DNA from: Moritella yayanosii
GTDB lineage: Bacteria; Pseudomonadota; Gammaproteobacteria; Enterobacterales; Moritellaceae
NCBI RefSeq assembly: GCF_900465055.1
Contig: NZ_LS483250.1
Location: forward strand, 2,046,001-2,110,000
Reading direction: 5' to 3'
DNA length: 64,000 nt
Part shown: positions 1 through 64,000 of the stretch, piece by piece
How the letters are laid out: every line of letters begins with the position of its first letter
How positions within the stretch are numbered: the first letter of the stretch is position 1
Notes under the pieces: model-generated
Database searches by the model: none
What the model saw: the letters and a program-made list of their open reading frames with translations, nothing else
What the model was told of the DNA's origin: nothing
Program-made: the position numbers and the translations under genes

Positions 1-498
1 CCTTACCCGTACTGTACTTCAATGCATTATTGAGCATGTTAGTAATGACTTGAAATAACTTAGAGCTATCCACACTGATTGTTTTAGGTAATGTATCACT
101 GACATGGAAATTCAGTGTTTTTCCTTCAGGCATACTCAATTTGTTATAATAATCTTTGATATTATTGAAGTATTGCAACGTATTAATCGGCGTTCTTATC
201 TCATGATTAATACTCGATACCATCGCGACAACTTGCCCGTGAATATGCTCAACCATACAATGTAATTGTTGACGCCTTGTTATCACTTCAATCTGTGCAT
301 CAAGCTCAATAGATAAATAACGGCATATTCCTTAAGCTGATGTTTTAACGCATTCAGCTGGTCATCATTTTCAACTGATCCAGTTTTCGAGCTAATATTA
401 ACAAGCTCTCCGACTAAGGCTTGGTATAAAGGTAACCGCCTTTATTGACGATAATGACAGAAGAAATGACGCAAGTTATCACTGATATCAATGACCAT
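1..498 (-). pseudogene. Sensor histidine kinase, disrupted and cut by the window edge
   Basis: The minus strand between about 320 and 1 encodes a histidine-kinase core: the phosphoacceptor H-box (N-H-E-I-R-T-P, near 200) and an N-box (N-M-L-N-N-A-L-K-Y, near 20). The likely start ATG at 498 overlaps the TAA stop of the upstream receiver-EAL gene (TAATG), so the two were translationally coupled. Reading from 498, the frame meets a TAA at 442-444, and a second frame change near 310-330 is needed to reach the H-box. I read this as a decayed kinase, or sequencing error at two sites. The 3' end, with the ATP-binding G-boxes, lies outside the window. The partner is presumably the adjacent receiver protein. 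Confidence 0.7.
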
Positions 499-1690
499 TA
501 GCGGCAATGTCCTTATGCAGATAACGATTGACCCAGGCAGTTAAATAACGGCCTTCAATCGGCGGGCTATATAAATAACCTTGCGCGATATCACAACCCA
601 GTTCAGCTAAAATATTAAGCACGCTTTCAGTCTCAATACCTTCGGCAACGACACTCACCGACATTTTTTTAGCTAAGGCGATCGTCGACTCCACAATGAG
701 GTGGTGTTGTTCATTGGTATCAATATCACAGACAAAAGAGCGGTCAATTTTAATTTCATTAAAAGGAATGGTATCTAAACGTTCATAGGTCGAATAACTT
801 TTACCAAAATCATCCAGTGAAATACCAATGTCATTAATAATCAGTCTGGCGATAGAATTCAATACACTGGCTTGATTAATAATTGCTTGTGATTCGGTCA
901 GCTCTAACGTTAATTTGATATCAGCATGTGCTTGTTTATGGCGGATGATGTAGTCAATCAAGTTATCGCAACTTAAGTCTTCGGCGGTAACATTAATCGA
1001 TAGTGTATAACTCGATAACATCTTTTCATGAGCCCAAAATTTGAATGCTTTCGCGATAATTATCTTAGTAAAATCAACATTTAACCCCGCTTTATCAATC
1101 AAAGGTAAAAACGTATCGGGATAAATATAACCATTTTCATCATACATTCTGGCTAATACTTCAAAGCCGATAATAGCGTTACTTTTCATATCTATTTGAG
1201 GTTGAAAGCAAAGTAATACTTGTTCATCGGCAAACAGCTGATTTATGTCATAATCAGAGACACTTACCGGTGATTTAACGACCATTTGATGGTCGTGCTG
1301 ACGTTGCAAACGTGCTGTTTCCGCTAATATAAAGTCCATATTAATCGGCTTTTCAAAAACGCCGACGAGGTTCAGTTTCAAACTACTGGCAATACTACCC
1401 ACTAACGCCAAAGTTCGTTTATTCGAAGAACTAATCACAGCGAGGGGAATATCGGCATAACTCGGGTGCTCAGATAAAAAATTAATCACCTCCATGCCAT
1501 CACAGTTATCCATTTTCAAATCCAAGATCAGTAAATCAATATTACCTTCAATAGCCACAATCGCTTCAATACCTTGATTTGCATCTTCAGCTTCAAACGT
1601 CTGAAAATCATGTTCGAAGCTACTCTCGATAAGATCGGCTTTAATCGCTTCTCGGACAAACTTTTGGTCATCGATAATCAAAATATTCAT
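488..1690 (-). CDS. Response regulator with EAL c-di-GMP phosphodiesterase output
   Basis: This 400-residue protein has an N-terminal receiver domain (about 1-120; acidic pair D7-D8 and probable phosphoacceptor D57 in ILDLKM) followed by an EAL domain (about 150-390). The catalytic landmarks of active EAL enzymes are visible: E-V-L-A-R, the DDFG loop, I-K-I-D-R-S-F and A-E-G-I-E-T. It should therefore hydrolyse c-di-GMP in the cytoplasm under phosphorylation control, like the VieA group but without a DNA-binding domain. The start at 1690 is chosen over an ATG at 1714 because GGAG sits seven bases before it. It lies 10 bp after an XRE regulator gene and overlaps the start of a broken kinase gene. 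Confidence 0.88.
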   Translation of the reverse strand: MNILIIDDQKFVREAIKADLIESSFEHDFQTFEAEDANQGIEAIVAIEGNIDLLILDLKMDNCDGMEVINFLSEHPSYADIPLAVISSSNKRTLALVGSIASSLKLNLVGVFEKPINMDFILAETARLQRQHDHQMVVKSPVSVSDYDINQLFADEQVLLCFQPQIDMKSNAIIGFEVLARMYDENGYIYPDTFLPLIDKAGLNVDFTKIIIAKAFKFWAHEKMLSSYTLSINVTAEDLSCDNLIDYIIRHKQAHADIKLTLELTESQAIINQASVLNSIARLIINDIGISLDDFGKSYSTYERLDTIPFNEIKIDRSFVCDIDTNEQHHLIVESTIALAKKMSVSVVAEGIETESVLNILAELGCDIAQGYLYSPPIEGRYLTAWVNRYLHKDIAANGH

Positions 1691-1700
1691 AATTACTCCG

Positions 1701-2651
1701 CTATATACCGACATTCGTGGATTGTAATTCTCGTGTTGCTATCACAGAAAGCATCAACATATTTCGGTTTGCCATGACTTCAGAACGACTCATAATAAAC
1801 GAATAGTTCTGAATGATTTTAGATTGATGTTCAATTGGTTTAACTTTAAACATGGGGATCTTCATCTGCATTAATTTTTGTTTCAATTTGCTATCACAAG
1901 TACTAAAACTTAAATATTCAATCGCTTTATCTGTCGCTAACTGATTAAGGTAAACAGACATCATATGATTATCAATGGCAGGTGAAACACCAAAAGAAGA
2001 CAGTACCACCAATACATTCGCGCGCTCTTGTTTCGCAACATTCAGTAGTTCCATAATACCGATAGTGCAATTCATGAACTCAAATAATGCTTTGGTATTT
2101 ACTTTACAAAACAGGCAATGCCCTACTAATTGGCTGGAATTGCAAAATGCCGAGACTAAATTAAGCGGTTTTAGTAATGCTGTTGAGGTTATTTCTTGAT
2201 GTATCGGTAATAAACGCGGGTTACCTTCATACATTAAGCAAAGTTTTAACATCGATGCAAAATCAACGTGGTCAGGCAGCATTGACTTGGTATGGTATTG
2301 ATCATTTTTATAATACGGATGTGCTGCTTTGTCATTTTTTCCGTTACCCGAAAGCTGAATGGCATATAAGCTTTCTTTGACAAAATCAAGATCTGAACTA
2401 TAGATATTAAACAGATCATCACCAAACACTTCGGCTATTTCTGACTGTTTTGTTAAAGACGGTGTGTTAATACCACGTTCCCAACGACTAATTGAGATCG
2501 TATCTAAGCTATCAAAAGAATGACTTCTTTCATTTAATAACGCCCGTAACCCTTCTTGTGAAAGGTTATGCTCTGCGCGTATTTTTCTTAAAAAACTTGA
2601 GAATACCCTCATTATTATTGTTTTTGGATAAGAGTATTTTTTAAATTCCAT
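1701..2651 (-). CDS. XRE-type helix-turn-helix regulator with unknown C-terminal domain
   Basis: This protein of about 316 residues has an N-terminal XRE helix-turn-helix (S-R-W-E-R-G-I-N-T-P-S recognition segment within roughly residues 15-75). The C-terminal half, of about 180 residues, I cannot assign with confidence; its spacing of hydrophobic and aromatic residues is loosely reminiscent of a GNAT fold. An ATG at 2651 preceded by GGAAG is preferred to the TTG at 2663. It is the first gene of a tight operon (10 bp spacing) with the receiver-EAL protein and the broken kinase, so it probably regulates that locus. The DNA-binding call is firm; the ligand is unknown. Confidence 0.75.
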   Translation of the reverse strand: MEFKKYSYPKTIIMRVFSSFLRKIRAEHNLSQEGLRALLNERSHSFDSLDTISISRWERGINTPSLTKQSEIAEVFGDDLFNIYSSDLDFVKESLYAIQLSGNGKNDKAAHPYYKNDQYHTKSMLPDHVDFASMLKLCLMYEGNPRLLPIHQEITSTALLKPLNLVSAFCNSSQLVGHCLFCKVNTKALFEFMNCTIGIMELLNVAKQERANVLVVLSSFGVSPAIDNHMMSVYLNQLATDKAIEYLSFSTCDSKLKQKLMQMKIPMFKVKPIEHQSKIIQNYSFIMSRSEVMANRNMLMLSVIATRELQSTNVGI

Positions 2652-3010
2652 CTTCGCTTCCAATTATATCTAATGCCCTTATCACTAACCTAAGCACTGT
2701 CATTGCTCAACGACATTAAACACTAAGTTTGAAACAAAAACACTATCAATTTATAAAAAACTAAATATATGTTTATGTATGCACTAGTTCCACAGTAATA
2801 CTTTTAATTTCTTTAAAAACAATGCCTACATGCTAAGCAATATCACCACTATCTCAACGACTAGGCAGATATTTTTACATATCCATAAAATATTACTCTA
2901 GCGTGAAGTGTGCCAGATCGTTATGTTCATCACGCGGTAATGGAGCGCGGCAGAGCGCTATGTCAACACGTTTAAATTAAATGAGCATGGCGTTTATGAT
3001 ATGAAAAACA
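2652..3010. other. Intergenic stretch without recognisable gene
   Basis: About 360 A+T-rich bases separate the XRE regulator (minus) from the glutathione synthetase gene (minus). I see no ORF with a ribosome binding site, no structured RNA and no clear terminator. It should contain the promoter of the three-gene signalling operon. Confidence 0.5.
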
Positions 3011-4456
3011 CTAACGATAAACCAATGAATCGACTGCTCCCTGTCCACTATGAACCCCGCCTTCCATAACGTTCGCCGGTTTACTCCGCACTAAATACCC
3101 CGCCACAGCATCATCAATAGCAACACCATCAATGTTGACGGTAAAAATACCGATTTCACTGATCATATCGCCAATCATGCTCGCTTCACCATTGCGAATA
3201 ATCATGGTCGGGTGCGAACGAGGCAGGGGCACGATTTTGCGCATCAACGACCAAGACTCATACTCAGCTTCATCAAGTGTTCTTAGTTTAGTCACAATAT
3301 CCTCACCAAACACACAATGACCACCACCTTCGCCCTGATTCTTCAATACCCAATTATCGAGTCCAGTTGTCATCAAATGCGCAATTGAATCAGCATGCAA
3401 TGGCAGCATCTCACCAAAAAAGGGTTTAATGGTGAATGCTTCTTGCTCAGTTAACCCAAATTTCATCAGTGCTTGTGCAGGTAAATTAGATAACAACATT
3501 TGTACCCGTTTACTCGATGCCAGTTGCTGAGCGATGGTCGCATTCATCGCAATATCATGCTGCTCTAGCATCATCCGAACCGACATCAATGTTCTGCAGC
3601 AATACTTTTCGATAATGGTTTTATCATAATAATCACACTGCTGATAACCGGCACGCAGATAGACCACATCAATTGGCTCATTATTTAATAACAGACGATG
3701 GTTATCCCCTGTCGACAATTGGCCGTGTAACTCGGTAAATGTTTTCCTTAACGTGCGAATACCTTTTGCATGTAACGCATATTCTAATAAACGCTGGTCA
3801 TAGACATTATCTTCATGCGCTTGCACTACCATGACAAACGTCGGTTTACCCGCATCATTGTGTTTTTGTTTAATCATACGTGCAGACTTGGCGATACCAT
3901 CCGCGAGTTTTTCGATTGCATCATTCGCGATAAATTCAGGCTGAATTTGTGTGCCTGGTTGGTTCTGAGAATGATGATGCTCTACATAAGTTTGAAATAA
4001 ATCAGCATGCTGCGCCGCAATGTAACGATGCAATTCAGATGCGCGTTGACCAAAAGGCCCCATACCAGCAGCAATCCCATTAAACTCGATCAACTTAGGA
4101 CCTAATTGCTGATCATCCATAAAGTCAGTTCTCATGATCAGTAAAGGCGTCGCTCGACGAGATTGGGTTAACGATAACTTATTATGTAATGTTAATAATG
4201 CCGAAAATAAAGGATCTGTATCGGCAATAGGTGCTATAGCTTGTTGAATAAAATCGTCATCTTTGGAAATAGCATGTAATAATTGACCAAACAATCCAGC
4301 CGCCTGCTGCAGCCCCTCAAAACGTACTTTATCGATACTGCTTGGCGTTAAGGTGAACGGGCAATGCAAACTACTGGCATTACTTTGCTTGAACACTAAC
4401 GAGTGCGCGAATGCCCATTCAACACTATCTGTAACCGCTATTTCTACATTATTCAT
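3011..4456 (-). CDS. Eukaryotic-type glutathione synthetase (ATP-grasp)
   Basis: This protein of 481 residues resembles the eukaryotic GSS family rather than bacterial GshB (about 315 residues) in length and motifs. A segment like V-V-Y-L-R-A-G-Y-Q near residue 265 matches the substrate-domain region, and the glycine-rich ATP-grasp loop V-L-K-N-Q-G-E-G-G-G-H is near residue 370. It would ligate gamma-glutamylcysteine and glycine with ATP in the cytosol. It starts at ATG 4456 with a weak GGGG upstream and appears monocistronic. I see no gamma-glutamylcysteine ligase beside it. A related ATP-grasp ligase of different specificity cannot be excluded. Confidence 0.7.
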   Translation of the reverse strand: MNNVEIAVTDSVEWAFAHSLVFKQSNASSLHCPFTLTPSSIDKVRFEGLQQAAGLFGQLLHAISKDDDFIQQAIAPIADTDPLFSALLTLHNKLSLTQSRRATPLLIMRTDFMDDQQLGPKLIEFNGIAAGMGPFGQRASELHRYIAAQHADLFQTYVEHHHSQNQPGTQIQPEFIANDAIEKLADGIAKSARMIKQKHNDAGKPTFVMVVQAHEDNVYDQRLLEYALHAKGIRTLRKTFTELHGQLSTGDNHRLLLNNEPIDVVYLRAGYQQCDYYDKTIIEKYCCRTLMSVRMMLEQHDIAMNATIAQQLASSKRVQMLLSNLPAQALMKFGLTEQEAFTIKPFFGEMLPLHADSIAHLMTTGLDNWVLKNQGEGGGHCVFGEDIVTKLRTLDEAEYESWSLMRKIVPLPRSHPTMIIRNGEASMIGDMISEIGIFTVNIDGVAIDDAVAGYLVRSKPANVMEGGVHSGQGAVDSLVYR

Positions 4457-4693
4457 ACTGTCGACCCCGTTGCAAACAACGTTAAAGCATCACCAATAAT
4501 CGATGCCAACTATTTCCATAAAACTGGTAATATAGATTGGCTGGTTTTAACTGTCAAATATATTGCCATAAATGCAGAACTATATGAAGCACAAAAAAGA
4601 CAGGAAATTAAAAACACCACTCAGAATAGGTGGTGTAAAAGCTTAATAAAAACAATAGTTAAAACCATAATTTAAAAAACAGTTAAAAATGTA

Positions 4694-5029
4694 CTAACAC
4701 TGCTTTTCGTTACCAATGCTGTCATTGCAAATAGTGTTCTTCACTTCATCAATACAACATTCATCTTGTAAAAAACCAATCACAGATTGTAATTTTTCAT
4801 ATTCAGCCACACAGTACAAAGTACGTCCTTCACGGCGCTGTGACAGTAATCCTGCAGACGCTAAGCTAGCGATATGGTGTGATAACGTCGACCCTGGAAT
4901 GGATAATTGTGATTGCAAACCACCCACAGCAATACCTTGATAACCGGCGCGAATAATACTTTTAAAAATAGTTAATCGCGTTGGATGCCCCAGTTCTTTC
5001 AGCGCTTTCGCAATTACATCAATATCCAT
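4694..5029 (-). CDS. ArsR/SmtB-family metalloregulator, probably As(III)/organoarsenical responsive
   Basis: This 111-residue winged-helix repressor has the ArsR core (A-L-K-E-L-G-H-P-T-R near the N-terminus; recognition helix S-T-L-S-H-H-I-A-S-L). A C-terminal vicinal cysteine pair (D-E-C-C) with further cysteines downstream recalls the C-terminal Cys-Cys-Cys sensor site of Acidithiobacillus ArsR, rather than the CVC of the E. coli protein. Its promoter carries an inverted repeat, ATATTTC-N10-GAAACAT, at 5063-5086. The same architecture occurs twice before the arsP-like permease gene at 23848-24765, so I infer autoregulation plus control of that distant gene. No ars gene is adjacent. Confidence 0.82.
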   Translation of the reverse strand: MDIDVIAKALKELGHPTRLTIFKSIIRAGYQGIAVGGLQSQLSIPGSTLSHHIASLASAGLLSQRREGRTLYCVAEYEKLQSVIGFLQDECCIDEVKNTICNDSIGNEKQC

Positions 5030-5062
5030 TATTTATATCTCCACCATACCCGTTAACAACAT

Positions 5063-5086
5063 ATATTTCGATACTAGCAGAAACAT
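5063..5086. promoter_or_regulatory. Putative ArsR operator upstream of arsR
   Basis: Inverted repeat ATATTTC (5063-5069), ten-base spacer, GAAACAT (5080-5086), 34 bases before the arsR start codon. It has the same spacing and arms as the two sites before the ArsP permease at 24779-24802 and 24828-24851. Confidence 0.6.
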
Positions 5087-5128
5087 ATGTGGGATGCCAA
5101 CTGAACCAACAAAGGGCATCCTCATACG

Positions 5129-5506
5129 CTAGCTCAAATCCATGGTATAACGTTTAAGTAATTCCATTGGCACTATCTCTAATGCGCGTATATGAGTTCT
5201 TTTTAAATACACTCTAGGCGCCATCTTATCTTCTAACGCTTGTAACCAGCGCGCGGCACACAAGCACCAACGATCACCCGCTCGCAAACCGTGAAAACCA
5301 GATTCTGGCACCGGTGTTGATAAATCATTACCTTTAAAACGCGAGTATTCTAAAAATTCAGCCGACACTTCAATGCACACCGTATGCGAACCCGCATCTT
5401 GGCTGCAGGTATTACAGGCACCATCACGATAAAAACCAGTCATAGGATCATCGCCACATAATTCCAACGCTTCGCCAAATACATTGACTGAATCATACAT
5501 TTCCAT
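5129..5506 (-). CDS. DUF2237 family protein
   Basis: This small soluble protein of 125 residues matches the DUF2237 pattern throughout: N-V-F-G-E-A-L-E-L-C, then D-P-M-T-G-F-Y-R-D-G-A-C-N-T, G-S-H-T-V-C, G-N-D-L-S-T-P and G-D-R-W-C-L-C-A-A-R-W. The conserved cysteines and acidic residues suggest metal binding, but the function of the family is unknown to me. It starts at ATG 5506 with AAGG upstream and is followed by the arsR promoter; co-regulation is not evident. Confidence in the family is high. Confidence 0.85.
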   Translation of the reverse strand: MEMYDSVNVFGEALELCGDDPMTGFYRDGACNTCSQDAGSHTVCIEVSAEFLEYSRFKGNDLSTPVPESGFHGLRAGDRWCLCAARWLQALEDKMAPRVYLKRTHIRALEIVPMELLKRYTMDLS

Positions 5507-5632
5507 TACAAACGCCTTTTATAGTAAGAGTTAGATTACTTAGAATTAAAGTAAAGTTGAAACTTGATAACCCTAGCACTTATTATTTTAACCGTCTATG
5601 GTGCGTGTTTGATGATGTCATTACGCCGCTAT

Positions 5633-5692
5633 TAGCAATCGCGTAAATAGTCTAGCAATCGTGTCAATAGTCTAACAATCGCTTATAATGAC
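5633..5692. repeat. Three tandem 20-bp direct repeats
   Basis: Units of 20 bp start at 5633, 5653 and 5673. The first two read TAGCAATCGYGTMAATAGTC; the third matches over its first nine bases with one change and then diverges. They lie 50-110 bases upstream of the alpha/beta hydrolase gene and could be a phased regulator site. Confidence 0.55.
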
Positions 5693-5741
5693 CTTTTAAT
5701 GCGTTCTTGCGCATAGATACTATTCACGGCATAGGAAGATC

Positions 5742-6380
5742 ATGGAACTCATTTATAACGGCCCTGTTGATGGCCCATTATTTGTATTTGCTCACGGTGC
5801 TGGCGCGCCTGCGAGTGCTGACTTTATGGAAACCATCGCCAAAGGATTAGCCTTACAGGGAATACGCGTGGCACGTTTCAATTTTCCTTATATGCAGCAA
5901 CGTGTTGATAATGGTACTCGCCGACCACCAGAGCGTGCGCCGAAACTCATCGCCCAATACCAACAACTTATTGCCAGCATTGACCAACCTATGGTGATCG
6001 GGGGTAAATCAATGGGCGGACGCATGGCCAGTTTAGTGGCATCCGATCCAACGACAGATGAGTTATCCGTTAATTCAAAAATAAAAGGCATCGCCTGTTT
6101 AGGTTTTCCTTTTCATCCCGCCAATAAACCCGAAACATTACGCACCGCGCACTTCTCCTTGATTAAACAAGCGATTTTTATTGCTCAAGGTGAGCGAGAT
6201 AAGTTAGGCACCAAAGAAGAAGTGGCGAGTTATGGCTTACCAGATAATATTGACTGGTTATGGCTAGAAGATGGCGATCATGATTTAAAACCAAGAGTAA
6301 AAAGTGGTTTTACCCATCGAGCTCACCTGCAGAAAACCATAGATAATATGGCGGCGTTTATTAAGCAGGTATTAGCATAG
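5742..6380 (+). CDS. Alpha/beta hydrolase of the KANL3/Tex30 type
   Basis: This cytosolic protein of 212 residues has an oxyanion-hole loop near residue 18 (F-A-H-G-A-G-A-P) and the nucleophile elbow G-K-S-M-G-G-R near residue 87. A late D-G-D-H-D segment near residue 182 supplies the probable catalytic histidine, so the Ser-Asp-His hydrolase core is complete. The length and the GAGAP signature fit the bacterial KANL3/Tex30-like family (alpha/beta hydrolase_11), whose substrate is unknown. The start ATG at 5742 follows GGAAG by three bases. It stands alone between divergent and convergent neighbours, with short tandem repeats in its upstream region. Confidence 0.85.
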   Translation: MELIYNGPVDGPLFVFAHGAGAPASADFMETIAKGLALQGIRVARFNFPYMQQRVDNGTRRPPERAPKLIAQYQQLIASIDQPMVIGGKSMGGRMASLVASDPTTDELSVNSKIKGIACLGFPFHPANKPETLRTAHFSLIKQAIFIAQGERDKLGTKEEVASYGLPDNIDWLWLEDGDHDLKPRVKSGFTHRAHLQKTIDNMAAFIKQVLA

Positions 6381-6402
6381 GTATCTTAATCGCTTTAATC
6401 TG

Positions 6403-6672
6403 CTAATCGGGGATCACAGCGCAGGTATCATATTTTACTCGGTTCATCGATATCTGGGTTTTAAAGTTTTTCATATTCGGGTCACTGTACAAGTAACGTT
6501 GGCAAAAGTCGTCATACTGCTGCATATTTTCAACCGTCACCAATAACACAAAATCCACTTCTCCGGTGACTTGATAACATTCTCTGACCTCGGGGGCCAA
6601 GCGGATATGTTTAATAAAGCCATCTTGCTGTAACTGGCGCAAAATGGCTTTATCAATCCGATCGAGAAACAT
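6403..6672 (-). pseudogene. Lrp/AsnC regulator with in-frame internal deletion
   Basis: The 89-residue frame begins like an Lrp-family protein (L-D-R-I-D-K-A-I-L-R-Q-L-Q-Q-D-G) and then jumps directly into the ligand-binding RAM domain (L-A-P-E-V-R-E-C-Y-Q-V-T-G-E-V-D-F). Family members are about 150 residues, so about 60-65 residues, including the helix-turn-helix, are missing while the frame is kept. It cannot bind DNA in the usual way. Either it is a decayed gene or the remaining RAM domain acts as a stand-alone partner of other Lrp proteins. It is convergent with the hydrolase gene and divergent from the nucleoside-recognition membrane protein, which it may once have regulated. Confidence 0.75.
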
Positions 6673-6803
6673 AATTAACTTAACCTCAGTAAATAAGAAA
6701 TATATAGAAATATTTGTACCTGATTATTGAAATCATTTCTAGCCGCTTGAATATAATAAACGCCATAACACATTAATTACCTCACAGACATGGAAACCGT
6801 CAC

Positions 6804-7733
6804 ATGCTAACAAGCTTAAAATCTTTATTTCTCGACGTTTGGCGTGTTTATCTCACACTGCTTAAAGTCATGGTACCCACGCTTATTATCGTTAAAGTAT
6901 TAGATATGATTGGCGGCACTGTGTGGTTAGGAAAGCTGTTAGCACCGCTGATGAGTTTGGTTGGTTTACCCGAAGCGATGGGCTTGGTATGGGCAACCGC
7001 TATGCTCACCAATATCTATACGGGTATGGCGGTATTTTTTGATTTAGCTGGCGATAATCCACTCACCGTAGCCCAAGTATCAGTCCTTGGTATCATGATG
7101 CTACTGGCACATTCTTTACCTATTGAAGGCGCTGTCGCCAAGCTTACGGGTATCTCTTGGTGCGTGACCTTACCACTGCGTATTGGCGGCGGTTTTATAC
7201 TGGGTATGATCACCAATCAAGTGTACCTATTGGGAAACTGGCGACAGCAACCTGCCGAGATAGTGTGGCAACCGACACCCGCATCATCCAGCCTATTTGA
7301 TTGGGGCATAGCGCAATTAACCATGCTCGCCTCTATCTTTGTTATCATTGCTGCACTGATGATATTACTGCGGTTATTAAAATGGTGTGGGATCGAAAAA
7401 ATCATGCAAACGCTGCTATCGCCATTTTTAAAAGCATTAACCATAGGTAAAGAAACCACCAATGTTTGTGTGATTGGTTTAGTTCTGGGCTTAAGTTTTG
7501 GTGCGGGGTTATTAATTGATGAGGCGCGTACAGGTAAAATCAGTAAGCGTGATATTTTCCTCGCGGTCTGCTTTTTAGGACTAACCCACAGCATTATTGA
7601 AGATACGCTCTTAATCTTACTGCTAGGTGCAGATGTGATGTCGATTTTATGGGGACGATTAGTATTTGGTTTTATTGTTATCGCTATTTTAGCACGCTGT
7701 ATCAAGCAGGAAGCATACATTAAAATCAGATAA
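6804..7733 (+). CDS. Membrane protein with nucleoside-recognition (Gate) domains
   Basis: This integral membrane protein of 309 residues has about eight hydrophobic segments. Two Gate-like repeats are visible: L-L-K-V-M-V-P-T-L-I-I near 20 and again around 205-300 (G-A-G-L-L-I-D-E-A, then T-H-S-I-I-E-D-T-L). This is the pattern of the SpmA/SpmB/nucleoside-recognition superfamily found in nucleoside and small-molecule carriers. The substrate is unknown. The neighbouring broken Lrp-type regulator, transcribed divergently, suggests that an amino acid or related metabolite once controlled it. Confidence 0.75.
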   Translation: MLTSLKSLFLDVWRVYLTLLKVMVPTLIIVKVLDMIGGTVWLGKLLAPLMSLVGLPEAMGLVWATAMLTNIYTGMAVFFDLAGDNPLTVAQVSVLGIMMLLAHSLPIEGAVAKLTGISWCVTLPLRIGGGFILGMITNQVYLLGNWRQQPAEIVWQPTPASSSLFDWGIAQLTMLASIFVIIAALMILLRLLKWCGIEKIMQTLLSPFLKALTIGKETTNVCVIGLVLGLSFGAGLLIDEARTGKISKRDIFLAVCFLGLTHSIIEDTLLILLLGADVMSILWGRLVFGFIVIAILARCIKQEAYIKIR

Positions 7734-7737
7734 GCAT

Positions 7738-8814
7738 TTACTCAATACATTTAAGGTCATCATTACGCTTAGACAAGCCTTTGAATGACGCCATCATGTT
7801 AGCTTTTTTTACAAACTGCTTAGGTGGCGTTATCACTTGTAAGCGATAGTCGTGTGATGAGGTTACAGTTGTCGTCATCGCGCTATTCACGTCAACAGGC
7901 GTAATAATAACCACGTTCAACTCGGGTGCGCGCGCCAAAATACTGGCCGCCGTCCCCAAGCCATTCTCGGTATGGAATTTACCGGCAATATGCATGACTT
8001 GTTTATTTTTACTAACTACAGACAGTTTATTTCTACTACCTAATAATGGTTTATTCGCGTTATCGGCTAAATAGTTAACAATGCTCTCAGCCATGGTTTC
8101 ATCCCATGTCACTTGCGAAGCAAATTTATGCTCATTTTGGCTTTCATCGCCATGATGCATCGACGCCATAAAACGGGTTTTGTACGGTGAGTCTTGGGTA
8201 TTGATATTCGCCGCTAACCACATGCGTTCATCCGCAGGTAATTTGTCCACATAGCTAATACCTGCTTTGCCGATACAACGGATGATATTTTTCGGTGCAT
8301 TGGCAGCGATAATATCAATATTGTTACGCTTTGCTAACTCAACAAGTGGACGATAATCACTGGTATAATTTGGCCAGGCATTCGCTTGTTTTATTAGCGT
8401 CCCTTCCCCTATTTCACCCGCTAAGTAAGCATTCACAATCGCTTGTTTATCGCGAGTAAACTGTTCCATTGATAGGGTCACATTGCCGTTAGCCGCAATC
8501 ATGGCTTGTAATAATTCAGTTTGAAAGCGATGAATACCAGCATGAGTATGCCACTCACCCACCAGCACCACATCGGCATGTTGAATGTCTGCAACAAAGT
8601 CTTTTAAATTAATATCCTGACCCGACGGCGACTGTAAATTATAATCATAGTAAGTAGTTACTTCCAATGACAGGTTCGTTTCATCTGCCGCAGACAAGAA
8701 AGAAGAACTTGTGCAACCAGCAAGTATGGAAACAAGTACCGCACAGATACAACTGCGTTTATAATTTTTAAATACACCTGCAAATGGAGAACCTAACTGA
8801 GTAAAAGTAAACAT
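7738..8814 (-). CDS. ChaN-family lipoprotein, probable haem-binding
   Basis: The protein of about 358 residues begins with a lipoprotein signal ending in I-L-A-G-C and should be membrane-anchored in the periplasm or outer membrane. The mature part matches the ChaN/PF04187 family: V-G-E-W-H-T-H-A-G-I-H near the start, M-E-Q-F-T-R-D, and a late H-I-A-G-K-F-H-T-E-N-G-L-G. Campylobacter ChaN binds haem and is linked to iron uptake; that role here is inferred. I place the start at ATG 8814 (AGGG upstream) rather than 8853, which would put an unusual extension before the signal peptide. It is convergent with the upstream membrane protein with only 4 bases between the stops. Confidence 0.8.
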   Translation of the reverse strand: MFTFTQLGSPFAGVFKNYKRSCICAVLVSILAGCTSSSFLSAADETNLSLEVTTYYDYNLQSPSGQDINLKDFVADIQHADVVLVGEWHTHAGIHRFQTELLQAMIAANGNVTLSMEQFTRDKQAIVNAYLAGEIGEGTLIKQANAWPNYTSDYRPLVELAKRNNIDIIAANAPKNIIRCIGKAGISYVDKLPADERMWLAANINTQDSPYKTRFMASMHHGDESQNEHKFASQVTWDETMAESIVNYLADNANKPLLGSRNKLSVVSKNKQVMHIAGKFHTENGLGTAASILARAPELNVVIITPVDVNSAMTTTVTSSHDYRLQVITPPKQFVKKANMMASFKGLSKRNDDLKCIE

Positions 8815-8951
8815 ATAACACCCTAATAATAACGACCATAAATAGTAATGCATCTCATTTGTAATAGCGAATCATGTATTATATCGCCCTTTAAATAATC
8901 AGTATTCGTGCAGATATCGGGATGATCAATAAAGCCTAACGGGATTAATCA

Positions 8952-9659
8952 TTACGCATCATCCCCCAATGAATGTGTGAATGAATGTATTTCATCATCG
9001 GTTAAATAACGCCACTGCCCGACGGCAACATCCAACTGTATTGCACCAATTTTTTCACGGTGTAGGCTCACAACCCGATTGCCCACAGCCGAAAACATGC
9101 GTTTTACTTGATGAAATTTACCTTCGGTAATTGTCAGTAATACTTCTTTTGAGCTTACAACGTCCAAGATTGCCGGACGGGTTAATTGCGGTTCGCCTTG
9201 TAATTGCACGCCATGGGCAAATTTAGCCGCGACATCATCGCCAATAGGACGAGATAAGCCGACTCGATAAACTTTCTGACAATGTTGGGTTGGGGTAATA
9301 ATATTAAATGACCAACGGCCATCATCGGTCACCAGTACTAGCCCAGTAGTATCGGCATCTAAACGTCCGGCAACATGTAATTCTGATGCATTAGCGACAT
9401 CGATATAATTAAATAATGACGGGTACGCTTCATCGATATTAGAACAAATGGTATCAGCGGGTTTATGCAAGAGGATGTAACGAGACGGCCTTGCGGTGAG
9501 TCTCTCGCCATTTAAACTGATGTGGTTATTTTCATGTACTTGTGTAGCAACATCTAAAATGACATCGTGATTAACCGATACACAGCCGCCAGTGATCATC
9601 GCGGTTGCGTCGGCTCGGGTTAACTCAGTACTCTTACAAACAAACTTATCAAGGCGCAT
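8952..9659 (-). CDS. rsuA: 16S rRNA pseudouridine synthase RsuA
   Basis: This protein of 235 residues has an N-terminal S4 RNA-binding domain (M-R-L-D-K-F-V, about 1-60) and a pseudouridine-synthase domain. The catalytic aspartate lies in G-R-L-D-A-D-T-T-G-L, and the C-terminal motif is E-G-K-F-H-Q-V-K-R-M-F. The order and the start MRLDKF match E. coli RsuA, which makes pseudouridine 516 of 16S rRNA. The ATG at 9659 is preferred to 9668 because family members begin at this residue, although no strong Shine-Dalgarno is visible. It is monocistronic. Confidence 0.88.
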   Translation of the reverse strand: MRLDKFVCKSTELTRADATAMITGGCVSVNHDVILDVATQVHENNHISLNGERLTARPSRYILLHKPADTICSNIDEAYPSLFNYIDVANASELHVAGRLDADTTGLVLVTDDGRWSFNIITPTQHCQKVYRVGLSRPIGDDVAAKFAHGVQLQGEPQLTRPAILDVVSSKEVLLTITEGKFHQVKRMFSAVGNRVVSLHREKIGAIQLDVAVGQWRYLTDDEIHSFTHSLGDDA

Positions 9660-9731
9660 TAACAACATTCTATAATCAAATAAAGATCGCTATTATCCGT
9701 GTTCTCATGATTAAGTAAAATAATTAATCTG

Positions 9732-9764
9732 CTTGCCCTCTTTAATATTTATAGAGAGGGCAAG
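9732..9764. terminator. Hairpin between cbiM and rsuA
   Basis: CTTGCCCTCT (9732-9741) pairs with AGAGGGCAAG (9755-9764) around a 13-base loop, 31 bases after the cbiM stop. On the minus strand it is followed by an A+T-rich stretch with T runs, so it probably ends the cbiM transcript. Confidence 0.6.
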
Positions 9765-9794
9765 TGATATTAACCACAACAAGATTTACTACAT

Positions 9795-10475
9795 TTAGCT
9801 TGCTGCACTAAACACACGGTTTGCAATGAATGGCGTGTTGGCCAGTTTAGGGAACTGCTTGGCAAGCGCTAATACAGCCAAATCAACGAATGGTTCAACA
9901 ATAATGACCGTCATGTAGGCTAATCCAAAAGAAGAGATAGAGGCGACATTTTCAGCACCAAAACCTTGACCATAGAACGCCCAAAAACCAACCCAAGCAA
10001 CGATACCACCTTGGTAAGCAGTAGAGAGTTTAAATGCTTGTGAATAAGACAGGTCTTTATAAGCCGTTTTAGGATCAATGATCTTTTTAGCCAGATAGGA
10101 CATAACAACTAGCGGCATAATTAACGTCGTTACATTCATGCCAAACTGAGGTAAATCAAACGGTGCAAAAAATACCCCCTGAATTAACAAGCCCATAATA
10201 AGACCAATGGCAGCAGGCGCAATCCCAAAGATAAGGAGTAATGTCGACCCCATAATGAGATGGACTTCCGATACCCCAACAGGTTCATGTGGCAACACTT
10301 CAAAAGACAGAAAGACACAAATAATGGCGAGTAACGACTTGAATAATAAAGACGTCATCCCCTGGTCTTTAATATGTTCCCAGGTAAATTTGGCACTTAA
10401 TCCAATCGCTGCACCAGCAGAAATATAAGACAGTCCAACTTTACTTGCTTCAACCATTCCTGGTTCAATATGCAT
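9795..10475 (-). CDS. CbiM-like cobalt transporter component
   Basis: This membrane protein of 226 residues has about six transmembrane segments and begins with the CbiM-type metal-binding terminus M-H-I-E-P-G. A later H-E-P-V-G-V-S-E-V-H-L-I-M-G region carries the conserved histidines. CbiM proteins are the S-component for Co(II) uptake and normally work with CbiN, CbiQ and CbiO. None of these lies beside it, so it either uses distant partners or acts alone. A cobalamin riboswitch lies in its leader (10645-10765), which supports a role in cobalt supply for B12 and predicts repression by cobalamin. Confidence 0.85.
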   Translation of the reverse strand: MHIEPGMVEASKVGLSYISAGAAIGLSAKFTWEHIKDQGMTSLLFKSLLAIICVFLSFEVLPHEPVGVSEVHLIMGSTLLLIFGIAPAAIGLIMGLLIQGVFFAPFDLPQFGMNVTTLIMPLVVMSYLAKKIIDPKTAYKDLSYSQAFKLSTAYQGGIVAWVGFWAFYGQGFGAENVASISSFGLAYMTVIIVEPFVDLAVLALAKQFPKLANTPFIANRVFSAAS

Positions 10476-10644
10476 AACTTTTCCTCGTAATTTAAAATAT
10501 AATAAAATACGAAAGAACGACGACAGAGGTCAACTATAACTAGCATATGAAAAATATAATTAGAATATGTAAATATAACTAAAATATGTAGCTAATAACC
10601 ACTTGCCCAAGCCCTCCGCTTGTTCACGTTATTCTTAAATTCTT

Positions 10645-10765
10645 AAGGTCGGTCTCCGGACTTATGAATAATAAAACATTCAATTACCGTTGCGGGGGCA
10701 GCGTTGGATTCACACCAACTTCCCTGCTAAATTTAAGTAAAAAATCAGCACCAGAAGAACAGGCA
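10645..10765 (-). ncRNA. Cobalamin riboswitch (AdoCbl element) in the cbiM leader
   Basis: On the minus strand the conserved blocks occur in order: GGTGCT near 10755, AGCAGGGAA near 10727, GGTGTGAATCC, then GCTGCCCCCGCAACGGTAA (the B12-box region, about 10685-10703), and finally AAGTCCGGAGACCGACC (about 10646-10663). This is the class I cobalamin riboswitch consensus. About 170 bases lie between its end and the cbiM start and should contain the expression platform. The boundaries are approximate. Confidence 0.95.
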
Positions 10766-10967
10766 AGGAAACTACACACTTTTTTCATTGCCGTCAATTT
10801 AAAGGCAACAACATAAAACACAGTCAAATCAGAACAAGCATTTGAAAATAAATAAAAAACCAGCATTATAATTTAATGCGACGCTGCTATTCAGGCTAAA
10901 AGAAATGAAAACTCAAAGTATAAAGATTTTCATACTAATCATAAAACCTTAACGCGTTTGAAAATCG

Positions 10968-11105
10968 CTACAACACCGATTCTAATCGGGGATGTAAGTG
11001 CGTCTGTAACACTGCTAATACCTGTTTTCTTAACCATAATAATGCCGGATCACGATCATTACGTAAGTGCCAATACATTGATAACATTAATATGTATTAC
11101 CTAAG
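10968..11105 (-). pseudogene. Remnant of the C-terminus of a LysR-type regulator
   Basis: A minus-strand open segment ending at TAG 10968-10970 reads L-M-L-S-M-Y-W-H-L-R-N-D-R-D-P-A-L-L-W-L followed by a leucine-rich tail. This is the typical final segment of LysR effector domains (aromatic-H-x-R-x-D-x-x-x-D-P-A-x-x-W-L-R). No start, helix-turn-helix or upstream homology remains, so I read it as a gene fragment. The rest of 10866-11199 holds nothing else I recognise. Confidence 0.45.
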
Positions 11106-11199
11106 CCAGAGATTGCCAATAATCAAGTACTCATTAAGGTACACGTGGTTGATGAAGTAGATATCGCGAGCGTGGTAAGATCGTGTTACAAGTTATCGA

Positions 11200-11523
11200 T
11201 TAAGCCGCACCAACGAGCTTATAAGACACCACATATAACTGTTCAATGCCCGGGTAAATATCTTGGATCACCGCTTTAAGCACGGCTAATGTCATGTTTT
11301 CTTGCTCAGCATGAAAGTTCGACAGCTCAGTAAATAACATAGGCTCTACAGACAGGATAGTTAATCGACAAAATTCACGTCCGCCTTCTAGCGTAGAAAC
11401 CGTTACTGTCGAACCCAGGACATAGTTATTTTCAGATTCATCACGAATGGTAATGGTTTTTTTACCAGAAAGAATATCGGTTTCGAAGCGTTCAAAGAAG
11501 GTCATGGTAGTTGGTTGTGTCAT
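11200..11523 (-). CDS. yqfB: N4-acetylcytidine amidohydrolase, ASCH domain (YqfB)
   Basis: This protein of 107 residues closely matches E. coli YqfB (103 residues): T-F-F-E-R-F-E-T-D-I-L-S-G-K-K-T-I-T-I-R-D-E-S near the N-terminus and H-A-E-Q-E-N-M-T-L near residue 70. These blocks carry the catalytic lysine, threonine and glutamate of the ASCH amidohydrolase. The family hydrolyses N4-acetylcytidine to cytidine and acetate in nucleoside salvage. It begins at ATG 11523 and appears to be transcribed alone. Confidence 0.93.
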   Translation of the reverse strand: MTQPTTMTFFERFETDILSGKKTITIRDESENNYVLGSTVTVSTLEGGREFCRLTILSVEPMLFTELSNFHAEQENMTLAVLKAVIQDIYPGIEQLYVVSYKLVGAA

Positions 11524-11669
11524 ACAGATTTCAACTATAAAAATAAGAGATAGTTATTGTAGCAACAGAAAACTGCATTGCGCTAATATTTATGTATAAA
11601 CGCTATTTAGGGTGGGAAAAGTGTAAGAAAAAGCGGTGACTACATTTAGCCACCGCTTTATAAATTGGC

Positions 11670-12092
11670 CTATTGAGCCGTCACTGCAGGCACTGGAAAT
11701 AGCTTGTCATACGCTAAGTTATAGCCATAAGCGTAAAACAAATAGAAAACAACCATGCCGATATCAAGCACAAACGCATTCCATAAACTCAAATCTAAGA
11801 ACCACGCCATAAACGGAATAGTTAAAAACAGCAGGCCGCCTTCAAACCCTAAGCTATGCACAATACGGATCAGGGTTGTTTTCGTCACGGTTCCCATTTT
11901 TTTCAACATGTATTTATCAAAACCAATGTTGTAAACATAGTTCCAGCCCGTCGCTACAACTGAGAATAATACACCCATAGCACCAACATGACCAAGCTCA
12001 AAACCTAATTGGCTTAATATACCCATGATCGCCACTAAACCAATTATCTCAAATAAAATAGCGTGTCTAATACGGTCTAATCTTGTTCTCAT
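11670..12092 (-). CDS. PACE-family multidrug exporter (AceI-like)
   Basis: The 140-residue inner-membrane protein has four transmembrane helices arranged as two bacterial-transmembrane-pair units. The first starts R-H-A-I-L-F-E-I-I-G-L, the second R-I-V-H-S-L-G-F-E-G-G-L. Each unit has the conserved E or H-x-x-x-F-E pattern of PACE proteins, including the membrane glutamate needed for proton-coupled export of biocides such as chlorhexidine in AceI. The start at 12092 is supported by GTGGAG eight bases upstream. It is a single gene. The substrate range cannot be read from sequence. Confidence 0.88.
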   Translation of the reverse strand: MRTRLDRIRHAILFEIIGLVAIMGILSQLGFELGHVGAMGVLFSVVATGWNYVYNIGFDKYMLKKMGTVTKTTLIRIVHSLGFEGGLLFLTIPFMAWFLDLSLWNAFVLDIGMVVFYLFYAYGYNLAYDKLFPVPAVTAQ

Positions 12093-12389
12093 TTTATCGA
12101 TCTCCACATCATCATTCTAAGCATTACTGTAGTAGGAATGCTCGTCTAAACATCAGTTATGGCTGCTATTCTATATGAAAAATAATAATAAAAAGTTACT
12201 TTCCACCCGATTTTCGGATAGATGATTAAATCATGATTAGATTTCCTGACAAAGGCATACATAACTTTACGCCTAAATACCCTAGGCCCATTTACAATGT
12301 ATTTTTATATAAAGGTTTATCTAAGCCTGTTATATCAACATCAAACCGCTTCGTGTTATGCACTAATGTGAACGAATGGGAAATTCACA

Positions 12390-12806
12390 ATGAAAAAATA
12401 TTTGTTGCTTACCCCCATACTATTACTCTCTGCCTGTGCCCGAATGGATCATATCCAAATCGGTGATATAGACCAAAGCCAAGGACAACTAAAACCGATT
12501 TCAGTAACAGTGTCTGAAAACACGGTAAATATAGACGCCGCTTTAGCGGTTACGGATGCAATAGTAAAAAACGCATCAGGCAGCAATGAGGTAGAAGCAC
12601 TCAGAACTATCTGGGCACTAATGAATATGGGACCAAGAACCGGTTATCCCGTATTTAATGATAGCTACGCTCAAAATGTACTAAATCAACTTTATGCCCA
12701 ATGCCCATCCGGCAAAATAACCGCTATCCGTAGTATTCGAGAAGCAAATGATTATGCCATTGCCAGTGGTGAAATTGTTCGCATCGACGCTGACTGTATA
12801 ATGTAA
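12390..12806 (+). CDS. Small lipoprotein, first of three related genes
   Basis: The 138-residue protein has a lipoprotein signal (K-K-Y-L-L-L, lipobox L-L-S-A-C at residues 12-16) and a mature domain of unknown family. Near its end it has Q-L-Y-A-Q-C-P-S-G-K-I-T-A-I, a pattern repeated in the next two proteins (L-x-x-Q-C-x-x-G-x-I/L-x-x-V/I), and a second cysteine near the C-terminus, so a disulfide is likely. It is followed after 10 bases by the second lipoprotein gene in what looks like one operon. No function is assigned. Confidence 0.75.
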   Translation: MKKYLLLTPILLLSACARMDHIQIGDIDQSQGQLKPISVTVSENTVNIDAALAVTDAIVKNASGSNEVEALRTIWALMNMGPRTGYPVFNDSYAQNVLNQLYAQCPSGKITAIRSIREANDYAIASGEIVRIDADCIM

Positions 12807-12816
12807 GGAAAAGATC

Positions 12817-13125
12817 ATGAACCGTAATTTTTATTTACTGCTTATCGTTTTAACACTGAGTGGTTGTGTTGGTTTAAACAGTGTATCAATGACACAAATA
12901 CCAAAAGATAAAGGCCAGCTTGTCGAGGCGAATGCACATGATTGGGTGTTTATGAATTTCACCACTCAGAATGATTTTGCTGATAGCGCAGTAACAAAAT
13001 TAAAACAACAATGTGTCGGCGGTAAAATCAGTGGTGTTTACACCAAGCACCAAACCACAAGCTATGTTTTAGTATTCAAACGTGAAGTTATTGTGAGTGG
13101 GTATTGCGACCTGCCTAAGGCCTAA
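12817..13125 (+). CDS. Small lipoprotein, second of three related genes
   Basis: The 102-residue lipoprotein has the lipobox L-S-G-C at about residues 14-17. The mature part is short and contains L-K-Q-Q-C-V-G-G-K-I-S-G-V followed by a C-terminal G-Y-C, mirroring the first and third proteins of the cluster. AAGGAAAAG lies just before its ATG. The next gene starts 2 bases after the stop, so the three are almost certainly co-transcribed and co-translated. The function is unknown. Confidence 0.75.
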   Translation: MNRNFYLLLIVLTLSGCVGLNSVSMTQIPKDKGQLVEANAHDWVFMNFTTQNDFADSAVTKLKQQCVGGKISGVYTKHQTTSYVLVFKREVIVSGYCDLPKA

Positions 13126-13127
13126 CG

Positions 13128-13451
13128 ATGATAAAAAAACGAATTAGCACCTTAATACTACTGCCTGGTTTGTTGGTATTAAATGGCTGTACTAGCAGTA
13201 TCCACATGGTTAACGTGGCGGGCTTTGAACACACAATACCAGCCAATACTGATTACCGTTACGTTGAAACAACGGCTCAGCAACATGTTATTTTAGGCTT
13301 TGCGTTTGATACTAATTATGTCGATGACGCACGTAACTCACTCATTACGCAATGTGATGGTGAATTAACAGCAGTCAGCACCCAGTATTCAACAGACCAT
13401 GGTTTCTTAAGTTGGAATAATAAGATCTTGATGAAAGGGATTTGTATCTAA
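13128..13451 (+). CDS. Small lipoprotein, third of three related genes
   Basis: The 107-residue protein has a lipobox (V-L-N-G-C, cysteine near residue 21) and the shared core S-L-I-T-Q-C-D-G-E-L-T-A-V, with a last cysteine in M-K-G-I-C-I. All three proteins keep the QC-G core and a terminal cysteine although little else is alike, which suggests divergent paralogues. The gene starts 2 bases after its neighbour. It may form part of an envelope complex, but that is only inferred from the shared location and operon. Confidence 0.75.
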   Translation: MIKKRISTLILLPGLLVLNGCTSSIHMVNVAGFEHTIPANTDYRYVETTAQQHVILGFAFDTNYVDDARNSLITQCDGELTAVSTQYSTDHGFLSWNNKILMKGICI

Positions 13452-13540
13452 TTGTCGCCGACCGGACAGTGTCGAAATGTTAAATACAGTACAATTGAAA
13501 TACTACTCATTAATGCTCGTTTACTAGGAATAACAAATTG

Positions 13541-14479
13541 ATGCCTAAGATTAATCTCTCTGAACTGACAAACCTAATTTACCCTAATGTAAAAGGAATG
13601 AGAAAGATACAAAAAAAAGGACGATTCTATTTTTGGGCAATGACAAACGGTAAGGCTGTCAATGCGATGGCGACGCTTTTTTCCAGCGAGCATTTAAAGC
13701 CAATATTAAAAAATAATCCCGAGATCCTAGAGAAACCACTGAAACCTTATCTTTGTGTTAACTGGTCAAGTAAGGAACGAATTAAACACTTAACCCAGCA
13801 TTACCAATTTATTGATGATACTTTTGGTGAACATGCTAATGCCGTTATTTCAAGTAACGGTATTACCATCTTAGCGTTCGAAAGTTTAAGCGGACAGACA
13901 TATCGCATTCAGCTATATCGAGGCTCAAGTCGAGAAGGCGGACTTGGCATTCGTTTAGTTAACGGCAAAAACCAAAGTGTCTATGCTTTATCCTGTAATA
14001 TTTCTGGTACGCATACTAAAACAATGCATATTGGTATGTTACAAGGTCCTCGTGATTCAGTAGAAAATCGCCATGCGCTGATTAAAGAATTAACCAAATC
14101 ATTACATGGTTTACGCACTAAATCATTATTGGTTGAAATGGCGTTAATGCTGTCCCGTATTTTAGGGATCAGTGAAGTAAAAGCGATTTCTAACAAAGGT
14201 CATATCTATCAAGCAATACGCTACATGGGCTCAAAACGAAACTCAGTGACCTTTGATTACGATGGTTTATGGAACGAATTTGAAGCGACAAAAATCGACC
14301 CATACATGTTTGGCTTGTCAGTGTTCACTCCACGAAAAGATCCGCTAACATTGAAAAAAACCAAACGAAAAATGTACACTAAGCGATACCAATGGTTAGA
14401 TGACACTGAAATAGAGATGGCGAAAAATTTAGCGCCTTGGCTGGTAAATCCAATAGTGCAAAACGAACAAGCAGCCTAA
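13541..14479 (+). CDS. VirK/YbjX family protein (DUF535)
   Basis: The 312-residue protein matches the DUF535/VirK-YbjX family in length and pattern: H-Y-Q-F-I-D-D-T-F near 90, a central G-x-L-Q-G-P-R-D segment near 170, and a late Y-D-x-x-W-x-E-F region near 245. Members in enterobacteria affect resistance to antimicrobial peptides and virulence, but the chemistry is unknown. There is no signal peptide. ATG 13541 is chosen because AGGAAT precedes it at good distance; the TTG one codon earlier is less likely. It lies 90 bases after the lipoprotein operon. Confidence 0.82.
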   Translation: MPKINLSELTNLIYPNVKGMRKIQKKGRFYFWAMTNGKAVNAMATLFSSEHLKPILKNNPEILEKPLKPYLCVNWSSKERIKHLTQHYQFIDDTFGEHANAVISSNGITILAFESLSGQTYRIQLYRGSSREGGLGIRLVNGKNQSVYALSCNISGTHTKTMHIGMLQGPRDSVENRHALIKELTKSLHGLRTKSLLVEMALMLSRILGISEVKAISNKGHIYQAIRYMGSKRNSVTFDYDGLWNEFEATKIDPYMFGLSVFTPRKDPLTLKKTKRKMYTKRYQWLDDTEIEMAKNLAPWLVNPIVQNEQAA

Positions 14480-14514
14480 GAACATAATCAACAGCTAGAT
14501 ACAAGTTCACAACA

Positions 14515-15036
14515 TTAAGCCTGTGAATTTGTATTCAGTTTATAAATCCGATCAGCATACAATATGCCGCCTATGTTATACGCTTGCGGTATCACTTCAT
14601 TAAGCTTAAAACCGCACTTCGCCAATACCTTCTCTGAAGCACTATTACCTTCAGTGACAATACCTTGAAATACCGAGATAAGGTGCACGCGCATTGCCCA
14701 AGCGATAAGTCCCAGCAATGACTCAGTGGCATAGCCCAAGCCAAAATATTCCGGTAATAACAGACAACCAACTTCTGCAGATCGGCCATCATAATCGAAT
14801 CCCGTTATGCCAACCGCCGTATTGGTTTCAACATCGGTGATCAGCAAACACAGCCAAGCACCCGAGGTCACAGACCAGTGAGGTAAACGCGATTCAAACT
14901 TAGCGCGAATATCATCGTCACTTGGTTGATCAAAACATTTTTCAATCACACGTGATTCGGTATGTAACCGTAAAAACAACGGCCAATCTTGTGCCATTAT
15001 TTGACGCATACTTAAGCGCGGGGTTGTGATCTGCAT
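14515..15036 (-). CDS. GNAT-family acetyltransferase (RimJ/RimL-like)
   Basis: The 173-residue protein has the GNAT acetyl-CoA pattern: L-L-L-P-E-Y-F-G-L-G-Y-A-T-E-S-L as the pyrophosphate-binding loop, and a late N-S-A-S-E-K-V-L-A-K-C-G-F. The N-terminus, T-T-P-R-L-S-M-R, is that of the RimJ/RimL-like branch, which acetylates protein N-termini or small molecules. The start at 15036 has AAGGAATAAT directly before it and is preferred over 15078. It lies 10 bases after azlD and may be part of the azlC-azlD transcript. The substrate is unknown. Confidence 0.85.
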   Translation of the reverse strand: MQITTPRLSMRQIMAQDWPLFLRLHTESRVIEKCFDQPSDDDIRAKFESRLPHWSVTSGAWLCLLITDVETNTAVGITGFDYDGRSAEVGCLLLPEYFGLGYATESLLGLIAWAMRVHLISVFQGIVTEGNSASEKVLAKCGFKLNEVIPQAYNIGGILYADRIYKLNTNSQA

Positions 15037-15046
15037 ATTATTCCTT

Positions 15047-15370
15047 TTACAAAGTAAGCCTAAATACCATAAAAGCACACATACCTATAAATACCACAGC
15101 TAAGGTATTCTTTATTTTTAAACTTAATAACACAGTCAATAAACCTGCATATAAAAACGGACTATTCAAAAATGCTACCTCACTGCTTTGATGTCCTAAA
15201 AATACAATCGGCACCCACATCGCGGTTAATACCGCTGGGGCTGTAAAGCTTAAAGCACGCTTTATTTTCGGACTTAATTCAAATGAAACAAGTCGAGATA
15301 AAAACAAATACCGACATGAAAACGTAATACATGTCATCCCTCCTAACACTAACCAAAAATCATCCATCAT
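15047..15370 (-). CDS. azlD: AzlD-family small subunit of amino acid exporter
   Basis: The 107-residue membrane protein with about four hydrophobic segments contains the AzlD pattern (T-F-S-C-R-Y-L-F-L-S, F-T-A-P-A-V-L-T-A-M-W-V-P). With AzlC it forms the two-gene branched-chain amino acid exporter family. The start lies immediately after the azlC stop, and the azlC tail AAGGAG serves as its ribosome binding site, so the pair is translationally coupled. Confidence 0.88.
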   Translation of the reverse strand: MMDDFWLVLGGMTCITFSCRYLFLSRLVSFELSPKIKRALSFTAPAVLTAMWVPIVFLGHQSSEVAFLNSPFLYAGLLTVLLSLKIKNTLAVVFIGMCAFMVFRLTL

Positions 15371-15371
15371 C

Positions 15372-16112
15372 TTACTCCTTAATTGGGGTAAAATAGCCCG
15401 CTAACATGCCAGTGATAGTTGCAATAATCAGTGCAGAATCAGGGATGTAAATAGATAATACTAAGGCACTAAAGCCACTCACAAGTACAGCAATGAGGAT
15501 GGATGGATCTTTGATTGACGGGATCACAATGGCAATAAAGGTCGCTGCTATCGCAAACTCTAGCCCTAAATTTTCCAGGTTAGGAATGTATTGCCCCGCA
15601 ACAATGCCTGCGAACGTTGAGACATTCCAAACGACATAAAACGTAATACCAGCACTTATCGCATATAACGCCGAGAAGGTCTTATGTTTCTCGATATAAG
15701 CACAAGTGACTGCAAACATTTCATCCGTGAGGAAAAAGGCAATACAACAGCGTGATAAAAAAGATCGCTGCCGAACATGCTCTCTAAACACCGCTGAATA
15801 TAAAAGATGGCGAGAACTGATCACAAAGGTAGATGAAAAAATAGAGGAGATGGCTCCCGCTGCGCCCAAAATCGTAATACTGGCGAGCTGTGCCGCACCA
15901 GCAAAAACCAATAACGACATTAACTGAGTCTGGATCGCAGTCAGTCCAATTTTAATGGCTAGCGAACCGCATAAGATCCCCCACGGTACCGTCGCCAGTG
16001 CCAACGGCATAATATCGAGCACCGCACGATTAATTGTTTTTACATCGCTTATTATAGGGCTTGTTATAGGGCTTGTTACAAGGTTACAGGCGACATCAGT
16101 TTCATTTAGCAT
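15372..16112 (-). CDS. azlC: AzlC-family large subunit of amino acid exporter
   Basis: The 246-residue membrane protein has the AzlC signature (P-L-A-L-A-T-V-P-W-G-I-L-C-G, then F-A-G-A-A-Q-L-A-S, S-S-R-H-L-L-Y-S-A and L-T-D-E-M-F-A). It works with AzlD to export branched-chain amino acids or analogues. AAGGAG stands seven bases before ATG 16112. A 12-base direct repeat (TATAGGGCTTGT) lies within the N-terminal coding region near 16055. The AraC-type gene just upstream on the same strand is the likely regulator. Confidence 0.9.
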   Translation of the reverse strand: MLNETDVACNLVTSPITSPIISDVKTINRAVLDIMPLALATVPWGILCGSLAIKIGLTAIQTQLMSLLVFAGAAQLASITILGAAGAISSIFSSTFVISSRHLLYSAVFREHVRQRSFLSRCCIAFFLTDEMFAVTCAYIEKHKTFSALYAISAGITFYVVWNVSTFAGIVAGQYIPNLENLGLEFAIAATFIAIVIPSIKDPSILIAVLVSGFSALVLSIYIPDSALIIATITGMLAGYFTPIKE

Positions 16113-16156
16113 AAGTAAACTCCTTCAATATTTAGAAGTAGCTTAAAGTTAAAGTG

Positions 16157-17014
16157 CTAAAGCATCTTGTACAAAACTGCTTGTTTTTGAAATTTACTGG
16201 GAGATGTACCCATCGCTTTTTTAAAATGTCGATTGAAATGACTCTGGTCGTGAAAACCACAATCAATCGCCACTTGCACGGGCTTAACCCCGAGCATTAA
16301 CAATGTTTTAGCCTTCTTTAATCGCATCTGTATCTGGTAACTATGCGGAGCAATATAGAACACTTTTTTAAATTGACGGATAAAATGAAACTGACTGAGT
16401 CCAGCCATCGTCGCCAGCGTTAGCAGTGACACATTCTCTTCAGGATAGGCATCAAGATATTCTTTCGCTAACAATAATCTCTGCTTACTGCCCGATATAT
16501 CATCCGGTGTGTTTTTCATCGATGAATGGCGGAGCGTCATATACATCATGATGCTGTATAAGATCGTTTCAATGAGTAATTTTGAAGCGTTATTATCGAT
16601 CTGGGTAAAGAGTAATCTTAATTGCGCTGATAACTGTGGGTCTTTAACCACGGCATGATTAAAATAAGGCGCGTTAAACTGACCATCATAGAGATCATTC
16701 GTCATACTCTCAAAATGTGACGGATGCGGATACATCGCCCGATACCGCCAACCGTCTTGTGTCGCCGACTCCCCCGTATGGACATCGTCGGCATTGACGA
16801 AAATAATCGAATTTTCATCGGCAATATGGATACTGCCACTGCGTTCAAACCGTTGTGCGCCTTTATCGATAACGCCTATCGTATAACCTTCATGCACATG
16901 TTTTGAAAATGTCTGCTCTTGATAATCAGCATCGACAATTTCCAACCCGTTAAAGGCATCTACGATTTTAAATTCAGCTTTTTCCTTGCTGATGTGAGAC
17001 ATCTGCTTACTCAT
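16157..17014 (-). CDS. AraC-family transcriptional regulator
   Basis: The 285-residue protein has an N-terminal cupin-like sensing domain (H-V-H-E-G-Y-T-I-G near 40; D-D-V-H-T-G-E near 78) and a C-terminal double helix-turn-helix (L-A-T-M-A-G-L-S-Q-F-H-F-I-R-Q-F-K, then C-G-F-H-D-Q-S-H-F-N-R-H-F-K). This layout is typical of local regulators of AzlCD and LysE exporters, and azlC starts 44 bases downstream on the same strand. ATG 17014 has AGG only one base before it; ATG 17002, with GGATGAG upstream, is the alternative start. Confidence 0.88.
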   Translation of the reverse strand: MSKQMSHISKEKAEFKIVDAFNGLEIVDADYQEQTFSKHVHEGYTIGVIDKGAQRFERSGSIHIADENSIIFVNADDVHTGESATQDGWRYRAMYPHPSHFESMTNDLYDGQFNAPYFNHAVVKDPQLSAQLRLLFTQIDNNASKLLIETILYSIMMYMTLRHSSMKNTPDDISGSKQRLLLAKEYLDAYPEENVSLLTLATMAGLSQFHFIRQFKKVFYIAPHSYQIQMRLKKAKTLLMLGVKPVQVAIDCGFHDQSHFNRHFKKAMGTSPSKFQKQAVLYKML

Positions 17015-17088
17015 CCTATTAAAGCGTTATTTTATAGTACAATATTGCTTATATTTTTGAAGATATATTGGCTAAAGTGGCCTTTATA

Positions 17089-17964
17089 TTAATTCACCTG
17101 CGCCAGGGTAAACTCAACAAAGCGTCGATTAGCCAACGATAAATACCCATCTTTACGCCACGCAAGTGCCAGATCCAAATAAATCGGTGGATCAAACGGT
17201 ATGCCTTTAACGTCCGCTTCTTGATCTGTGACCAACTCCAATAATGCGGTAATGGCAAATTCATTCTTCACGATATTAAGGATCATGGTGATCAAGTTGG
17301 TTTCAAAAGAATACTTCGCGGTCATATTATTGGCTTTACATAAACCATCAATCACTTCGCGATGAAAATAACCGGCCTTAAACATCACTAATTCATGGGT
17401 AAAAAAGTCAGCATAAGTCACCGATTTCGCCTCTGCCAAGGCATGATTTTTTCCGACAGCAGCCACCATCTGCGGACGAATTAAACGCTGAATTTGCAAG
17501 CTATCAGGCACATGATCATCGACAATAACGCCCAAGTCTAATTCACCCGAGAGTAACTTTTCTTTAATGATTTGCGTACCATCTTCGACAATACTCAGAT
17601 TTAGATTAGGGTACTTAAACTTGAATGCCATTAAGATCTCGGGAAAGAAATACGATCCCATCATCCCGGGAATACCAATTCTGACCTCACCTTGTTCAAG
17701 ATCGCGTAAATCGTTTAATGCCATTTCAGCATCCACGATACGAGCCAGAATATCCTTGCTGTGAACCAGTAATACTTCACCTTCTTTGGTAACCACCACA
17801 CCTTTGCTGCTGCGGATCAATAACGGCATACCAATTTTCTGTTCAAATTTACGCATAGCAATACTCAGCGCCGACTGGGCTATACCAAGATGCTTGGCCG
17901 CCTTGGTATAACTGCCCTGTGCAACAATCGTGGCAAAATAATGCAGTATTTTAGAATTAAGCAT
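17089..17964 (-). CDS. LysR-family transcriptional regulator
   Basis: A full-length (291 residues) LysR protein with an N-terminal winged helix (F-A-T-I-V-A-Q-G-S-Y-T-K-A-A-K-H-L-G-I-A-Q-S) and an effector domain beginning with G-E-V-R-I-G-I-P. It is divergent from the MFS transporter gene at 18130 across a 165-base gap, the usual arrangement for a LysR regulator and its target. The gap contains a short direct repeat, CTATTTACCTTAG, near 18080-18110. Confidence 0.9.
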   Translation of the reverse strand: MLNSKILHYFATIVAQGSYTKAAKHLGIAQSALSIAMRKFEQKIGMPLLIRSSKGVVVTKEGEVLLVHSKDILARIVDAEMALNDLRDLEQGEVRIGIPGMMGSYFFPEILMAFKFKYPNLNLSIVEDGTQIIKEKLLSGELDLGVIVDDHVPDSLQIQRLIRPQMVAAVGKNHALAEAKSVTYADFFTHELVMFKAGYFHREVIDGLCKANNMTAKYSFETNLITMILNIVKNEFAITALLELVTDQEADVKGIPFDPPIYLDLALAWRKDGYLSLANRRFVEFTLAQVN

Positions 17965-18129
17965 AACTAAAATAGATACCTTCTATGATATTTATATATT
18001 TTTCATATTAGCACTACTCCACTACTCTATAAGCATTGTTAGTACCGCATGAGCTTAATAAAGCAGATCATGCTATTCCCTTAACTATTTACCTTAGCTA
18101 TTTACCTTAGTTATCAGCAGGACGGATGA

Positions 18130-19347
18130 ATGATTGCACTGCATTCTCAAGATTATAAAAAAGTCACCTTAGGGCTTGGACTGGGCTCATTTCTGGTGTT
18201 TTGCAATTTATACTATTTTCAGCCGCTGCTGCCGTATTTCATGGTTAAGTTTAACGCCTCTGAATTACAAGTTAATTGGTTATTTTCCAGCACCACCCTG
18301 GCTATCGCCTTATCACTGCTGCCTTGGGCGATCTTATCTGAAGTGATCGGCCGCCGCCCCATCATGCGTTGCAGTTTAATACTCATTCCCTTTATTAACC
18401 TTTTAATGTTTATTAGCTCAGATCTACACACATTAATTTTACTGCGTGCATTACTCGGTATTGTGCTCGCAGGATTCATTGCTGTGGCAGTGGCGTATAT
18501 GGCAGAAGAATTCGCGCCCCCCGCATTGTTGATCGCAGTAGGCGGTTACATCAGTGCGAATACCTTAGGCGGTATTATTGGTCGGATATATGGCGGGGTG
18601 ATGACAGATGCAATCGGCTTACAGTGGACCACGCTTGCGATGTCGATACTCAGTGGCATGGCTCTACTCATTATATTTCCGCTGATATTAAAACAACGCC
18701 ACTTTATTGCCCAGCCAGGACGATTGCGTACACACGGAAAACAAATATTAAGACATATTAAAACGCCAACATTAATCTTGGCTATGCTGATTGGTGGATT
18801 AAATTTTGCCGTGTTTATTAATGTGTTTTCGGTGATGGGATTTAAATTATCTGCCGCGCCCATTTCACTACCTGCCAGTCTATTATCACTGATGTTCTTG
18901 TGCTACCTCAGCGGTACATTATCAGCAAGATTAAGTGGTCGCTGGATGCATTCCCACAGTTTATTCAGCGGGATCCTATTGGGTATTAGCATTAGTGTGC
19001 TTGGTTTAATCATCATGTCGGTGCAAACAATAATCGCAATCATGATCGGGTTATTGGTATTAAGCGCTGGCGCATTCTTTATTCATGCGCTGGCTTACAG
19101 TCATATTGGCCGCAGCGCAACACAAGGTAAATCAACCGCAACCGCGCTATACCTAGTGATCTATTATTCGGGTGGTAGTGTCGGTGGCTTTATTCTTATC
19201 TACTGCTGGCAAGTCGGTGGTTGGTGGGCGGTATTAACCGCAACAAGCATTATTCATACCCTCATGGTGGGGTTGGTCTTGGCGCTTCAATGGGTTTCTC
19301 GCAATCCACACATCGACGTCACTGACAAGCTTGTGTCTTGTCAGTGA
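18130..19347 (+). CDS. MFS transporter of the YnfM/Bcr type
   Basis: The 405-residue protein has twelve predicted membrane segments and the MFS loop motif E-V-I-G-R-R-P-I after helix 2. Its N-terminus (F-C-N-L-Y-Y-F-Q-P-L-L-P-Y) resembles YnfM and related drug or metabolite exporters. ATG 18130 follows AGGACGG. It is divergent from a LysR gene, its probable regulator. The last codons and the stop codon sit inside a 13-bp perfect hairpin (19317-19349). Confidence 0.85.
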   Translation: MIALHSQDYKKVTLGLGLGSFLVFCNLYYFQPLLPYFMVKFNASELQVNWLFSSTTLAIALSLLPWAILSEVIGRRPIMRCSLILIPFINLLMFISSDLHTLILLRALLGIVLAGFIAVAVAYMAEEFAPPALLIAVGGYISANTLGGIIGRIYGGVMTDAIGLQWTTLAMSILSGMALLIIFPLILKQRHFIAQPGRLRTHGKQILRHIKTPTLILAMLIGGLNFAVFINVFSVMGFKLSAAPISLPASLLSLMFLCYLSGTLSARLSGRWMHSHSLFSGILLGISISVLGLIIMSVQTIIAIMIGLLVLSAGAFFIHALAYSHIGRSATQGKSTATALYLVIYYSGGSVGGFILIYCWQVGGWWAVLTATSIIHTLMVGLVLALQWVSRNPHIDVTDKLVSCQ

Positions 19348-19349
19348 CG
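19317..19349. terminator. Perfect 13-bp hairpin overlapping the MFS stop codon
   Basis: CGTCACTGACAAG (19317-19329) pairs fully with CTTGTCAGTGACG (19337-19349) around a 7-base loop. The TGA stop of the MFS gene (19345-19347) is inside the second arm. Only 25 bases separate it from the convergent lysE-type stop codon, so it may serve both transcripts. Confidence 0.7.
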
Positions 19350-19374
19350 CTTATCTATTTTCATAACCCTGATG

Positions 19375-19983
19375 CTACATAGCTACACGCGCAGCAACCG
19401 CCAGCAATACCACGCCAGTTACCTTATCAATCTTATGCACATTATTTCTTAATTTATCCAACATCGCCGACTGTGATAACACCACTGCTATAAGGCAATA
19501 CCACAAGGTATCAATACTAAATACCGTACCCACCATGATCAGGTTTTGTAACCAGCCCGCATCCGCTTCGACAAATTGACCAAATAACGCTAAAAAGAAT
19601 ATCGCTAATTTAGGATTCAGAAACGCGATCATAAAACCTTGTACAATACTGTCTTTTAAGGTCACCACTTCTTGCTGTTGAGCAACATCGCCTAACGCAG
19701 GTTTTGACGTTAATGCCTTATAAGCCAAGCGTAATAACATCGCCACACCGGCATATTTAATGACATTAAATAACCAAGGCGTTTGTTGGATCACAATCGC
19801 TAAACCAACCACAGTTAACGTCGCATACACGCCGACACCTACCCCATGGGCAATACTGGCTGCAACACCATTAACCCGACCACCTGAAATAGTATGCTTT
19901 AATACCACCGCCAGACTCGGACCCGGTGTCATCGCGCCCATCATACAAATCAGTGCTAAAGACAGCCATGCAGTTAATTCCAT
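19375..19983 (-). CDS. LysE/RhtB-family amino acid exporter
   Basis: The 202-residue inner-membrane protein has about six helices and the LysE family start (M-G-A-M-T-P-G-P-S-L-A-V-V near residue 17), then A-F-L-N-P-K-L-A-I-F-F around residue 120. Members export amino acids or homoserine lactone-like compounds. ATG 19983 is preferred over GTG 19989 because GGGGGTG lies at the right distance. It is convergent with the MFS gene, and a broken LysR gene follows it 85 bases upstream. Confidence 0.9.
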   Translation of the reverse strand: MELTAWLSLALICMMGAMTPGPSLAVVLKHTISGGRVNGVAASIAHGVGVGVYATLTVVGLAIVIQQTPWLFNVIKYAGVAMLLRLAYKALTSKPALGDVAQQQEVVTLKDSIVQGFMIAFLNPKLAIFFLALFGQFVEADAGWLQNLIMVGTVFSIDTLWYCLIAVVLSQSAMLDKLRNNVHKIDKVTGVVLLAVAARVAM

Positions 19984-20067
19984 ACTCACCCCCTAATTTA
20001 TTTTATATCAGTTTAATTAATTGCCCTCATATTAACGCAGCCAAAGCATGAGTGAAAACTGTATTTA

Positions 20068-20514
20068 CTACTTATAGGTATGAAGTAATTTCATACCTAG
20101 TGTTTTCGTACGTTCAAGATGATTTTTTAGGAACGGATGACACAACTCTCTAAACCAAGTGTGTTCTGGATCTTGATGGTGTTTGGCATGCCTCAACAAG
20201 TAATACTGCTGTGGTTTTAATGCGATCGGCAGTGCGATGATCCGGAGATCGTATGTCTGGGCAAAGTCTGCCGCGATATGTAATGGTGTCGTCAGTAAGG
20301 TATCCGTCTTTACTAACAGTTCAATCGCCGACTGCGTGACATTGAGTTGTCGTGCCGACTCGGTCAAATTACGAGTTTGTAATATCGAAATTAACGCCGG
20401 TAATAATTTGTAGTTATTCAAAGGTGCACTCGCCATACAAGACAATCGATTAGTCATCATAACGTAAATTTTCTTTGTCATGATTTTAAACGTTAACTCT
20501 CTGAGCTTATTCAT
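20068..20514 (-). pseudogene. LysR-type regulator with large in-frame deletion
   Basis: The 148-residue frame holds a LysR helix-turn-helix (L-L-P-A-L-I-S-I-L-Q-T-R-N-L-T-E-S-A-R-Q-L-N-V-T) that breaks off after T-Q-S-A and continues in the last part of an effector domain (L-P-I-A-L-K-P-Q-Q-Y-Y-L-L near residue 90, ending W-F-R-E-L-C-H-P-F-L). About 180-190 central residues are missing compared with a normal 300-residue LysR protein. The frame is preserved, but the recognition helix is cut. It is probably inactive, and it may once have controlled the adjacent LysE-type exporter. Confidence 0.75.
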
Positions 20515-20620
20515 TAAATAGTGATGCCGCTATTTAGCTAGCTAGAACGCCGCTTCTGAGTCTTTTTTCATGTGCTAAAATTGATATCAACTGAGCAAAC
20601 AGTGTGAAAGTAGGTAAACG

Positions 20621-21442
20621 ATGAACAGACTCGATATTGCAGACTTAATTATCGCTAAAATAACGGAGCAAGCTGAAACAGTCAAAAATATGTATGAGAG
20701 CTCTGTCAGTAATATTGGTTACTTCTATATTGATAACTTCCTTCCCGTTGATTTAGCCACAAAAATACATGATGCATTTCCCAGCTATAACGACATGATG
20801 CTCATTGGTGGCAAATATAACCTCAGAGAATACAAATACGTCACCGCCCAAATGAATGATCACCATCCACTATTAGAAGAAACTATTTTTGCATTTCAAG
20901 ACCATCGTATTCTTGCCTTAATTAAAAATATTTGTGGTATTGATAGCCTCTATCCCGATGAAAACCTGTATGCAGGGGGAATTTCATTGATGCACCAAGG
21001 CCAGTTCCTCAACCCGCATTTAGACAATTCACATGAAAAAGACCGCAAACAATGGCGTGTTCTCAACCTGTTATATTATGTAACACCAGATTGGCAGCAG
21101 GCCAACGGCGGTAATTTAGAACTCTGGCCCGGCGGCATCGAAAACAAGCAACTCACCATAGATAGCTCATTCAATCGACTCATCGTCATGGCCACACATG
21201 ATGGGTCATGGCACTCCGTTAGCCCCATCACCGCCGATAAAAATAGAACCTGTGTATCAAATTATTACTTTTCGGATGATGCGCTCAAACCCACAGATCA
21301 ATTCCATGTCACTTCATTTCGCGGTAGGCCCGAGCAGGGCGTCAGAGATGTGGCTTTACAAGCTGATAATGCGTTGCGTCAAAGCGTGCGAAAACTGTTT
21401 CCTTTAGGCATGATAAAAACCAAGCAGATTTATAAAAAATAA
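20621..21442 (+). CDS. 2-oxoglutarate/Fe(II)-dependent oxygenase
   Basis: The 273-residue soluble protein has the iron-binding facial triad H-L-D near residue 132 (N-P-H-L-D-N-S-H) and a distal histidine in G-S-W-H-S-V-S-P near 203, followed by an arginine for 2-oxoglutarate. The strand N-G-G-N-L-E-L-W-P-G-G near 168 is typical of the prolyl-hydroxylase-like 2OG-FeII_Oxy_3 group. The substrate is unknown. It could modify a protein or a small peptide. The gene is alone, with no carrier or peptide gene beside it. Confidence 0.82.
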   Translation: MNRLDIADLIIAKITEQAETVKNMYESSVSNIGYFYIDNFLPVDLATKIHDAFPSYNDMMLIGGKYNLREYKYVTAQMNDHHPLLEETIFAFQDHRILALIKNICGIDSLYPDENLYAGGISLMHQGQFLNPHLDNSHEKDRKQWRVLNLLYYVTPDWQQANGGNLELWPGGIENKQLTIDSSFNRLIVMATHDGSWHSVSPITADKNRTCVSNYYFSDDALKPTDQFHVTSFRGRPEQGVRDVALQADNALRQSVRKLFPLGMIKTKQIYKK

Positions 21443-21857
21443 TGCCACTAGCCTCGTGATGAGGCCTTGCTATCGTCCATAATTAAATTGAGTTAAGTGT
21501 TACTTCGCAAGCACTTACCCGCAAGGATCAGCAATGGACTATACAGTCAAAAAATAGGACTCAGTGGCAATTGTTATTGGTTTTCAGAAGGTATCATAGT
21601 GACTTATTATGCGCGACAAATATCGCAGTGCCGTCTATGCCATGGAGCCTTATCAAAACACCGAAATTACAGAAACTACTCGTAAGTCATGGACATTTAA
21701 TGCATAAAGCAACGCTAGTACCAGCCTTGAGTAATCTAGCCCCCAACAAAAGTGACAAAGATGTGATAAAGATGTGATGAAAAAGTGATGAAAACGTGAT
21801 AAGTATTATCAGTCTAGCGCGATATTATTGAACATCACCTTAATAAGGAAAATAAAC
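21443..21857. other. Intergenic region with no supported gene
   Basis: About 415 bases between the oxygenase and YceI genes. Short open stretches exist on the plus strand (21497-21777), but none has a convincing ribosome binding site or recognisable domain. The last 80 bases contain imperfect repeats of GTGATGAAA/GTGATAAAG (about 21750-21800) just before the YceI promoter region. Confidence 0.5.
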
Positions 21858-22421
21858 ATGAGAATTAACATATTTTTATCACTGGTATTACTTTCATTTC
21901 AATCATTCGCATCTGACCAATTTAATATAATGACTGATTTTTCATCGGTGAGCTTTGCCACCATCAAAAAACAATTTGTAGTGGAACCAGCAACAATTAG
22001 TGGGCTCACGGGTAGCCTAGATGATAATGGTAAATTTGCTATCACGGTTCCAGTGATCAATGTTGAAACAGGTATAGGCATCAGAAATGATCGGCTTAAT
22101 TCATTATTTTTTAATTCAGGGTTAAATCCGACAGTCCATATCACGGGGCAGTTTGAATTAGCCGCGTTAGCGCAAGATATTACCAAATTGACCGTACCTG
22201 CAGACGTGTCTTTCTATGGTAATAAGAAAACATTTAACTTCCCTGTCATTATCACGAAAACAAAGAATACCATCACCGTCAGTTCGTATGCGCCAGTGAT
22301 CGTCAGAGCCAGTGATTTTGGTATTCCTACAGAGAACTTAACCAAGCTTGCAGCAACAGTCGGCGGCCTTGCCCTTTCTGATATTATTCCTTTAAATATT
22401 AATCTAGTATTTAAAAAATAA
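21858..22421 (+). CDS. YceI-family periplasmic lipid-binding protein
   Basis: The 187-residue protein starts with a signal peptide (L-S-L-V-L-L-S-F-Q-S-F-A, cleavage after residue 19 or so) and continues as a YceI lipocalin-like barrel. The repeated strands I-T-V-P-V-I-N-V-E-T-G-I-G-I-R-N-D-R-L and V-S-F-Y-G-N-K-K-T-F are characteristic. YceI proteins bind isoprenoids such as ubiquinone precursors in the periplasm. ATG 21858 has AAGGAAAA upstream and is preferred to 21828, which would place residues before the signal peptide. Confidence 0.85.
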   Translation: MRINIFLSLVLLSFQSFASDQFNIMTDFSSVSFATIKKQFVVEPATISGLTGSLDDNGKFAITVPVINVETGIGIRNDRLNSLFFNSGLNPTVHITGQFELAALAQDITKLTVPADVSFYGNKKTFNFPVIITKTKNTITVSSYAPVIVRASDFGIPTENLTKLAATVGGLALSDIIPLNINLVFKK

Positions 22422-22685
22422 TTCTCGACACGACCGTTTGAAATAGCGGTTCACCCTTTTCCAGCCCCTCATATTTAAACTAACTGTTTCATATATTGTT
22501 TCGGTGGTCGGGTATGCCGGAAATATCAGGATCAACAAATAACATACAGACATCTGAACTTAACGAAATATGATTGCGGTGTGACACTTGGCTTGGTTAC
22601 CGAGTATCTTAGTGAACAATGGTTATTCAGAACATCAAGCTGGTTACATCCATGGGATGCTGCAACTCGCCTCTGCATCACCGGG

Positions 22686-23243
22686 TTACTCATGATGGCG
22701 GAAACAATCGGTGGTGTGATCGTTGACCATGCCGATTGCTTGCATAAAGGCATAACAGATCGTGGGCCCGACAAAATTAAAACCCCGCTTCTTCAAATCT
22801 TTACTCATGGCTTCTGATATTTCAGTTTTTACCGGGGTTGCAGCCAGTGAGGGTAAATCATTTTGCAAGGTAACGCCGTTAACAAAGGCCCAAATATAGG
22901 CATCAAACGAACCAAACTCAGCTTGAATATTCAAAAATCCCTTGGCATTTTTTATTGCTGATCTTATCTTTAAGGTATTGCGGACAATCCCTTCATTAGC
23001 GAGTAAGCGCTTAACATCGTCTTCGGTGTAATTGGCGATAATCGTATAATCAAACTGGTGAAAAGCGTTTCGATAGTTTTCACGTTTTTTTAATATGGTG
23101 ATCCAACTGAGTCCCGCTTGCGCACCTTCTAAGATCAGAAATTCGAATAAGCGTTGTTCATCATGAACTGGCACGCCCCACTCTTCATCATGATAAGCTA
23201 CGTATAACGGGTCTTCGCCACACCAAGTGCATCTGTTGTTCAT
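22686..23243 (-). CDS. tag: DNA-3-methyladenine glycosylase I
   Basis: The 185-residue protein matches Tag from its first residues (M-N-N-R-C-T-W-C-G-E-D-P-L-Y, then Y-H-D-E-E-W-G-V-P). The zinc ligands C5 and a C-terminal H-x-x-x-C arrangement (N-D-H-T-T-D-C) are present, as is the G-F-N-F-V-G-P-T-I-C-Y motif. It removes 3-methyladenine from DNA in base-excision repair. The ATG at 23243 with AAAGGACAAGC upstream is preferred over 23261. Confidence 0.95.
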   Translation of the reverse strand: MNNRCTWCGEDPLYVAYHDEEWGVPVHDEQRLFEFLILEGAQAGLSWITILKKRENYRNAFHQFDYTIIANYTEDDVKRLLANEGIVRNTLKIRSAIKNAKGFLNIQAEFGSFDAYIWAFVNGVTLQNDLPSLAATPVKTEISEAMSKDLKKRGFNFVGPTICYAFMQAIGMVNDHTTDCFRHHE

Positions 23244-23270
23244 TGCTTGTCCTTTAGTCAAAAAAATAAA

Positions 23271-23636
23271 TCAGCAGCCCGCTGTTTTAACCGTGAAATC
23301 TTGAGCCAAGTCGGTGTGGTGATATTCGGCATAACACAAACCGCTCTTTAGATCCCCCGAACCATAACCAATGCGCGAGTAGCCATTATCTTCATAATCG
23401 GTGGCAATGGTGACATTATCACCCAATAAATTATCGATTTGGGATTTCATATGCAGTAATCGCACCGTTGCCCTCAGGCTGCCGTGAAAATTTTCAACCG
23501 TTTCTTTTTTTGCATCATCTTTTAAATCAATAAAACGTGGTACCGCTGTTGCGGCCAGCACACCAAGCACAATAATGGTAATAACCAATTCAATTAGCGT
23601 AAAACCCTTATTCCTTTTAGAAGCAGTAAAGTCCAT
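23271..23636 (-). CDS. Type IV pilin-like protein (MSHA-like prepilin)
   Basis: The 121-residue protein has a short basic leader and the type III prepilin cleavage and helix motif (N-K-G, then F-T-L-I-E-L-V-I-T-I-I). The C-terminal part has two cysteines, C107 or thereabouts and the last residue, that could form the D-region disulfide. It most resembles MSHA pilins but is short, and no other pilus genes are nearby; assembly would depend on a pilus or type II secretion system elsewhere. It ends 28 bases before the tag start, so the two may be co-transcribed. Confidence 0.8.
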   Translation of the reverse strand: MDFTASKRNKGFTLIELVITIIVLGVLAATAVPRFIDLKDDAKKETVENFHGSLRATVRLLHMKSQIDNLLGDNVTIATDYEDNGYSRIGYGSGDLKSGLCYAEYHHTDLAQDFTVKTAGC

Positions 23637-23847
23637 TATCTCTCTCTGTTAAACGTTTTCACTCTATGTTAGAGATTTGCAACAGTATGCCCAATAAAAT
23701 ACTTAGTACCACATGTTTAATTACAAAATAATTAATTCATCTTTAACTATTTTACTATGTAATTAATAATAACCTGATTTCTTTAAGCAAAAATTAAAAA
23801 ACGCCACACCGATAACGATGTCACGCTTTGTTAACTAAAAATATCGC

Positions 23848-24765
23848 TTAGAAAATGAACTGATATAGAAAGCCAGCACCTACAGCCATCCCTAAGATAA
23901 CGAACAAGAACGCGGCGATCATTTGGTTTTTGAAAATAGATTTAAGCAAAATCACTTCTGTTAAACTCGCGCCTGCACTGCCAATGATTAATGCCATCAC
24001 AGCGCCAAGACTCATACCTTTTGCTGCTAACGCGGCACTTAATGGGATCACCGCTTCTGCTCGAATATAAAGTGGAATACCAATGACGGCAGCAACCGGA
24101 ATTGCGAACGGGTTATCTTCACTCGCGATACGCGCAACAAATTCTGTTGGCATAAAACCGTAAATCATTGAGCCCAACGCAATACCACCGATTAAATAAG
24201 GTAGCACTTTTTTAAAGTCAGCCCAGGTACTGTACCAAATTTTCATCCACTTGCTTACCGGTGCTTGTTTACCGCCATACGCAGATGCACACCCTTTGGC
24301 TTCTGGTTCAATATACGCTTGTGGTTTGACGTATTTTTCAAAACCCAGTTTTTCTAAGGTATAACCAGCGATAACGGATACGCCCATTGCAATAGTAAAG
24401 TAAAACACGGTTACCTTCATACCAAAGGTAACGGCAAACAGACCGATAATAATAGGGTTTAATAGCGGACTGGCAAACAAGAACACCATCATAGGACCGA
24501 ACCCTGCTTTGGCGCGTAACAAACCTTTCAAGAAAGGAATTGTTGAACATGAACAGAACGGTGTGATCGCCCCTAACAAACCGGCAACGATATAACCTTT
24601 ACCGTTTTTACCACTCAGGATACTTTGGATCTTGGCTGGCGGAATATACTCTTGCAGCACACCGACTAGATAACTAATCAGTAAAAAAAGCACCGTTAAC
24701 TCTGCGGCTAAGAAAGCAAACATACCTAAGGTATCCATCACCATTGCTTGTGTAATGTTGAACAT
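23848..24765 (-). CDS. arsP: ArsP/YraQ-family permease (DUF318), probable organoarsenical efflux
   Basis: The 305-residue membrane protein has about eight helices and the diagnostic motif T-P-F-C-S-C-S-T-I-P-F-L-K near residue 65, followed by F-A-S-P-L-L-N-P and a mirrored R-A-E-A-V-I-P-L region. ArsP homologues export trivalent organoarsenicals, using the cysteine motif. Here the link to arsenic is strengthened because two copies of the inverted repeat found upstream of the ArsR gene at 5029 lie directly before this start codon. It is alone on its transcript. Confidence 0.8.
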   Translation of the reverse strand: MFNITQAMVMDTLGMFAFLAAELTVLFLLISYLVGVLQEYIPPAKIQSILSGKNGKGYIVAGLLGAITPFCSCSTIPFLKGLLRAKAGFGPMMVFLFASPLLNPIIIGLFAVTFGMKVTVFYFTIAMGVSVIAGYTLEKLGFEKYVKPQAYIEPEAKGCASAYGGKQAPVSKWMKIWYSTWADFKKVLPYLIGGIALGSMIYGFMPTEFVARIASEDNPFAIPVAAVIGIPLYIRAEAVIPLSAALAAKGMSLGAVMALIIGSAGASLTEVILLKSIFKNQMIAAFLFVILGMAVGAGFLYQFIF

Positions 24766-24778
24766 GATTTTAATCTCT

Positions 24779-24851
24779 ATATTTCTGGAATGTTCGAAAT
24801 ATAAACCTATAAATAAATCATGTCAAACTATTTCCATAAATGTCGAAATAT
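24779..24851. promoter_or_regulatory. Two ArsR-type operators upstream of arsP
   Basis: Site 1: ATATTTC (24779-24785), N10, GAAATAT (24796-24802). Site 2: CTATTTC (24828-24834), N10, GAAATAT (24845-24851). Their 49-bp spacing and position just before the start codon suggest tight repression. The site at 5063-5086 before arsR has the same design. Confidence 0.65.
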
Positions 24852-24903
24852 AATTTTAGAAATATAAAAATCGAATAACTAATATAGTAATCTTCAAACA
24901 TAC

Positions 24904-25923
24904 TTAACGACATTCAGCCGGTGATTTAATCACTCGAACTAAAACACAATGAGTCAGCCATATCGCCAACGACGTCAGGATAACGGCCAAGGTAATCGAG
25001 CTAAAACGATAGAGAATCGAAAAGAAAGCATCTTGCTGTCCCGGCTGGAAAGCGGTGGTAAGAGGCACAGATAACGCGGCCAGAGCCGAAAAACCAAGGC
25101 CAGATTTAACCCCACCCAATGATAATAACCGGGCAAAGAAACCAGCGGCTATCGCATACGCCATTAAAAATAGCAGCCCATTATTAGCCCAACTTGATAA
25201 ACCTAATTGAATTGCCATACCAGCCAAACACCCTAAAAATGTGCCGCTTATTCGAATTTTAGCGGCGGCCATTGAACCAATAAAGGTCATTGGTGTGAGG
25301 ACAACAAAAATAGACGCTTGCGCAGATAAAGAATCACTCAGATCGCCAAACTGAAAAATCAGAAACGCCAACATGGATATGCTCCAGCCCATTGCGGTTT
25401 GCCGTAACAAGCCAATATGATCGTGTTGTACTGCGCCATTACTGATGTGTGATGCCCTATCCTCTGCTTCGCGCACAGGCTCGGGAAACAAATAATACGC
25501 CAGCGCACAAATAGGATAGATAGCAAGCGCACTGACCCACAATGTCAGCGTGAATTCTTCAATATCAAAATTCGGATAGCTGATAAAATTAAGCGTAATA
25601 GACCCCACCAGCAAGCCTGTAAACCCAAACAGATAACCGCTTGGTTTGGTCATAGCGATGCATTTACTGAGAAATAACATCGCCACCGCAACAGTCATCA
25701 AGAAAGGGTAAGGTTGCAAGAATCCTGAAATAAAATTGACCTCCAACGTCACCCAAATAATGCCGAAAACCATTTGGGTTATTAAGCTGCAATGCCAATC
25801 ATCCGCACGGACGATAATAAACGCGGGTAATAACACCGCAAAAAATCCATACGACCAACCAAACACCATACTTAACACCAAGCCAAACACACAAGCAAAC
25901 CAAATTCGCATCGTTTTCATCAT
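24904..25923 (-). CDS. DUF2955 (FUSC-like) inner-membrane efflux component
   Basis: The 339-residue protein has about ten membrane segments in two halves and belongs to the DUF2955/fusaric-acid-resistance-like group, which pairs with HlyD-type periplasmic adaptors. The HlyD gene lies immediately upstream on the same strand with a 34-base gap, and a LysR gene was divergent to both. The gene itself looks intact, but its operon promoter has been removed by the deletion near 26930. The substrate is unknown. Confidence 0.75.
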   Translation of the reverse strand: MMKTMRIWFACVFGLVLSMVFGWSYGFFAVLLPAFIIVRADDWHCSLITQMVFGIIWVTLEVNFISGFLQPYPFLMTVAVAMLFLSKCIAMTKPSGYLFGFTGLLVGSITLNFISYPNFDIEEFTLTLWVSALAIYPICALAYYLFPEPVREAEDRASHISNGAVQHDHIGLLRQTAMGWSISMLAFLIFQFGDLSDSLSAQASIFVVLTPMTFIGSMAAAKIRISGTFLGCLAGMAIQLGLSSWANNGLLFLMAYAIAAGFFARLLSLGGVKSGLGFSALAALSVPLTTAFQPGQQDAFFSILYRFSSITLAVILTSLAIWLTHCVLVRVIKSPAECR

Positions 25924-25957
25924 ACTTTCCCGATAGACTTAATAAACCTAGATGAAC

Positions 25958-26938
25958 TTAATAAATATAGTGCAGCAGACCAGCAAGATTAATTTGCATA
26001 CTTGCCAAGGTTTGCCACCAGACATTATCAACAGGGTAAAGCACCACAGTCGCACGTGAGCCGACAAAGAGTTGTTCAGGAATAACCTGTTCGCTGGATA
26101 GGTTTACCCTGATCCGCTGTGCATCTCGCACCCAACGATTACTGACTTCAACCGAGGTTAATTGGCCACTCGCGGTTTGCTGCGCTGCTGCCACGCCAAA
26201 ATCACGGCTGGCGACAGTAAAGTTAAATACTTGCCCCGGCAAGGCATCATAGGTGACATACGCGGCGGATGTTTTACTGATCAGCGCAATGGCCTTCTCT
26301 CTAAAATCAGCGGCAACCCACAACGAATCGATCGGAATAAAGGTCAGCATAGGTTGATTCGCCGTTGCCATCGCACCCACTTCAAGTTGTAGATTGGTGA
26401 TCACCCCTTTGTTAGGCGCAAAAATTTGGGTATGGGATAAATCTAACGCCGCTTGAGCAAGATGATTTTTAGCCGCCATCACCAGCGAACTATCACCACC
26501 GCTCTCTCCTAACTTGGCTTTAATCGCGAGTGTTTGTTGCTTATAGGCATGCAGTGTCGAACGCGCGGCTTGGTAATTGGCATACGCCCTATCGCGCATC
26601 GACGTAGAGACTAAATTCTTTTTCGCCAGCTTGCTGATACGCTGATACTCTGCGGTGGCATTGTGATAATTAGCATTACTGCTTGCCGTGTTCGCGACGG
26701 CCGCTTCGACCTGCGCATACAGTGATTTTTCTTGCTCATACGCTTGCTGCAACGCCACTTTCGCCTCGTTAACCGCAAGGGTGTATTTACTATGATTAAT
26801 GGTAAACAACAGTTGTCCTTTCTCAACATGCTGATTATTACCGATCGCGACATCGATGATCGGCCCCGACACTTCAGGTGCGAGTTGCACCACATAACCA
26901 TAAACTCGGCTCTCCGTTGTCAGCGGCGCGTATTGCGC
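25958..26938 (-). pseudogene. HlyD-family membrane fusion protein, 5' end deleted
   Basis: The reading frame holds the usual adaptor parts: biotinyl-lipoyl-like start (L-A-P-E-V-S-G-P-I), a coiled coil between about residues 40 and 130, and the return barrel (I-F-A-P-N-K-G-V-I-T, then L-T-F-I-P-I-D-S-L-W). Homologues begin with an N-terminal membrane anchor of about 40-50 residues, absent here. Homology continues to about 26938 without a start codon, and the next in-frame candidate is GTG 26893. The missing part, with the promoter and the first third of the divergent LysR gene, has been deleted. The product would lack its anchor. Confidence 0.75.
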
Positions 26939-27517
26939 ATTGCCGTACCAGCCGCGTTTATTGCCTCGACCTTGTTTGCAGAATTATTAGATGACTATGC
27001 TCGACAGTTTCCAGATATCACCTTGGAAATTATTCACCGTCACGAAAGCGTCGATTTGAAACGTGAAAATATAGACCTGCAACTGCTGCCTGATGTGATC
27101 AAAATCATTAATGTAGATTACGTGCAGCAAGTCTTTTTCCCGTCTAAAAAAGGCTTGTTTTGTTCACCACATTACTTACAAAGCCATGAGATGCCACACT
27201 GTCTTAATGATCTGTTTGAACATGCAATTTTAACCAGTCATTATGATTCCAGCATACTGCCAGAAAGATTGAATATACGTTTGATCTCAGAGGATTTGGG
27301 ATTAGTGAACCGGATGGCGCAATCGGGCCATGGTATTGCATTACTCCCGATGATTTTAGTCCAACAGCAACTTAAACAAGGGGAATTAATTCATGTTTTA
27401 CCTGATATTTATCAGTCCGAGATTGCCATGACCTTGATTTATTCTTCGCGACAATTTTTACCAAAAAAAACCAAAACCATGATCAACTTACTCAGAGATA
27501 AATTTTTAAATTACTAA
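26930..27517 (+). pseudogene. LysR-family regulator, N-terminal domain deleted
   Basis: From V-L-R-I-A-V-P-A-A-F onward the sequence is a clear LysR effector domain, with I-H-V-L-P-D-I and a normal end. The DNA-binding domain (about 90 residues) is missing: the frame upstream of 26930 runs antisense through the HlyD gene. It ends at TAA 27515-27517. It should have regulated the divergent efflux genes; now it cannot bind DNA. Confidence 0.75.
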
Positions 27518-27650
27518 TAATAGTGTTGTTAATGTTCGTGACACAAGAGCAATCATATTTGGGCACTTGAGTGCACTCTCTTTCCTGCACATGAATTACC
27601 GCATAAAGCGACGCTTGAGCAATATCTGAAACTGAGGACTAAGCGGTACC

Positions 27651-28127
27651 TCAGAACAGGGGTAATTTGGTCGAGTTCTTAATTTCTTTTACCGCAATAT
27701 TAGATTGAATTGAATCAACCACTTTGATACGGCGTATTTCAGAAATCTTGTCATAGTATTCATCGAGATCTCTCGCTACAATTTGCAGAATAAAATCGGC
27801 ACTGCCCGCAATACAAAAACACATCAGCACCCAATCAAAATCTTGAATAATCTGCTCAAATTTATCCGTCTCTTCTGGAGCATGATTATTTAAAGAAACC
27901 ATACTAAAACCTATCACATTGAAACCCAGTTTTTTGCGATCTAAAACCGCGGTATAATGCGTCACAATCCCTTCTTTCTCAAGTCGCTTCCAACGTCTCC
28001 AACAGGGTGTTTCGCTTAAATTAACGCGCGCTCCTAACTCATTAATCTTAATTCGACAATCGCGTTGCAAATGTTCCAGGATAGTTAAATCGGTGGCATC
28101 AAGCATTGTATTAGTGTTTTTTTTCAC
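27651..28127 (-). CDS. Lrp/AsnC-family regulator
   Basis: A complete 158-residue Lrp-type protein: helix-turn-helix (I-N-E-L-G-A-R-V-N-L-S-E-T-P-C-W-R-R) followed by a RAM ligand-binding domain (V-L-M-C-F-C-I-A-G-S-A-D-F). The GTG at 28127 has GGAG seven bases upstream and is preferred to the ATG at 28106. It is divergent from a LysE-type exporter, a common regulator-exporter arrangement. A 30-bp perfect inverted repeat between them is a candidate operator. Confidence 0.88.
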   Translation of the reverse strand: MKKNTNTMLDATDLTILEHLQRDCRIKINELGARVNLSETPCWRRWKRLEKEGIVTHYTAVLDRKKLGFNVIGFSMVSLNNHAPEETDKFEQIIQDFDWVLMCFCIAGSADFILQIVARDLDEYYDKISEIRRIKVVDSIQSNIAVKEIKNSTKLPLF

Positions 28128-28213
28128 ATTTACTCCATTAAACGAAAAAAATCTCTATTTTGAAGCGTTATTGTAAAGTACATAGCAGTTTAATTTCAAC
28201 GTACTTATGTAAC

Positions 28214-28270
28214 ATATACCCAAGCTACTTCAAGATGCACAATCAGCATTTTGAAATAACTTGGGTATAT
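28214..28270. repeat. Palindromic intergenic repeat
   Basis: ATATACCCAAG (28214-28224) pairs with CTTGGGTATAT (28260-28270), and the inner TACTTCAA/TTGAAATA segments also pair imperfectly. The 57-bp unit resembles a repeat common in Vibrio-group intergenic regions, from memory. Its middle part resembles the flank of the TnpB element at 48491-48535. Confidence 0.6.
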
Positions 28271-28272
28271 CT

Positions 28273-28302
28273 CTGTACTTTGTGAATGTTCACAAAGTAC
28301 AG
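28273..28302. promoter_or_regulatory. Perfect 14-bp inverted repeat before lysE
   Basis: CTGTACTTTGTGAA (28273-28286), two bases, TTCACAAAGTACAG (28289-28302), ending 26 bases before the LysE start. It could be an Lrp-type operator or a leader hairpin. Confidence 0.55.
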
Positions 28303-28328
28303 GCCATGTTAAATAATAAGGAACGTTG

Positions 28329-28961
28329 ATGTTTAGTCATGAATTTTATGCCTTAGTGATTATCACATTAGTCACTGTCATCACCCCAGGACCAGATTTT
28401 GTGGTGGTGGTTAAAAATACGGTTGGGGTATCGAGACGGGCGGGGTTTTTAACTGCGTTTGGTATTGCCACGGCAATTTGGGTACATATATTTTATTCTA
28501 TTGTTGCCGTCCAATTTGTGGCAACACAATCTGAATTTATATTTGAGGTAATAAGACTACTCGGGGCAACCTATCTATTCTGGCTCGGGTGGAAATCATT
28601 GACGTCGACAGGACAGTCTTTGGAAGAAAAAACAGAAATGGATAAAATTAAACGCTCTGCATTTTGGAAACAAGGTTTTATTAATAACCTACTAAACCCC
28701 AAAGCCACGCTGTTCTTTATCAGTATTTTTAGTCAAGTGGTCTCTCCCAACACCCCGATCGTCCTTCAGGTCGGATATGGTGTGGTCATCACTATTATCT
28801 GTTTTTCTTGGCTTTGCTTCATCTCAATAATGTTAACAACAGGTAGTATGAAACCTTATGTGAATAAAATCGTGCAACCCGTTGAAAAAATAGCAGGCGT
28901 TATTTTTGTCTCCTACGCATCAATGGAAATTTATAACAGTTATCAACTTCATTTTTTATAA
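28329..28961 (+). CDS. LysE-family amino acid exporter
   Basis: The 210-residue protein has about six helices and the family signature T-V-I-T-P-G-P-D-F-V-V-V near its N-terminus, then N-N-L-L-N-P-K-A-T-L-F-F. ATG 28329 has AAGGAAC upstream; the TTG one codon earlier is unlikely. The divergent Lrp-family gene is the likely regulator, responding to the exported amino acid. Confidence 0.9.
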   Translation: MFSHEFYALVIITLVTVITPGPDFVVVVKNTVGVSRRAGFLTAFGIATAIWVHIFYSIVAVQFVATQSEFIFEVIRLLGATYLFWLGWKSLTSTGQSLEEKTEMDKIKRSAFWKQGFINNLLNPKATLFFISIFSQVVSPNTPIVLQVGYGVVITIICFSWLCFISIMLTTGSMKPYVNKIVQPVEKIAGVIFVSYASMEIYNSYQLHFL

Positions 28962-29209
28962 TTACACAAGACGATATTAAACTAAAAATGCAGCGTAGCG
29001 ATTCTTAATCGTACTTAGTTATATTTATTACACTTAATGCTTATATACCGTTAAGCGGCATCATGGTACTAATAACGGGCTATCTCCGATGAAATTCGAC
29101 CATCAGTATGACGAAAACCTAACAAACCTCGAATAAAGTCGGCAGGGAAAGGAGCATAATTTCCCGTAACCATAGAGCAAGGACTGGCGTAGCGGCCTTG
29201 AAGAATTAC

Positions 29210-32200
29210 ATGTTGAAAGAATTAAAAACATCCATAATCATACAACTGATCTTTGCCGTCTCAATCGCGCTATCTGTCATTACCATTTACGCCATTGATA
29301 GTGACAAACATCAACAACAGCGCTTAGCGATTCAAAACTTATCTCGCAGTTATGTCAATCTCATTGAAACTAACATCAATCAAGCATTATCGGCCACATT
29401 CCCACTTGCAGCCTTGATCCAAAATCAACACCTTGATGAGGCTAGTTTTAGCCGATTCGCAACTGAAATGTTGCCTTTCTATCCTGGTGTCGCGGCACTG
29501 CAACTCGCTCCTAATGGTATTATCCAATATATTGCGCCATTAGCAGGAAATGAAAAGGCAATTGGCCATAATTTGCTTACCTCTCCGAACCGGAATAAAG
29601 AAGCTTTTGCAGCCAGAGATAGCGGTAAATTAACCCTAGCAGGCCCTTTTAATTTAGTCCAAGGAGGCTATGGCGCCGTTGGACGGTTACCTATCTATTT
29701 GGATCGCCCAAGCGGTGAACAGTTTTTTTGGGGCTTCGTTATTGTTTTAATGCATTTTCCACAAGTACTCGACGCAGTAAAACTACCGGCTCTGGTAGAA
29801 GCAGGGGTCGCATATCAGTTATCTCGCATTAATCCAGACACTGGACAACTCCAAGTTTTATCAAACTCACCACAACCACTATTAGCTAACCCTGTTGCAA
29901 ATAGTATAAACATCGCCAACGTGACTTGGATGTTAAAAATGTCCCCCATCAATGGCTGGGTTCACTACATTTCACTTCTAGTCATGTCTCTGCTCAGTAT
30001 GACGTTTACGATCTTGACCACCTTTTCCGCCATCTTAATCATGCGGATAAAGGACAACCAAAAGTCGCTTAAAAATATTGTCGCTGAACGTACTAAGCAA
30101 TTGGGCGATAATTTAACACGCTTAAATTTGGCGCTAACGTCAACTGGTCAAGTATGGTTTGAGCTAAACATACAGAGCGGTGAAGTTTTATTTGGCGGCC
30201 AAAACGAACAGCTGACGGATGTCAATCCATCCGATATTCAAACGATCTTGGAACAATGGTTAGAGAAAATTCATCCCGATGACTTTGAATTAGCCTCCAA
30301 TCGATATAAAGCATCCTTGGTAACAGGAATACCATTTGAACTTGAATACCGGCGAAAAACCAAAGATGGAAACTGGTTATGGGTCCACACAGGCTGTGAA
30401 TTTACAGCATGGGATGCGCATCATAAACCTATCTGGTGCACCGGCGTTCATACCGATATCACCCAGCGCAAACAGATAGAGCTGCGTGATAATGCCCGCA
30501 ACGCGGTATTAGAGAAATTATTAAAAGGCGATCCATTAAAAATAATTTTGGAACACATAGTTAACTTTATCGAACAAGAACAAACAGGGGCACTGTGTTC
30601 TGTGCTACTGATCAATGCACAAGGCACGCATCTTAACTCTGGGTTTTCATCATCAGGCATTCCTGATTATTACAATGAGGCCATAAATGGCATTGAAATT
30701 GGCGATGGCGTAGGTAGTTGTGGCACCGCGGCTTTCACCAAAAAAAGAGTGATTGTTGAGAATATTCAAACCCATCCCTATTGGACACAGGTTAAAGAGC
30801 TAACCGCCAAAGCGCAGTTAGCCTCTTGTTGGTCCGAGCCGATTATCGGTGCAAACAACCAACTGCTTGGCACCTTTGCCATTTATCATCGTCAACCGAG
30901 TACGCCAACTGATGACGATTTCAAATTGCTCGAATTCGCCGTGCAACTCAGTGTGATAGCGATTGAACGATATTTGTCAGATAAAAAGCTGGAAATGATG
31001 GCGCATTATGACATGCTCACCAAGTTACCCAACCGCTCACTGCTTGCTGACCGTTTTAAATCAGGCATTGCCCATAGTCACCGCACTAACACTATGCTGG
31101 GTGTTTGTTTTCTCGATTTGGATAATTTCAAACCCGTCAATGATAGCTATGGCCATGACGTAGGCGATCAATTACTCATCGCCGTAGCCCAACGTCTCAA
31201 AGCCAATATCAGAGATGAAGATACCGCGTCACGCCAGGGTGGCGATGAATTTGTCCTGTTGCTGGGTGATATTGAATCACTTGAGCACTGTGACGAAATA
31301 CTGCAACGGATTAATTACTTTCTTGCCCAACCTTATATCATTGCAGGGCATACTTTTAATATCAGTGTCTCAATTGGGGTAACGCTATATCCAGATGATG
31401 ATGCCGATCTGGATACCTTATTACGTCACGCTGATTATTCGATGTATCAAGCAAAATTAACCGGGAAAAATCGTTTCCATCTGTTTAATCCAGAACGAGA
31501 TCAACAAACAATTCAAAAACACCAGCAACTTGATGAGATAAAGCAAGCCTTATCAAATAACGAGTTTGCTTTGTATTACCAACCGAAAATCAATATGAAG
31601 ACCGGCAAGGTATTTGGTGCAGAAGCGTTAATTCGTTGGTTTCACCCAGAGAAAGGCTTGATCCCGCCACTTGATTTTTTACCGATTATTGAGGGCACAG
31701 AGCTAGAGAACCAGATCGGTGACTGGGTTATTAACCAAGCACTGAAGCAAATTGTGGAATGGCAAAAGCAGGGCATTTTTATGGAAGTAAGTGTTAATAT
31801 CGCGTCCTATCACTTGCTGTCCGCAGAATTTTTAACCCTGCTTGAAAGTGCGTTGGCAAGCCATCCCAGTTTAAATGCCAAATATTTACAATTAGAAATA
31901 TTAGAAAGCAGCGCACTGGGTGATCTCAATACCATCCGTAATATTCTCGATACCTGTCGGGATGTATTCGGCGTAAATATCGCGCTGGATGATTTTGGTA
32001 CCGGTTATTCCTCACTGACGCACCTAAAAAACTTGCCTGCTAATACCATCAAGATTGATCAGAACTTTGTAAAAAACATGCTCGACGACCCAGATGATTA
32101 TGCCATTATCAAGGGCGTGCTTGCGCTAGCAGACTCCTTTAATCGCGAAGTCATTGCAGAAGGCGTTGAAACAACAGAGCACGGCTTGATGTTGCTCGCA

Positions 32201-32344
32201 ATGGGTTGCTATGCAGCACAAGGTTATGGCATTGCCCGCCCCATGCCAGCAGCTGATATCCCAAATTGGTTACACAACTATATCCCAAATCAGCAATGGC
32301 TAGATAGTGGGCTCAACAAAGATAATATAGAAGAATTAAAGTGA
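29210..32344 (+). CDS. Membrane c-di-GMP signalling protein: CHASE-PAS-GAF-GGDEF-EAL
   Basis: The 1044-residue protein has an N-terminal membrane helix, a periplasmic CHASE sensor (about 35-240), a second helix near 255, and then cytosolic PAS (310-430), GAF (445-590), GGDEF (600-765) and EAL (775-1030) domains. The GGDEF motif is intact (G-G-D-E-F near 673), and the EAL motif (E-A-L-I-R-W) and the D-D-F-G-T-G-Y-S-S loop are present, so both cyclase and phosphodiesterase activity are possible. ATG 29210 is preferred over TTG 29198. No adaptor or kinase gene is next to it; an AraC-type remnant follows directly. Confidence 0.9.
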   Translation: MLKELKTSIIIQLIFAVSIALSVITIYAIDSDKHQQQRLAIQNLSRSYVNLIETNINQALSATFPLAALIQNQHLDEASFSRFATEMLPFYPGVAALQLAPNGIIQYIAPLAGNEKAIGHNLLTSPNRNKEAFAARDSGKLTLAGPFNLVQGGYGAVGRLPIYLDRPSGEQFFWGFVIVLMHFPQVLDAVKLPALVEAGVAYQLSRINPDTGQLQVLSNSPQPLLANPVANSINIANVTWMLKMSPINGWVHYISLLVMSLLSMTFTILTTFSAILIMRIKDNQKSLKNIVAERTKQLGDNLTRLNLALTSTGQVWFELNIQSGEVLFGGQNEQLTDVNPSDIQTILEQWLEKIHPDDFELASNRYKASLVTGIPFELEYRRKTKDGNWLWVHTGCEFTAWDAHHKPIWCTGVHTDITQRKQIELRDNARNAVLEKLLKGDPLKIILEHIVNFIEQEQTGALCSVLLINAQGTHLNSGFSSSGIPDYYNEAINGIEIGDGVGSCGTAAFTKKRVIVENIQTHPYWTQVKELTAKAQLASCWSEPIIGANNQLLGTFAIYHRQPSTPTDDDFKLLEFAVQLSVIAIERYLSDKKLEMMAHYDMLTKLPNRSLLADRFKSGIAHSHRTNTMLGVCFLDLDNFKPVNDSYGHDVGDQLLIAVAQRLKANIRDEDTASRQGGDEFVLLLGDIESLEHCDEILQRINYFLAQPYIIAGHTFNISVSIGVTLYPDDDADLDTLLRHADYSMYQAKLTGKNRFHLFNPERDQQTIQKHQQLDEIKQALSNNEFALYYQPKINMKTGKVFGAEALIRWFHPEKGLIPPLDFLPIIEGTELENQIGDWVINQALKQIVEWQKQGIFMEVSVNIASYHLLSAEFLTLLESALASHPSLNAKYLQLEILESSALGDLNTIRNILDTCRDVFGVNIALDDFGTGYSSLTHLKNLPANTIKIDQNFVKNMLDDPDDYAIIKGVLALADSFNREVIAEGVETTEHGLMLLAMGCYAAQGYGIARPMPAADIPNWLHNYIPNQQWLDSGLNKDNIEELK

Positions 32345-32520
32345 TCTTTGAGCGATTAACAGCGCAACCAGAACTTGATTTGACCTTGTCCAAATGGGGA
32401 AGGATAGTCGGGCCATCAGAGCGCACACTGTCGCGGATATTTGCAAAAGAGTTCAATACATCGTTTGCGTTGTGGCGACAGCAATTCCGCACCAGAAACC
32501 ATCGAATTTATGTCGAATAA
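32341..32520 (+). pseudogene. Fragment of an AraC-family regulator C-terminus
   Basis: Overlapping the end of the GGDEF-EAL gene, the frame from 32341 reads L-S-K-W-G-R-I-V-G-P-S-E-R-T-L-S-R-I-F, then F-N-T-S-F-A-L-W-R-Q-Q, a typical AraC helix-turn-helix, before a premature stop at 32518. The sensor domain and second helix-turn-helix are absent. It is most likely the tail of a deleted regulator gene, joined to the 3' end of the upstream gene by a deletion. Confidence 0.6.
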
Positions 32521-32583
32521 GCTCAGTAATAAAAATAGTTTTACTGTAGTATATTTAGAGTCTTTCTTATATGAGCGCTTTCA

Positions 32584-32886
32584 ATGTCTAGTACTGGTCA
32601 AGATCAATCAATTGCCAACATCTCTCTCGCACAATTAGCACAACCACTCGATGCAATGCACATTGCCCAATTAACTTCATTTGCTTATGGCCTGCCGCCA
32701 CTGTACTTTTGCCGTGAATATTTAGCGCAAGACGAAAAAACAGCGATTGGTCATTGCTTACAACGTTTAGCCAATGGCATGAGTAATCAAGAATTCACAT
32801 TAGAACAGTTAACTGTGTTATTAGCAGAAAGAGATTATTACGACGACGATGAAGCGCGTCTACGTTTAGGGCCAGAGTTAGCATAA
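32584..32886 (+). CDS. Conserved-looking hypothetical protein
   Basis: The 100-residue soluble protein is mostly helical and acidic towards the end (Y-Y-D-D-D-E-A-R-L-R-L-G). No domain is recognised. The regular pattern of hydrophobic and charged residues and the normal codon use support a real gene. It starts at ATG 32584 without a clear Shine-Dalgarno sequence. Confidence 0.6.
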   Translation: MSSTGQDQSIANISLAQLAQPLDAMHIAQLTSFAYGLPPLYFCREYLAQDEKTAIGHCLQRLANGMSNQEFTLEQLTVLLAERDYYDDDEARLRLGPELA

Positions 32887-33372
32887 ACTTCACCCTACTC
32901 GATATTAAACTACACCTTTTCGATTTCCATCGGGATACTATGGCGAGCGGCGATGCTCTTTATTGATAAGAGCGGCTCTCTTCTTGCATCTTTACGCATA
33001 CCTGTTGACATATTACGCCTTCAAAAACCCTCTAAAACCAATCATCACCAAATAGATTAAGAACTTATACTTCCAACCTAGTATGTGCATGATGTTCCAA
33101 ATATATAAATCCTTGATAATAATATCTATAGACCTTAGTTGTTAGATAAAACTTTCTAAATTGTAAGCGTACAATTCTATTTATATCTTAGTGATTATAT
33201 TGAATGAGGGACGCCAATTTCGCTTAAGGATTAATATTCATCATTCCAAGCAAAACTTTTAGACGACATAACAATATGAAGTATGGAAGGAACCGTCTTA
33301 TGAATATAATATTGCTTAATGCTAGGTTATATCCAGCCAAGAAAGCTCCTCAACAATAACAAGGAGCAAAAC
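32887..33372. other. Intergenic region with no recognised feature
   Basis: About 485 A+T-rich bases with only a weak hairpin (GCTCTT...AAGAGC near 32950-32970, followed by GGCTCTCTTCTT), possibly the terminator of the preceding gene. Nothing else is supported. Confidence 0.45.
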
Positions 33373-33531
33373 ATGATCGAAAACATAGAGTGTATAATCA
33401 AAGAATTTCTATTACTCAACGATATAGAACAACATCAAGTTTATTACATTATAAAAGTGCTAGAAACCGGAACTGAAAGTGAAAAACGCATAATCTGTGA
33501 GTCTATAGGTTTAGAAAATCTCATCATTTAA
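33373..33531 (+). CDS. Small hypothetical protein (52 residues)
   Basis: ATG 33373 is preceded by a strong AAGGAG seven bases upstream, which supports real translation. The product is a short helical acidic peptide (M-I-E-N-I-E-C-I-I-K-E-F) without a signal peptide or membrane segment. It is convergent with the chemoreceptor gene (2-base gap). The function is unknown. Confidence 0.55.
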   Translation: MIENIECIIKEFLLLNDIEQHQVYYIIKVLETGTESEKRIICESIGLENLII

Positions 33532-33533
33532 TG

Positions 33534-34979
33534 TTAGGTACGATACTTCTCTAAGATACTACCCAATGACTGTGATGCACCGACAAGCTCTTGAATACCG
33601 GTAACTGACGCTTGTGTTGAAGCACGTAGCACACTTGATTGCGAGCGAATGTCATTAAGGTCAGATGCAATATTATTAACGACTGAGGTTTGCTGTTCGG
33701 CGGCAGTCGCAATCTGAGTATTCACATCCATCACTGACTGCGCAGATTCAGCAATATCATTCACATCAGCACCAATTTCAGTAATTATTTCTCGACTTTT
33801 ATTCGCTTGTTCTAATGTTTCAGCCGTTATTTTTGAAATACCCTGAGTTTCAACTTGCAGCTTGCCAATCATATCCCGAATTTCAACGGTAGCCTGTTGC
33901 GTACGCCCGGCAAGAGTTCGTACTTCGTCAGCAACAACAGCAAAACCACGCCCCTGCTCACCCGCTCTGGCAGCTTCAATCGCCGCGTTCAGCGCTAACA
34001 GATTGGTCTGCTCAGAGATCGCATTAATAGTAATGATCACATTATCAATTTCAGTCACTTTCTCATTCAAACTAACCACAGATACTGACGCCGCATTAGT
34101 GTACTCAGACAATTCAGTCACCATGACAATCGCATCCTTGACTCTTTCATTACTCTGTAAGATCTTGGTTGTTTCACTATCCGCTTGCTGGGATGCTTGT
34201 AAACCCAAACCCGCGATCTCTTTCGCCGAAGCCGACATCTCTTCCATTGCAGTCGCCACAGAATCAACCGAAGCATACTGTTGATTAACCTGGTCTTCTG
34301 AATCTCGAGCATCTTTTTCAAATGCCGTGGTGGTCCGATGGAAAGTAACGGTACTGGTTTTAACGCTTTCGACTAATTCACTAATGGTGTCCATTGAACG
34401 ATCAAGTTCATAGCCGATCACACCAAACTCATCACGTCCCATATGAAAGCCAAGGCGCGACGTCAAATCGCCATTAGCAATGCGGCGAGTCGCCTGATGC
34501 ATAGTCCACAAGGCGCCGCTTAGGTGTGTTGCAAACCAGTAACTAAATAGTCCAATTGGTGCAAGTGGCAGTAGAGAAAGTAAAAAACTAAAGAACGCTT
34601 GTTTCTCCACTTCGGTGTTATCCACGGAATGAGTGAGCACAGCATAGCCCTTGCCAAAAGGCATCGACACGGTTATTTCAGTATCACGTGCTGCGGCTTT
34701 TGGAGGCTGGCTGACCACGCGAATATTCTGCTGTAAAAGAAATGTTTGTAAATCATCTTTATTTAAACCAACCCCTTTCAACGCATTCACCGTAGACACG
34801 AGTCTGGTTTGTGCCTGCAGATGGTTTGCAGCATTGCTTTGCGCGATGGTCGCGTAATAATGACTGCCAGAAAAACCAATTAAAGTCGCTGATATTATAA
34901 TGAACAATAGCCAAAACTTATCAGTAATATTCATTTTTATAAACAACTTATCTATGGTTCTGAAGTTAACTTCTTTCAT
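33534..34979 (-). CDS. Methyl-accepting chemotaxis protein
   Basis: The 481-residue receptor has a first membrane helix near 18-38, a short periplasmic segment, a second helix near 125-150, a HAMP domain ([10 protein letters not shown] near 170) and a cytosolic signalling domain with the hairpin tip [20 protein letters not shown]. The periplasmic part is small (about 85 residues) and of no recognised type. ATG 34979 with AGAGG upstream is preferred over 35006. Confidence 0.9.
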
Positions 34980-35324
34980 TATTACGCCTCTGATATAACA
35001 AAGCACTACATCACGTAATGCATTTAGATACTAATATCAATATTTACATGATTTTACTATTAAAATAAGATCTTACATCTGATAAGTAGATGTAAATCCT
35101 ATATTCGTTATCGTGTCGCGTACAAATTGTGACCAAAGAGAGAGATACGTAGTGAGAATATATCGTAAATAACTATATCCATATTATTAGACAGTAAGGT
35201 CACTAACAAATGCAGGCCGGATATATGAATATCAGGTAACATTAGCGCAACTGCACGGGGTCCCGATGATTGAACGTAGGCAGTGTATAAAAATGAGTCT
35301 ATTGATGGACATAAATCCAAATAG
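34980..35324. other. Intergenic region with no supported gene
   Basis: Upstream of the chemoreceptor the sequence is A+T rich. Minus-strand frames here have no start with a ribosome binding site and no domain. Confidence 0.4.
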
Positions 35325-35350
35325 AAAAGGCTACTAATTAGTAGCCTTTT
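35325..35350. terminator. Perfect palindrome, bidirectional terminator
   Basis: A 26-bp perfect palindrome: AAAAGGCTACTAA followed directly by its reverse complement, which ends in TTTT. It lies about 90 bases after the stop of the DUF4223-like lipoprotein gene (minus strand) and probably ends its transcript. Confidence 0.75.
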
Positions 35351-35436
35351 GAAATAATGACAACGAGCACTATCATTCACCAACACGAATCCAGAAATTT
35401 GGACTCACCTTGGCATGTTAATCCCCGTAACAAAAA

Positions 35437-35598
35437 TTATTTCGCTTCACACGCACCGATTATTGTCGGAATAGAAACCGCTGGGTGGATCAGGTAGTCT
35501 GCAGAGCAGCTTTTATCTTGGTTGTAAGTAGTACCAGTACAGCCAGAAAGAATAGTGAAAGTAAAAGCAACAACAGCTAATTTAGCAAAAGTTTTCAT
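35437..35598 (-). CDS. Small lipoprotein of the DUF4223 (YhfL) type
   Basis: The 53-residue lipoprotein has a signal peptide with lipobox L-S-G-C (C20) and a mature part containing K-S-C-S-A-D-Y-L-I-H-P-A-V-S-I-P-T-I-I-G-A-C. This matches the short YhfL/DUF4223 family, including both cysteines. Function is unknown. It is easily missed because of its length. The terminator at 35325-35350 follows it. Confidence 0.75.
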   Translation of the reverse strand: MKTFAKLAVVAFTFTILSGCTGTTYNQDKSCSADYLIHPAVSIPTIIGACEAK

Positions 35599-35719
35599 GT
35601 TAAATCCATTTAAACATATAATATCAATGGTAATATTATTTCCATCGTCAATGTAACGAATGACATTAGAATTTCATATCTAACATTCAACGCATTAATT
35701 AGTTAACTTCTTGGAGCAT

Positions 35720-35824
35720 ATGATGACAATGAATCATATCGGGTTATTCGTCGGAGACATAGATAAAACGATTGAGCTTTATTCACACACTTACCAAGAG
35801 ACTTACTCTTCTGAATATGAGTAG
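35720..35824 (+). pseudogene. N-terminal fragment of a VOC/glyoxalase-family gene
   Basis: An ATG with GGAG upstream (TTGGAGCAT) starts a 34-residue frame: N-H-I-G-L-F-V-G-D-I-D-K-T-I-E-L-Y, the usual first strand and helix of VOC-fold proteins, ending at TAG. The rest of the domain (about 90 residues) is missing, so it is a truncated relic. Confidence 0.55.
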
Positions 35825-36058
35825 AGTCTAACTGCTGGAATAAATAAAATCTACTAGCAGTTCGTTTAGCTATAATAATACAGAAATAGCTAGCGAACTG
35901 ACGTCAAAAAGCTCTTTGCAGTACCACTTTTCACAATACCCACCGCAACTTTTCGCATTCACATCCGCACCATTAACAATAGAAACTCGAAATGCGTATA
36001 TAAGAACAGCACAAACGGGTAGGATGCACCTCATATTACTTAAAGCTATGAGACCGAC

Positions 36059-37405
36059 ATGTCGATCGCAACAACAGAAAACACCGCTACCCGCGCCTTA
36101 TTAATCGCTATTCGCACCCCTTGTATTTCGCAACAGGACGTGGACGAATCATTATCTGAATTATGCCGTTTAGTTAATACCCTCGGCTTTTCTGTGGTTG
36201 GGACTAAAACCCAACGCCAAAAATCGACCAAACAGCTAACTGTATTAGGCACTGGTAAACTGGAAGAGTTAGCCACGTTAACAAGTGATGAAGAGCCATC
36301 TCTACAAGACGAAGCACAGATTGAATTTGACCAAGACGAATTAAGCCAATTATTAGCCACACAGGGCGTTCAAGAACAAGCTAATTTGGTGGTATTTGAT
36401 TGTGAACTGAGCCCGAATCAATTACGTAATGTTGAAGCGGCATTAGGCGTCGAGGTTTACGATCGTACCCGCGTTATTATCGAAATTTTTAGTAAACATG
36501 CACATACCCGCACCGCTAAACTGCAAGTAGAAATCGCGCGACTTAATTACTTAACACCGCGATTACGTGATGAAAGTAGTGGCGATCGCGAACGCCAAAA
36601 AGGCCGTTCAATCAGTGAAACTGTATTTGAGATTAATCGTCGCCGTGTTCGCACTAAAATAGCCGAACTACGACGTGAGCTGACCAAAGTACAACGTGAG
36701 ATGCATGGTCGAAGCAGTGGTCGTATCGAACAGTTAACCGTGGCGTTAGTGGGTTATACCAATGCTGGTAAATCATCTTTAATGCGTGCCCTAACAGGCT
36801 CTGATGTATTAATTGAAGATAAACTCTTTGCTACTTTAGATACCACGGTACGTACACTACAGCCGCCAACACAACCGCGTATTTTAATCTCCGACACCGT
36901 TGGTTTTATCCAAAAGTTACCTCATGATTTAGTGGCATCATTTCATTCAACCTTAGAAGAAGCAAAAAATGCCGACTTATTGCTTTACGTGGCTGATGCA
37001 TCGGACGAAAATTTCATGTCGCAATTAGCCATTGTTGACCATGTATTAGGGCAATTAAATATCGATTTGAATAACAAGGTATTATTGCTGAATAAAATTG
37101 ATTGTTTAAGCGAAGAACAGCAGTTAGACCTGCTGGAACGCTACCCAGATGCGCTACAAATCAGTGCGCATAACAACGCTGATGTCGCATTCGTACATCG
37201 GGAAATTCAAAAAATACTGGAAAAGAAAATGTGTTCAGCCTGCTTTGACATCCCTTACACAGCCAGTGGTGTCATGGGGGAAATTCACAGTAAAATGCAG
37301 GTCCTCGAAGAGGAATATCATGAACATGGTATTCGCATCACATTAAAAGCCAGCCCGATTGCCTTAGAGCGATTACATAAAATGTTGCAGCTCACTACGT
37401 TTTAA
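36059..37405 (+). CDS. hflX: HflX-family GTPase
   Basis: The 448-residue protein has the HflX N-terminal domain (T-L-G-F-S-V-V-G-T-K, then G-T-G-K-L-E-E-L and F-D-C-E-L-S-P-N-Q-L-R-N), a central helical linker (R-E-R-Q-K-G-R-S-I-S-E-T), and a G domain: G1 G-Y-T-N-A-G-K-S-S-L, G3 D-T-V-G-F-I-Q-K-L-P, G4 N-K-I-D. HflX splits or rescues stalled ribosomes. It is not next to hfq as the usual gammaproteobacterial copy is, so it may be a second paralogue. ATG 36059 has a weak ribosome binding site. Confidence 0.88.
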   Translation: MSIATTENTATRALLIAIRTPCISQQDVDESLSELCRLVNTLGFSVVGTKTQRQKSTKQLTVLGTGKLEELATLTSDEEPSLQDEAQIEFDQDELSQLLATQGVQEQANLVVFDCELSPNQLRNVEAALGVEVYDRTRVIIEIFSKHAHTRTAKLQVEIARLNYLTPRLRDESSGDRERQKGRSISETVFEINRRRVRTKIAELRRELTKVQREMHGRSSGRIEQLTVALVGYTNAGKSSLMRALTGSDVLIEDKLFATLDTTVRTLQPPTQPRILISDTVGFIQKLPHDLVASFHSTLEEAKNADLLLYVADASDENFMSQLAIVDHVLGQLNIDLNNKVLLLNKIDCLSEEQQLDLLERYPDALQISAHNNADVAFVHREIQKILEKKMCSACFDIPYTASGVMGEIHSKMQVLEEEYHEHGIRITLKASPIALERLHKMLQLTTF

Positions 37406-37493
37406 TCCGTCGTTAGACATACAAGGTGACCGTTTTATGGGTCACCTTTTTAAACCATTTCAACAGCGTGAACTTAAAAATGCCGATCTTGGT

Positions 37494-39263
37494 TTAACTC
37501 ACAATTTTATCACGCCCACTATTTTTTGCTCGATAGAGCTTTGCATCAGTGACATCAATCAGCATCTGCTGCGAAGTAGATGAAGCGTCCTCAATATAGG
37601 TAATGCCAAAACTCATCGTGATGTGTTGATTATCGAACACAGGTTTCGCAACAAAATCTTGGCGAATTTTGTTCATTCTTGCTATTACATGATTCAGATC
37701 CGTATCCACAAATACCAGCGCAAACTCTTCACCACCATAACGAGCAACTATGTCTTGTGTTGATCTAAGATGACTTTTTAGGATTTTTGCAACTTCGACA
37801 AGCGCAAGATCACCGGCAGAGTGTCCAAATTTGTCATTGACACCCTTAAAGTGGTCGATATCGCATAACACAAATGTAATTGACTTGTTTTGCTGCTGAG
37901 CGTATTTAAACGTCCGCTCAAACGCTTGATTTAACCCACGTCGGTTATGCAGATTTGTTAGCTCATCGGTGATAGAACACTCAAGCAAGTTTTCGTTTTC
38001 ATCTTCCAAATGCGATGTTCGTTGCGCTACTTTTTTATCCAGGTTTTGCATAATATCAGCAAGGTTATCCGCCATTAAATGTAAGCCCTGACTAAGAGAA
38101 TTAATTTCGCTAATACCGCTCAAAGGTTGAGGCAGTTTTTGAATACTTTCTAAATTTTGATCATTAGCGGCTTGATTGAGTCGCTGAATTGGCTTGCAAA
38201 TATACCACGCGATCAGTGAGCCAACTAACGCTATACACGCAAACAACATCAGCGTAATAAAGAGTGCAGCTTGATTGTGCTCTGCTAATACACTTTCATG
38301 ATGAGAACTTGGAATGAGTATGCCGATTAACCAAGTTTCTCCATATCCAAGCGAAATAGAGCGAACATGGTACAAGAAATTTTCCCCATCTACCTCTAAG
38401 CGGTGAGCTCCACTTTCTAACTGCTTACTTGCCATTTGGAAGACTTTGTCCGGGTGAGTAACAAGACTGACTCTGGTCGTAATCCCATTGGCAATTGTAT
38501 ATAGCTCATCTTTGCTGGACGTCGCAATTAACGCGCCGTTTCGCTCAGCTAGAAAAATATAAGCGTTGTCTACCAATGCTATCGACTCAAGAAAATCATC
38601 CAATTCAGTTAGCGCCACACTTGTCGCGGTGACTCCCAGCAGCTTGCCTTGCTGATCGTAGATAGGGCCAGACAAACCAATACCCAGGGTTGGAAAACCG
38701 TAGTAAAGATGGATTTTGCTCCACACCATGCCCTGCGCTTGTACCGCATCCTGGTAAAATGGACGTGTTCTCGGATCATAACTAAAGCTCGGATCCTTTT
38801 CTATTTTATCGCCTATATGGCGAACCGGATCATATTCAAACCCTTCCATTGTCAGTGTTTTATTGACGTAGTTCGCTGCAACACTATGGTGATCTGTCTT
38901 AAAAGGGTTGCGTGTAGAAGAGAGGTAGCGGCCATCCGTCGTAGCGACAGAAATGAACGTCATATGTGGATAAGGCATCGCTTGTTCGTAAAGTCGGCTC
39001 GCCAGCGGGGTTAAACTATCAAGTAATTCGGGTCGATAAGAGAAGGCGTTGCGATTAATATCGACGATCGAGCTGAGTGGCGCGGTGAAATGTCGAACAT
39101 GACCGTAAATGCGATCTTCAACTTCTTTTATATACTGTATTCCGACACTGTTCGCAACATTCGCAATCGTTATCGTAGAAACGAGATACAGGGTGATCCC
39201 GGCAATCAATGTGAGCACAACAAACGGGACAACAATCAACCCGCGTAATGGAACAGACTTCAC
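37494..39263 (-). CDS. Membrane diguanylate cyclase with Cache sensor
   Basis: The 589-residue protein has a first helix (about 8-30), a periplasmic dCache-type sensor (40-310), a second helix (325-350), a HAMP-like linker and a GGDEF domain (425-585) with the active-site motif R-Y-G-G-E-E-F near 508. The inhibitory I-site R-x-x-D is not canonical (R-S-T-Q-D), so product inhibition may be weaker. GTG 39263 is the start, with AAGGATG upstream. It should make c-di-GMP in response to a periplasmic ligand. Confidence 0.88.
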   Translation of the reverse strand: MKSVPLRGLIVVPFVVLTLIAGITLYLVSTITIANVANSVGIQYIKEVEDRIYGHVRHFTAPLSSIVDINRNAFSYRPELLDSLTPLASRLYEQAMPYPHMTFISVATTDGRYLSSTRNPFKTDHHSVAANYVNKTLTMEGFEYDPVRHIGDKIEKDPSFSYDPRTRPFYQDAVQAQGMVWSKIHLYYGFPTLGIGLSGPIYDQQGKLLGVTATSVALTELDDFLESIALVDNAYIFLAERNGALIATSSKDELYTIANGITTRVSLVTHPDKVFQMASKQLESGAHRLEVDGENFLYHVRSISLGYGETWLIGILIPSSHHESVLAEHNQAALFITLMLFACIALVGSLIAWYICKPIQRLNQAANDQNLESIQKLPQPLSGISEINSLSQGLHLMADNLADIMQNLDKKVAQRTSHLEDENENLLECSITDELTNLHNRRGLNQAFERTFKYAQQQNKSITFVLCDIDHFKGVNDKFGHSAGDLALVEVAKILKSHLRSTQDIVARYGGEEFALVFVDTDLNHVIARMNKIRQDFVAKPVFDNQHITMSFGITYIEDASSTSQQMLIDVTDAKLYRAKNSGRDKIVS

Positions 39264-39624
39264 TTACTATTCATCCTTTTATATAGTTTGTAACCTGAAC
39301 TCGGGATAAAAACGGCACTCATTACCGGTTCCAAGATCCGCTCTTTCGAGCAATAAATTTTGAAAGCGAAGTAGAATGATTTATGTTAGTTGAAATCTTC
39401 TGTGACGTAGATGCTTTTTGATCGACACTTAAATTCATATTACAGCCATGCGATAACATTTGGTTATCACGTTTCTGAGTCTTATCCCTACCGCTCATAT
39501 TCACCAATAGCATCACTATTGTGGTGACGTGAAGTATATCACATGCATCATTCACAGCAACAACGCGTTAATCTTCTTTATGAGAAACAATTTATCAATA
39601 TAATACAATAAGATAATCGGCTAA

Positions 39625-39835
39625 CTAGCATGGGGAGTATTCTCCTGCAGCACGTGGATAAAACTCAACCGGATCGATGATGACTTTATCGTAAACGCCA
39701 GATTTAATCCGGTCACTGGCATACCGAAAAGACTTAAGACCATCATTCATTTCTACAACCGCTATTCTCATGCGTATGGGTGCTGTTGCTTATCTTCAAT
39801 CCCGACTAATGCCGTAAACCATAGGTTACTGTTTT
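39625..39835 (-). pseudogene. Fused remnant: metallopeptidase piece joined to a DUF3313-like lipoprotein end
   Basis: On the minus strand, 39751-39835 matches the segment of the intact metallopeptidase gene around 46745-46830 (M-R-I-A-V-E-K-M-N-D-G; here R-I-A-V-V-E-M-N-D-G). It then continues, in frame, into R-Y-A-S-D-R-I-K-S-G-V-Y-D-K-V-I-I-D-P-V-E-F-Y, which looks like the C-terminus of DUF3313 lipoproteins, ending at TAG 39625-39627. This joins two unrelated gene fragments and is not a functional gene. Confidence 0.5.
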
Positions 39836-39885
39836 GACGACATTGTAGGCGTATAAATTAATGCGTCATATAATACTCACAAATA

Positions 39886-40080
39886 ATCTACAGTTATATT
39901 AATTGAGTAATATGGTACACAACACCAACACAGCTTAGTACTGTAGGTCGAAAGCGATTGTAAGCAAACCAGTTAACTTCTCCCAAGAAAAACGTGAAGC
40001 CTCAGTTATTGAAGTGACGGTTTACATGTTAAAAGGAACAATGACCAAGGGTGAGTTGAGATTACCGGAGCGTTACCGAA
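39886..40080 (+). pseudogene. Decayed second copy of hipA-hipB
   Basis: The leader TTAATTGAGTAATATGGTAC at 39899-39918 equals the sequence before the intact hipA start (43876-43893). It is followed not by hipA but, after about 40 bases, by a degenerate copy of the beginning of hipB (V-S-K-P-V-N-F-S-Q-E-K-R-E-A, V-T-M-L-K-G-T-M-T-K-G-type), equal to about 45285-45395. The whole hipA body has been lost. Confidence 0.75.
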
Positions 40081-40160
40081 ATAAACAAGATAAATCTGTG
40101 CTGCTTTTCCGATAAATGTCAGATCAAGCCGAGACGAATACAAATTATGACAATTGAAAT

Positions 40161-40202
40161 AGTCAGATAGCACACTAGTAAGGGCGGGATAACTATCTGA
40201 CT
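40161..40202 (-). terminator. Hairpin after the chemoreceptor gene
   Basis: AGTCAGATAG (40161-40170) pairs with CTATCTGACT (40193-40202) around a 22-base loop, 20 bases downstream of the stop of the chemoreceptor gene on the minus strand. A plausible terminator; the long loop is unusual. Confidence 0.45.
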
Positions 40203-40221
40203 TAACTGGCACGATTATCGT

Positions 40222-42366
40222 TTAAGTTACGGCGCGGAGTTTGAAACGTGACAGCAATACTTCTAATTGCTCCGCTTGTTGTGATAGTTGCTCTGCGGCC
40301 ACAGCACTTTCTTGAGCGGTATCGTTATTTTGTTGGGTAACACCATCAATTTCGACCAGACCTTGATTAATAACCTCCGCGCCTGTTGCTTGTTCATTAC
40401 TTGCATTCGCAATTTCATCAACAAGTTCCGCCGTTTTTTTGATACTTTCAAAAATGCTATTCAAACTTTGGGCGGTTTCGTTAGCAATCAGGCTACCTTT
40501 TTCTGCTTTTTCAACAGAACCAGCGATTAGTTTTGACGTTTCCTCGGCAGCTGCAGTGCTTCTGGCAGCCAAATTACGGACTTCATCGGCAACCACGGCG
40601 AACCCGCGCCCTTGCTCTCCAGCACGAGCGGCTTCGATAGCCGCATTTAATGCCAGTAAATTGGTTTGAGCGGCAATTTCATCAATCGTGCTGATAAATG
40701 AAGAAATACTTTTGCTTGAATCAGAGATTTCATTCATGGCCGTTATCATCGCAGCCATTTTATCGCTGCCTTCCCTCGCCTCTATTTGCGCTTGCGCGGC
40801 AAATTGACGAGCCTGCTCAGCATTTTCAGCATTGGTATTAATTTGGGAGGTTAGCTCATTTAATGACACCGAAATATTTTCCAAACTGGCGGCTTGCAGT
40901 GATGCCCCTTCCGACAGTGCAGTGCTACTTAAGGCAACATTATTGCTGCCTTGAGCAATTTCTGCACTCGCGCATTGAGTTTGTCCTAATACGGTATTTA
41001 AGTTTTCACTCATTTCTTGTAGCGCGAGACCCAGTGAATCTTTGCTAGAAGCCAATGTGATATTTTGATCAAGTTCGCCCTCGGCTATTTTTTTGGCCAG
41101 ACTCGCTTTTTCTCTTAACGTCGCCACCATATTTTTCATTTCATAAAAAATACCTTCAGCAGTCCCGTCATCCTTTAAATTCATGGTTAGATCACCCGCG
41201 GCTACAGCCTTTGCAATTTCTGCAATGTAAGCAGGCTCCCCACCTAACTGGCGCATAATATGACGAGTTAACCATAATGCGATACCCATCCCAAAAACAA
41301 TCGCAAATAAAGTGCCAAAAATTGAACTGTTAATCACAACGGATTCCGTATTTTTCAATGAATCCATACGTGTTGCCATTAAGCGACGTTCTCTTTCTTT
41401 AAAGGTGTTTATTTGCTCCCGGAATTTATCAAAATAGACTTTCCCTTTGGCTTGGCCGATAATATCGGCCATGTCATCCATTGTTTTGGCGTCACCGATT
41501 TCACGACGTAAGGTAATTTGCGTTTCAACAACGCGACTTATCCAGTCATCGATAGTTTTTTTACTTTCGCCTAATAAAGCGACTTGCGCGGGATTGTCAG
41601 AAACCGTTTGAGCTAACTCATCAATTAACTGGTAAAAACGTGTTTTACCTCCCGTATAGGGAGCCAGAAATTGTTCTTGCCCGGCCAGTAGAAAACCACG
41701 CATTCCGGTTTCCATATCGACTGCCGATGCCACAATCGCTTGTGCCGTTGCTATCACGTTATAAGTGTGTTCAACCCAGCCATTAAGGCGCTTCAGTTCG
41801 TCGACATTATTGCTAGTTTTCGCTTTAGCCTGACGCGTTTCCATCAGCACTCTTTCACGGGCAATAAAGGTTTGTAATTGTCCCCTGAACTTATCAAAAA
41901 ACTGTTTCCCTTGCGCTTTTTTGATCATGTCAGCCATATCATTCATGGATTTGGCATCGCCAATTTCAGTTCTTAATGCAATAACAGGTTCTGTGACCTT
42001 GCTTTGCCATTGACTGATGGTGGAAGAAATTTCTTTTAGTAGCTTAACTTGCGCTGGATTATCCGCAACGGTATTGGAAAGGCTTTGGAGCAAGCTGTTA
42101 AACGTTTTATTTCCCTGCTTATAGGGCGCTAAAAATTCACTTTTACCGGCAAGCAGATAACCCCGCATGCCCGTTTCCATGTCCACGGCGGCGGCTTCAA
42201 GACTTGACGCATCGGCTAAAACGCCATGAGTATGATTTACCCAACCGAAATCTTTGACTAATGACTTTACGCTGACAAACACCATTCCTGTGATCATGAG
42301 CATTAACAATAATATGAGGCCGTAGCCAGAGAGTAATTTGGTTTTAAATTTTAATTTTTCAAACAT
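40222..42366 (-). CDS. Methyl-accepting chemotaxis protein with duplicated CHASE3-like sensor
   Basis: The 714-residue receptor has an N-terminal helix, then two successive CHASE3-like helical modules. The motif [15 protein letters not shown] occurs near residues 61 and 216, each followed by A-P-Y and a conserved tail. A second helix near 350 leads into HAMP (A-A-G-D-L-T-M-N-L) and the signalling domain ([19 protein letters not shown]). The duplication within the periplasmic domain is clear. The gene lies between a hip remnant and the first phasin copy. Confidence 0.9.
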
Positions 42367-43031
42367 ATTTAATCTCGTTTATATATATTCTTATAATATT
42401 TTAATAATATTTTAATAGGGTTTATAACTTAGATTCTCAGGGTAAGCTTATACATGACAACATGTGGCGCCTCAAGGAGGGAAATATGCTGCCGACTCTT
42501 CGCGTTACTTGTTAAGTCGTTGATATGACAGAGTTAAATACCGGATTGATTCTCATTTAAATTAACCAATCGTTTTAAATCAAATACTTGAAAATATTTT
42601 AAAACATTTGAATCCGGACTATTTCGAACAGCTTATAATCAAAATAGAAAGCGTTATTACAGGCTCATAGTTAATTAGACCATATACTTAGAGGCTGTGC
42701 GTCACAGCCCGAAGAGATCAGACATCCTGCAAAGCCATTAGTCACGCAGTCTGGCTGATGATATTGAGTAGGCGATGAGTGAAGATAATAGCTGGCGCCT
42801 AGACTTAGATGACGGTGATATCCATTAGCATTCGGGGACACAAGTTGGGAACGCGATCCAGAAACTTGCCAATGGGAACGCTTTAAATCAAGTTTTTTAC
42901 ACTTATTGTCCATTGAGAAGTACTTGTAAATGTATTTATTTGCTCTGGAATTCTATTTCTAAATAAAACCGATATGATTAACTCAGTTGGAACAAACCCT
43001 AATCTAAATTATTTAACCAGGACTGATAATC

Positions 43032-43427
43032 ATGAGTAAATTACTTAACCAAGCACAAACTATCTTAACTGTCGCAAAAGACACTGCAAAAACATCTGTC
43101 ACTGCTGGTTTTGGTGTTTATGGCACTATCCTTGATCAGGCATCTAAATCATCAGATAAAGCAACGCAATTTTTTGAATCTCTGGTTGAGCGCGGTACGC
43201 AAGTAGAGCCTAAACTGAAAGAGCAAATGTCTGCAATCTTTACTAATAACATCACGTTAGAATCAATTGAAACTAAAGTACAAAGTATCACTAGCCGTTT
43301 TACGGGTGTTCAAGGTTCCAAATTAAATGAATTAGAAAGCAAAATTGACCTACTTACTACGATGGTTAGCGAACTAAAAACTGCACCTAAAAAAATAACT
43401 AAAGTACCTGCAACTGCTGAAGCATAA
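43032..43427 (+). CDS. Phasin-like granule-associated protein, copy 1
   Basis: The 131-residue protein is almost entirely amphipathic helix (L-L-N-Q-A-Q-T-I-L-T-V-A-K; F-E-S-L-V-E-R-G; I-D-L-L-T-T-M-V-S-E-L) with a disordered K/A/T/P-rich tail, as in phasins and PHA granule-associated proteins. No polyhydroxyalkanoate synthase gene is nearby, so the role is inferred from fold and composition only. A second gene at 48773 is identical at 124 of 131 positions. GACTGATAATC precedes the start; a strong terminator follows. Confidence 0.6.
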   Translation: MSKLLNQAQTILTVAKDTAKTSVTAGFGVYGTILDQASKSSDKATQFFESLVERGTQVEPKLKEQMSAIFTNNITLESIETKVQSITSRFTGVQGSKLNELESKIDLLTTMVSELKTAPKKITKVPATAEA

Positions 43428-43459
43428 TATTACTTTAACTGTCGTGGTTAATTGAAATG

Positions 43460-43484
43460 AGCCTCCTTATTTGGAGGCTTTTTT
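43460..43484 (+). terminator. Terminator of phasin copy 1
   Basis: AGCCTCC (43460-43466), six-base loop, GGAGGCT (43473-43479), followed by TTTTT. Same as at 49201-49225. Confidence 0.85.
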
Positions 43485-43860
43485 GATCTTGGGGTAAAGT
43501 GCGAAAGGCTGATGAAAGCGGATGCCACCAGCTGAGTTAAGTTTTCTAGTTCGCTGCTTGAAGGGCTTTAAGATATAACCCCAATTATCTTCCCGAGAGA
43601 AATAGATCACGTAATCCGTGTTTTTAAAGACCGTTGGCATTACCCCATTTATTTTCCACAACATGGGATTCATTACGGGACTCGGTTGTTTTGATTTGGA
43701 TCCGGCACAGCTATTACCATCACTTACCAGTAGGTCGATATACACATTAATTAATGCGTACTATATCACCCATAATTTATTGGCAATAACAATTAACGCG
43801 TACTATACGCCCCATAAAATGCCGTAATCACCATTTTTGCGTTGTATAACGCTCAACAAT

Positions 43861-43876
43861 AATCTATTGTTAGATT
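43861..43876. promoter_or_regulatory. Putative hip operator
   Basis: AATCTA (43861-43866), four bases, TAGATT (43871-43876), 25 bases before the hipA start codon. The decayed second copy (39886 onward) has lost this symmetry. Confidence 0.45.
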
Positions 43877-43900
43877 AATTGAGTAATATGGTACACAACA

Positions 43901-45253
43901 ATGACTGAGCGATTAACACTACAAATATATACAGATAATCAATGGCATGATGCCGCAGAATTAATTATTACCGAACCTCAGCTCGGTCGTGCTAGCGCAT
44001 CTGAACTTAATTACCACCTAGATTATTTATCGCATTTTGATGAACGCGCAGAAACCGCGGTTAGCTTTTGTTACCCCGTTGAAACAATGGGCTACCATAA
44101 AAATAACTGGTTACGATTCATCGACGATATTATGCCTGCTGGCTCAAGCAGAGAATATTGGGTTAAAAAACTCGGTATTTCAGATCAAAGCCCTGTAACA
44201 CAAGATTTCATCTTATTAAAACAAGGCACTATTGCCCCCATTGGTAATCTAAGAATCAAAGAGGCTGTCCCAGTCAAAGTGACTCACGATATTACGATTG
44301 ATTTTACAATCAAGCATGTTATCGAACGCGATATAGATTTTATTGAATATGCACAAGAGAACGGCGCGGCTGCAGGTGGTGCAACTGGTGCAGGTGGTGC
44401 TGCACCAAAAATGTTATTACGCTGTAGTCCACAAGGTAATGTATGGATCGATACCTTTCAAGATGATCCTACAAACTTAGATACCCATTATTTAGTTAAA
44501 TTCCCCCGTGGTAAAACCGCTATTGATAAAGATATTTTAAGAGCCGAGTTTCATTTTTATCATGAACTGGAAGCGATGGGCTTTGATACGATTCCAACTG
44601 AGAATATGCATTTACTTGAAGGCGCTCGTGTACCGTCATTATGGCTGCCAAGGTTTGATGTTTATATCAGTGAAAATCAAATGCAGCACAGTGGATTAGA
44701 GTCTGTCTATTCAATCCTTGACGAGCAAGCTGCAAGACCATTATTACATGGTGACGTACTAGCAAGGCTTATTCAAAAAATGACCAAAGATGACTACTTC
44801 GGGAATACTAAAACGATGTTAGATGAACCAAATGGCATCGCTAATTTCGTCATTGAATGGGTGCGTCGTGATTTACTCAATATAGCGTTTGGTAACTCTG
44901 ATAATCATGGCCGTAACACCTCATTTATTAAATCAAATAATACCGTCACTCTCGCTCCGATTTATGACTTTGCACCGATGAAAGCCGATCCAGAGGTCAT
45001 CAGTCGCACATTTACATGGGGGCATAATATGGAACGTGGTGGCAATTATAATTTCCTGTTAATAGCCGAACACCTTGAAAAATGGGTTGAACCCGACGTA
45101 TTACTTAACGCATTACAAGTAACAGCAAAGCAACTAATTAATTTAAAAACGCGCTTAGAACAACGTGGAGTGCCCGAATCAATCATCAATTATAGCTCTA
45201 TTGGTTTTACTAATTTAGAAACTAAATTGAAAAAATGGGGGCTACTAGCATGA
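43901..45253 (+). CDS. hipA: HipA-family serine/threonine kinase toxin
   Basis: The 450-residue protein has a glycine-rich phosphate loop (A-A-A-G-G-A-T-G-A-G-G-A, 156-167), a catalytic loop G-N-S-D-N-H-G-R-N with D334 and N339, and the metal-binding aspartate in I-Y-D-F-A-P (D356). This is the HipA kinase core, complete. In E. coli HipA phosphorylates glutamyl-tRNA synthetase and causes growth arrest. The 4-base ATGA overlap with the downstream hipB shows coupled translation, and the order toxin then antitoxin is reversed relative to E. coli hipBA. Confidence 0.9.
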   Translation: MTERLTLQIYTDNQWHDAAELIITEPQLGRASASELNYHLDYLSHFDERAETAVSFCYPVETMGYHKNNWLRFIDDIMPAGSSREYWVKKLGISDQSPVTQDFILLKQGTIAPIGNLRIKEAVPVKVTHDITIDFTIKHVIERDIDFIEYAQENGAAAGGATGAGGAAPKMLLRCSPQGNVWIDTFQDDPTNLDTHYLVKFPRGKTAIDKDILRAEFHFYHELEAMGFDTIPTENMHLLEGARVPSLWLPRFDVYISENQMQHSGLESVYSILDEQAARPLLHGDVLARLIQKMTKDDYFGNTKTMLDEPNGIANFVIEWVRRDLLNIAFGNSDNHGRNTSFIKSNNTVTLAPIYDFAPMKADPEVISRTFTWGHNMERGGNYNFLLIAEHLEKWVEPDVLLNALQVTAKQLINLKTRLEQRGVPESIINYSSIGFTNLETKLKKWGLLA

Positions 45254-45612
45254 GCGCAACAGAAGTTAAAAAGACGAACTCAGCAGGTCGAAATGCAATC
45301 GTAAGCAAGCGCATTAACTTATCCCGAGCAGAACGCGAAGCCTTAGTGATTGAAGTGACCGTTAATATGTTAAAAGGCACCATGACCAAAGGTGAAGCAT
45401 TAAAATACCTAAGGTTAAACCTATTTTCAGTGAACCAAGCCGACTATGCAAAAATGGTTGGTATCAGTCGTAAGGTGCTATCTGAAATAGAAAACGGCAA
45501 AGGAAATTATACCGAGGCCATTTTACAAAAAGCATTCCGTCCCTTGGGTATGGTCGTTACTGTGATGCCAAGAGATTTGGCTATTCTGGATAAGGCTCGA
45601 GCGAATAGTTAG
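45250..45612 (+). CDS. hipB: HipB-like XRE antitoxin
   Basis: The 120-residue protein has an N-terminal arm of about 60 residues and an XRE helix-turn-helix (V-N-Q-A-D-Y-A-K-M-V-G-I-S-R-K-V-L-S-E-I-E-N-G-K). ATG 45250 overlaps the hipA stop (ATGA). It should neutralise HipA and repress the operon, with AATCTA-N4-TAGATT (43861-43876) as a candidate operator. Its last codons run into the remnant of another antitoxin gene on the opposite strand. Confidence 0.85.
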   Translation: MSATEVKKTNSAGRNAIVSKRINLSRAEREALVIEVTVNMLKGTMTKGEALKYLRLNLFSVNQADYAKMVGISRKVLSEIENGKGNYTEAILQKAFRPLGMVVTVMPRDLAILDKARANS

Positions 45613-45750
45613 AGCTATAGCTTGATTATGACGCACTTCTTTAACGTCTACAGCATCAAATGTATGCATAGTAGCGGCTTTGGTATTACCTTCAGAAAAT
45701 TCAATCGCTTCCATTAAACCTTTTTGAATACTTTCAAATGCATTGTTCAT
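45523..45750 (-). pseudogene. Truncated antitoxin gene (XRE/NadS-like)
   Basis: ATG 45750 has GGAGATAAC upstream, so the start is normal. The product begins like NadS/HigA-type antitoxins (N-A-F-E-S-I-Q-K-G-L-M-E-A-I-E-F-S-E-G-N, then D-V-K-E-V-R) but stops matching near residue 40, where homologues continue into the helix-turn-helix. The rest of the frame is antisense to hipB. The distal part was deleted where the hipB 3' end now lies. Confidence 0.55.
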
Positions 45751-45798
45751 TGTTATCTCCATAGGTATCGGCAGAAATGCATTTCTAGCGTATTAAAG

Positions 45799-46047
45799 TT
45801 AGAACCATTCATTGCTGCCACCTAATATATTTTTGCTACTAGGTGTATCTACAGCGAGGCTGATACCAAGACCATTAAGGATTTTAACTATTGTTGAAAA
45901 ATATACATCTTCACCCTTTTCAACTCTGATCAAGGTCTTCTTGGTAACACCACAAAATGACGCTGCGATTTCCTGAGTCATCGATGCTGCCTTTCTATGG
46001 TCTTTAATCAATTTACCTAAGGTGCTTGGATCGAGTTGAGTAACCAT
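45799..46047 (-). CDS. Orphan HipB-like XRE antitoxin
   Basis: The 82-residue protein is one XRE helix-turn-helix domain (T-Q-E-I-A-A-S-F-C-G-V-T-K-K-T-L-I-R-V-E-K-G), with a C-terminal strand (L-G-I-S-L-A-V-D-T) like HipB. A hipA gene would normally follow but is absent; only the truncated antitoxin lies downstream. Three inverted repeats upstream (46061-46182) suggest that it represses its own promoter. Confidence 0.8.
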   Translation of the reverse strand: MVTQLDPSTLGKLIKDHRKAASMTQEIAASFCGVTKKTLIRVEKGEDVYFSTIVKILNGLGISLAVDTPSSKNILGGSNEWF

Positions 46048-46060
46048 TCTATTGCCCTAA

Positions 46061-46182
46061 AAAGTGTACTTATGGTTACTTTAGGTCTTCATATACCTAG
46101 AATCAAGAAAAAGTGTACCTATATACACTTTTCTTATTGCTGACATTGGTATTTAGATTAAAGTGTACGATCGTTCACTTTT
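46061..46182. promoter_or_regulatory. Three operator-like inverted repeats of the AAAGTGTAC type
   Basis: Site 1 46061-46082 (AAAGTGTAC...GTTACTTT, imperfect). Site 2 46109-46132 with perfect nine-base arms AAAAGTGTA/TACACTTTT and a six-base centre. Site 3 46160-46181, a 22-base palindrome with one mismatched pair (AAAGTG...CACTTT around ACGATCGT). They sit directly upstream of the XRE gene at 46047, so autoregulation is likely. Confidence 0.7.
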
Positions 46183-46254
46183 AATAGGATTTGATAAAAG
46201 GTTCCCAGCCCTGCAATCTCACTTAAGGTATCATGCATGAAGCTATATCAGACT

Positions 46255-47049
46255 TTATGGCTGATAACCCTCCGCCCCACGATAAGAAACGTCATAACCA
46301 ATATCATCTAACACCCCTAGCGTCACCGCACCAAAAACCACGCCATTGGCCATAAACTCTTGGGTTAATGGCGCTAATACTTGGCCGTTATCCAATATCC
46401 GTTTTTTGTCTTCTTGCAGCACGTAATCATACAAGTGACCGCCGTCATCACTGATTGGCACATACAAATAAGTATTACCGTATATCTGATTATACTTTTT
46501 CGCTGCCATACTGTTTGGCACTTTCAATACGTTACCTTGATATGCTTCACTGTATTCGGTAAACGCTTCTGTGTACGAACCGATACCCAGGATATGTCCC
46601 ATTTCATGGAGGATATTGGCTTTAAACTCGACCTGATCAAAGCCTTGTTCGTAAGTATGATTACCAATAACTAACGTCCCGCTCGTTGGTATCTCATACT
46701 CACCCACTTGCTCTTCTGAATCAGGACCCGCATAACCATTACCGTCATTCATTTTTTCAACCGCGATGCGCATGCGTATAGTGTGCTGTGACTTACCTTC
46801 AACCCCGACCAATGCCGTTAACCACTGGTTGGCGGCATCGATATAAGGTTGCTGTAAGGCATCACTCCACACCAACGCCCTGCCATGCGTTAGTTGTAGC
46901 TCATCTTCAAACTCAAGCTCAAAAGTCAGTGCACCGTTACTCACCGTCTTCACGACATTGTTAGCTTGAGCGGTATTGGTACAGCCAATTAAATACAAAA
47001 TGGTAGTGATCGATAAGATCGCAGAGTTCTTCAGTGTAAAAAAACGCAT
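46255..47049 (-). CDS. Leishmanolysin-like (M8) metallopeptidase lipoprotein
   Basis: The 264-residue protein has a lipoprotein signal with C23 (L-I-G-C). The zinc motif H-E-M-G-H (148-152) is followed by L-G, a possible third ligand in G-G-H (205), and a methionine-turn candidate near M233 in E-F-M-A-N-G. Then comes T-L-G-V-L-D-D-I-G-Y, the usual end of bacterial M8-like peptidases. It should be an envelope-anchored protease with a narrow substrate range. It is related by sequence to remnants at about 39751-39835 and 49255-49475. Confidence 0.75.
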   Translation of the reverse strand: MRFFTLKNSAILSITTILYLIGCTNTAQANNVVKTVSNGALTFELEFEDELQLTHGRALVWSDALQQPYIDAANQWLTALVGVEGKSQHTIRMRIAVEKMNDGNGYAGPDSEEQVGEYEIPTSGTLVIGNHTYEQGFDQVEFKANILHEMGHILGIGSYTEAFTEYSEAYQGNVLKVPNSMAAKKYNQIYGNTYLYVPISDDGGHLYDYVLQEDKKRILDNGQVLAPLTQEFMANGVVFGAVTLGVLDDIGYDVSYRGAEGYQP

Positions 47050-47263
47050 AACGTGGTTTTCCTAAATCGAGATGGTGTGTGCTCAATTATAAGGATAAAT
47101 ATATTTATCATTTTTGACGTAAAACCCCGTCATTTATGTCGGTGATGTAAGTCATTATTGCGAAGCAATAAGCGCCCTGGCCTTTATTGCTGTTGACATA
47201 CAAAGTGACAAGGTCTAAATTTAGAATTTGATACTGGAATTATATACAGTTAACTAGGGTGTT

Positions 47264-48364
47264 ATGTTGAAGTTAATCGCGTACAAATACAGATTTTACC
47301 CGAATAACGAGCAAGCGGTCATGCTTTCTCAGACATTTGGCTGTGTGCGTGTCGCTTATAATTCAGCATTGGCGTTTTCTAAAGTGCAGTATGAACTAGG
47401 CAATAAAACCAATTATAACGATTGGAGTAAGAACCTCACTCAGCTTAAAAAGAACCCCGACTTGTTGTGGCTGAAAGACGTATCAAGCGTGCCTTTGCAA
47501 CAGGCGTTAAAACATCTTAACAAAGGTTTTCAGTCCTTTTTTAAGTCAGGGTTTGGTTACCCTAAATTTAAATCAAAGCATAATAATCAATCAGCCAGTT
47601 ACATGAGTAACGGGTTCAAATGGGATGCAGATAAACAATCATTGTTACTCGCTAAAATGAAGCAACCGCTTAAAATAAAGTGGTCGCGCTACTTCACTGG
47701 AAAACCAAGTTCACTTACCGTATCCAAGACTAAATCAGGTAAGTATTTTGTTTCAATATTAGTGAAAGAAGCGATAAAACAGCTGCCGATTGTTAATAAA
47801 ACGGTCGGTGTCGATGTTGGCATTAAAGATTTAGCGATCTGCTCGGATGGCGTTAAATTTAACAACCCGCGCTTAACAAATCGATATGCCCAAAAACTCG
47901 CTAAGGCTTCACGAAAATTAGCGAAAAGAAAAAAAGGCTCTCGCAATTTCAAAAAGCAAAAGCTTGTTATTGCTAAGATCCACGAAAAGATAGCGAATTC
48001 CCGTAGAGACTTTACGCATAAAATGACGTCGACACTTATAAACGAAAACCAAGTGATAGGGATCGAGTCATTGAAAGTCAAAAATATGGTGAAAAATCGC
48101 AAGTTGGCAAAGCATCTCCATGATGCTAATTTCGGTGAAATAGCAAGGCAGTTAGAATATAAGGCTGATTGGTACGGGCGTAAATTATCAGCTATTAGCC
48201 AGTGGTTTCCTTCGTCTAAAATGTGCAGCGAGTGTGGTGCGTTATACGCTGGGCAGTGGTCATTAGCGATCAGGACGTGGACTTGCGCATGCGGCGCTGT
48301 TCACGATAGAGATCATAATGCTGCTATCAATATCCATAAAGAGGGATTAAGACTAGCAGCTTAA
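47264..48364 (+). CDS. tnpB: TnpB RNA-guided nuclease, IS605 family
   Basis: The 366-residue protein has the N-terminal TnpB domain (K-Y-R-F-Y-P-N; F-G-C-V-R-V-A-Y-N) and RuvC motifs with D184 (V-G-V-D-V-G-I-K-D), E268 (G-I-E-S-L-K-V-K-N) and D350 (H-D-R-D-H-N-A-A). The zinc ribbon has C321, C324, C341 and C343. All catalytic residues are present, so RNA-guided DNA cleavage is possible. AGGGTG precedes ATG 47264. Confidence 0.93.
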   Translation: MLKLIAYKYRFYPNNEQAVMLSQTFGCVRVAYNSALAFSKVQYELGNKTNYNDWSKNLTQLKKNPDLLWLKDVSSVPLQQALKHLNKGFQSFFKSGFGYPKFKSKHNNQSASYMSNGFKWDADKQSLLLAKMKQPLKIKWSRYFTGKPSSLTVSKTKSGKYFVSILVKEAIKQLPIVNKTVGVDVGIKDLAICSDGVKFNNPRLTNRYAQKLAKASRKLAKRKKGSRNFKKQKLVIAKIHEKIANSRRDFTHKMTSTLINENQVIGIESLKVKNMVKNRKLAKHLHDANFGEIARQLEYKADWYGRKLSAISQWFPSSKMCSECGALYAGQWSLAIRTWTCACGAVHDRDHNAAINIHKEGLRLAA

Positions 48365-48498
48365 ATAATTTGTGGCGGTAGGTAGTACCGACACGTTAAA
48401 TGCTTGTAAGAGGTTTTAGAAGACTAACGCAATTTAATATTGCAATGCCTAAACCGTAGACGACAAGAATCCCCTTGCTTCAGCTAGGGGTACTTCAA
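48365..48498 (+). ncRNA. Probable omega RNA scaffold at the right end of the tnpB element
   Basis: In this family the guide RNA is made from the tnpB 3' end and right end; the scaffold stops at the element border. Here the stem at 48471-48490 and TTCAA at 48494-48498 give the border, and the guide would be the flanking GATTAGCATTTTCATATT from 48499. The 5' end is not defined by sequence and may lie within tnpB. Confidence 0.5.
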
Positions 48499-48772
48499 GA
48501 TTAGCATTTTCATATTGTATAACTGGGTATTGGATACTGACGGCGAACTCCGTTAGTATTCGGGCACTCAACGTTGGGGAAGCAATTCTGAGACTAGCCA
48601 ATGGCAACGCTTTAAATCAGTTTTTTTACAATTACGGCCTATTGAGACATATTTGTAGATAAAATTATAAATGTATCGATTTACTCTGGTATTACCTTTC
48701 TAAATAAAACCAATATGATTAACTCAGTTGAAACAAACCTTAATCAGAATTATTTAACGAGGAGTGATTATC

Positions 48773-49168
48773 ATGAGTAAATTACTTAACCAAGCACAAA
48801 CTATCTTAACTGTCGCAAAAGACACTGCCAAAACATCTGTCACTGCTGGTTTTGGTGTTTATGGCACTATCCTTGATGAAGCATCAAAATCATCAGATAA
48901 AGCAACGCAACTTTTTGAATCTCTGGTTGAGCGCGGTACGCAAGTAGAGCCTAAACTGAAAGAACAAATGTCTGCAATCTTTGCTAAAAAAATCACGTTA
49001 GAATCAATTGAAACGAAAGCACAAAGTATCACTAGCCGTTTTACGGGTGTTCAAGGTTCAAAACTAAGTGAATTAGAAAGCAAAATAGACCTACTTACTA
49101 CGATGGTTAGCGAACTAAAAACTGCACCTAAAAAAATAACTAAAGTACCAGCAACTGCTGAAGCATAA
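48773..49168 (+). CDS. Phasin-like granule-associated protein, copy 2
   Basis: 131 residues, identical to the gene at 43032 except at seven positions (for example Q36E, F47L, V83A, N99S and three residues at 71-73). ATG 48773 has GAGGAG before it, a better ribosome binding site than copy 1, and is preferred to 48764. Both copies keep an intact frame and terminator, so both are probably expressed. Confidence 0.65.
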   Translation: MSKLLNQAQTILTVAKDTAKTSVTAGFGVYGTILDEASKSSDKATQLFESLVERGTQVEPKLKEQMSAIFAKKITLESIETKAQSITSRFTGVQGSKLSELESKIDLLTTMVSELKTAPKKITKVPATAEA

Positions 49169-49200
49169 TAATACTTTAACTGTTGTGGTTAATTGAAATG

Positions 49201-49225
49201 AGCCTCCTTATTTGGAGGCTTTTTT
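49201..49225 (+). terminator. Terminator of phasin copy 2
   Basis: AGCCTCC (49201-49207), six-base loop, GGAGGCT (49214-49220), then TTTTT. Confidence 0.85.
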
Positions 49226-49254
49226 GATCTTAGAGAAATATACGACCGCTATGT

Positions 49255-49475
49255 ATTATGTATACCTCACCTTCAAAACCAAGCTCAAAGGTCGGTGCAC
49301 CGTTGGTTACGATTTTGACTACATTGTTGGCTTGAGCGATATTGGCACTGCCGATTTAATACAGGATGATAGTAATAGATAAGACCGCAGAGTTTCAGTG
49401 TAAAAAGGTGCATAAAGTGACCCTCCACTCTAAATCGAGGTATTACGCACTCGATTATAGGGATAAATATATTTA
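49255..49475 (-). pseudogene. Remnant of the metallopeptidase 5' end and promoter
   Basis: Matches about 46905-47112 of the intact gene: the segments for F-E-L-G-F-E-G, the signal peptide (I-G-S-A-N-I-A-Q-A-N-N-V-V-K), and the leader with GGATAAATATATTTAT. Small indels and stop codons break the frame. The rest of the gene is missing. The remaining bases to 49761 hold only the promoter region of the next operon. Confidence 0.8.
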
Positions 49476-49761
49476 TGACTGTAAGGGTTTTATAGTGATA
49501 TTGACAAATAGCAAGATTATAACTTTAGCAATACGAAGATAAATACCGATCATTATAATCTAATAAACATTCAAAACTTGATCTTGAAATAGTCCTTAAA
49601 TTTAATACGTGATAGGATAATCCCTTCAATTTCTTATGGTTACGAATTAATTACACACGAAATCCTTGAGGGATAGCTAATATTTCAAGTTAGTAATACT
49701 CGGTACTTACAATGTGATTTTAAGCGTGATATTCAAGCTGCGAATAGTTATAAAGGGAAAT

Positions 49762-51093
49762 ATGGTAGATCAAGTCGGAAATATTGAGATGGCTCACCCT
49801 CATACTGCAATAACAAGCTACAGTGGTTATATTTATCAAGGAAAAATAGCTCTATTACATTGTCTTAGATTAATTGAACAAGCCCCAGAAGAAAGCCGAA
49901 GACTAAAATTACAAATTGAAAGCATTGAAGATTTTGCAATTTTAAATACTGATAATACTTGTAAATCATTACATCAAGTGAAAGCGAGAAAAGATCGTCT
50001 ATTCTCAGACTATCGCCCCGATGTTGAAAAACTTCGAGATAAAGCAAATCTTCACGAAGATTCTGAACCGTTCTTCCACGTATCTTTACCATTGAGATTA
50101 ATACCTAGCACGTTTACAAGTGAATACTCCCCTATAACATTTTACCAATACTTTGATACCAACGATAGCCCCGTTGACCACTGCCCCCTTGAGAGTGTCG
50201 ATATGTTTATCGAACACCAAATTAAGAAAGTTTATCAAGTGGTTTTTCCTGATGAAGAGTATCGCGCTAGTAACGACTATTTAATTAAGAGCCGTCAATT
50301 CCTAGAAGATATTATTATCAAGCATGTTATTGATGTTCACCGCGAAATACAACAAAGCACAGTAACAGGCGCTGTACAAAGCAGAGTAGCAGCCAGCCGA
50401 TATATTGAATTTGATCGGATTTTAGAAATATTGACCCAAGACCTTACTGACCGCTATTTAGATGAGAGTTATTTCCACTATTTGCTGTTAAAGGATGCAG
50501 GGACATATTTCCATGACTACTGCCAGAATGTGGAAGACAACAACGCAAATACATTACTTAAGCTAAATTATTATTTTTCTAAATTTAACGCACTAAATCC
50601 TAGTTCGTTGACAAAGTTTATCCGAGCAATAGCGCCTCATAAAAAAGTTGGATTTAATAACATATCTCAATATAAAGATAATACATTCAATCGAGATGAT
50701 TTTAAGAGAGGATTGCTAAAAGTATTGGATCAAATGGCACAATCTGAATTTGATGAATCCTTACAATTACCGTCGTTTTTTTTCTGGAAAAATGACGATG
50801 AATATCTATACCCAACAGCAATTCACGATCACCCAGACGATGCTGAAGAACTCTGTATTGAAATAATCGAGGCATCAATAGCTGATGACGTTAACTTTTT
50901 ATTTGAGGGTGGAAAATTAGTTAATCGACATATTAATTGTCAATCTATTTTCTCAAGTGTTGTAGTTGGTAATCAGATTGAATTTAACCTTGAAGATGAA
51001 TTTTCTAGTGATCTAAACGAGAACAGAATAAATAGTTTTAGGAATGTATCACTCATATCCATAGCAGAAGCCAATCGAGTTATAAATGATTGA
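49762..51093 (+). CDS. ABC-three-component system effector with putative PD-(D/E)xK nuclease
   Basis: The 443-residue protein starts with S-Y-S-G-Y-I-Y-Q-G-K (residues 19-28), a motif found in DUF4297/Cap4-like nucleases and ABC-3C effectors. It is followed by E53-S-I-E-D57 and H71-Q-V-K74, which fit the E...D...QxK core of PD-(D/E)xK nucleases. The remainder (about 150-443) would be the C-terminal domain that couples it to the ATPase. It overlaps the next gene by 8 bases, forming a three-gene operon. I infer an anti-phage or anti-plasmid nuclease; no test is possible from sequence alone. ATG 49762 has AGGGAAAT upstream. Confidence 0.65.
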   Translation: MVDQVGNIEMAHPHTAITSYSGYIYQGKIALLHCLRLIEQAPEESRRLKLQIESIEDFAILNTDNTCKSLHQVKARKDRLFSDYRPDVEKLRDKANLHEDSEPFFHVSLPLRLIPSTFTSEYSPITFYQYFDTNDSPVDHCPLESVDMFIEHQIKKVYQVVFPDEEYRASNDYLIKSRQFLEDIIIKHVIDVHREIQQSTVTGAVQSRVAASRYIEFDRILEILTQDLTDRYLDESYFHYLLLKDAGTYFHDYCQNVEDNNANTLLKLNYYFSKFNALNPSSLTKFIRAIAPHKKVGFNNISQYKDNTFNRDDFKRGLLKVLDQMAQSEFDESLQLPSFFFWKNDDEYLYPTAIHDHPDDAEELCIEIIEASIADDVNFLFEGGKLVNRHINCQSIFSSVVVGNQIEFNLEDEFSSDLNENRINSFRNVSLISIAEANRVIND

Positions 51094-51573
51094 AATAATA
51101 ATAAATACCTTTGAAATATTTAACTATTCTAAATTACCAAATAGTGATAATCGCATATTTAAATCTAACATAATGGATGATTACTGGGTAATTTATCAAG
51201 GTTCTCCAAGCCAACTTTTAGAAAAAAAAGTACAGAGTGAGTTAATGGCTCAGTGTAAAAAAGTTTGCACCGATCCAGCTTTCGAAAAAAATGCTAATAT
51301 TATTTGCTTATGGAATGTTGAATCGATAGATAAAAAAACCATTCGCCAACTCCATCATGCAGAAGAAGATATCTACTTCTTCAAAAAAAACGTGCTTTAT
51401 TATACTCAAAGTGAACTTACTAGCTATAAAGAACAGTCTTCAACTTACCCTCTTCAAAATTTACTTCAACAAAGTCCAACAAACCCTGAGGTATTCCAAC
51501 GCTATAAAGAAAATATAAATAAAGGCACGTGGGAATCATTACTTTATAGAATATGCATGAAATTAACTTTCAT

Positions 51574-53393
51574 CCGACATTCCGCACCCTATTATAGGTA
51601 TTAATTATCGCTTTTTAACGACACGTTCAATGCAAATGTAGACATGATGTATTTGTGAATGTTGATGTTATACATAAATTGCTAAATCCCGCGTGAAATA
51701 AAAAAAAGCTTGACGGCGATCCCCATATTTGATCTATTAGTTATCTTTGGGCGATGAAAATTATGACCATATCATATTCAACAAAGAGTCTTGATCACCT
51801 CGGTTTAGTTTCAGGCATGTGCAAAGATATTGGTATCGCCAAGTTTATTGATGACGCACATCCCGAACAAAGTAAGGATAAGCACATTTCATACGGGCAA
51901 CTCGTAGAAGCCATGATTTTAAATGGACTCGGTTTTGTTGGTAGAACATTGCATATGTATCCTGAATATTTTGCAGAACGGCCTGTCGAACGCCTTCTTG
52001 GTAAGGGTGTAAAAGCGGAGCATATTAATGACGATGCACTCGGTCGCTGTCTTGACCAACTCTATGAAACTGGCGTTTCCGAGCTATTTCAAGGACTGTC
52101 CGCCCGTACAATTTCACATTTAAAGCTTCCGTGTGAAGGGCTTAATCTGGACTCCACAAGCATTCATGTTGATGGTGAATATAAAGACGAAGACGGTAAT
52201 GCAGCCATTCAACTAGTGCGAGGCTACAGCCGTGATCATCGCCCTGAATTGAATCAGGTGGTGTTAAACCTGATCACTGAAAATCAGGCCGGTATCCCCG
52301 TCTACATGCAGGCGGCAAGTGGCAATATTAACGATAATGAAGGTTTTAAAAATATCGTTAAGCAACATGTTAAAAGTCTTAAAGCGGCCCATAACAACCG
52401 CTATTTCATTGGCGATGCTGCATTATATGTCGCCGAAACGATCCAATCTCTCGATGAACAAGGCCAATTATTCATATCGAGAGCGCCGCAAAAGTTAAAA
52501 TTAGTCAAAGACGCCATATCAGAACAAAACAATTACCATTTCACTGAGTTAGGAAATGGCTATAGCGCAACCTGGATAGATTCAAACTACGGTGATGTTA
52601 AGCAGCGTTGGTTGTTAGTGTTCAGTGAACAAGCAAAAAAACGTGAACAACACACATTAGATAAACGTATGCTAAAAGACGCCACTGCGGCATTAAAATC
52701 ACTGGAAAAACTCAGTAAACAACGTTTTGCTTGTCATGCTGACGCAATGAAAATGCTGAGTATCTGGATGAAATCTCAAGCCAGTATGTCAATGAGTGAA
52801 ATTGACGTTATTGAGCATCCAATTTTCACTAAAAGTGGTCGACCTAAAACAGGTCAAGAGCCGGATGGTTATGAATATCAAGTAACCGGTTTGCTTGCTT
52901 CAAAATTAAATTTTCGCGAACGTAAATTATCCGAAAAAGGGTTATTCATGTTAGCGACAAATGATTGTAGCGATACGTTAACGATGAGCAAAATGCTTGA
53001 ACTATATAAGTCACAGCAAAGTGTGGAAAAAGGGTTTAGATTCTTAAAAAGTCCTGATTTTTTAACATCGTCATTATATTTAAAAAAGGCAGAGCGGATT
53101 GAGGCATTGCTGATGATCATGACGTGTTGCTTGATGGTATACGCGGCACTTGAGCATAAGATCCGAGAGGAGTTGAGAACTAAAGACGTATATTTTCCCA
53201 ATTTAAAATATAAGCCCTGTCAAAATCCTACCGCCCGTTGGGTTTTCTTTTGCTTTCAAGGTATCGACATTTTAACTCTCTCAGAAGAGCCGCAATTAGT
53301 GCTGAATATTAAAGAGCGACATCGAATAATTATTGATTGTATGGGGCCGACATATCAGCAGATTTATTCATAAAATGGGGTGCGGAATGTCGG
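51574..53393 (+). mobile_element. IS1634-family insertion sequence, complete
   Basis: 1820 bp, bounded by inverted repeats CCGACATTCCGCACCC (left, 51574-51589) and its reverse complement GGGTGCGGAATGTCGG (right, 53378-53393). The 6-bp duplication TTTCAT lies on both sides (51568-51573; 53394-53399). The single transposase gene is intact. Intact ends and a perfect duplication suggest a recent insertion. Confidence 0.92.
51754..53373 (+). CDS. IS1634-family transposase
   Basis: The 539-residue protein has an N-terminal DUF4277-like domain (S-L-D-H-L-G-L-V-S-G-M-C-K-D) and a DDE core: D133 in N-L-D-S-T-S, D221 in I-G-D-A-A-L, and E425 in V-E-K-G-F-R-F-L. All three acidic residues are present, so it can be active. 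The frame is open from start to stop. Confidence 0.92.
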   Translation: MKIMTISYSTKSLDHLGLVSGMCKDIGIAKFIDDAHPEQSKDKHISYGQLVEAMILNGLGFVGRTLHMYPEYFAERPVERLLGKGVKAEHINDDALGRCLDQLYETGVSELFQGLSARTISHLKLPCEGLNLDSTSIHVDGEYKDEDGNAAIQLVRGYSRDHRPELNQVVLNLITENQAGIPVYMQAASGNINDNEGFKNIVKQHVKSLKAAHNNRYFIGDAALYVAETIQSLDEQGQLFISRAPQKLKLVKDAISEQNNYHFTELGNGYSATWIDSNYGDVKQRWLLVFSEQAKKREQHTLDKRMLKDATAALKSLEKLSKQRFACHADAMKMLSIWMKSQASMSMSEIDVIEHPIFTKSGRPKTGQEPDGYEYQVTGLLASKLNFRERKLSEKGLFMLATNDCSDTLTMSKMLELYKSQQSVEKGFRFLKSPDFLTSSLYLKKAERIEALLMIMTCCLMVYAALEHKIREELRTKDVYFPNLKYKPCQNPTARWVFFCFQGIDILTLSEEPQLVLNIKERHRIIIDCMGPTYQQIYS

Positions 53394-53594
53394 TTTCATA
53401 CATATTGCAAAAGGATCTAATGAAGACATATCAAACCTGTACAAAAATCATGAAATAGCTATGAATAAAATAAAAGATAAAGATAGTTTAAAAAGTTTAA
53501 ACACCGTGGCTCAAAAATTAAGTGAAAACGAACTCGCCTGTGAACCTGATGAGTTACTTAATTTAATAATGGAACAACTTAAGGCTGGTGAGTT

Positions 53595-55952
53595 ATGAAC
53601 ATTAAATTAAAAAAATTAATTATTAAAAACTTCAAAGTATTCCCCTTTGTTGAGTTAGAAATTACAACTAATAATTTGGCTCTACTTGATGGCCCTAACG
53701 GCTTTGGAAAAACAACATTTTATGATGCCTTAGAGCTCCTGTTTTTGGGGAAAGTAACAAGGTATATTGATTTAGACTCAAATGTATCTAATCAAAGGAA
53801 ACATATTGGGTGTTTTCCACTTCTTTATGATGGTACTAAGTCCGGTGACTCATTATCCATTGAGGCCGAAATTGAGTTAGGCCATGGTGTGAAATATATA
53901 AAACGATGCGCAACAAAAGAAACTCTGGAAAGTACAAAGCGTATAGCGGATGCTAAGTTCCACTTTTATGTCAAAGAATTAGAAAGTGATAAGTGGGAAA
54001 AAATTTCAGATGACGAGACTTATTTATCTAAACTACTTGGAAGTAACTACAAAAAAAATTATGGTTTATTCCACTATATAGAACAAGAAGAAAACACCTT
54101 AATGCTTAAAAGCAAAGGTGAGTCAAAGCAACAAAAAATTGATCACCTATTTGATGTTGAAGATTACCGAAAAAAGATAGAAAAATTAACAAAGATCAGA
54201 ACTAGTATCGCAAAACTAAAAACGCCTGTTAAGAAAAGCACATTGGATACTTTGTTCGCTGAGATTGACGCTTTAAAAAAAGAATCGCTACCAGACAGCT
54301 CAAATTTGATACCCCATACCCGCTTAATTGAGACCAAAAATTTCCCTTGGGATCGCGAAACCGTTGACTTTAGCACTGGTACATATGCTCAATGGACTAG
54401 TGAAACCGGAATATTAACGCGCTTAAAATATTTAAAAGAGAATAGCGATAATTTCTTAAACAACCGTTATAACGAGAACATCAAAAAAAGGTTAGCTTTA
54501 CAGCCTAAGGTGCTAATACCTTTATTGCGGTTTGGTAACCGTATTAACAACATTGCTCAATATAAAATTGAAGTGGATTTATGTGAGGATGCGAAGCAAT
54601 ATGTGGAAAATTCAAAAGCTGGATTAGTTAAATTAGTTAACAATAAACAAATCTTTCCACAAGAATCAATTAGGGACAAATTCCCCGAACACCTCAAATT
54701 TGAAGAGTTCGAATCACAGATTGAAGAGTTAATAACTCTACTAAAATCATCTGATCAGTTAAGCCAGCATTTATCTCAACTTAAATCATCTAGAGCGCAA
54801 TATTTAGAAGATCATGATACCTATCAAAAACAGCTTGATTCAAAGGCATCAGAATGCCCTACATGTGGGCATGACTGGTTAAGCCATGAACAACTTCTTG
54901 CTCAATTTAAAATGCAAGCACAAGCATTGGCGTCGATTCTTAAGGCTAGCGACTCAAGTTTACAAATAAAAGTTCAAGATATTGAAACCAAATACCTATC
55001 CCCGATTATAAGTATTTGTATTGATATAATTAACGCTGAAAAGTCTAAAATTGATTATAAGACAAAAATATGCGAGCTTGACGATAAACAAATAAATCAC
55101 CTGAATCGATTAAAAAAGACCTTTGATGAATATCAGATAGATTTATCTAGTTACTATTTACCATCGTTTGATTTATCAATAGATATACCAACCGAATTAT
55201 TAATAGATAAAGTTAAGACTCTGTATAAGCCTGTTATCTACGATAATTTATCCACAGATCTAGATGATGTATTTACTGAGGTCTTTGAAAACAATGAAAA
55301 TAAATTACTTAAATTAACCATTGCTACAATAGATTTAAAAATAAAGTACTTACAACAACAATATGCTGAATCAAAATTACAAGATATAAAAGACAAAGAG
55401 AAAATATACGAACAAGAAAAAAACAAATTCGATAATGCGGTTAAAATTAACACACATCTCGGTAATCTAATTAGTCTATACACTGATAATGTTAACGACT
55501 ATATAGAGAGCATCAGTAAAGGTATTGAAATCTTATTTCATATCTATTCTGGTCGTTTACTTCAGAATTTTCATAATGGTTTAGGTATATTTATTGAATC
55601 CGATGGCAAATCAATCTCCTTCAAAGATACTCCTACTGCTGAACATGATGTAATTTTCACTATGAGCTCAGGGCAATTATCATCATTAGTCATTGCATTC
55701 ACAATGGCATTAAACCACAAATATGCCAAGCACTCACTATTGTTGATTGATGACCCAGTGCAGACAATGGATGAAATTAATGTTGCAGGTTTTATTGACC
55801 TACTAAGGCATGAGTTTAAAGACCGACAGATTTTCATCTCTACTCATGAAGACCACACTTCAAGTTATTTCAGATATAAATTTGGAAAGGCGGATCTAGA
55901 AACACAGAGAATAAACTTCAAGGATATTCAACGTAGCATGAATGTTACATAG
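53595..55952 (+). CDS. ABC-3C ATPase of the Rad50/SMC type
   Basis: The 785-residue protein has a Walker A G-P-N-G-F-G-K-T (33-40), a long coiled coil broken by a zinc hook C-P-T-C near residues 421-424, an ABC signature M-S-S-G-Q-L-S-S near 690 and a Walker B L-L-L-I-D-D-P near 715. It is therefore a Rad50-like DNA-associated ATPase. In ABC-3C systems it pairs with the middle component and a nuclease effector. It begins with a 4-base ATGA overlap with the middle component, so translation is coupled; the upstream insertion probably reduces its expression. Confidence 0.82.
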   Translation: MNIKLKKLIIKNFKVFPFVELEITTNNLALLDGPNGFGKTTFYDALELLFLGKVTRYIDLDSNVSNQRKHIGCFPLLYDGTKSGDSLSIEAEIELGHGVKYIKRCATKETLESTKRIADAKFHFYVKELESDKWEKISDDETYLSKLLGSNYKKNYGLFHYIEQEENTLMLKSKGESKQQKIDHLFDVEDYRKKIEKLTKIRTSIAKLKTPVKKSTLDTLFAEIDALKKESLPDSSNLIPHTRLIETKNFPWDRETVDFSTGTYAQWTSETGILTRLKYLKENSDNFLNNRYNENIKKRLALQPKVLIPLLRFGNRINNIAQYKIEVDLCEDAKQYVENSKAGLVKLVNNKQIFPQESIRDKFPEHLKFEEFESQIEELITLLKSSDQLSQHLSQLKSSRAQYLEDHDTYQKQLDSKASECPTCGHDWLSHEQLLAQFKMQAQALASILKASDSSLQIKVQDIETKYLSPIISICIDIINAEKSKIDYKTKICELDDKQINHLNRLKKTFDEYQIDLSSYYLPSFDLSIDIPTELLIDKVKTLYKPVIYDNLSTDLDDVFTEVFENNENKLLKLTIATIDLKIKYLQQQYAESKLQDIKDKEKIYEQEKNKFDNAVKINTHLGNLISLYTDNVNDYIESISKGIEILFHIYSGRLLQNFHNGLGIFIESDGKSISFKDTPTAEHDVIFTMSSGQLSSLVIAFTMALNHKYAKHSLLLIDDPVQTMDEINVAGFIDLLRHEFKDRQIFISTHEDHTSSYFRYKFGKADLETQRINFKDIQRSMNVT

Positions 55953-56010
55953 GAATACCCAATAATGATGTTCTGAACTCGTTTAATGAGTATATGGCAT
56001 AGAAAAACAA

Positions 56011-56042
56011 AAAGGCGAATCATCTCTGATTCGCCTTTTTTA
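56011..56042 (+). terminator. Terminator of the ABC-3C operon
   Basis: AAAGGCGAATCA (56011-56022) pairs with TGATTCGCCTTT (56027-56038), followed by T residues. A 12-bp perfect stem. Confidence 0.85.
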
Positions 56043-56142
56043 TTATTTAACAGGGAAATTAACCAACTTGTTAAAGTTAACCATCTTAATTAAATCGTTA
56101 ACCAACTTAATTCCATATTCCCACCCCGATTCAGTAAAAAAA

Positions 56143-56166
56143 AAGACAAACCGAAGTTTGTCTTTT
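56143..56166. terminator. Terminator of gcvP (bidirectional)
   Basis: AAGACAAAC (56143-56151) and GTTTGTCTT (56156-56164) with loop CGAA, and A/T runs on both sides, so it can end transcription from both directions. It lies about 45 bases after the gcvP stop. Confidence 0.8.
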
Positions 56167-56210
56167 TTATTATCTGAACCTGAATTTATAAAACTCAGCT
56201 ACAACCAAAA

Positions 56211-59117
56211 TTAGTCGTTATACGCTTCAATTGGAGGACATGAGCAGAATAAGTTACGGTCGCCATACACATCATCAATGCGGTTTACAGTAGGCCAGAA
56301 CTTGTCTTTCTTCACGTAAGGTGCAGGGTAAACTGCCGTTTCACGGTCATAAACACGATCCCAGTTAGCGTCAACAATATCAGCCAATGTATGTGGTGCG
56401 TGATGGAGTGGGCTTTGTTCTGCAGTCCACTCACCCGATTCAACTTTCGCAATCTCAGCACGGATGCTGGTCATTGCTTCGATGAAGCGATCTAATTCCG
56501 CTTTAGACTCTGATTCAGTTGGCTCAATCATCAGCGTACCCGCTACTGGGAAGCTCATTGTTGGCGCGTGGAAACCATAATCCATGAGACGTTTAGCCAC
56601 ATCAGACTCGGTGATACCCGTGATTTCTTTAAGTGGGCGTAAATCAATGATGCACTCGTGAGCAACACGATCATTACGGCCTTTATAAAGCACTGGGAAC
56701 AGTGGGTCTAAGTTTTTTGCTAGGTAGTTAGCATTTAAGATAGCTGTCTGTGTAGAGCGTTTCAGACCTGCTGTACCTAACATGTTGATGTACATCCACG
56801 TGATAGGCAAGATGCTTGCGCTACCGAACGGTGCAGCAGATACCGCACCGTTGTGACGGCTTTCTTTACCTGTGTCAGCAACAGAGTGACCAGCAACAAA
56901 GGGGGCAAGGTGCGCTTTAACGCCGATAGGACCCATACCTGGACCACCGCCACCGTGTGGGATAGCGAATGTTTTGTGTAAGTTAAGGTGAGAAACATCA
57001 GAACCCATAGAACCCGGAGATGTTAATGCTACCTGTGCATTCATGTTCGCGCCGTCCATGTAAACCTGGCCGCCGTTGTCATGAATGATCTGACAGATTT
57101 CTTTAATCGATTCTTCGTATACACCGTGAGTCGATGGGTACGTGATCATGATGCAAGAAAGGTTGTCTTTTAGCTCTTCCGCTTTTTCACGTAAGTCTGC
57201 AACATCAACGTTACCGTTTTCATCACACTTAGTGACCACCACTTTCAGACCCGCCATTTGCGCTGATGCAGGGTTAGTACCGTGCGCAGAGCTAGGGATC
57301 AGACAGATGTTACGGTGCGATTCACCTTTCGATTCATGGTATTTGTGAATGGCTAATAGACCCGCGTATTCACCTTGCGCACCCGAGTTAGGTTGCATAC
57401 AAATTGAATCATAACCGGTGATGCTAATTAACCAGTCTTCTAACAGGTCAATCATCACTTTATAACCAACCGCTTGATCTGCTGGGCAGAACGGGTGCAT
57501 GTTGCTAAATTCAGGCCAGGTTACTGGGATCATCTCGGCAACTGCATTCAGTTTCATGGTACAAGAGCCTAATGAAATCATTGAATGGTTAAGGGCTAAA
57601 TCTTTATTTTCCAATGATTTAATATAACGCATCATTTCTGTTTCAGAATGGTGCGTATTAAATACTGGATGAGTTAGGAATGCCGACTCACGCTCAAGTT
57701 CAGCGGGGATAGACGTGCTACCGATTGCTGCTAATTCAGCTTCGAGTGCGTCAATCGTAATACCGTGGTTATCGCCCAGTAATACGTCAAATAACGTCGC
57801 TAAATCAGCTTGAGTCATGGTTTCATCGATGCTGATACCCACTTGATGTTCAGCGTCAAGACGGAAGTTAATGCCCGCTGCTAATGCGCGCGTAACAACT
57901 TTCTCTTTGTTATCCAGCAACTCGTTGTCGAGTTTAACGGTGATGGTATCGAACCAAGTATTGTTGACGAGGCTTAGACCGCCTTTAACAACACCCGCGG
58001 CTAATAAATCAGTAAAACGGTGTACACGCTTAGCAATATCTTTTAGGCCTTCTGGACCGTGATAGGCGGCGTAGAAACCAGCCATGTTCGCCAGTAATAC
58101 CTGTGCAGTACAAATGTTTGAGTTAGCTTTTTCACGGCGGATGTGTTGCTCGCGCGTTTGCATTGCCATACGTAATGCTGGTTTACCATGGGTGTCTTTA
58201 GAAACACCAATGATACGGCCCGGCATAGAACGCTTATGTTTGTCACACGTAGCGAAGAATGCCGCATGTGGACCGCCATAACCCATTGGTACACCAAAGC
58301 GTTGTGAACTACCGAACGCGATATCAGCGCCCAGTTCCGCCGGTGATTTAACTAAGGTAAGTGCTAATAGATCAGCGCCGACTGCAACCACACCTTTTTT
58401 CGCTTGGATTGCCGCGATGATGCCGCTAATGTCTGTTAGTTCGCCGTTAGTGCCAGGATACTGTAGTACCGCACCAAACAAGTTATGCTCAGGCGCTGTT
58501 TCTGCAGGGCCTTGAATAATAGTGAAACCGAAGTGCTCCGCACGTTCGATCATCACGTCAGCTACTTGTGGGTGTACGCTGTCGGCGATAAAGAAATTAT
58601 CACATTTTTTATTTTTAGAAACACGCTTACACATTGCCATTGCTTCAGCAGCTGCTGTTGCTTCGTCAAGTAATGATGCGCTTGCTAAGTCCATGCCGGT
58701 TAGATCACACGTCATGGTTTGGAAGTTTAGTAATGCTTCTAAACGTCCTTGAGCAATTTCTGGTTGGTAAGGCGTATATGCCGTGTACCAGCCTGGATTT
58801 TCGAATACGTTACGTAAGATAACATTCGGCACGTTGGTACCATAATAGCCCATACCAATGTAGCTTTTATTTACTGTGTTCTTTGCTGCGATGGCTTTTA
58901 ATTCTTGCAGTGCGGCAACTTCAGATAACTGATGGCCAGCAACAATATCTTCTGCCAATAGGATTGAGCTGGGTACTGTTTGTTGAATAAGGTCTTCTAA
59001 AGAGTCAGCGCCAACTTTCGTTAACATCGCTTTAGTTTCTGCTTCGCAAGGACCAATGTGGCGACGGGCGAAATTATCAATCTGCTCTAACTGGGCAAGT
59101 GGGGTATGGGTTTTCAT
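56211..59117 (-). CDS. gcvP: Glycine dehydrogenase (decarboxylating), P-protein
   Basis: The 968-residue protein is the fused single-chain P-protein (alpha2 type). The PLP lysine lies in [14 protein letters not shown], and the N-terminal half-domain R-R-H-I-G-P starts as in E. coli. It decarboxylates glycine and passes the aminomethyl group to GcvH lipoyl. The gene follows gcvH with 90 bases between, which contain a terminator-like hairpin (59168-59197). Confidence 0.98.
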
Positions 59118-59167
59118 GCAATTCCCTGTATTTTATACTATTAACTATTACGAAAATAAATAAGTAC

Positions 59168-59197
59168 TAAAAAAAACCCCGAGGCTAGCTCAGGGTT
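59168..59197 (-). terminator. Terminator-like hairpin between gcvH and gcvP
   Basis: On the minus strand AACCCTGAG and CTCGGGGTT (59175-59183 with 59189-59197) pair over nine base pairs with one G-U pair, then a T8 tract follows (59168-59176). It lies just after the gcvH stop and could lower expression of gcvP relative to gcvT and gcvH. Confidence 0.65.
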
Positions 59198-59207
59198 TCA
59201 ACAACAA

Positions 59208-59594
59208 TTAGTCTTCGATTGACTCAGCATAGCCAGCCGCGTCAAGTAGCGCTGCGAGTTCGCTTTCGTCAGACGCTTTCACGCGGAACAACCAGCCTTC
59301 GCCGAATGCATCCGAGTTTACTAACTCTGGCGAGTCTTCTAATTCTTCATTGATTGCGACAATTTCACCACTGATTGGGGCGTAGATGTCTGATGCCGCT
59401 TTAACAGATTCGCCTACTGCGCAATCTTCGCCAGCAGTGATTTCATCACCTACGTCTGGTAAATCAATGAATACCATGTCACCTAAAAGGCCTTGCGCAT
59501 GGTCAGAAATACCGACAGTGTAAGTACCGTCACCTTCGTTACGAACCCATTCGTGCGAAGATGCATATTTTAATTCAGCTGGGATATTACTCAT
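59208..59594 (-). CDS. gcvH: Glycine cleavage H-protein
   Basis: The 128-residue protein has the lipoyl-acceptor lysine in G-E-S-V-K-A-A-S-D (about residue 65) and normal length. It carries the aminomethyl intermediate between GcvP, GcvT and the lipoamide dehydrogenase. It lies 55 bases after gcvT in the same transcript. Confidence 0.97.
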
Positions 59595-59649
59595 TGTTGA
59601 AACTTCCTTTTGTCTTTTACTTAAATGATTATGTTGTTATTTGGTCGCA

Positions 59650-60744
59650 CTAAACTAGTTTTTTACCATTACGAACGAACGCTGGTTTAGTTACGGCAAC
59701 AGTCACAAGCTTTTTACGTATTTCAACTTCAGCCGTGTCACCGATTGATGCTGGTACGCGTGCAAATGCAACACTAAAACCCAGTGTTGGTGAGAAGCTA
59801 CCACTGGTGATGACGCCTTCACATGCTTCGCCTGCTGCGTTAGTGAATACGACTTTTTGACCAGTACGTAATACACCTTTCGCTTCAAGTACTAAACCAA
59901 CAAGTTTGTCAGTGCCTGCTGCTTTTTGAGCAGTTAGCGCTGCGCGACCGATAAAGTCACGTTCTTGTGGTTCCCAAGCAATTGTCCAGCCCATGTTAGC
60001 GGCTAGCGGCGATACAGTTTCATCCATATCTAAACCATAAAGGTTCATGCCGGCTTCTAGACGTAGTGTGTCACGTGCGCCTAGACCTGCTGGTTGTACA
60101 CCTGCGTCCACAAGTTTCTGCCATAAATCGCAAGCTTGGTCTTGTGGAACCACTATTTCATAACCTGCTTCACCGGTATAACCCGTTGTCGCAATAAACA
60201 AACTACCCGATTGTACACCAAAGAATGGCTTCATACCTTCAACCGCGGCGTTTTGCTCAGCGGTGAATACAGTAGCGGCTTTTTCTTTGGCTTTCGGGCC
60301 CTGTACTGCAATCATTGACAGTTCAGGTAATTCAGTCACTTCAACAGCGAATTCTGCAGCTTGTTTGTTGATCCATGCTAAATCTTTAACACGAGTCGCT
60401 GAGTTAACCACTAGGCGGTAATATTCATCATTGAAGAAGTAAACGATAAGGTCATCAATAACCCCACCATCTTGTTGTAACATTCCGGTATATAGCGCTT
60501 TACCAGAAACAGTTAATTTTGCCACATCATTGGCAAGTAAATAACGTAAGAACGGCTTAGCGTCAGCGCCTTTGATATCAACGATAGTCATGTGTGACAC
60601 ATCGAACATACCCGCATCTTCGCGGACAGCATTATGTTCAGCAATCTGGGAACCGTAATTGATTGGCATATCCCAACCATGAAAGTCCACCATTTTCGCC
60701 CCTGCTTCTACGTGCTTCGGGAACAGTACTGTTTGTTGAGCCAT
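59650..60744 (-). CDS. gcvT: Aminomethyltransferase, T-protein
   Basis: The 364-residue protein has the GcvT folate-binding domain ([13 protein letters not shown] near residue 20; F-D-V-S-H-M near 47). It transfers the methylene group from GcvH to tetrahydrofolate, releasing ammonia. It is the first gene of gcvT-gcvH-gcvP. No glycine riboswitch consensus is visible in the 450-base upstream region; the hairpin at 60821-60850 is the only structure seen. Confidence 0.97.
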
Positions 60745-60820
60745 TCTATAATTCCTTTAATTGACAGTTATTAATCAAGACTTTGGGATCAAGTAAAATT
60801 GCTTTTTGCTTTTGTATAAA

Positions 60821-60850
60821 ATAGTCATGTAAAGCCTATTACATGACTAT
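60821..60850. terminator. Perfect 12-bp inverted repeat between ubiI and gcvT
   Basis: ATAGTCATGTAA (60821-60832), six bases, TTACATGACTAT (60839-60850). On the minus strand it is followed by TTTTATAC, so it may end the ubi transcript before gcvT; a regulator site is the alternative. The rest of 60745-61194 holds no supported gene. Confidence 0.55.
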
Positions 60851-61194
60851 AATTCGATTATACCCTTAGATAGCATTCGTTAAAAATCATTTAAAGAATA
60901 GAAAATCTAATGGTTAAGAAAATAATAATGCGGATGAGGTTAACACTTAAACCGTGGAAAGAGTTATTTGAGGGGGGTAATGACGTAGTAGATCACAAAA
61001 ATACTGGATTAGGCAGTTGGTTTTACCAAGTAGGAACTATGTTAACAATGATTACGCTGCTGCAATGTTTAAAAGTAACCCTAATAACATTAGAACAACT
61101 AATATAAATAGGGTGTTTACATTAGTTATTCTCATTAATAGTGTCTCCAAACAGCTGGACTAATTACACTATTAAACAATTAACAGTGATCAGC

Positions 61195-62412
61195 TTAACG
61201 ACTACTGTTTAGTTTAGCCAGTTCAGGTAACTCACCATCCAAGCCCATGGCACGTTTAATAAAGCTTTGCTTTAGCCCAGGTAATGTATTGGATAAGGTT
61301 AAGCCAATATCCCGGAAAATACGTTTCGCCGGATGACCACCACTAAATAATCGCTTTAACCCTTCCATGCTTGAGATCATCACCGCCGCTTCGGCTTTAC
61401 GCCAGCGCTCAAATTTACGCAGATGGGCATGGGTGCCGATATCTTTGTTGGCGCGATGATTTTCTAATACACACTGCGCCAAACTCGCCGCATCTAACAA
61501 ACCCAGATTTACGCCCTGCCCTGCTAATGGGTGAATGGTATGCGCCGCATCGCCAATCAATGCCACCCGATCGCTAGCAAAGCTACGAGCATAACGCATT
61601 TTAAGTGGGAATGCCTGACGCTGACCTTCAATTTTACACAGTCCTAAACGACCATCAAACGCCACGGTCAGTTGTTTGTTGAACTCAGCGTCGTCCATTG
61701 CTAACAGTTCGGTGGCTCGATCAGGTGGTAATGACCACACGATTGAACACAGATCCGGTTGCCATAACGGTAAAAACGCGAGTGGCCCTTCTGGATTAAA
61801 GATCTGACGCGCACAAGATTGATGTGGTTCAACAGTACGGATATTCGCGACGATAGCATGGTGATTATAATCCCAGGTCGTCAGCGGAATATCCACTTGT
61901 GCACGCGTCCATGAATTAGCACCATCTGCACCAACAATCAGTTTCGCGTACACGGGTTCTTGATCTTCTAAGGTTAACCAAGCAGCATCACCGCTGCGGG
62001 TTAATTTACGAATACGGGTACCGGTTAATAAGGTAATGTTACTGGCTGTTTCGATTTGTTCTAACAGCGCTAATTGGATCACTTTGTTTTCAACTAAATG
62101 ACCTAAGGTATCTGTCATTAGTCCGTCGCCGTCAAATTCGATATGCCCAAAGCCATTACGATCCCAAACTTGCATGGCGTTGTACGCTTGATAACGGCGG
62201 CTTTCGATACCGGTCCAGGCATCTAAATTTTGTAATATGTTTTGGCTGGCACGACTCAGTGCACTGATGCGTAATTCAGGTGCATCACCTAATTCGCGAT
62301 CAAATTCATTACCTTCGATAACCACGATCTTAAGGGTGGTTTCCTTCAATGCTGCAGCAAAAGCAAGACCAACCATGCCACCACCAACAACCGCAATATC
62401 ATAAGATTGCAT
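61195..62412 (-). CDS. ubiI: 2-octaprenylphenol hydroxylase UbiI (VisC)
   Basis: The 405-residue FAD monooxygenase has the dinucleotide-binding start V-V-G-G-G-M-V-G and the FAD-binding G-D-A-A-H-T-I-H-P-L-A-G-Q-G motif near residue 295, as in UbiH/UbiF/VisC proteins. It hydroxylates the ring at C5 in ubiquinone biosynthesis. It starts 22 bases after ubiH with AGGATG as ribosome binding site; 62457 would be an unsupported extension. Confidence 0.92.
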   Translation of the reverse strand: MQSYDIAVVGGGMVGLAFAAALKETTLKIVVIEGNEFDRELGDAPELRISALSRASQNILQNLDAWTGIESRRYQAYNAMQVWDRNGFGHIEFDGDGLMTDTLGHLVENKVIQLALLEQIETASNITLLTGTRIRKLTRSGDAAWLTLEDQEPVYAKLIVGADGANSWTRAQVDIPLTTWDYNHHAIVANIRTVEPHQSCARQIFNPEGPLAFLPLWQPDLCSIVWSLPPDRATELLAMDDAEFNKQLTVAFDGRLGLCKIEGQRQAFPLKMRYARSFASDRVALIGDAAHTIHPLAGQGVNLGLLDAASLAQCVLENHRANKDIGTHAHLRKFERWRKAEAAVMISSMEGLKRLFSGGHPAKRIFRDIGLTLSNTLPGLKQSFIKRAMGLDGELPELAKLNSSR

Positions 62413-62434
62413 ATAACATCCTAATTTTGATCTC

Positions 62435-63640
62435 TTAAAATAACTTGAACGCGCCAAGTGCTTGACGTGCTAATGCGCGTTTACATTCTGGTTTATGACC
62501 CATGATATGTAGGGCTAAATTACGCCCTGCCACCAGCGGTGCATAATTATTAGCAAACAAGGTCGCTAACGAGGTCGTCATCCAAATAGTGGTTTGGTGA
62601 TCGCCTTTACGCTTGTGCCAGTAGCCTTTGGTAACGGCTTGATTGCCGACATCCTGGTCGTTTAAAAAGGCTTGTTCAATTTGATGATGTAATACGGCCA
62701 CGTCACGTAAACCCAGGTTATAACCTTGACCCGCAATCGGGTGTAATGCATGCGCCGCGTTCCCAACGACGATACTACGATGTTGGGTTGGCTCTAGCGC
62801 TTCGGTTAATAGCAGCGGATATGAAAAACGTTGACCGGTTTTGGTGAACTTACCTAAACGATAGCCAAAACGCTGTTGTAAACGCGATAAAAACGCCTCA
62901 TCACTCAATGCCATAATCGCATCCACTTCATCAGAACGCACTGACCATACTAACGAACTGCGTTGATCTGACATCGGTAACAGTGCCAACGGACCGCTGT
63001 CAGTAAAACGCTCAAAGGCTTTGCCTTCGTGTAGTTTACTGGTGGTGACATTGGCAATAATCGCGGTTTGTTCAAAATCAGTCACTTCAATTGGCACATT
63101 GGTTAACTGGCGTACCATTGAATTGTTACCATCGGCACCGACCAATAACTTACAGCGTATTTGCTGACCATCATCGAGGGTTAGGTCGATATAATTCACT
63201 TGACGATCGAGGCTGACTAACTGATTTGGGCAATACCAGTTGATATTGTTAATCTCAGCGAGACCTTGTTGGAATATATGCCCAGCGGTTTGCAGTTCGA
63301 TCACTTGGCCTAATGCGGGCAAGTTGTATTCGCTGTGATCAAGACGGGTAATACCCCAGTGACCACGATCAGAAACATGAATGTGTTTGATCGCTGTCGC
63401 TGTGGGTGCGATCTTATGCCACAGCTTAAACTGAGTTAAGATCTTCTGTGAACCATAAGATAATGCAATCACACGCGCGTCAAACCCAGGGTGGTTACTG
63501 GTCGTAGGCGGATTGGCATCAATTAACGCTATCGATAATTGACGGCCATCTTGGTGTTGTATTTGGCTTAGCGCGTGTGCAAGTGTCGCACCGACCATGC
63601 CGGCACCCACAATTGCAATATCATATTCAACCACTGACAT
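62435..63640 (-). CDS. ubiH: 2-octaprenyl-6-methoxyphenol hydroxylase UbiH
   Basis: The 401-residue FAD monooxygenase has I-V-G-A-G-M-V-G near the start and a G-N-A-A-H-A-L-H-P-I-A-G-Q-G motif near 290, and begins D-A-R-V-I-A-L-S near 55, as UbiH. It hydroxylates C1 of the ubiquinone precursor. ubiH-ubiI, followed by gcvTHP, is the E. coli gene order; the pepP gene that precedes ubiH there is replaced here by a Sel1-repeat gene. Confidence 0.92.
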   Translation of the reverse strand: MSVVEYDIAIVGAGMVGATLAHALSQIQHQDGRQLSIALIDANPPTTSNHPGFDARVIALSYGSQKILTQFKLWHKIAPTATAIKHIHVSDRGHWGITRLDHSEYNLPALGQVIELQTAGHIFQQGLAEINNINWYCPNQLVSLDRQVNYIDLTLDDGQQIRCKLLVGADGNNSMVRQLTNVPIEVTDFEQTAIIANVTTSKLHEGKAFERFTDSGPLALLPMSDQRSSLVWSVRSDEVDAIMALSDEAFLSRLQQRFGYRLGKFTKTGQRFSYPLLLTEALEPTQHRSIVVGNAAHALHPIAGQGYNLGLRDVAVLHHQIEQAFLNDQDVGNQAVTKGYWHKRKGDHQTTIWMTTSLATLFANNYAPLVAGRNLALHIMGHKPECKRALARQALGAFKLF

Positions 63641-63737
63641 TTCGATCCTAACAAGTTATTGGAATTAAAAAACGATGACACTATAACAAAATCGCACAAC
63701 GACAAACAATACAGACCGCGTCTTAAACTAGATGCGG

Positions 63738-64000
63738 CTAACCTTCAAATCGCGTTTCGATTGGTAGATAAGCTAAAAAGCCTTGTTGTAAGTGATCAAA
63801 CTGCGCTTTACCCACCAAAATTTCGGTCGAGTTTAACCCTTGCGTCATCTCGGGTTCTGCGGTAATCGCTTCGTCGACACCGGCTTTTGCCGCTAATAAT
63901 GTCCACGCATACGCCTGTAATTTATCGGTTTTCACACCTTCACCACGGTAATACATCACCGCTATGTTCTGCCATGCTTGGGTATAACCTTGCTGCGCGG
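63738..64000 (-). CDS. Sel1-repeat protein, partial (C-terminal part only)
   Basis: The frame is open to the window edge. It reads Q-G-Y-T-Q-A-W-Q-N-I-A-V-M-Y-Y-R-G-E-G-V, then L-Q-A-Y-A-W-T-L-L-A-A-K-A-G, one complete Sel1 repeat and part of another, followed by an unrelated tail of about 45 residues. Sel1 proteins are helical scaffolds for protein-protein contacts. The start lies beyond 64000, and the total length is unknown. Confidence 0.75.
   Translation of the reverse strand, partial: AQQGYTQAWQNIAVMYYRGEGVKTDKLQAYAWTLLAAKAGVDEAITAEPEMTQGLNSTEILVGKAQFDHLQQGFLAYLPIETRFEG

What the first reader, a model, noticed from the sequence alone, without database searches (positions are those of the whole stretch)
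49762..55952. Three-gene ABC-3C-like conflict system, interrupted in its middle gene
Effector with GYxYQ, E-D and QVK nuclease marks (49762-51093), small middle component (51086 onward), Rad50-like ATPase with zinc hook (53595-55952), overlapping starts and one terminator. The order and overlaps fit ABC-three-component systems predicted to work in phage or plasmid defence. The IS1634 element splits the middle gene; removing it with one TTTCAT copy gives a continuous 229-codon frame, so the system was intact before the insertion. It sits beside toxin-antitoxin genes and repeated DNA, as in a defence island. I cannot say whether its precise type is new.
Basis: partly seen in the sequence, partly recalled or inferred. 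Interest (0 to 1): 0.8.

Follow-up and report, generated by a model that had tools for sequence, protein, structure and literature searches.

The report
Lamassu phage-defence operon broken by transposon
A marine bacterium carries a three-gene anti-phage and anti-plasmid operon of an already described kind (Lamassu, also called ABC-three-component), and a recently jumping mobile element has landed in its middle gene, so the system is probably switched off in this strain.

Summary
49762-55952 is a Lamassu / ABC-three-component operon: effector LmuA (Pfam CTD1 1e-46; Cap4-type nuclease motifs), middle component 1 (LmuC), and Rad50-like LmuB (PADLOC 2e-59) with Walker A, zinc hook and signature motifs. 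An 1820-bp IS1634-family element (51574-53393; 16-bp perfect end repeats, 6-bp target duplication) sits in lmuC. Three of the genome's five full copies are identical, so the jump is recent. Relatives hold an uninterrupted 228-residue LmuC that the two window pieces match end to end. RefSeq names the same overlapping gene trio on Catenovulum, E. coli and Vibrio plasmids "ABC-three component system ... middle component 1". So this is a broken member of a known kind. The genus is Moritella by inference. Side results: the orthologous operon beside gcvP in a second Moritella (a metagenome assembly) is broken too, by frameshifts; LmuA looks like a mosaic of alleles; the gcvP 3' side is a variable slot where at least four of eleven Moritella genomes carry Tn7-like transposition genes. 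Structure models were too poor to use, and no activity was tested.

The parts
49762..51093 (+). lmuA: effector, Cap4-type (PD-(D/E)xK-like) nuclease motifs plus CTD1
   Evidence: Pfam CTD1 1.2e-46, Cap4_nuclease 3.6e-4 below cut-off; PADLOC LmuA 7.4e-18; invariant motif residues in 5 of 5
51086..51573 (+). lmuC (middle component 1), first piece, codons 1-162 and part of 163; the frame runs 9 foreign codons into the element to a stop ending at 51604
   Evidence: Pfam MComp1 1.4e-10, over cut-off; aligned to intact LmuC
51568..51573 (.). target duplication TTTCAT, left copy
51574..53393 (+). IS1634-family element, 1820 bp, 16-bp perfect inverted repeats; transposase 51754-53373
   Evidence: NF033559 4.2e-114; ends and duplication; five full copies in the genome
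53394..53399 (.). target duplication TTTCAT, right copy
53394..53598 (+). lmuC, second piece (C-terminal 65 residues plus the two residues of the duplication, to the stop)
   Evidence: aligned to residues 162-228 of intact LmuC; matches by LmuC query
53595..55952 (+). lmuB: Rad50/SMC-like ATPase with zinc hook
   Evidence: PADLOC LmuB 1.6e-59; Pfam SMC_N, AAA_23; invariant motifs
56009..56040 (.). terminator-like stem of 14 pairs at the operon's end, readable on both strands

Best explanation
This is a type II Lamassu (ABC-three-component, middle component 1) operon that a recent IS1634-family insertion has broken in lmuC. In its intact form it most likely works as published for Lamassu/DdmABC: LmuB, probably dimerised through its zinc hook, with LmuC senses unusual DNA structure (ends, hairpins, stalled replication) on phage or plasmid DNA; LmuA is then released, assembles and cuts DNA without discrimination, killing or crippling the infected cell. 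In this strain LmuC lacks its last 65 residues and lmuB is cut off from its overlapping partner, so the system is probably off. Shown here: gene identity, order, overlaps, insertion, target duplication, recency, intact relatives. Inferred from published relatives: sensing, LmuA release, abortive outcome. Inferred without test: loss of function.
For: Family matches; motifs invariant in 5 of 5; same trio in annotated relatives and in further loci of the order, LmuB 9 of 9, LmuA 7 of 9; uninterrupted 228-residue LmuC in two relatives; element ends, 6-bp duplications at 5 of 5 full copies, 3 of 5 identical; dN/dS about 0.24 for lmuA and lmuB and 0.15-0.21 for codons 1-162 of lmuC against relatives, i.e. 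selection before the insertion. Mechanism from reviews: PMC10586767 (passages and section 9), PMC12409362 (passages), PMC12904381 (passages).
Against: The Cap4 match is below the Pfam cut-off. PADLOC has no match for this middle protein and NCBIfam none for LmuA. No solved structure matches LmuA or LmuC by sequence, and AlphaFold2 models failed (mean pLDDT 35 and 42). The complete MComp1 match (residues 33-120) survives in the truncated protein, and the lost tail is less conserved (dN/dS 0.38 between two uninterrupted copies). No functional test.
Confidence: 0.85

Rival explanations
1. The truncated LmuC (residues 1-163 plus 9 foreign ones) still works, and lmuB is still made, so the system is active or partly active.
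For: The MComp1 match is complete in the first piece; the lost tail is the less constrained part; some Lamassu systems lack LmuC (PMC10586767 section 9); PMC12409362 reports a contested claim that severely truncated DdmABC variants kept anti-phage activity (passages).
Against: All components were needed wherever tested, according to the same review. lmuB normally starts inside the end of lmuC, and here 1.8 kb of transposon lies before it. The tail is present, at recognisable length, in 5 of 5 aligned middle proteins.
Confidence: 0.1
2. The insertion was selected because the system was costly (self-toxic), rather than being a chance jump.
For: The only orthologous operon found in the genus, G006, is broken too, by frameshifts in lmuA and lmuB; lmuB frames are also split or end early in two other loci of the order, L059 and L062. 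DdmABC shows plasmid-dependent toxicity (PMC12409362 passages).
Against: Two genomes are too few; G006 is a metagenome assembly, where indel errors are possible; the element is active and jumped to at least four other places. No rate of breakage was compared with other genes.
Confidence: 0.25
3. The operon is a DNA-repair or chromosome-upkeep complex, not a defence system.
For: LmuB resembles Rad50/SMC heads in solved structures; Rad50-like RefSeq notes mention double-strand break repair.
Against: Patchy presence (LmuB orthologue in 2 of 11 Moritella genomes), plasmid carriage (58 plasmid records with an LmuA match), fixed effector and middle partners, and LmuB profiles far ahead of repair families.
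Confidence: 0.03

Closest known systems
ABC-three-component (ABC-3C) system with middle component 1, as RefSeq and Pfam name it (Catenovulum adriaticum plasmid pCadTS8_1; E. coli NZ_CP050167.1; V. parahaemolyticus NZ_CP119305.1)
   Same: Same three genes, order and overlaps; LmuA 24-37%, LmuB 26-40% identical to the window's; LmuC 22-38% identical to the intact relative L005
   Different: Those frames are whole; the window's lmuC is split by an insertion element
DdmABC of Vibrio cholerae (Lamassu type II)
   Same: Cap4-type effector, small middle protein, SMC-like ATPase, in that order (PMC12409362 passages; not compared by sequence here)
   Different: DdmB is described as a DUF6521 protein, here the middle gene is MComp1; the review gives Glu to Gln at the Walker B place for LmuB in general, here it is Asp in 5 of 5
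Second Lamassu of Moritella DT_65 (G006, L021:3005-7782)
   Same: LmuA with GYNYQ, E-D and QVK; middle protein; LmuB with a zinc-hook-like CPLCG; PADLOC LmuA 8e-19, LmuB 4e-60
   Different: LmuB only 29% identical; frames uninterrupted; on another contig, not beside gcvP

Membership tests
Lamassu / ABC-three-component | Effector gene with a nuclease (or other) domain and an ABC-3C C-terminal domain | tested here: met
   CTD1 1.2e-46, PADLOC LmuA 7.4e-18; the nuclease domain itself only 3.6e-4, below cut-off, but catalytic motif residues invariant in 5 of 5
Lamassu / ABC-three-component | Small middle component | tested here: met
   MComp1 over cut-off in the first piece; uninterrupted in relatives. 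In this strain the gene is split
Lamassu / ABC-three-component | Rad50/SMC-like ATPase, often with zinc hook, as third gene | tested here: met
   PADLOC LmuB 1.6e-59; Walker A, CPxCG, SSGQ, IDDP invariant in 5 of 5
Lamassu / ABC-three-component | Conserved gene order with overlaps | tested here: met
   8- and 4-base overlaps here; same order in three annotated plasmid loci; LmuB 9 of 9 and LmuA 7 of 9 further loci
Lamassu / ABC-three-component | Phage or plasmid restriction | not testable with these tools
   needs a bench test
Lamassu with Cap4 effector: structure | LmuA fold and complex like solved Lamassu | tested here: inconclusive
   models too poor; no sequence match to solved chains for LmuA or LmuC
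IS1634 insertion sequence | DDE transposase of the family, terminal inverted repeats, short target duplication | tested here: met
   NF033559 over cut-off; 16-bp repeats; 6-bp duplications at 5 of 5 full copies
Cargo of a Tn7-like element | Operon bracketed by both Tn7-like ends, with or without tns genes | tested here: inconclusive
   about 75 bp next to gcvP is related to that of G001, G002, G006 and G007; no second end found; no tns gene among the window ORFs scanned with Pfam

The most novel reading that the evidence does not exclude
The 3' side of gcvP is a Moritella integration slot used by Tn7-like elements; a Lamassu operon was delivered there as cargo, its alleles were shuffled among marine gammaproteobacteria, and it was then silenced separately in both species found to hold it: a local case of gain and repeated loss of an abortive defence.
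Probability: 0.2. Interest if true: 0.4.

Novelty: new member of a known kind. Interest (0 to 1): 0.2.

Why it matters
It is a clear natural break in one Lamassu component. It shows that middle-component-1 systems occur in Moritella, and that such operons there can be gained and broken. Close uninterrupted relatives make the LmuC tail (residues 164-228), whose role I found stated nowhere in the passages read, directly testable. It adds no new kind of system.

Tried and rejected
Structure route: two AlphaFold2 jobs from two-row alignments gave mean pLDDT 35.2 (LmuA) and 42.3 (LmuC), so no fold search was made. Solved structures by sequence: LmuA matched only designed TIM barrels, LmuC only hits at E 0.11 or worse or nothing; LmuB matched Rad50/SMC heads. 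HHpred is not among the tools; Pfam, PADLOC and NCBIfam were used instead.

Pfam MComp1 and CTD1 rang in 1 of 369 class genomes each, the window's own, with 0 of 14 controls. The single-protein LmuC search over 394 order genomes found 12, so the family scans may undercount. One of the 12 (G637/L064) was dropped: its hit lies in a 1663-residue frame and the LmuC profile does not match it. G002's weak LmuB match (50 residues, E 7e-5) was not counted as an orthologue.

Phages: no LmuA match in 50,697 records. Viral contigs: 21 pattern matches for LmuC, 0 confirmed. Direct BLASTP of intact LmuC against the E. coli plasmid middle protein is weak (E 0.004 over 115 residues); that E. coli protein itself matches PADLOC LmuC at 2.5e-14.

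The idea that the operon sits inside a complete Tn7-like element is not shown: no tns gene among the window ORFs scanned with Pfam; the gcvP-downstream sequence of G003 was not found in this genome (no positive control). Primary Lamassu structure and palindrome papers were not held; their content is taken from passages of reviews. Promoter-like sites are at chance level (27 against 28.6).
Full report
WHAT IS THERE. The overlaps are 8 bases (lmuA/lmuC) and 4 bases (lmuC/lmuB). A 14-pair terminator-like stem follows at 56009-56040, found on both strands; the region as a whole has no clear excess of terminator-like sites over shuffles (5 against 3.7, sd 2.0) and none of promoter-like sites (27 against 28.6, sd 5.3).

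WHAT THE PROTEINS ARE. LmuA matches Pfam CTD1, 'C-terminal domain 1 of the ABC-three component (ABC-3C) systems', at 1.2e-46, and weakly the Cap4 nuclease domain (3.6e-4; 21.2 bits against a cut-off of 26.2). PADLOC gives LmuA at 7.4e-18; NCBIfam gives nothing for LmuA. The first piece of the middle gene matches MComp1, 'ABC-3C system Middle Component 1', at 1.4e-10, over its cut-off; PADLOC gives nothing for it. The 785-residue protein matches PADLOC LmuB at 1.6e-59 and Pfam SMC_N and AAA_23. In alignments of five proteins each, LmuA residues G22, Y25, Q26, D57, H71, Q72, V73 and K74 are invariant, and LmuB has invariant GPNGxGKT, CPxCG, SSGQ, IDDP and H751. The acid after the Walker B Asp is Asp in 5 of 5, whereas the review PMC10586767 (section 9) says that LmuB generally carries a Glu-to-Gln change there; this subgroup may differ in ATP hydrolysis (inference).

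THE INSERTION. The element is 51574-53393, 1820 bp, with 16-bp perfect inverted repeats and TTTCAT on both sides. Its transposase is IS1634 family (4.2e-114). The genome has 24 matches to the region searched, five of them full length. Of the four other full copies, two are identical to the window's and two differ at 8 positions, and all five have 6-bp duplications. The jump is therefore recent and the element active in this lineage.

INTACT RELATIVES. The genome-contig scan with LmuA gave four loci (24 pattern stretches, 4 confirmed): an Osedax symbiont MAG, two contigs of one Alteromonadaceae MAG, and a Moritella MAG. LmuC is an uninterrupted 228-residue frame in L004 (Moritella) and L005 (Alteromonadaceae). 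The window pieces align to residues 1-163 and 162-228; the two shared residues are those of the target duplication. RefSeq-annotated plasmid loci of Catenovulum adriaticum, E. coli and V. parahaemolyticus have the same three overlapping genes, called ABC-three component system protein, middle component 1 and AAA family ATPase. In PLSDB, 58 records match LmuA and 18 of them cover at least 80% of it, all below 60% identity. Over 394 genomes of the order, 12 match intact LmuC: the window's own, G006 and ten more. One of the ten was dropped (see Tried and rejected); of the other nine, LmuB lies behind the middle gene in 9 and LmuA before it in 7. In L061 the contig begins too near to show LmuA; in L063 about 1.2 kb upstream shows no LmuA match. 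The profiles were built from alignments that include L046-L048, so only L055-L063 count as a test.

SELECTION BEFORE THE INSERTION. dN/dS (NG86) is about 0.24 for lmuB (window against L005) and for lmuA (window against L002). For lmuC codons 1-162 it is 0.15-0.21 over three pairs; for codons 164-228 it is 0.38 between the two uninterrupted copies and 0.46 and 0.77 for the window against them. The tail is thus less constrained even where nothing is inserted; 65 codons are few.

HOW IT MOST LIKELY WORKS. From reviews: Lamassu has effector LmuA, middle LmuC (lacking in some systems) and SMC-like LmuB, and all components were essential wherever tested (PMC10586767, passages and section 9). For DdmABC a model holds that replication, stem-loops, damage or stalled forks trigger release of the effector nuclease, which cuts DNA without discrimination; an addendum cites preprints that freed LmuA forms a homotetramer that activates the Cap4 domain (PMC12409362 passages). 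Hairpin and end sensing are listed in PMC12904381 (passages). I take the same course for the intact form of this operon; none of these steps was shown here. In the window strain LmuC ends after residue 163 plus 9 foreign residues, and lmuB is separated from its partner by 1.8 kb; inactivation is the likeliest outcome. Against certainty: the MComp1 match is complete in what remains, and one search reports a contested claim that truncated DdmABC variants kept activity.

THE HOST AND THE SITE. G006 contig C23 and record NZ_JABSQR010000025.1 (Moritella sp. DT_65) both have 79,803 bases and the same locus, and the tool gives G006 as same genus, so the window is Moritella by inference; the species is not known. 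Of 11 genus genomes, 2 have the LmuB orthologue (G000, G006), both beside gcvP; G002 has only a weak 50-residue match. In G006 lmuC is intact, while lmuA is frameshifted at a run of T and lmuB near residue 298; as this is a metagenome assembly, error is possible. G006 also has a second, uninterrupted, distant Lamassu.

The gcvP side differs between genomes: stretches of 11.9-19.5 kb from nine genomes, plus G006 and the window, were read. In the 10 of 11 where one search showed the gcvP stop, about ten bases after it are shared and then several sequence types follow. At least four of the 11 (G002, G005, G007, G008) carry Tn7-like transposition genes there: TnsA in all four, TniQ/TnsD shown in three; the other genomes' ORFs were not all scanned. 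The roughly 75 bp next to gcvP in the window is related to that of G006, G001, G007 and G002 (95% to 74%), and a piece of the gcvP 3' end recurs further off in G002 and G001. This suggests an integration slot. That the Lamassu came by a Tn7-like element is not shown. Two Tn7 surveys do not mention gcv in the main text (find in PMC8649781, and PMC10293859); their supplements were not read, and I claim no priority.

MOSAIC. In windows of 33 codons the window's lmuA is 95-99% identical to G006 over codons 1-66 but 70-88% over codons 67-297, and 97-98% identical to the Alteromonadaceae copy L003 over codons 67-132; G006 in turn is 94-97% identical to L003 over codons 166-330. This is the pattern of recombination between alleles; no statistical test was made.

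VERDICT. Observation confirmed; interpretation supported; a new, broken member of a known kind. A further search for Moritella with defence terms (listing only) showed no paper on this locus among the 10 listed of 2,942; that is no proof of absence.

Noticed in passing
window 56101-56210; L037:1124-1282; L039:1348-1453; L038, L040, L041: The 3' side of gcvP is a variable slot in Moritella: at least 4 of 11 genomes carry Tn7-like TnsA genes there, and a piece of the gcvP 3' end recurs in two genomes. It may be a Tn7-like attachment site; the main texts of two Tn7 surveys do not mention gcv.
   Followed up: partly
window 49762-50763 against L020, L002, L003: LmuA is a mosaic of alleles: near-identical to one relative in one stretch and to another in the next.
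   Followed up: partly
L020:9164-13525 (same locus as L004): The orthologous operon in Moritella DT_65 has an intact lmuC but frameshifted lmuA and lmuB; real decay or assembly error.
   Followed up: partly
L021:3005-7782: The same Moritella genome has a second, distant Lamassu with uninterrupted frames.
   Followed up: partly
L003:8916-9017 and L005:1-77: Two contigs of one Alteromonadaceae MAG share 77 bp inside lmuA and then part, as at a fork in an assembly; L003 goes on towards PglZ- and BrxL-like frames (named by eye), so strains may differ there.
   Followed up: no
window 45799-46047: HTH protein 98% identical to one that in Moritella DT_65 sits next to a HipA-like gene; in the window no HipA-like gene lies directly behind it, so it may be an orphan antitoxin.
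   Followed up: no
window 43032-43427 and 48764-49168: Two near-copies of a phasin-like gene (Pfam Phasin below cut-off), repeated also in G003 and G006 at this place.
   Followed up: no
L059, L062: In two further Lamassu loci of the order the lmuB frame is split or ends early, so broken copies may not be rare.
   Followed up: no
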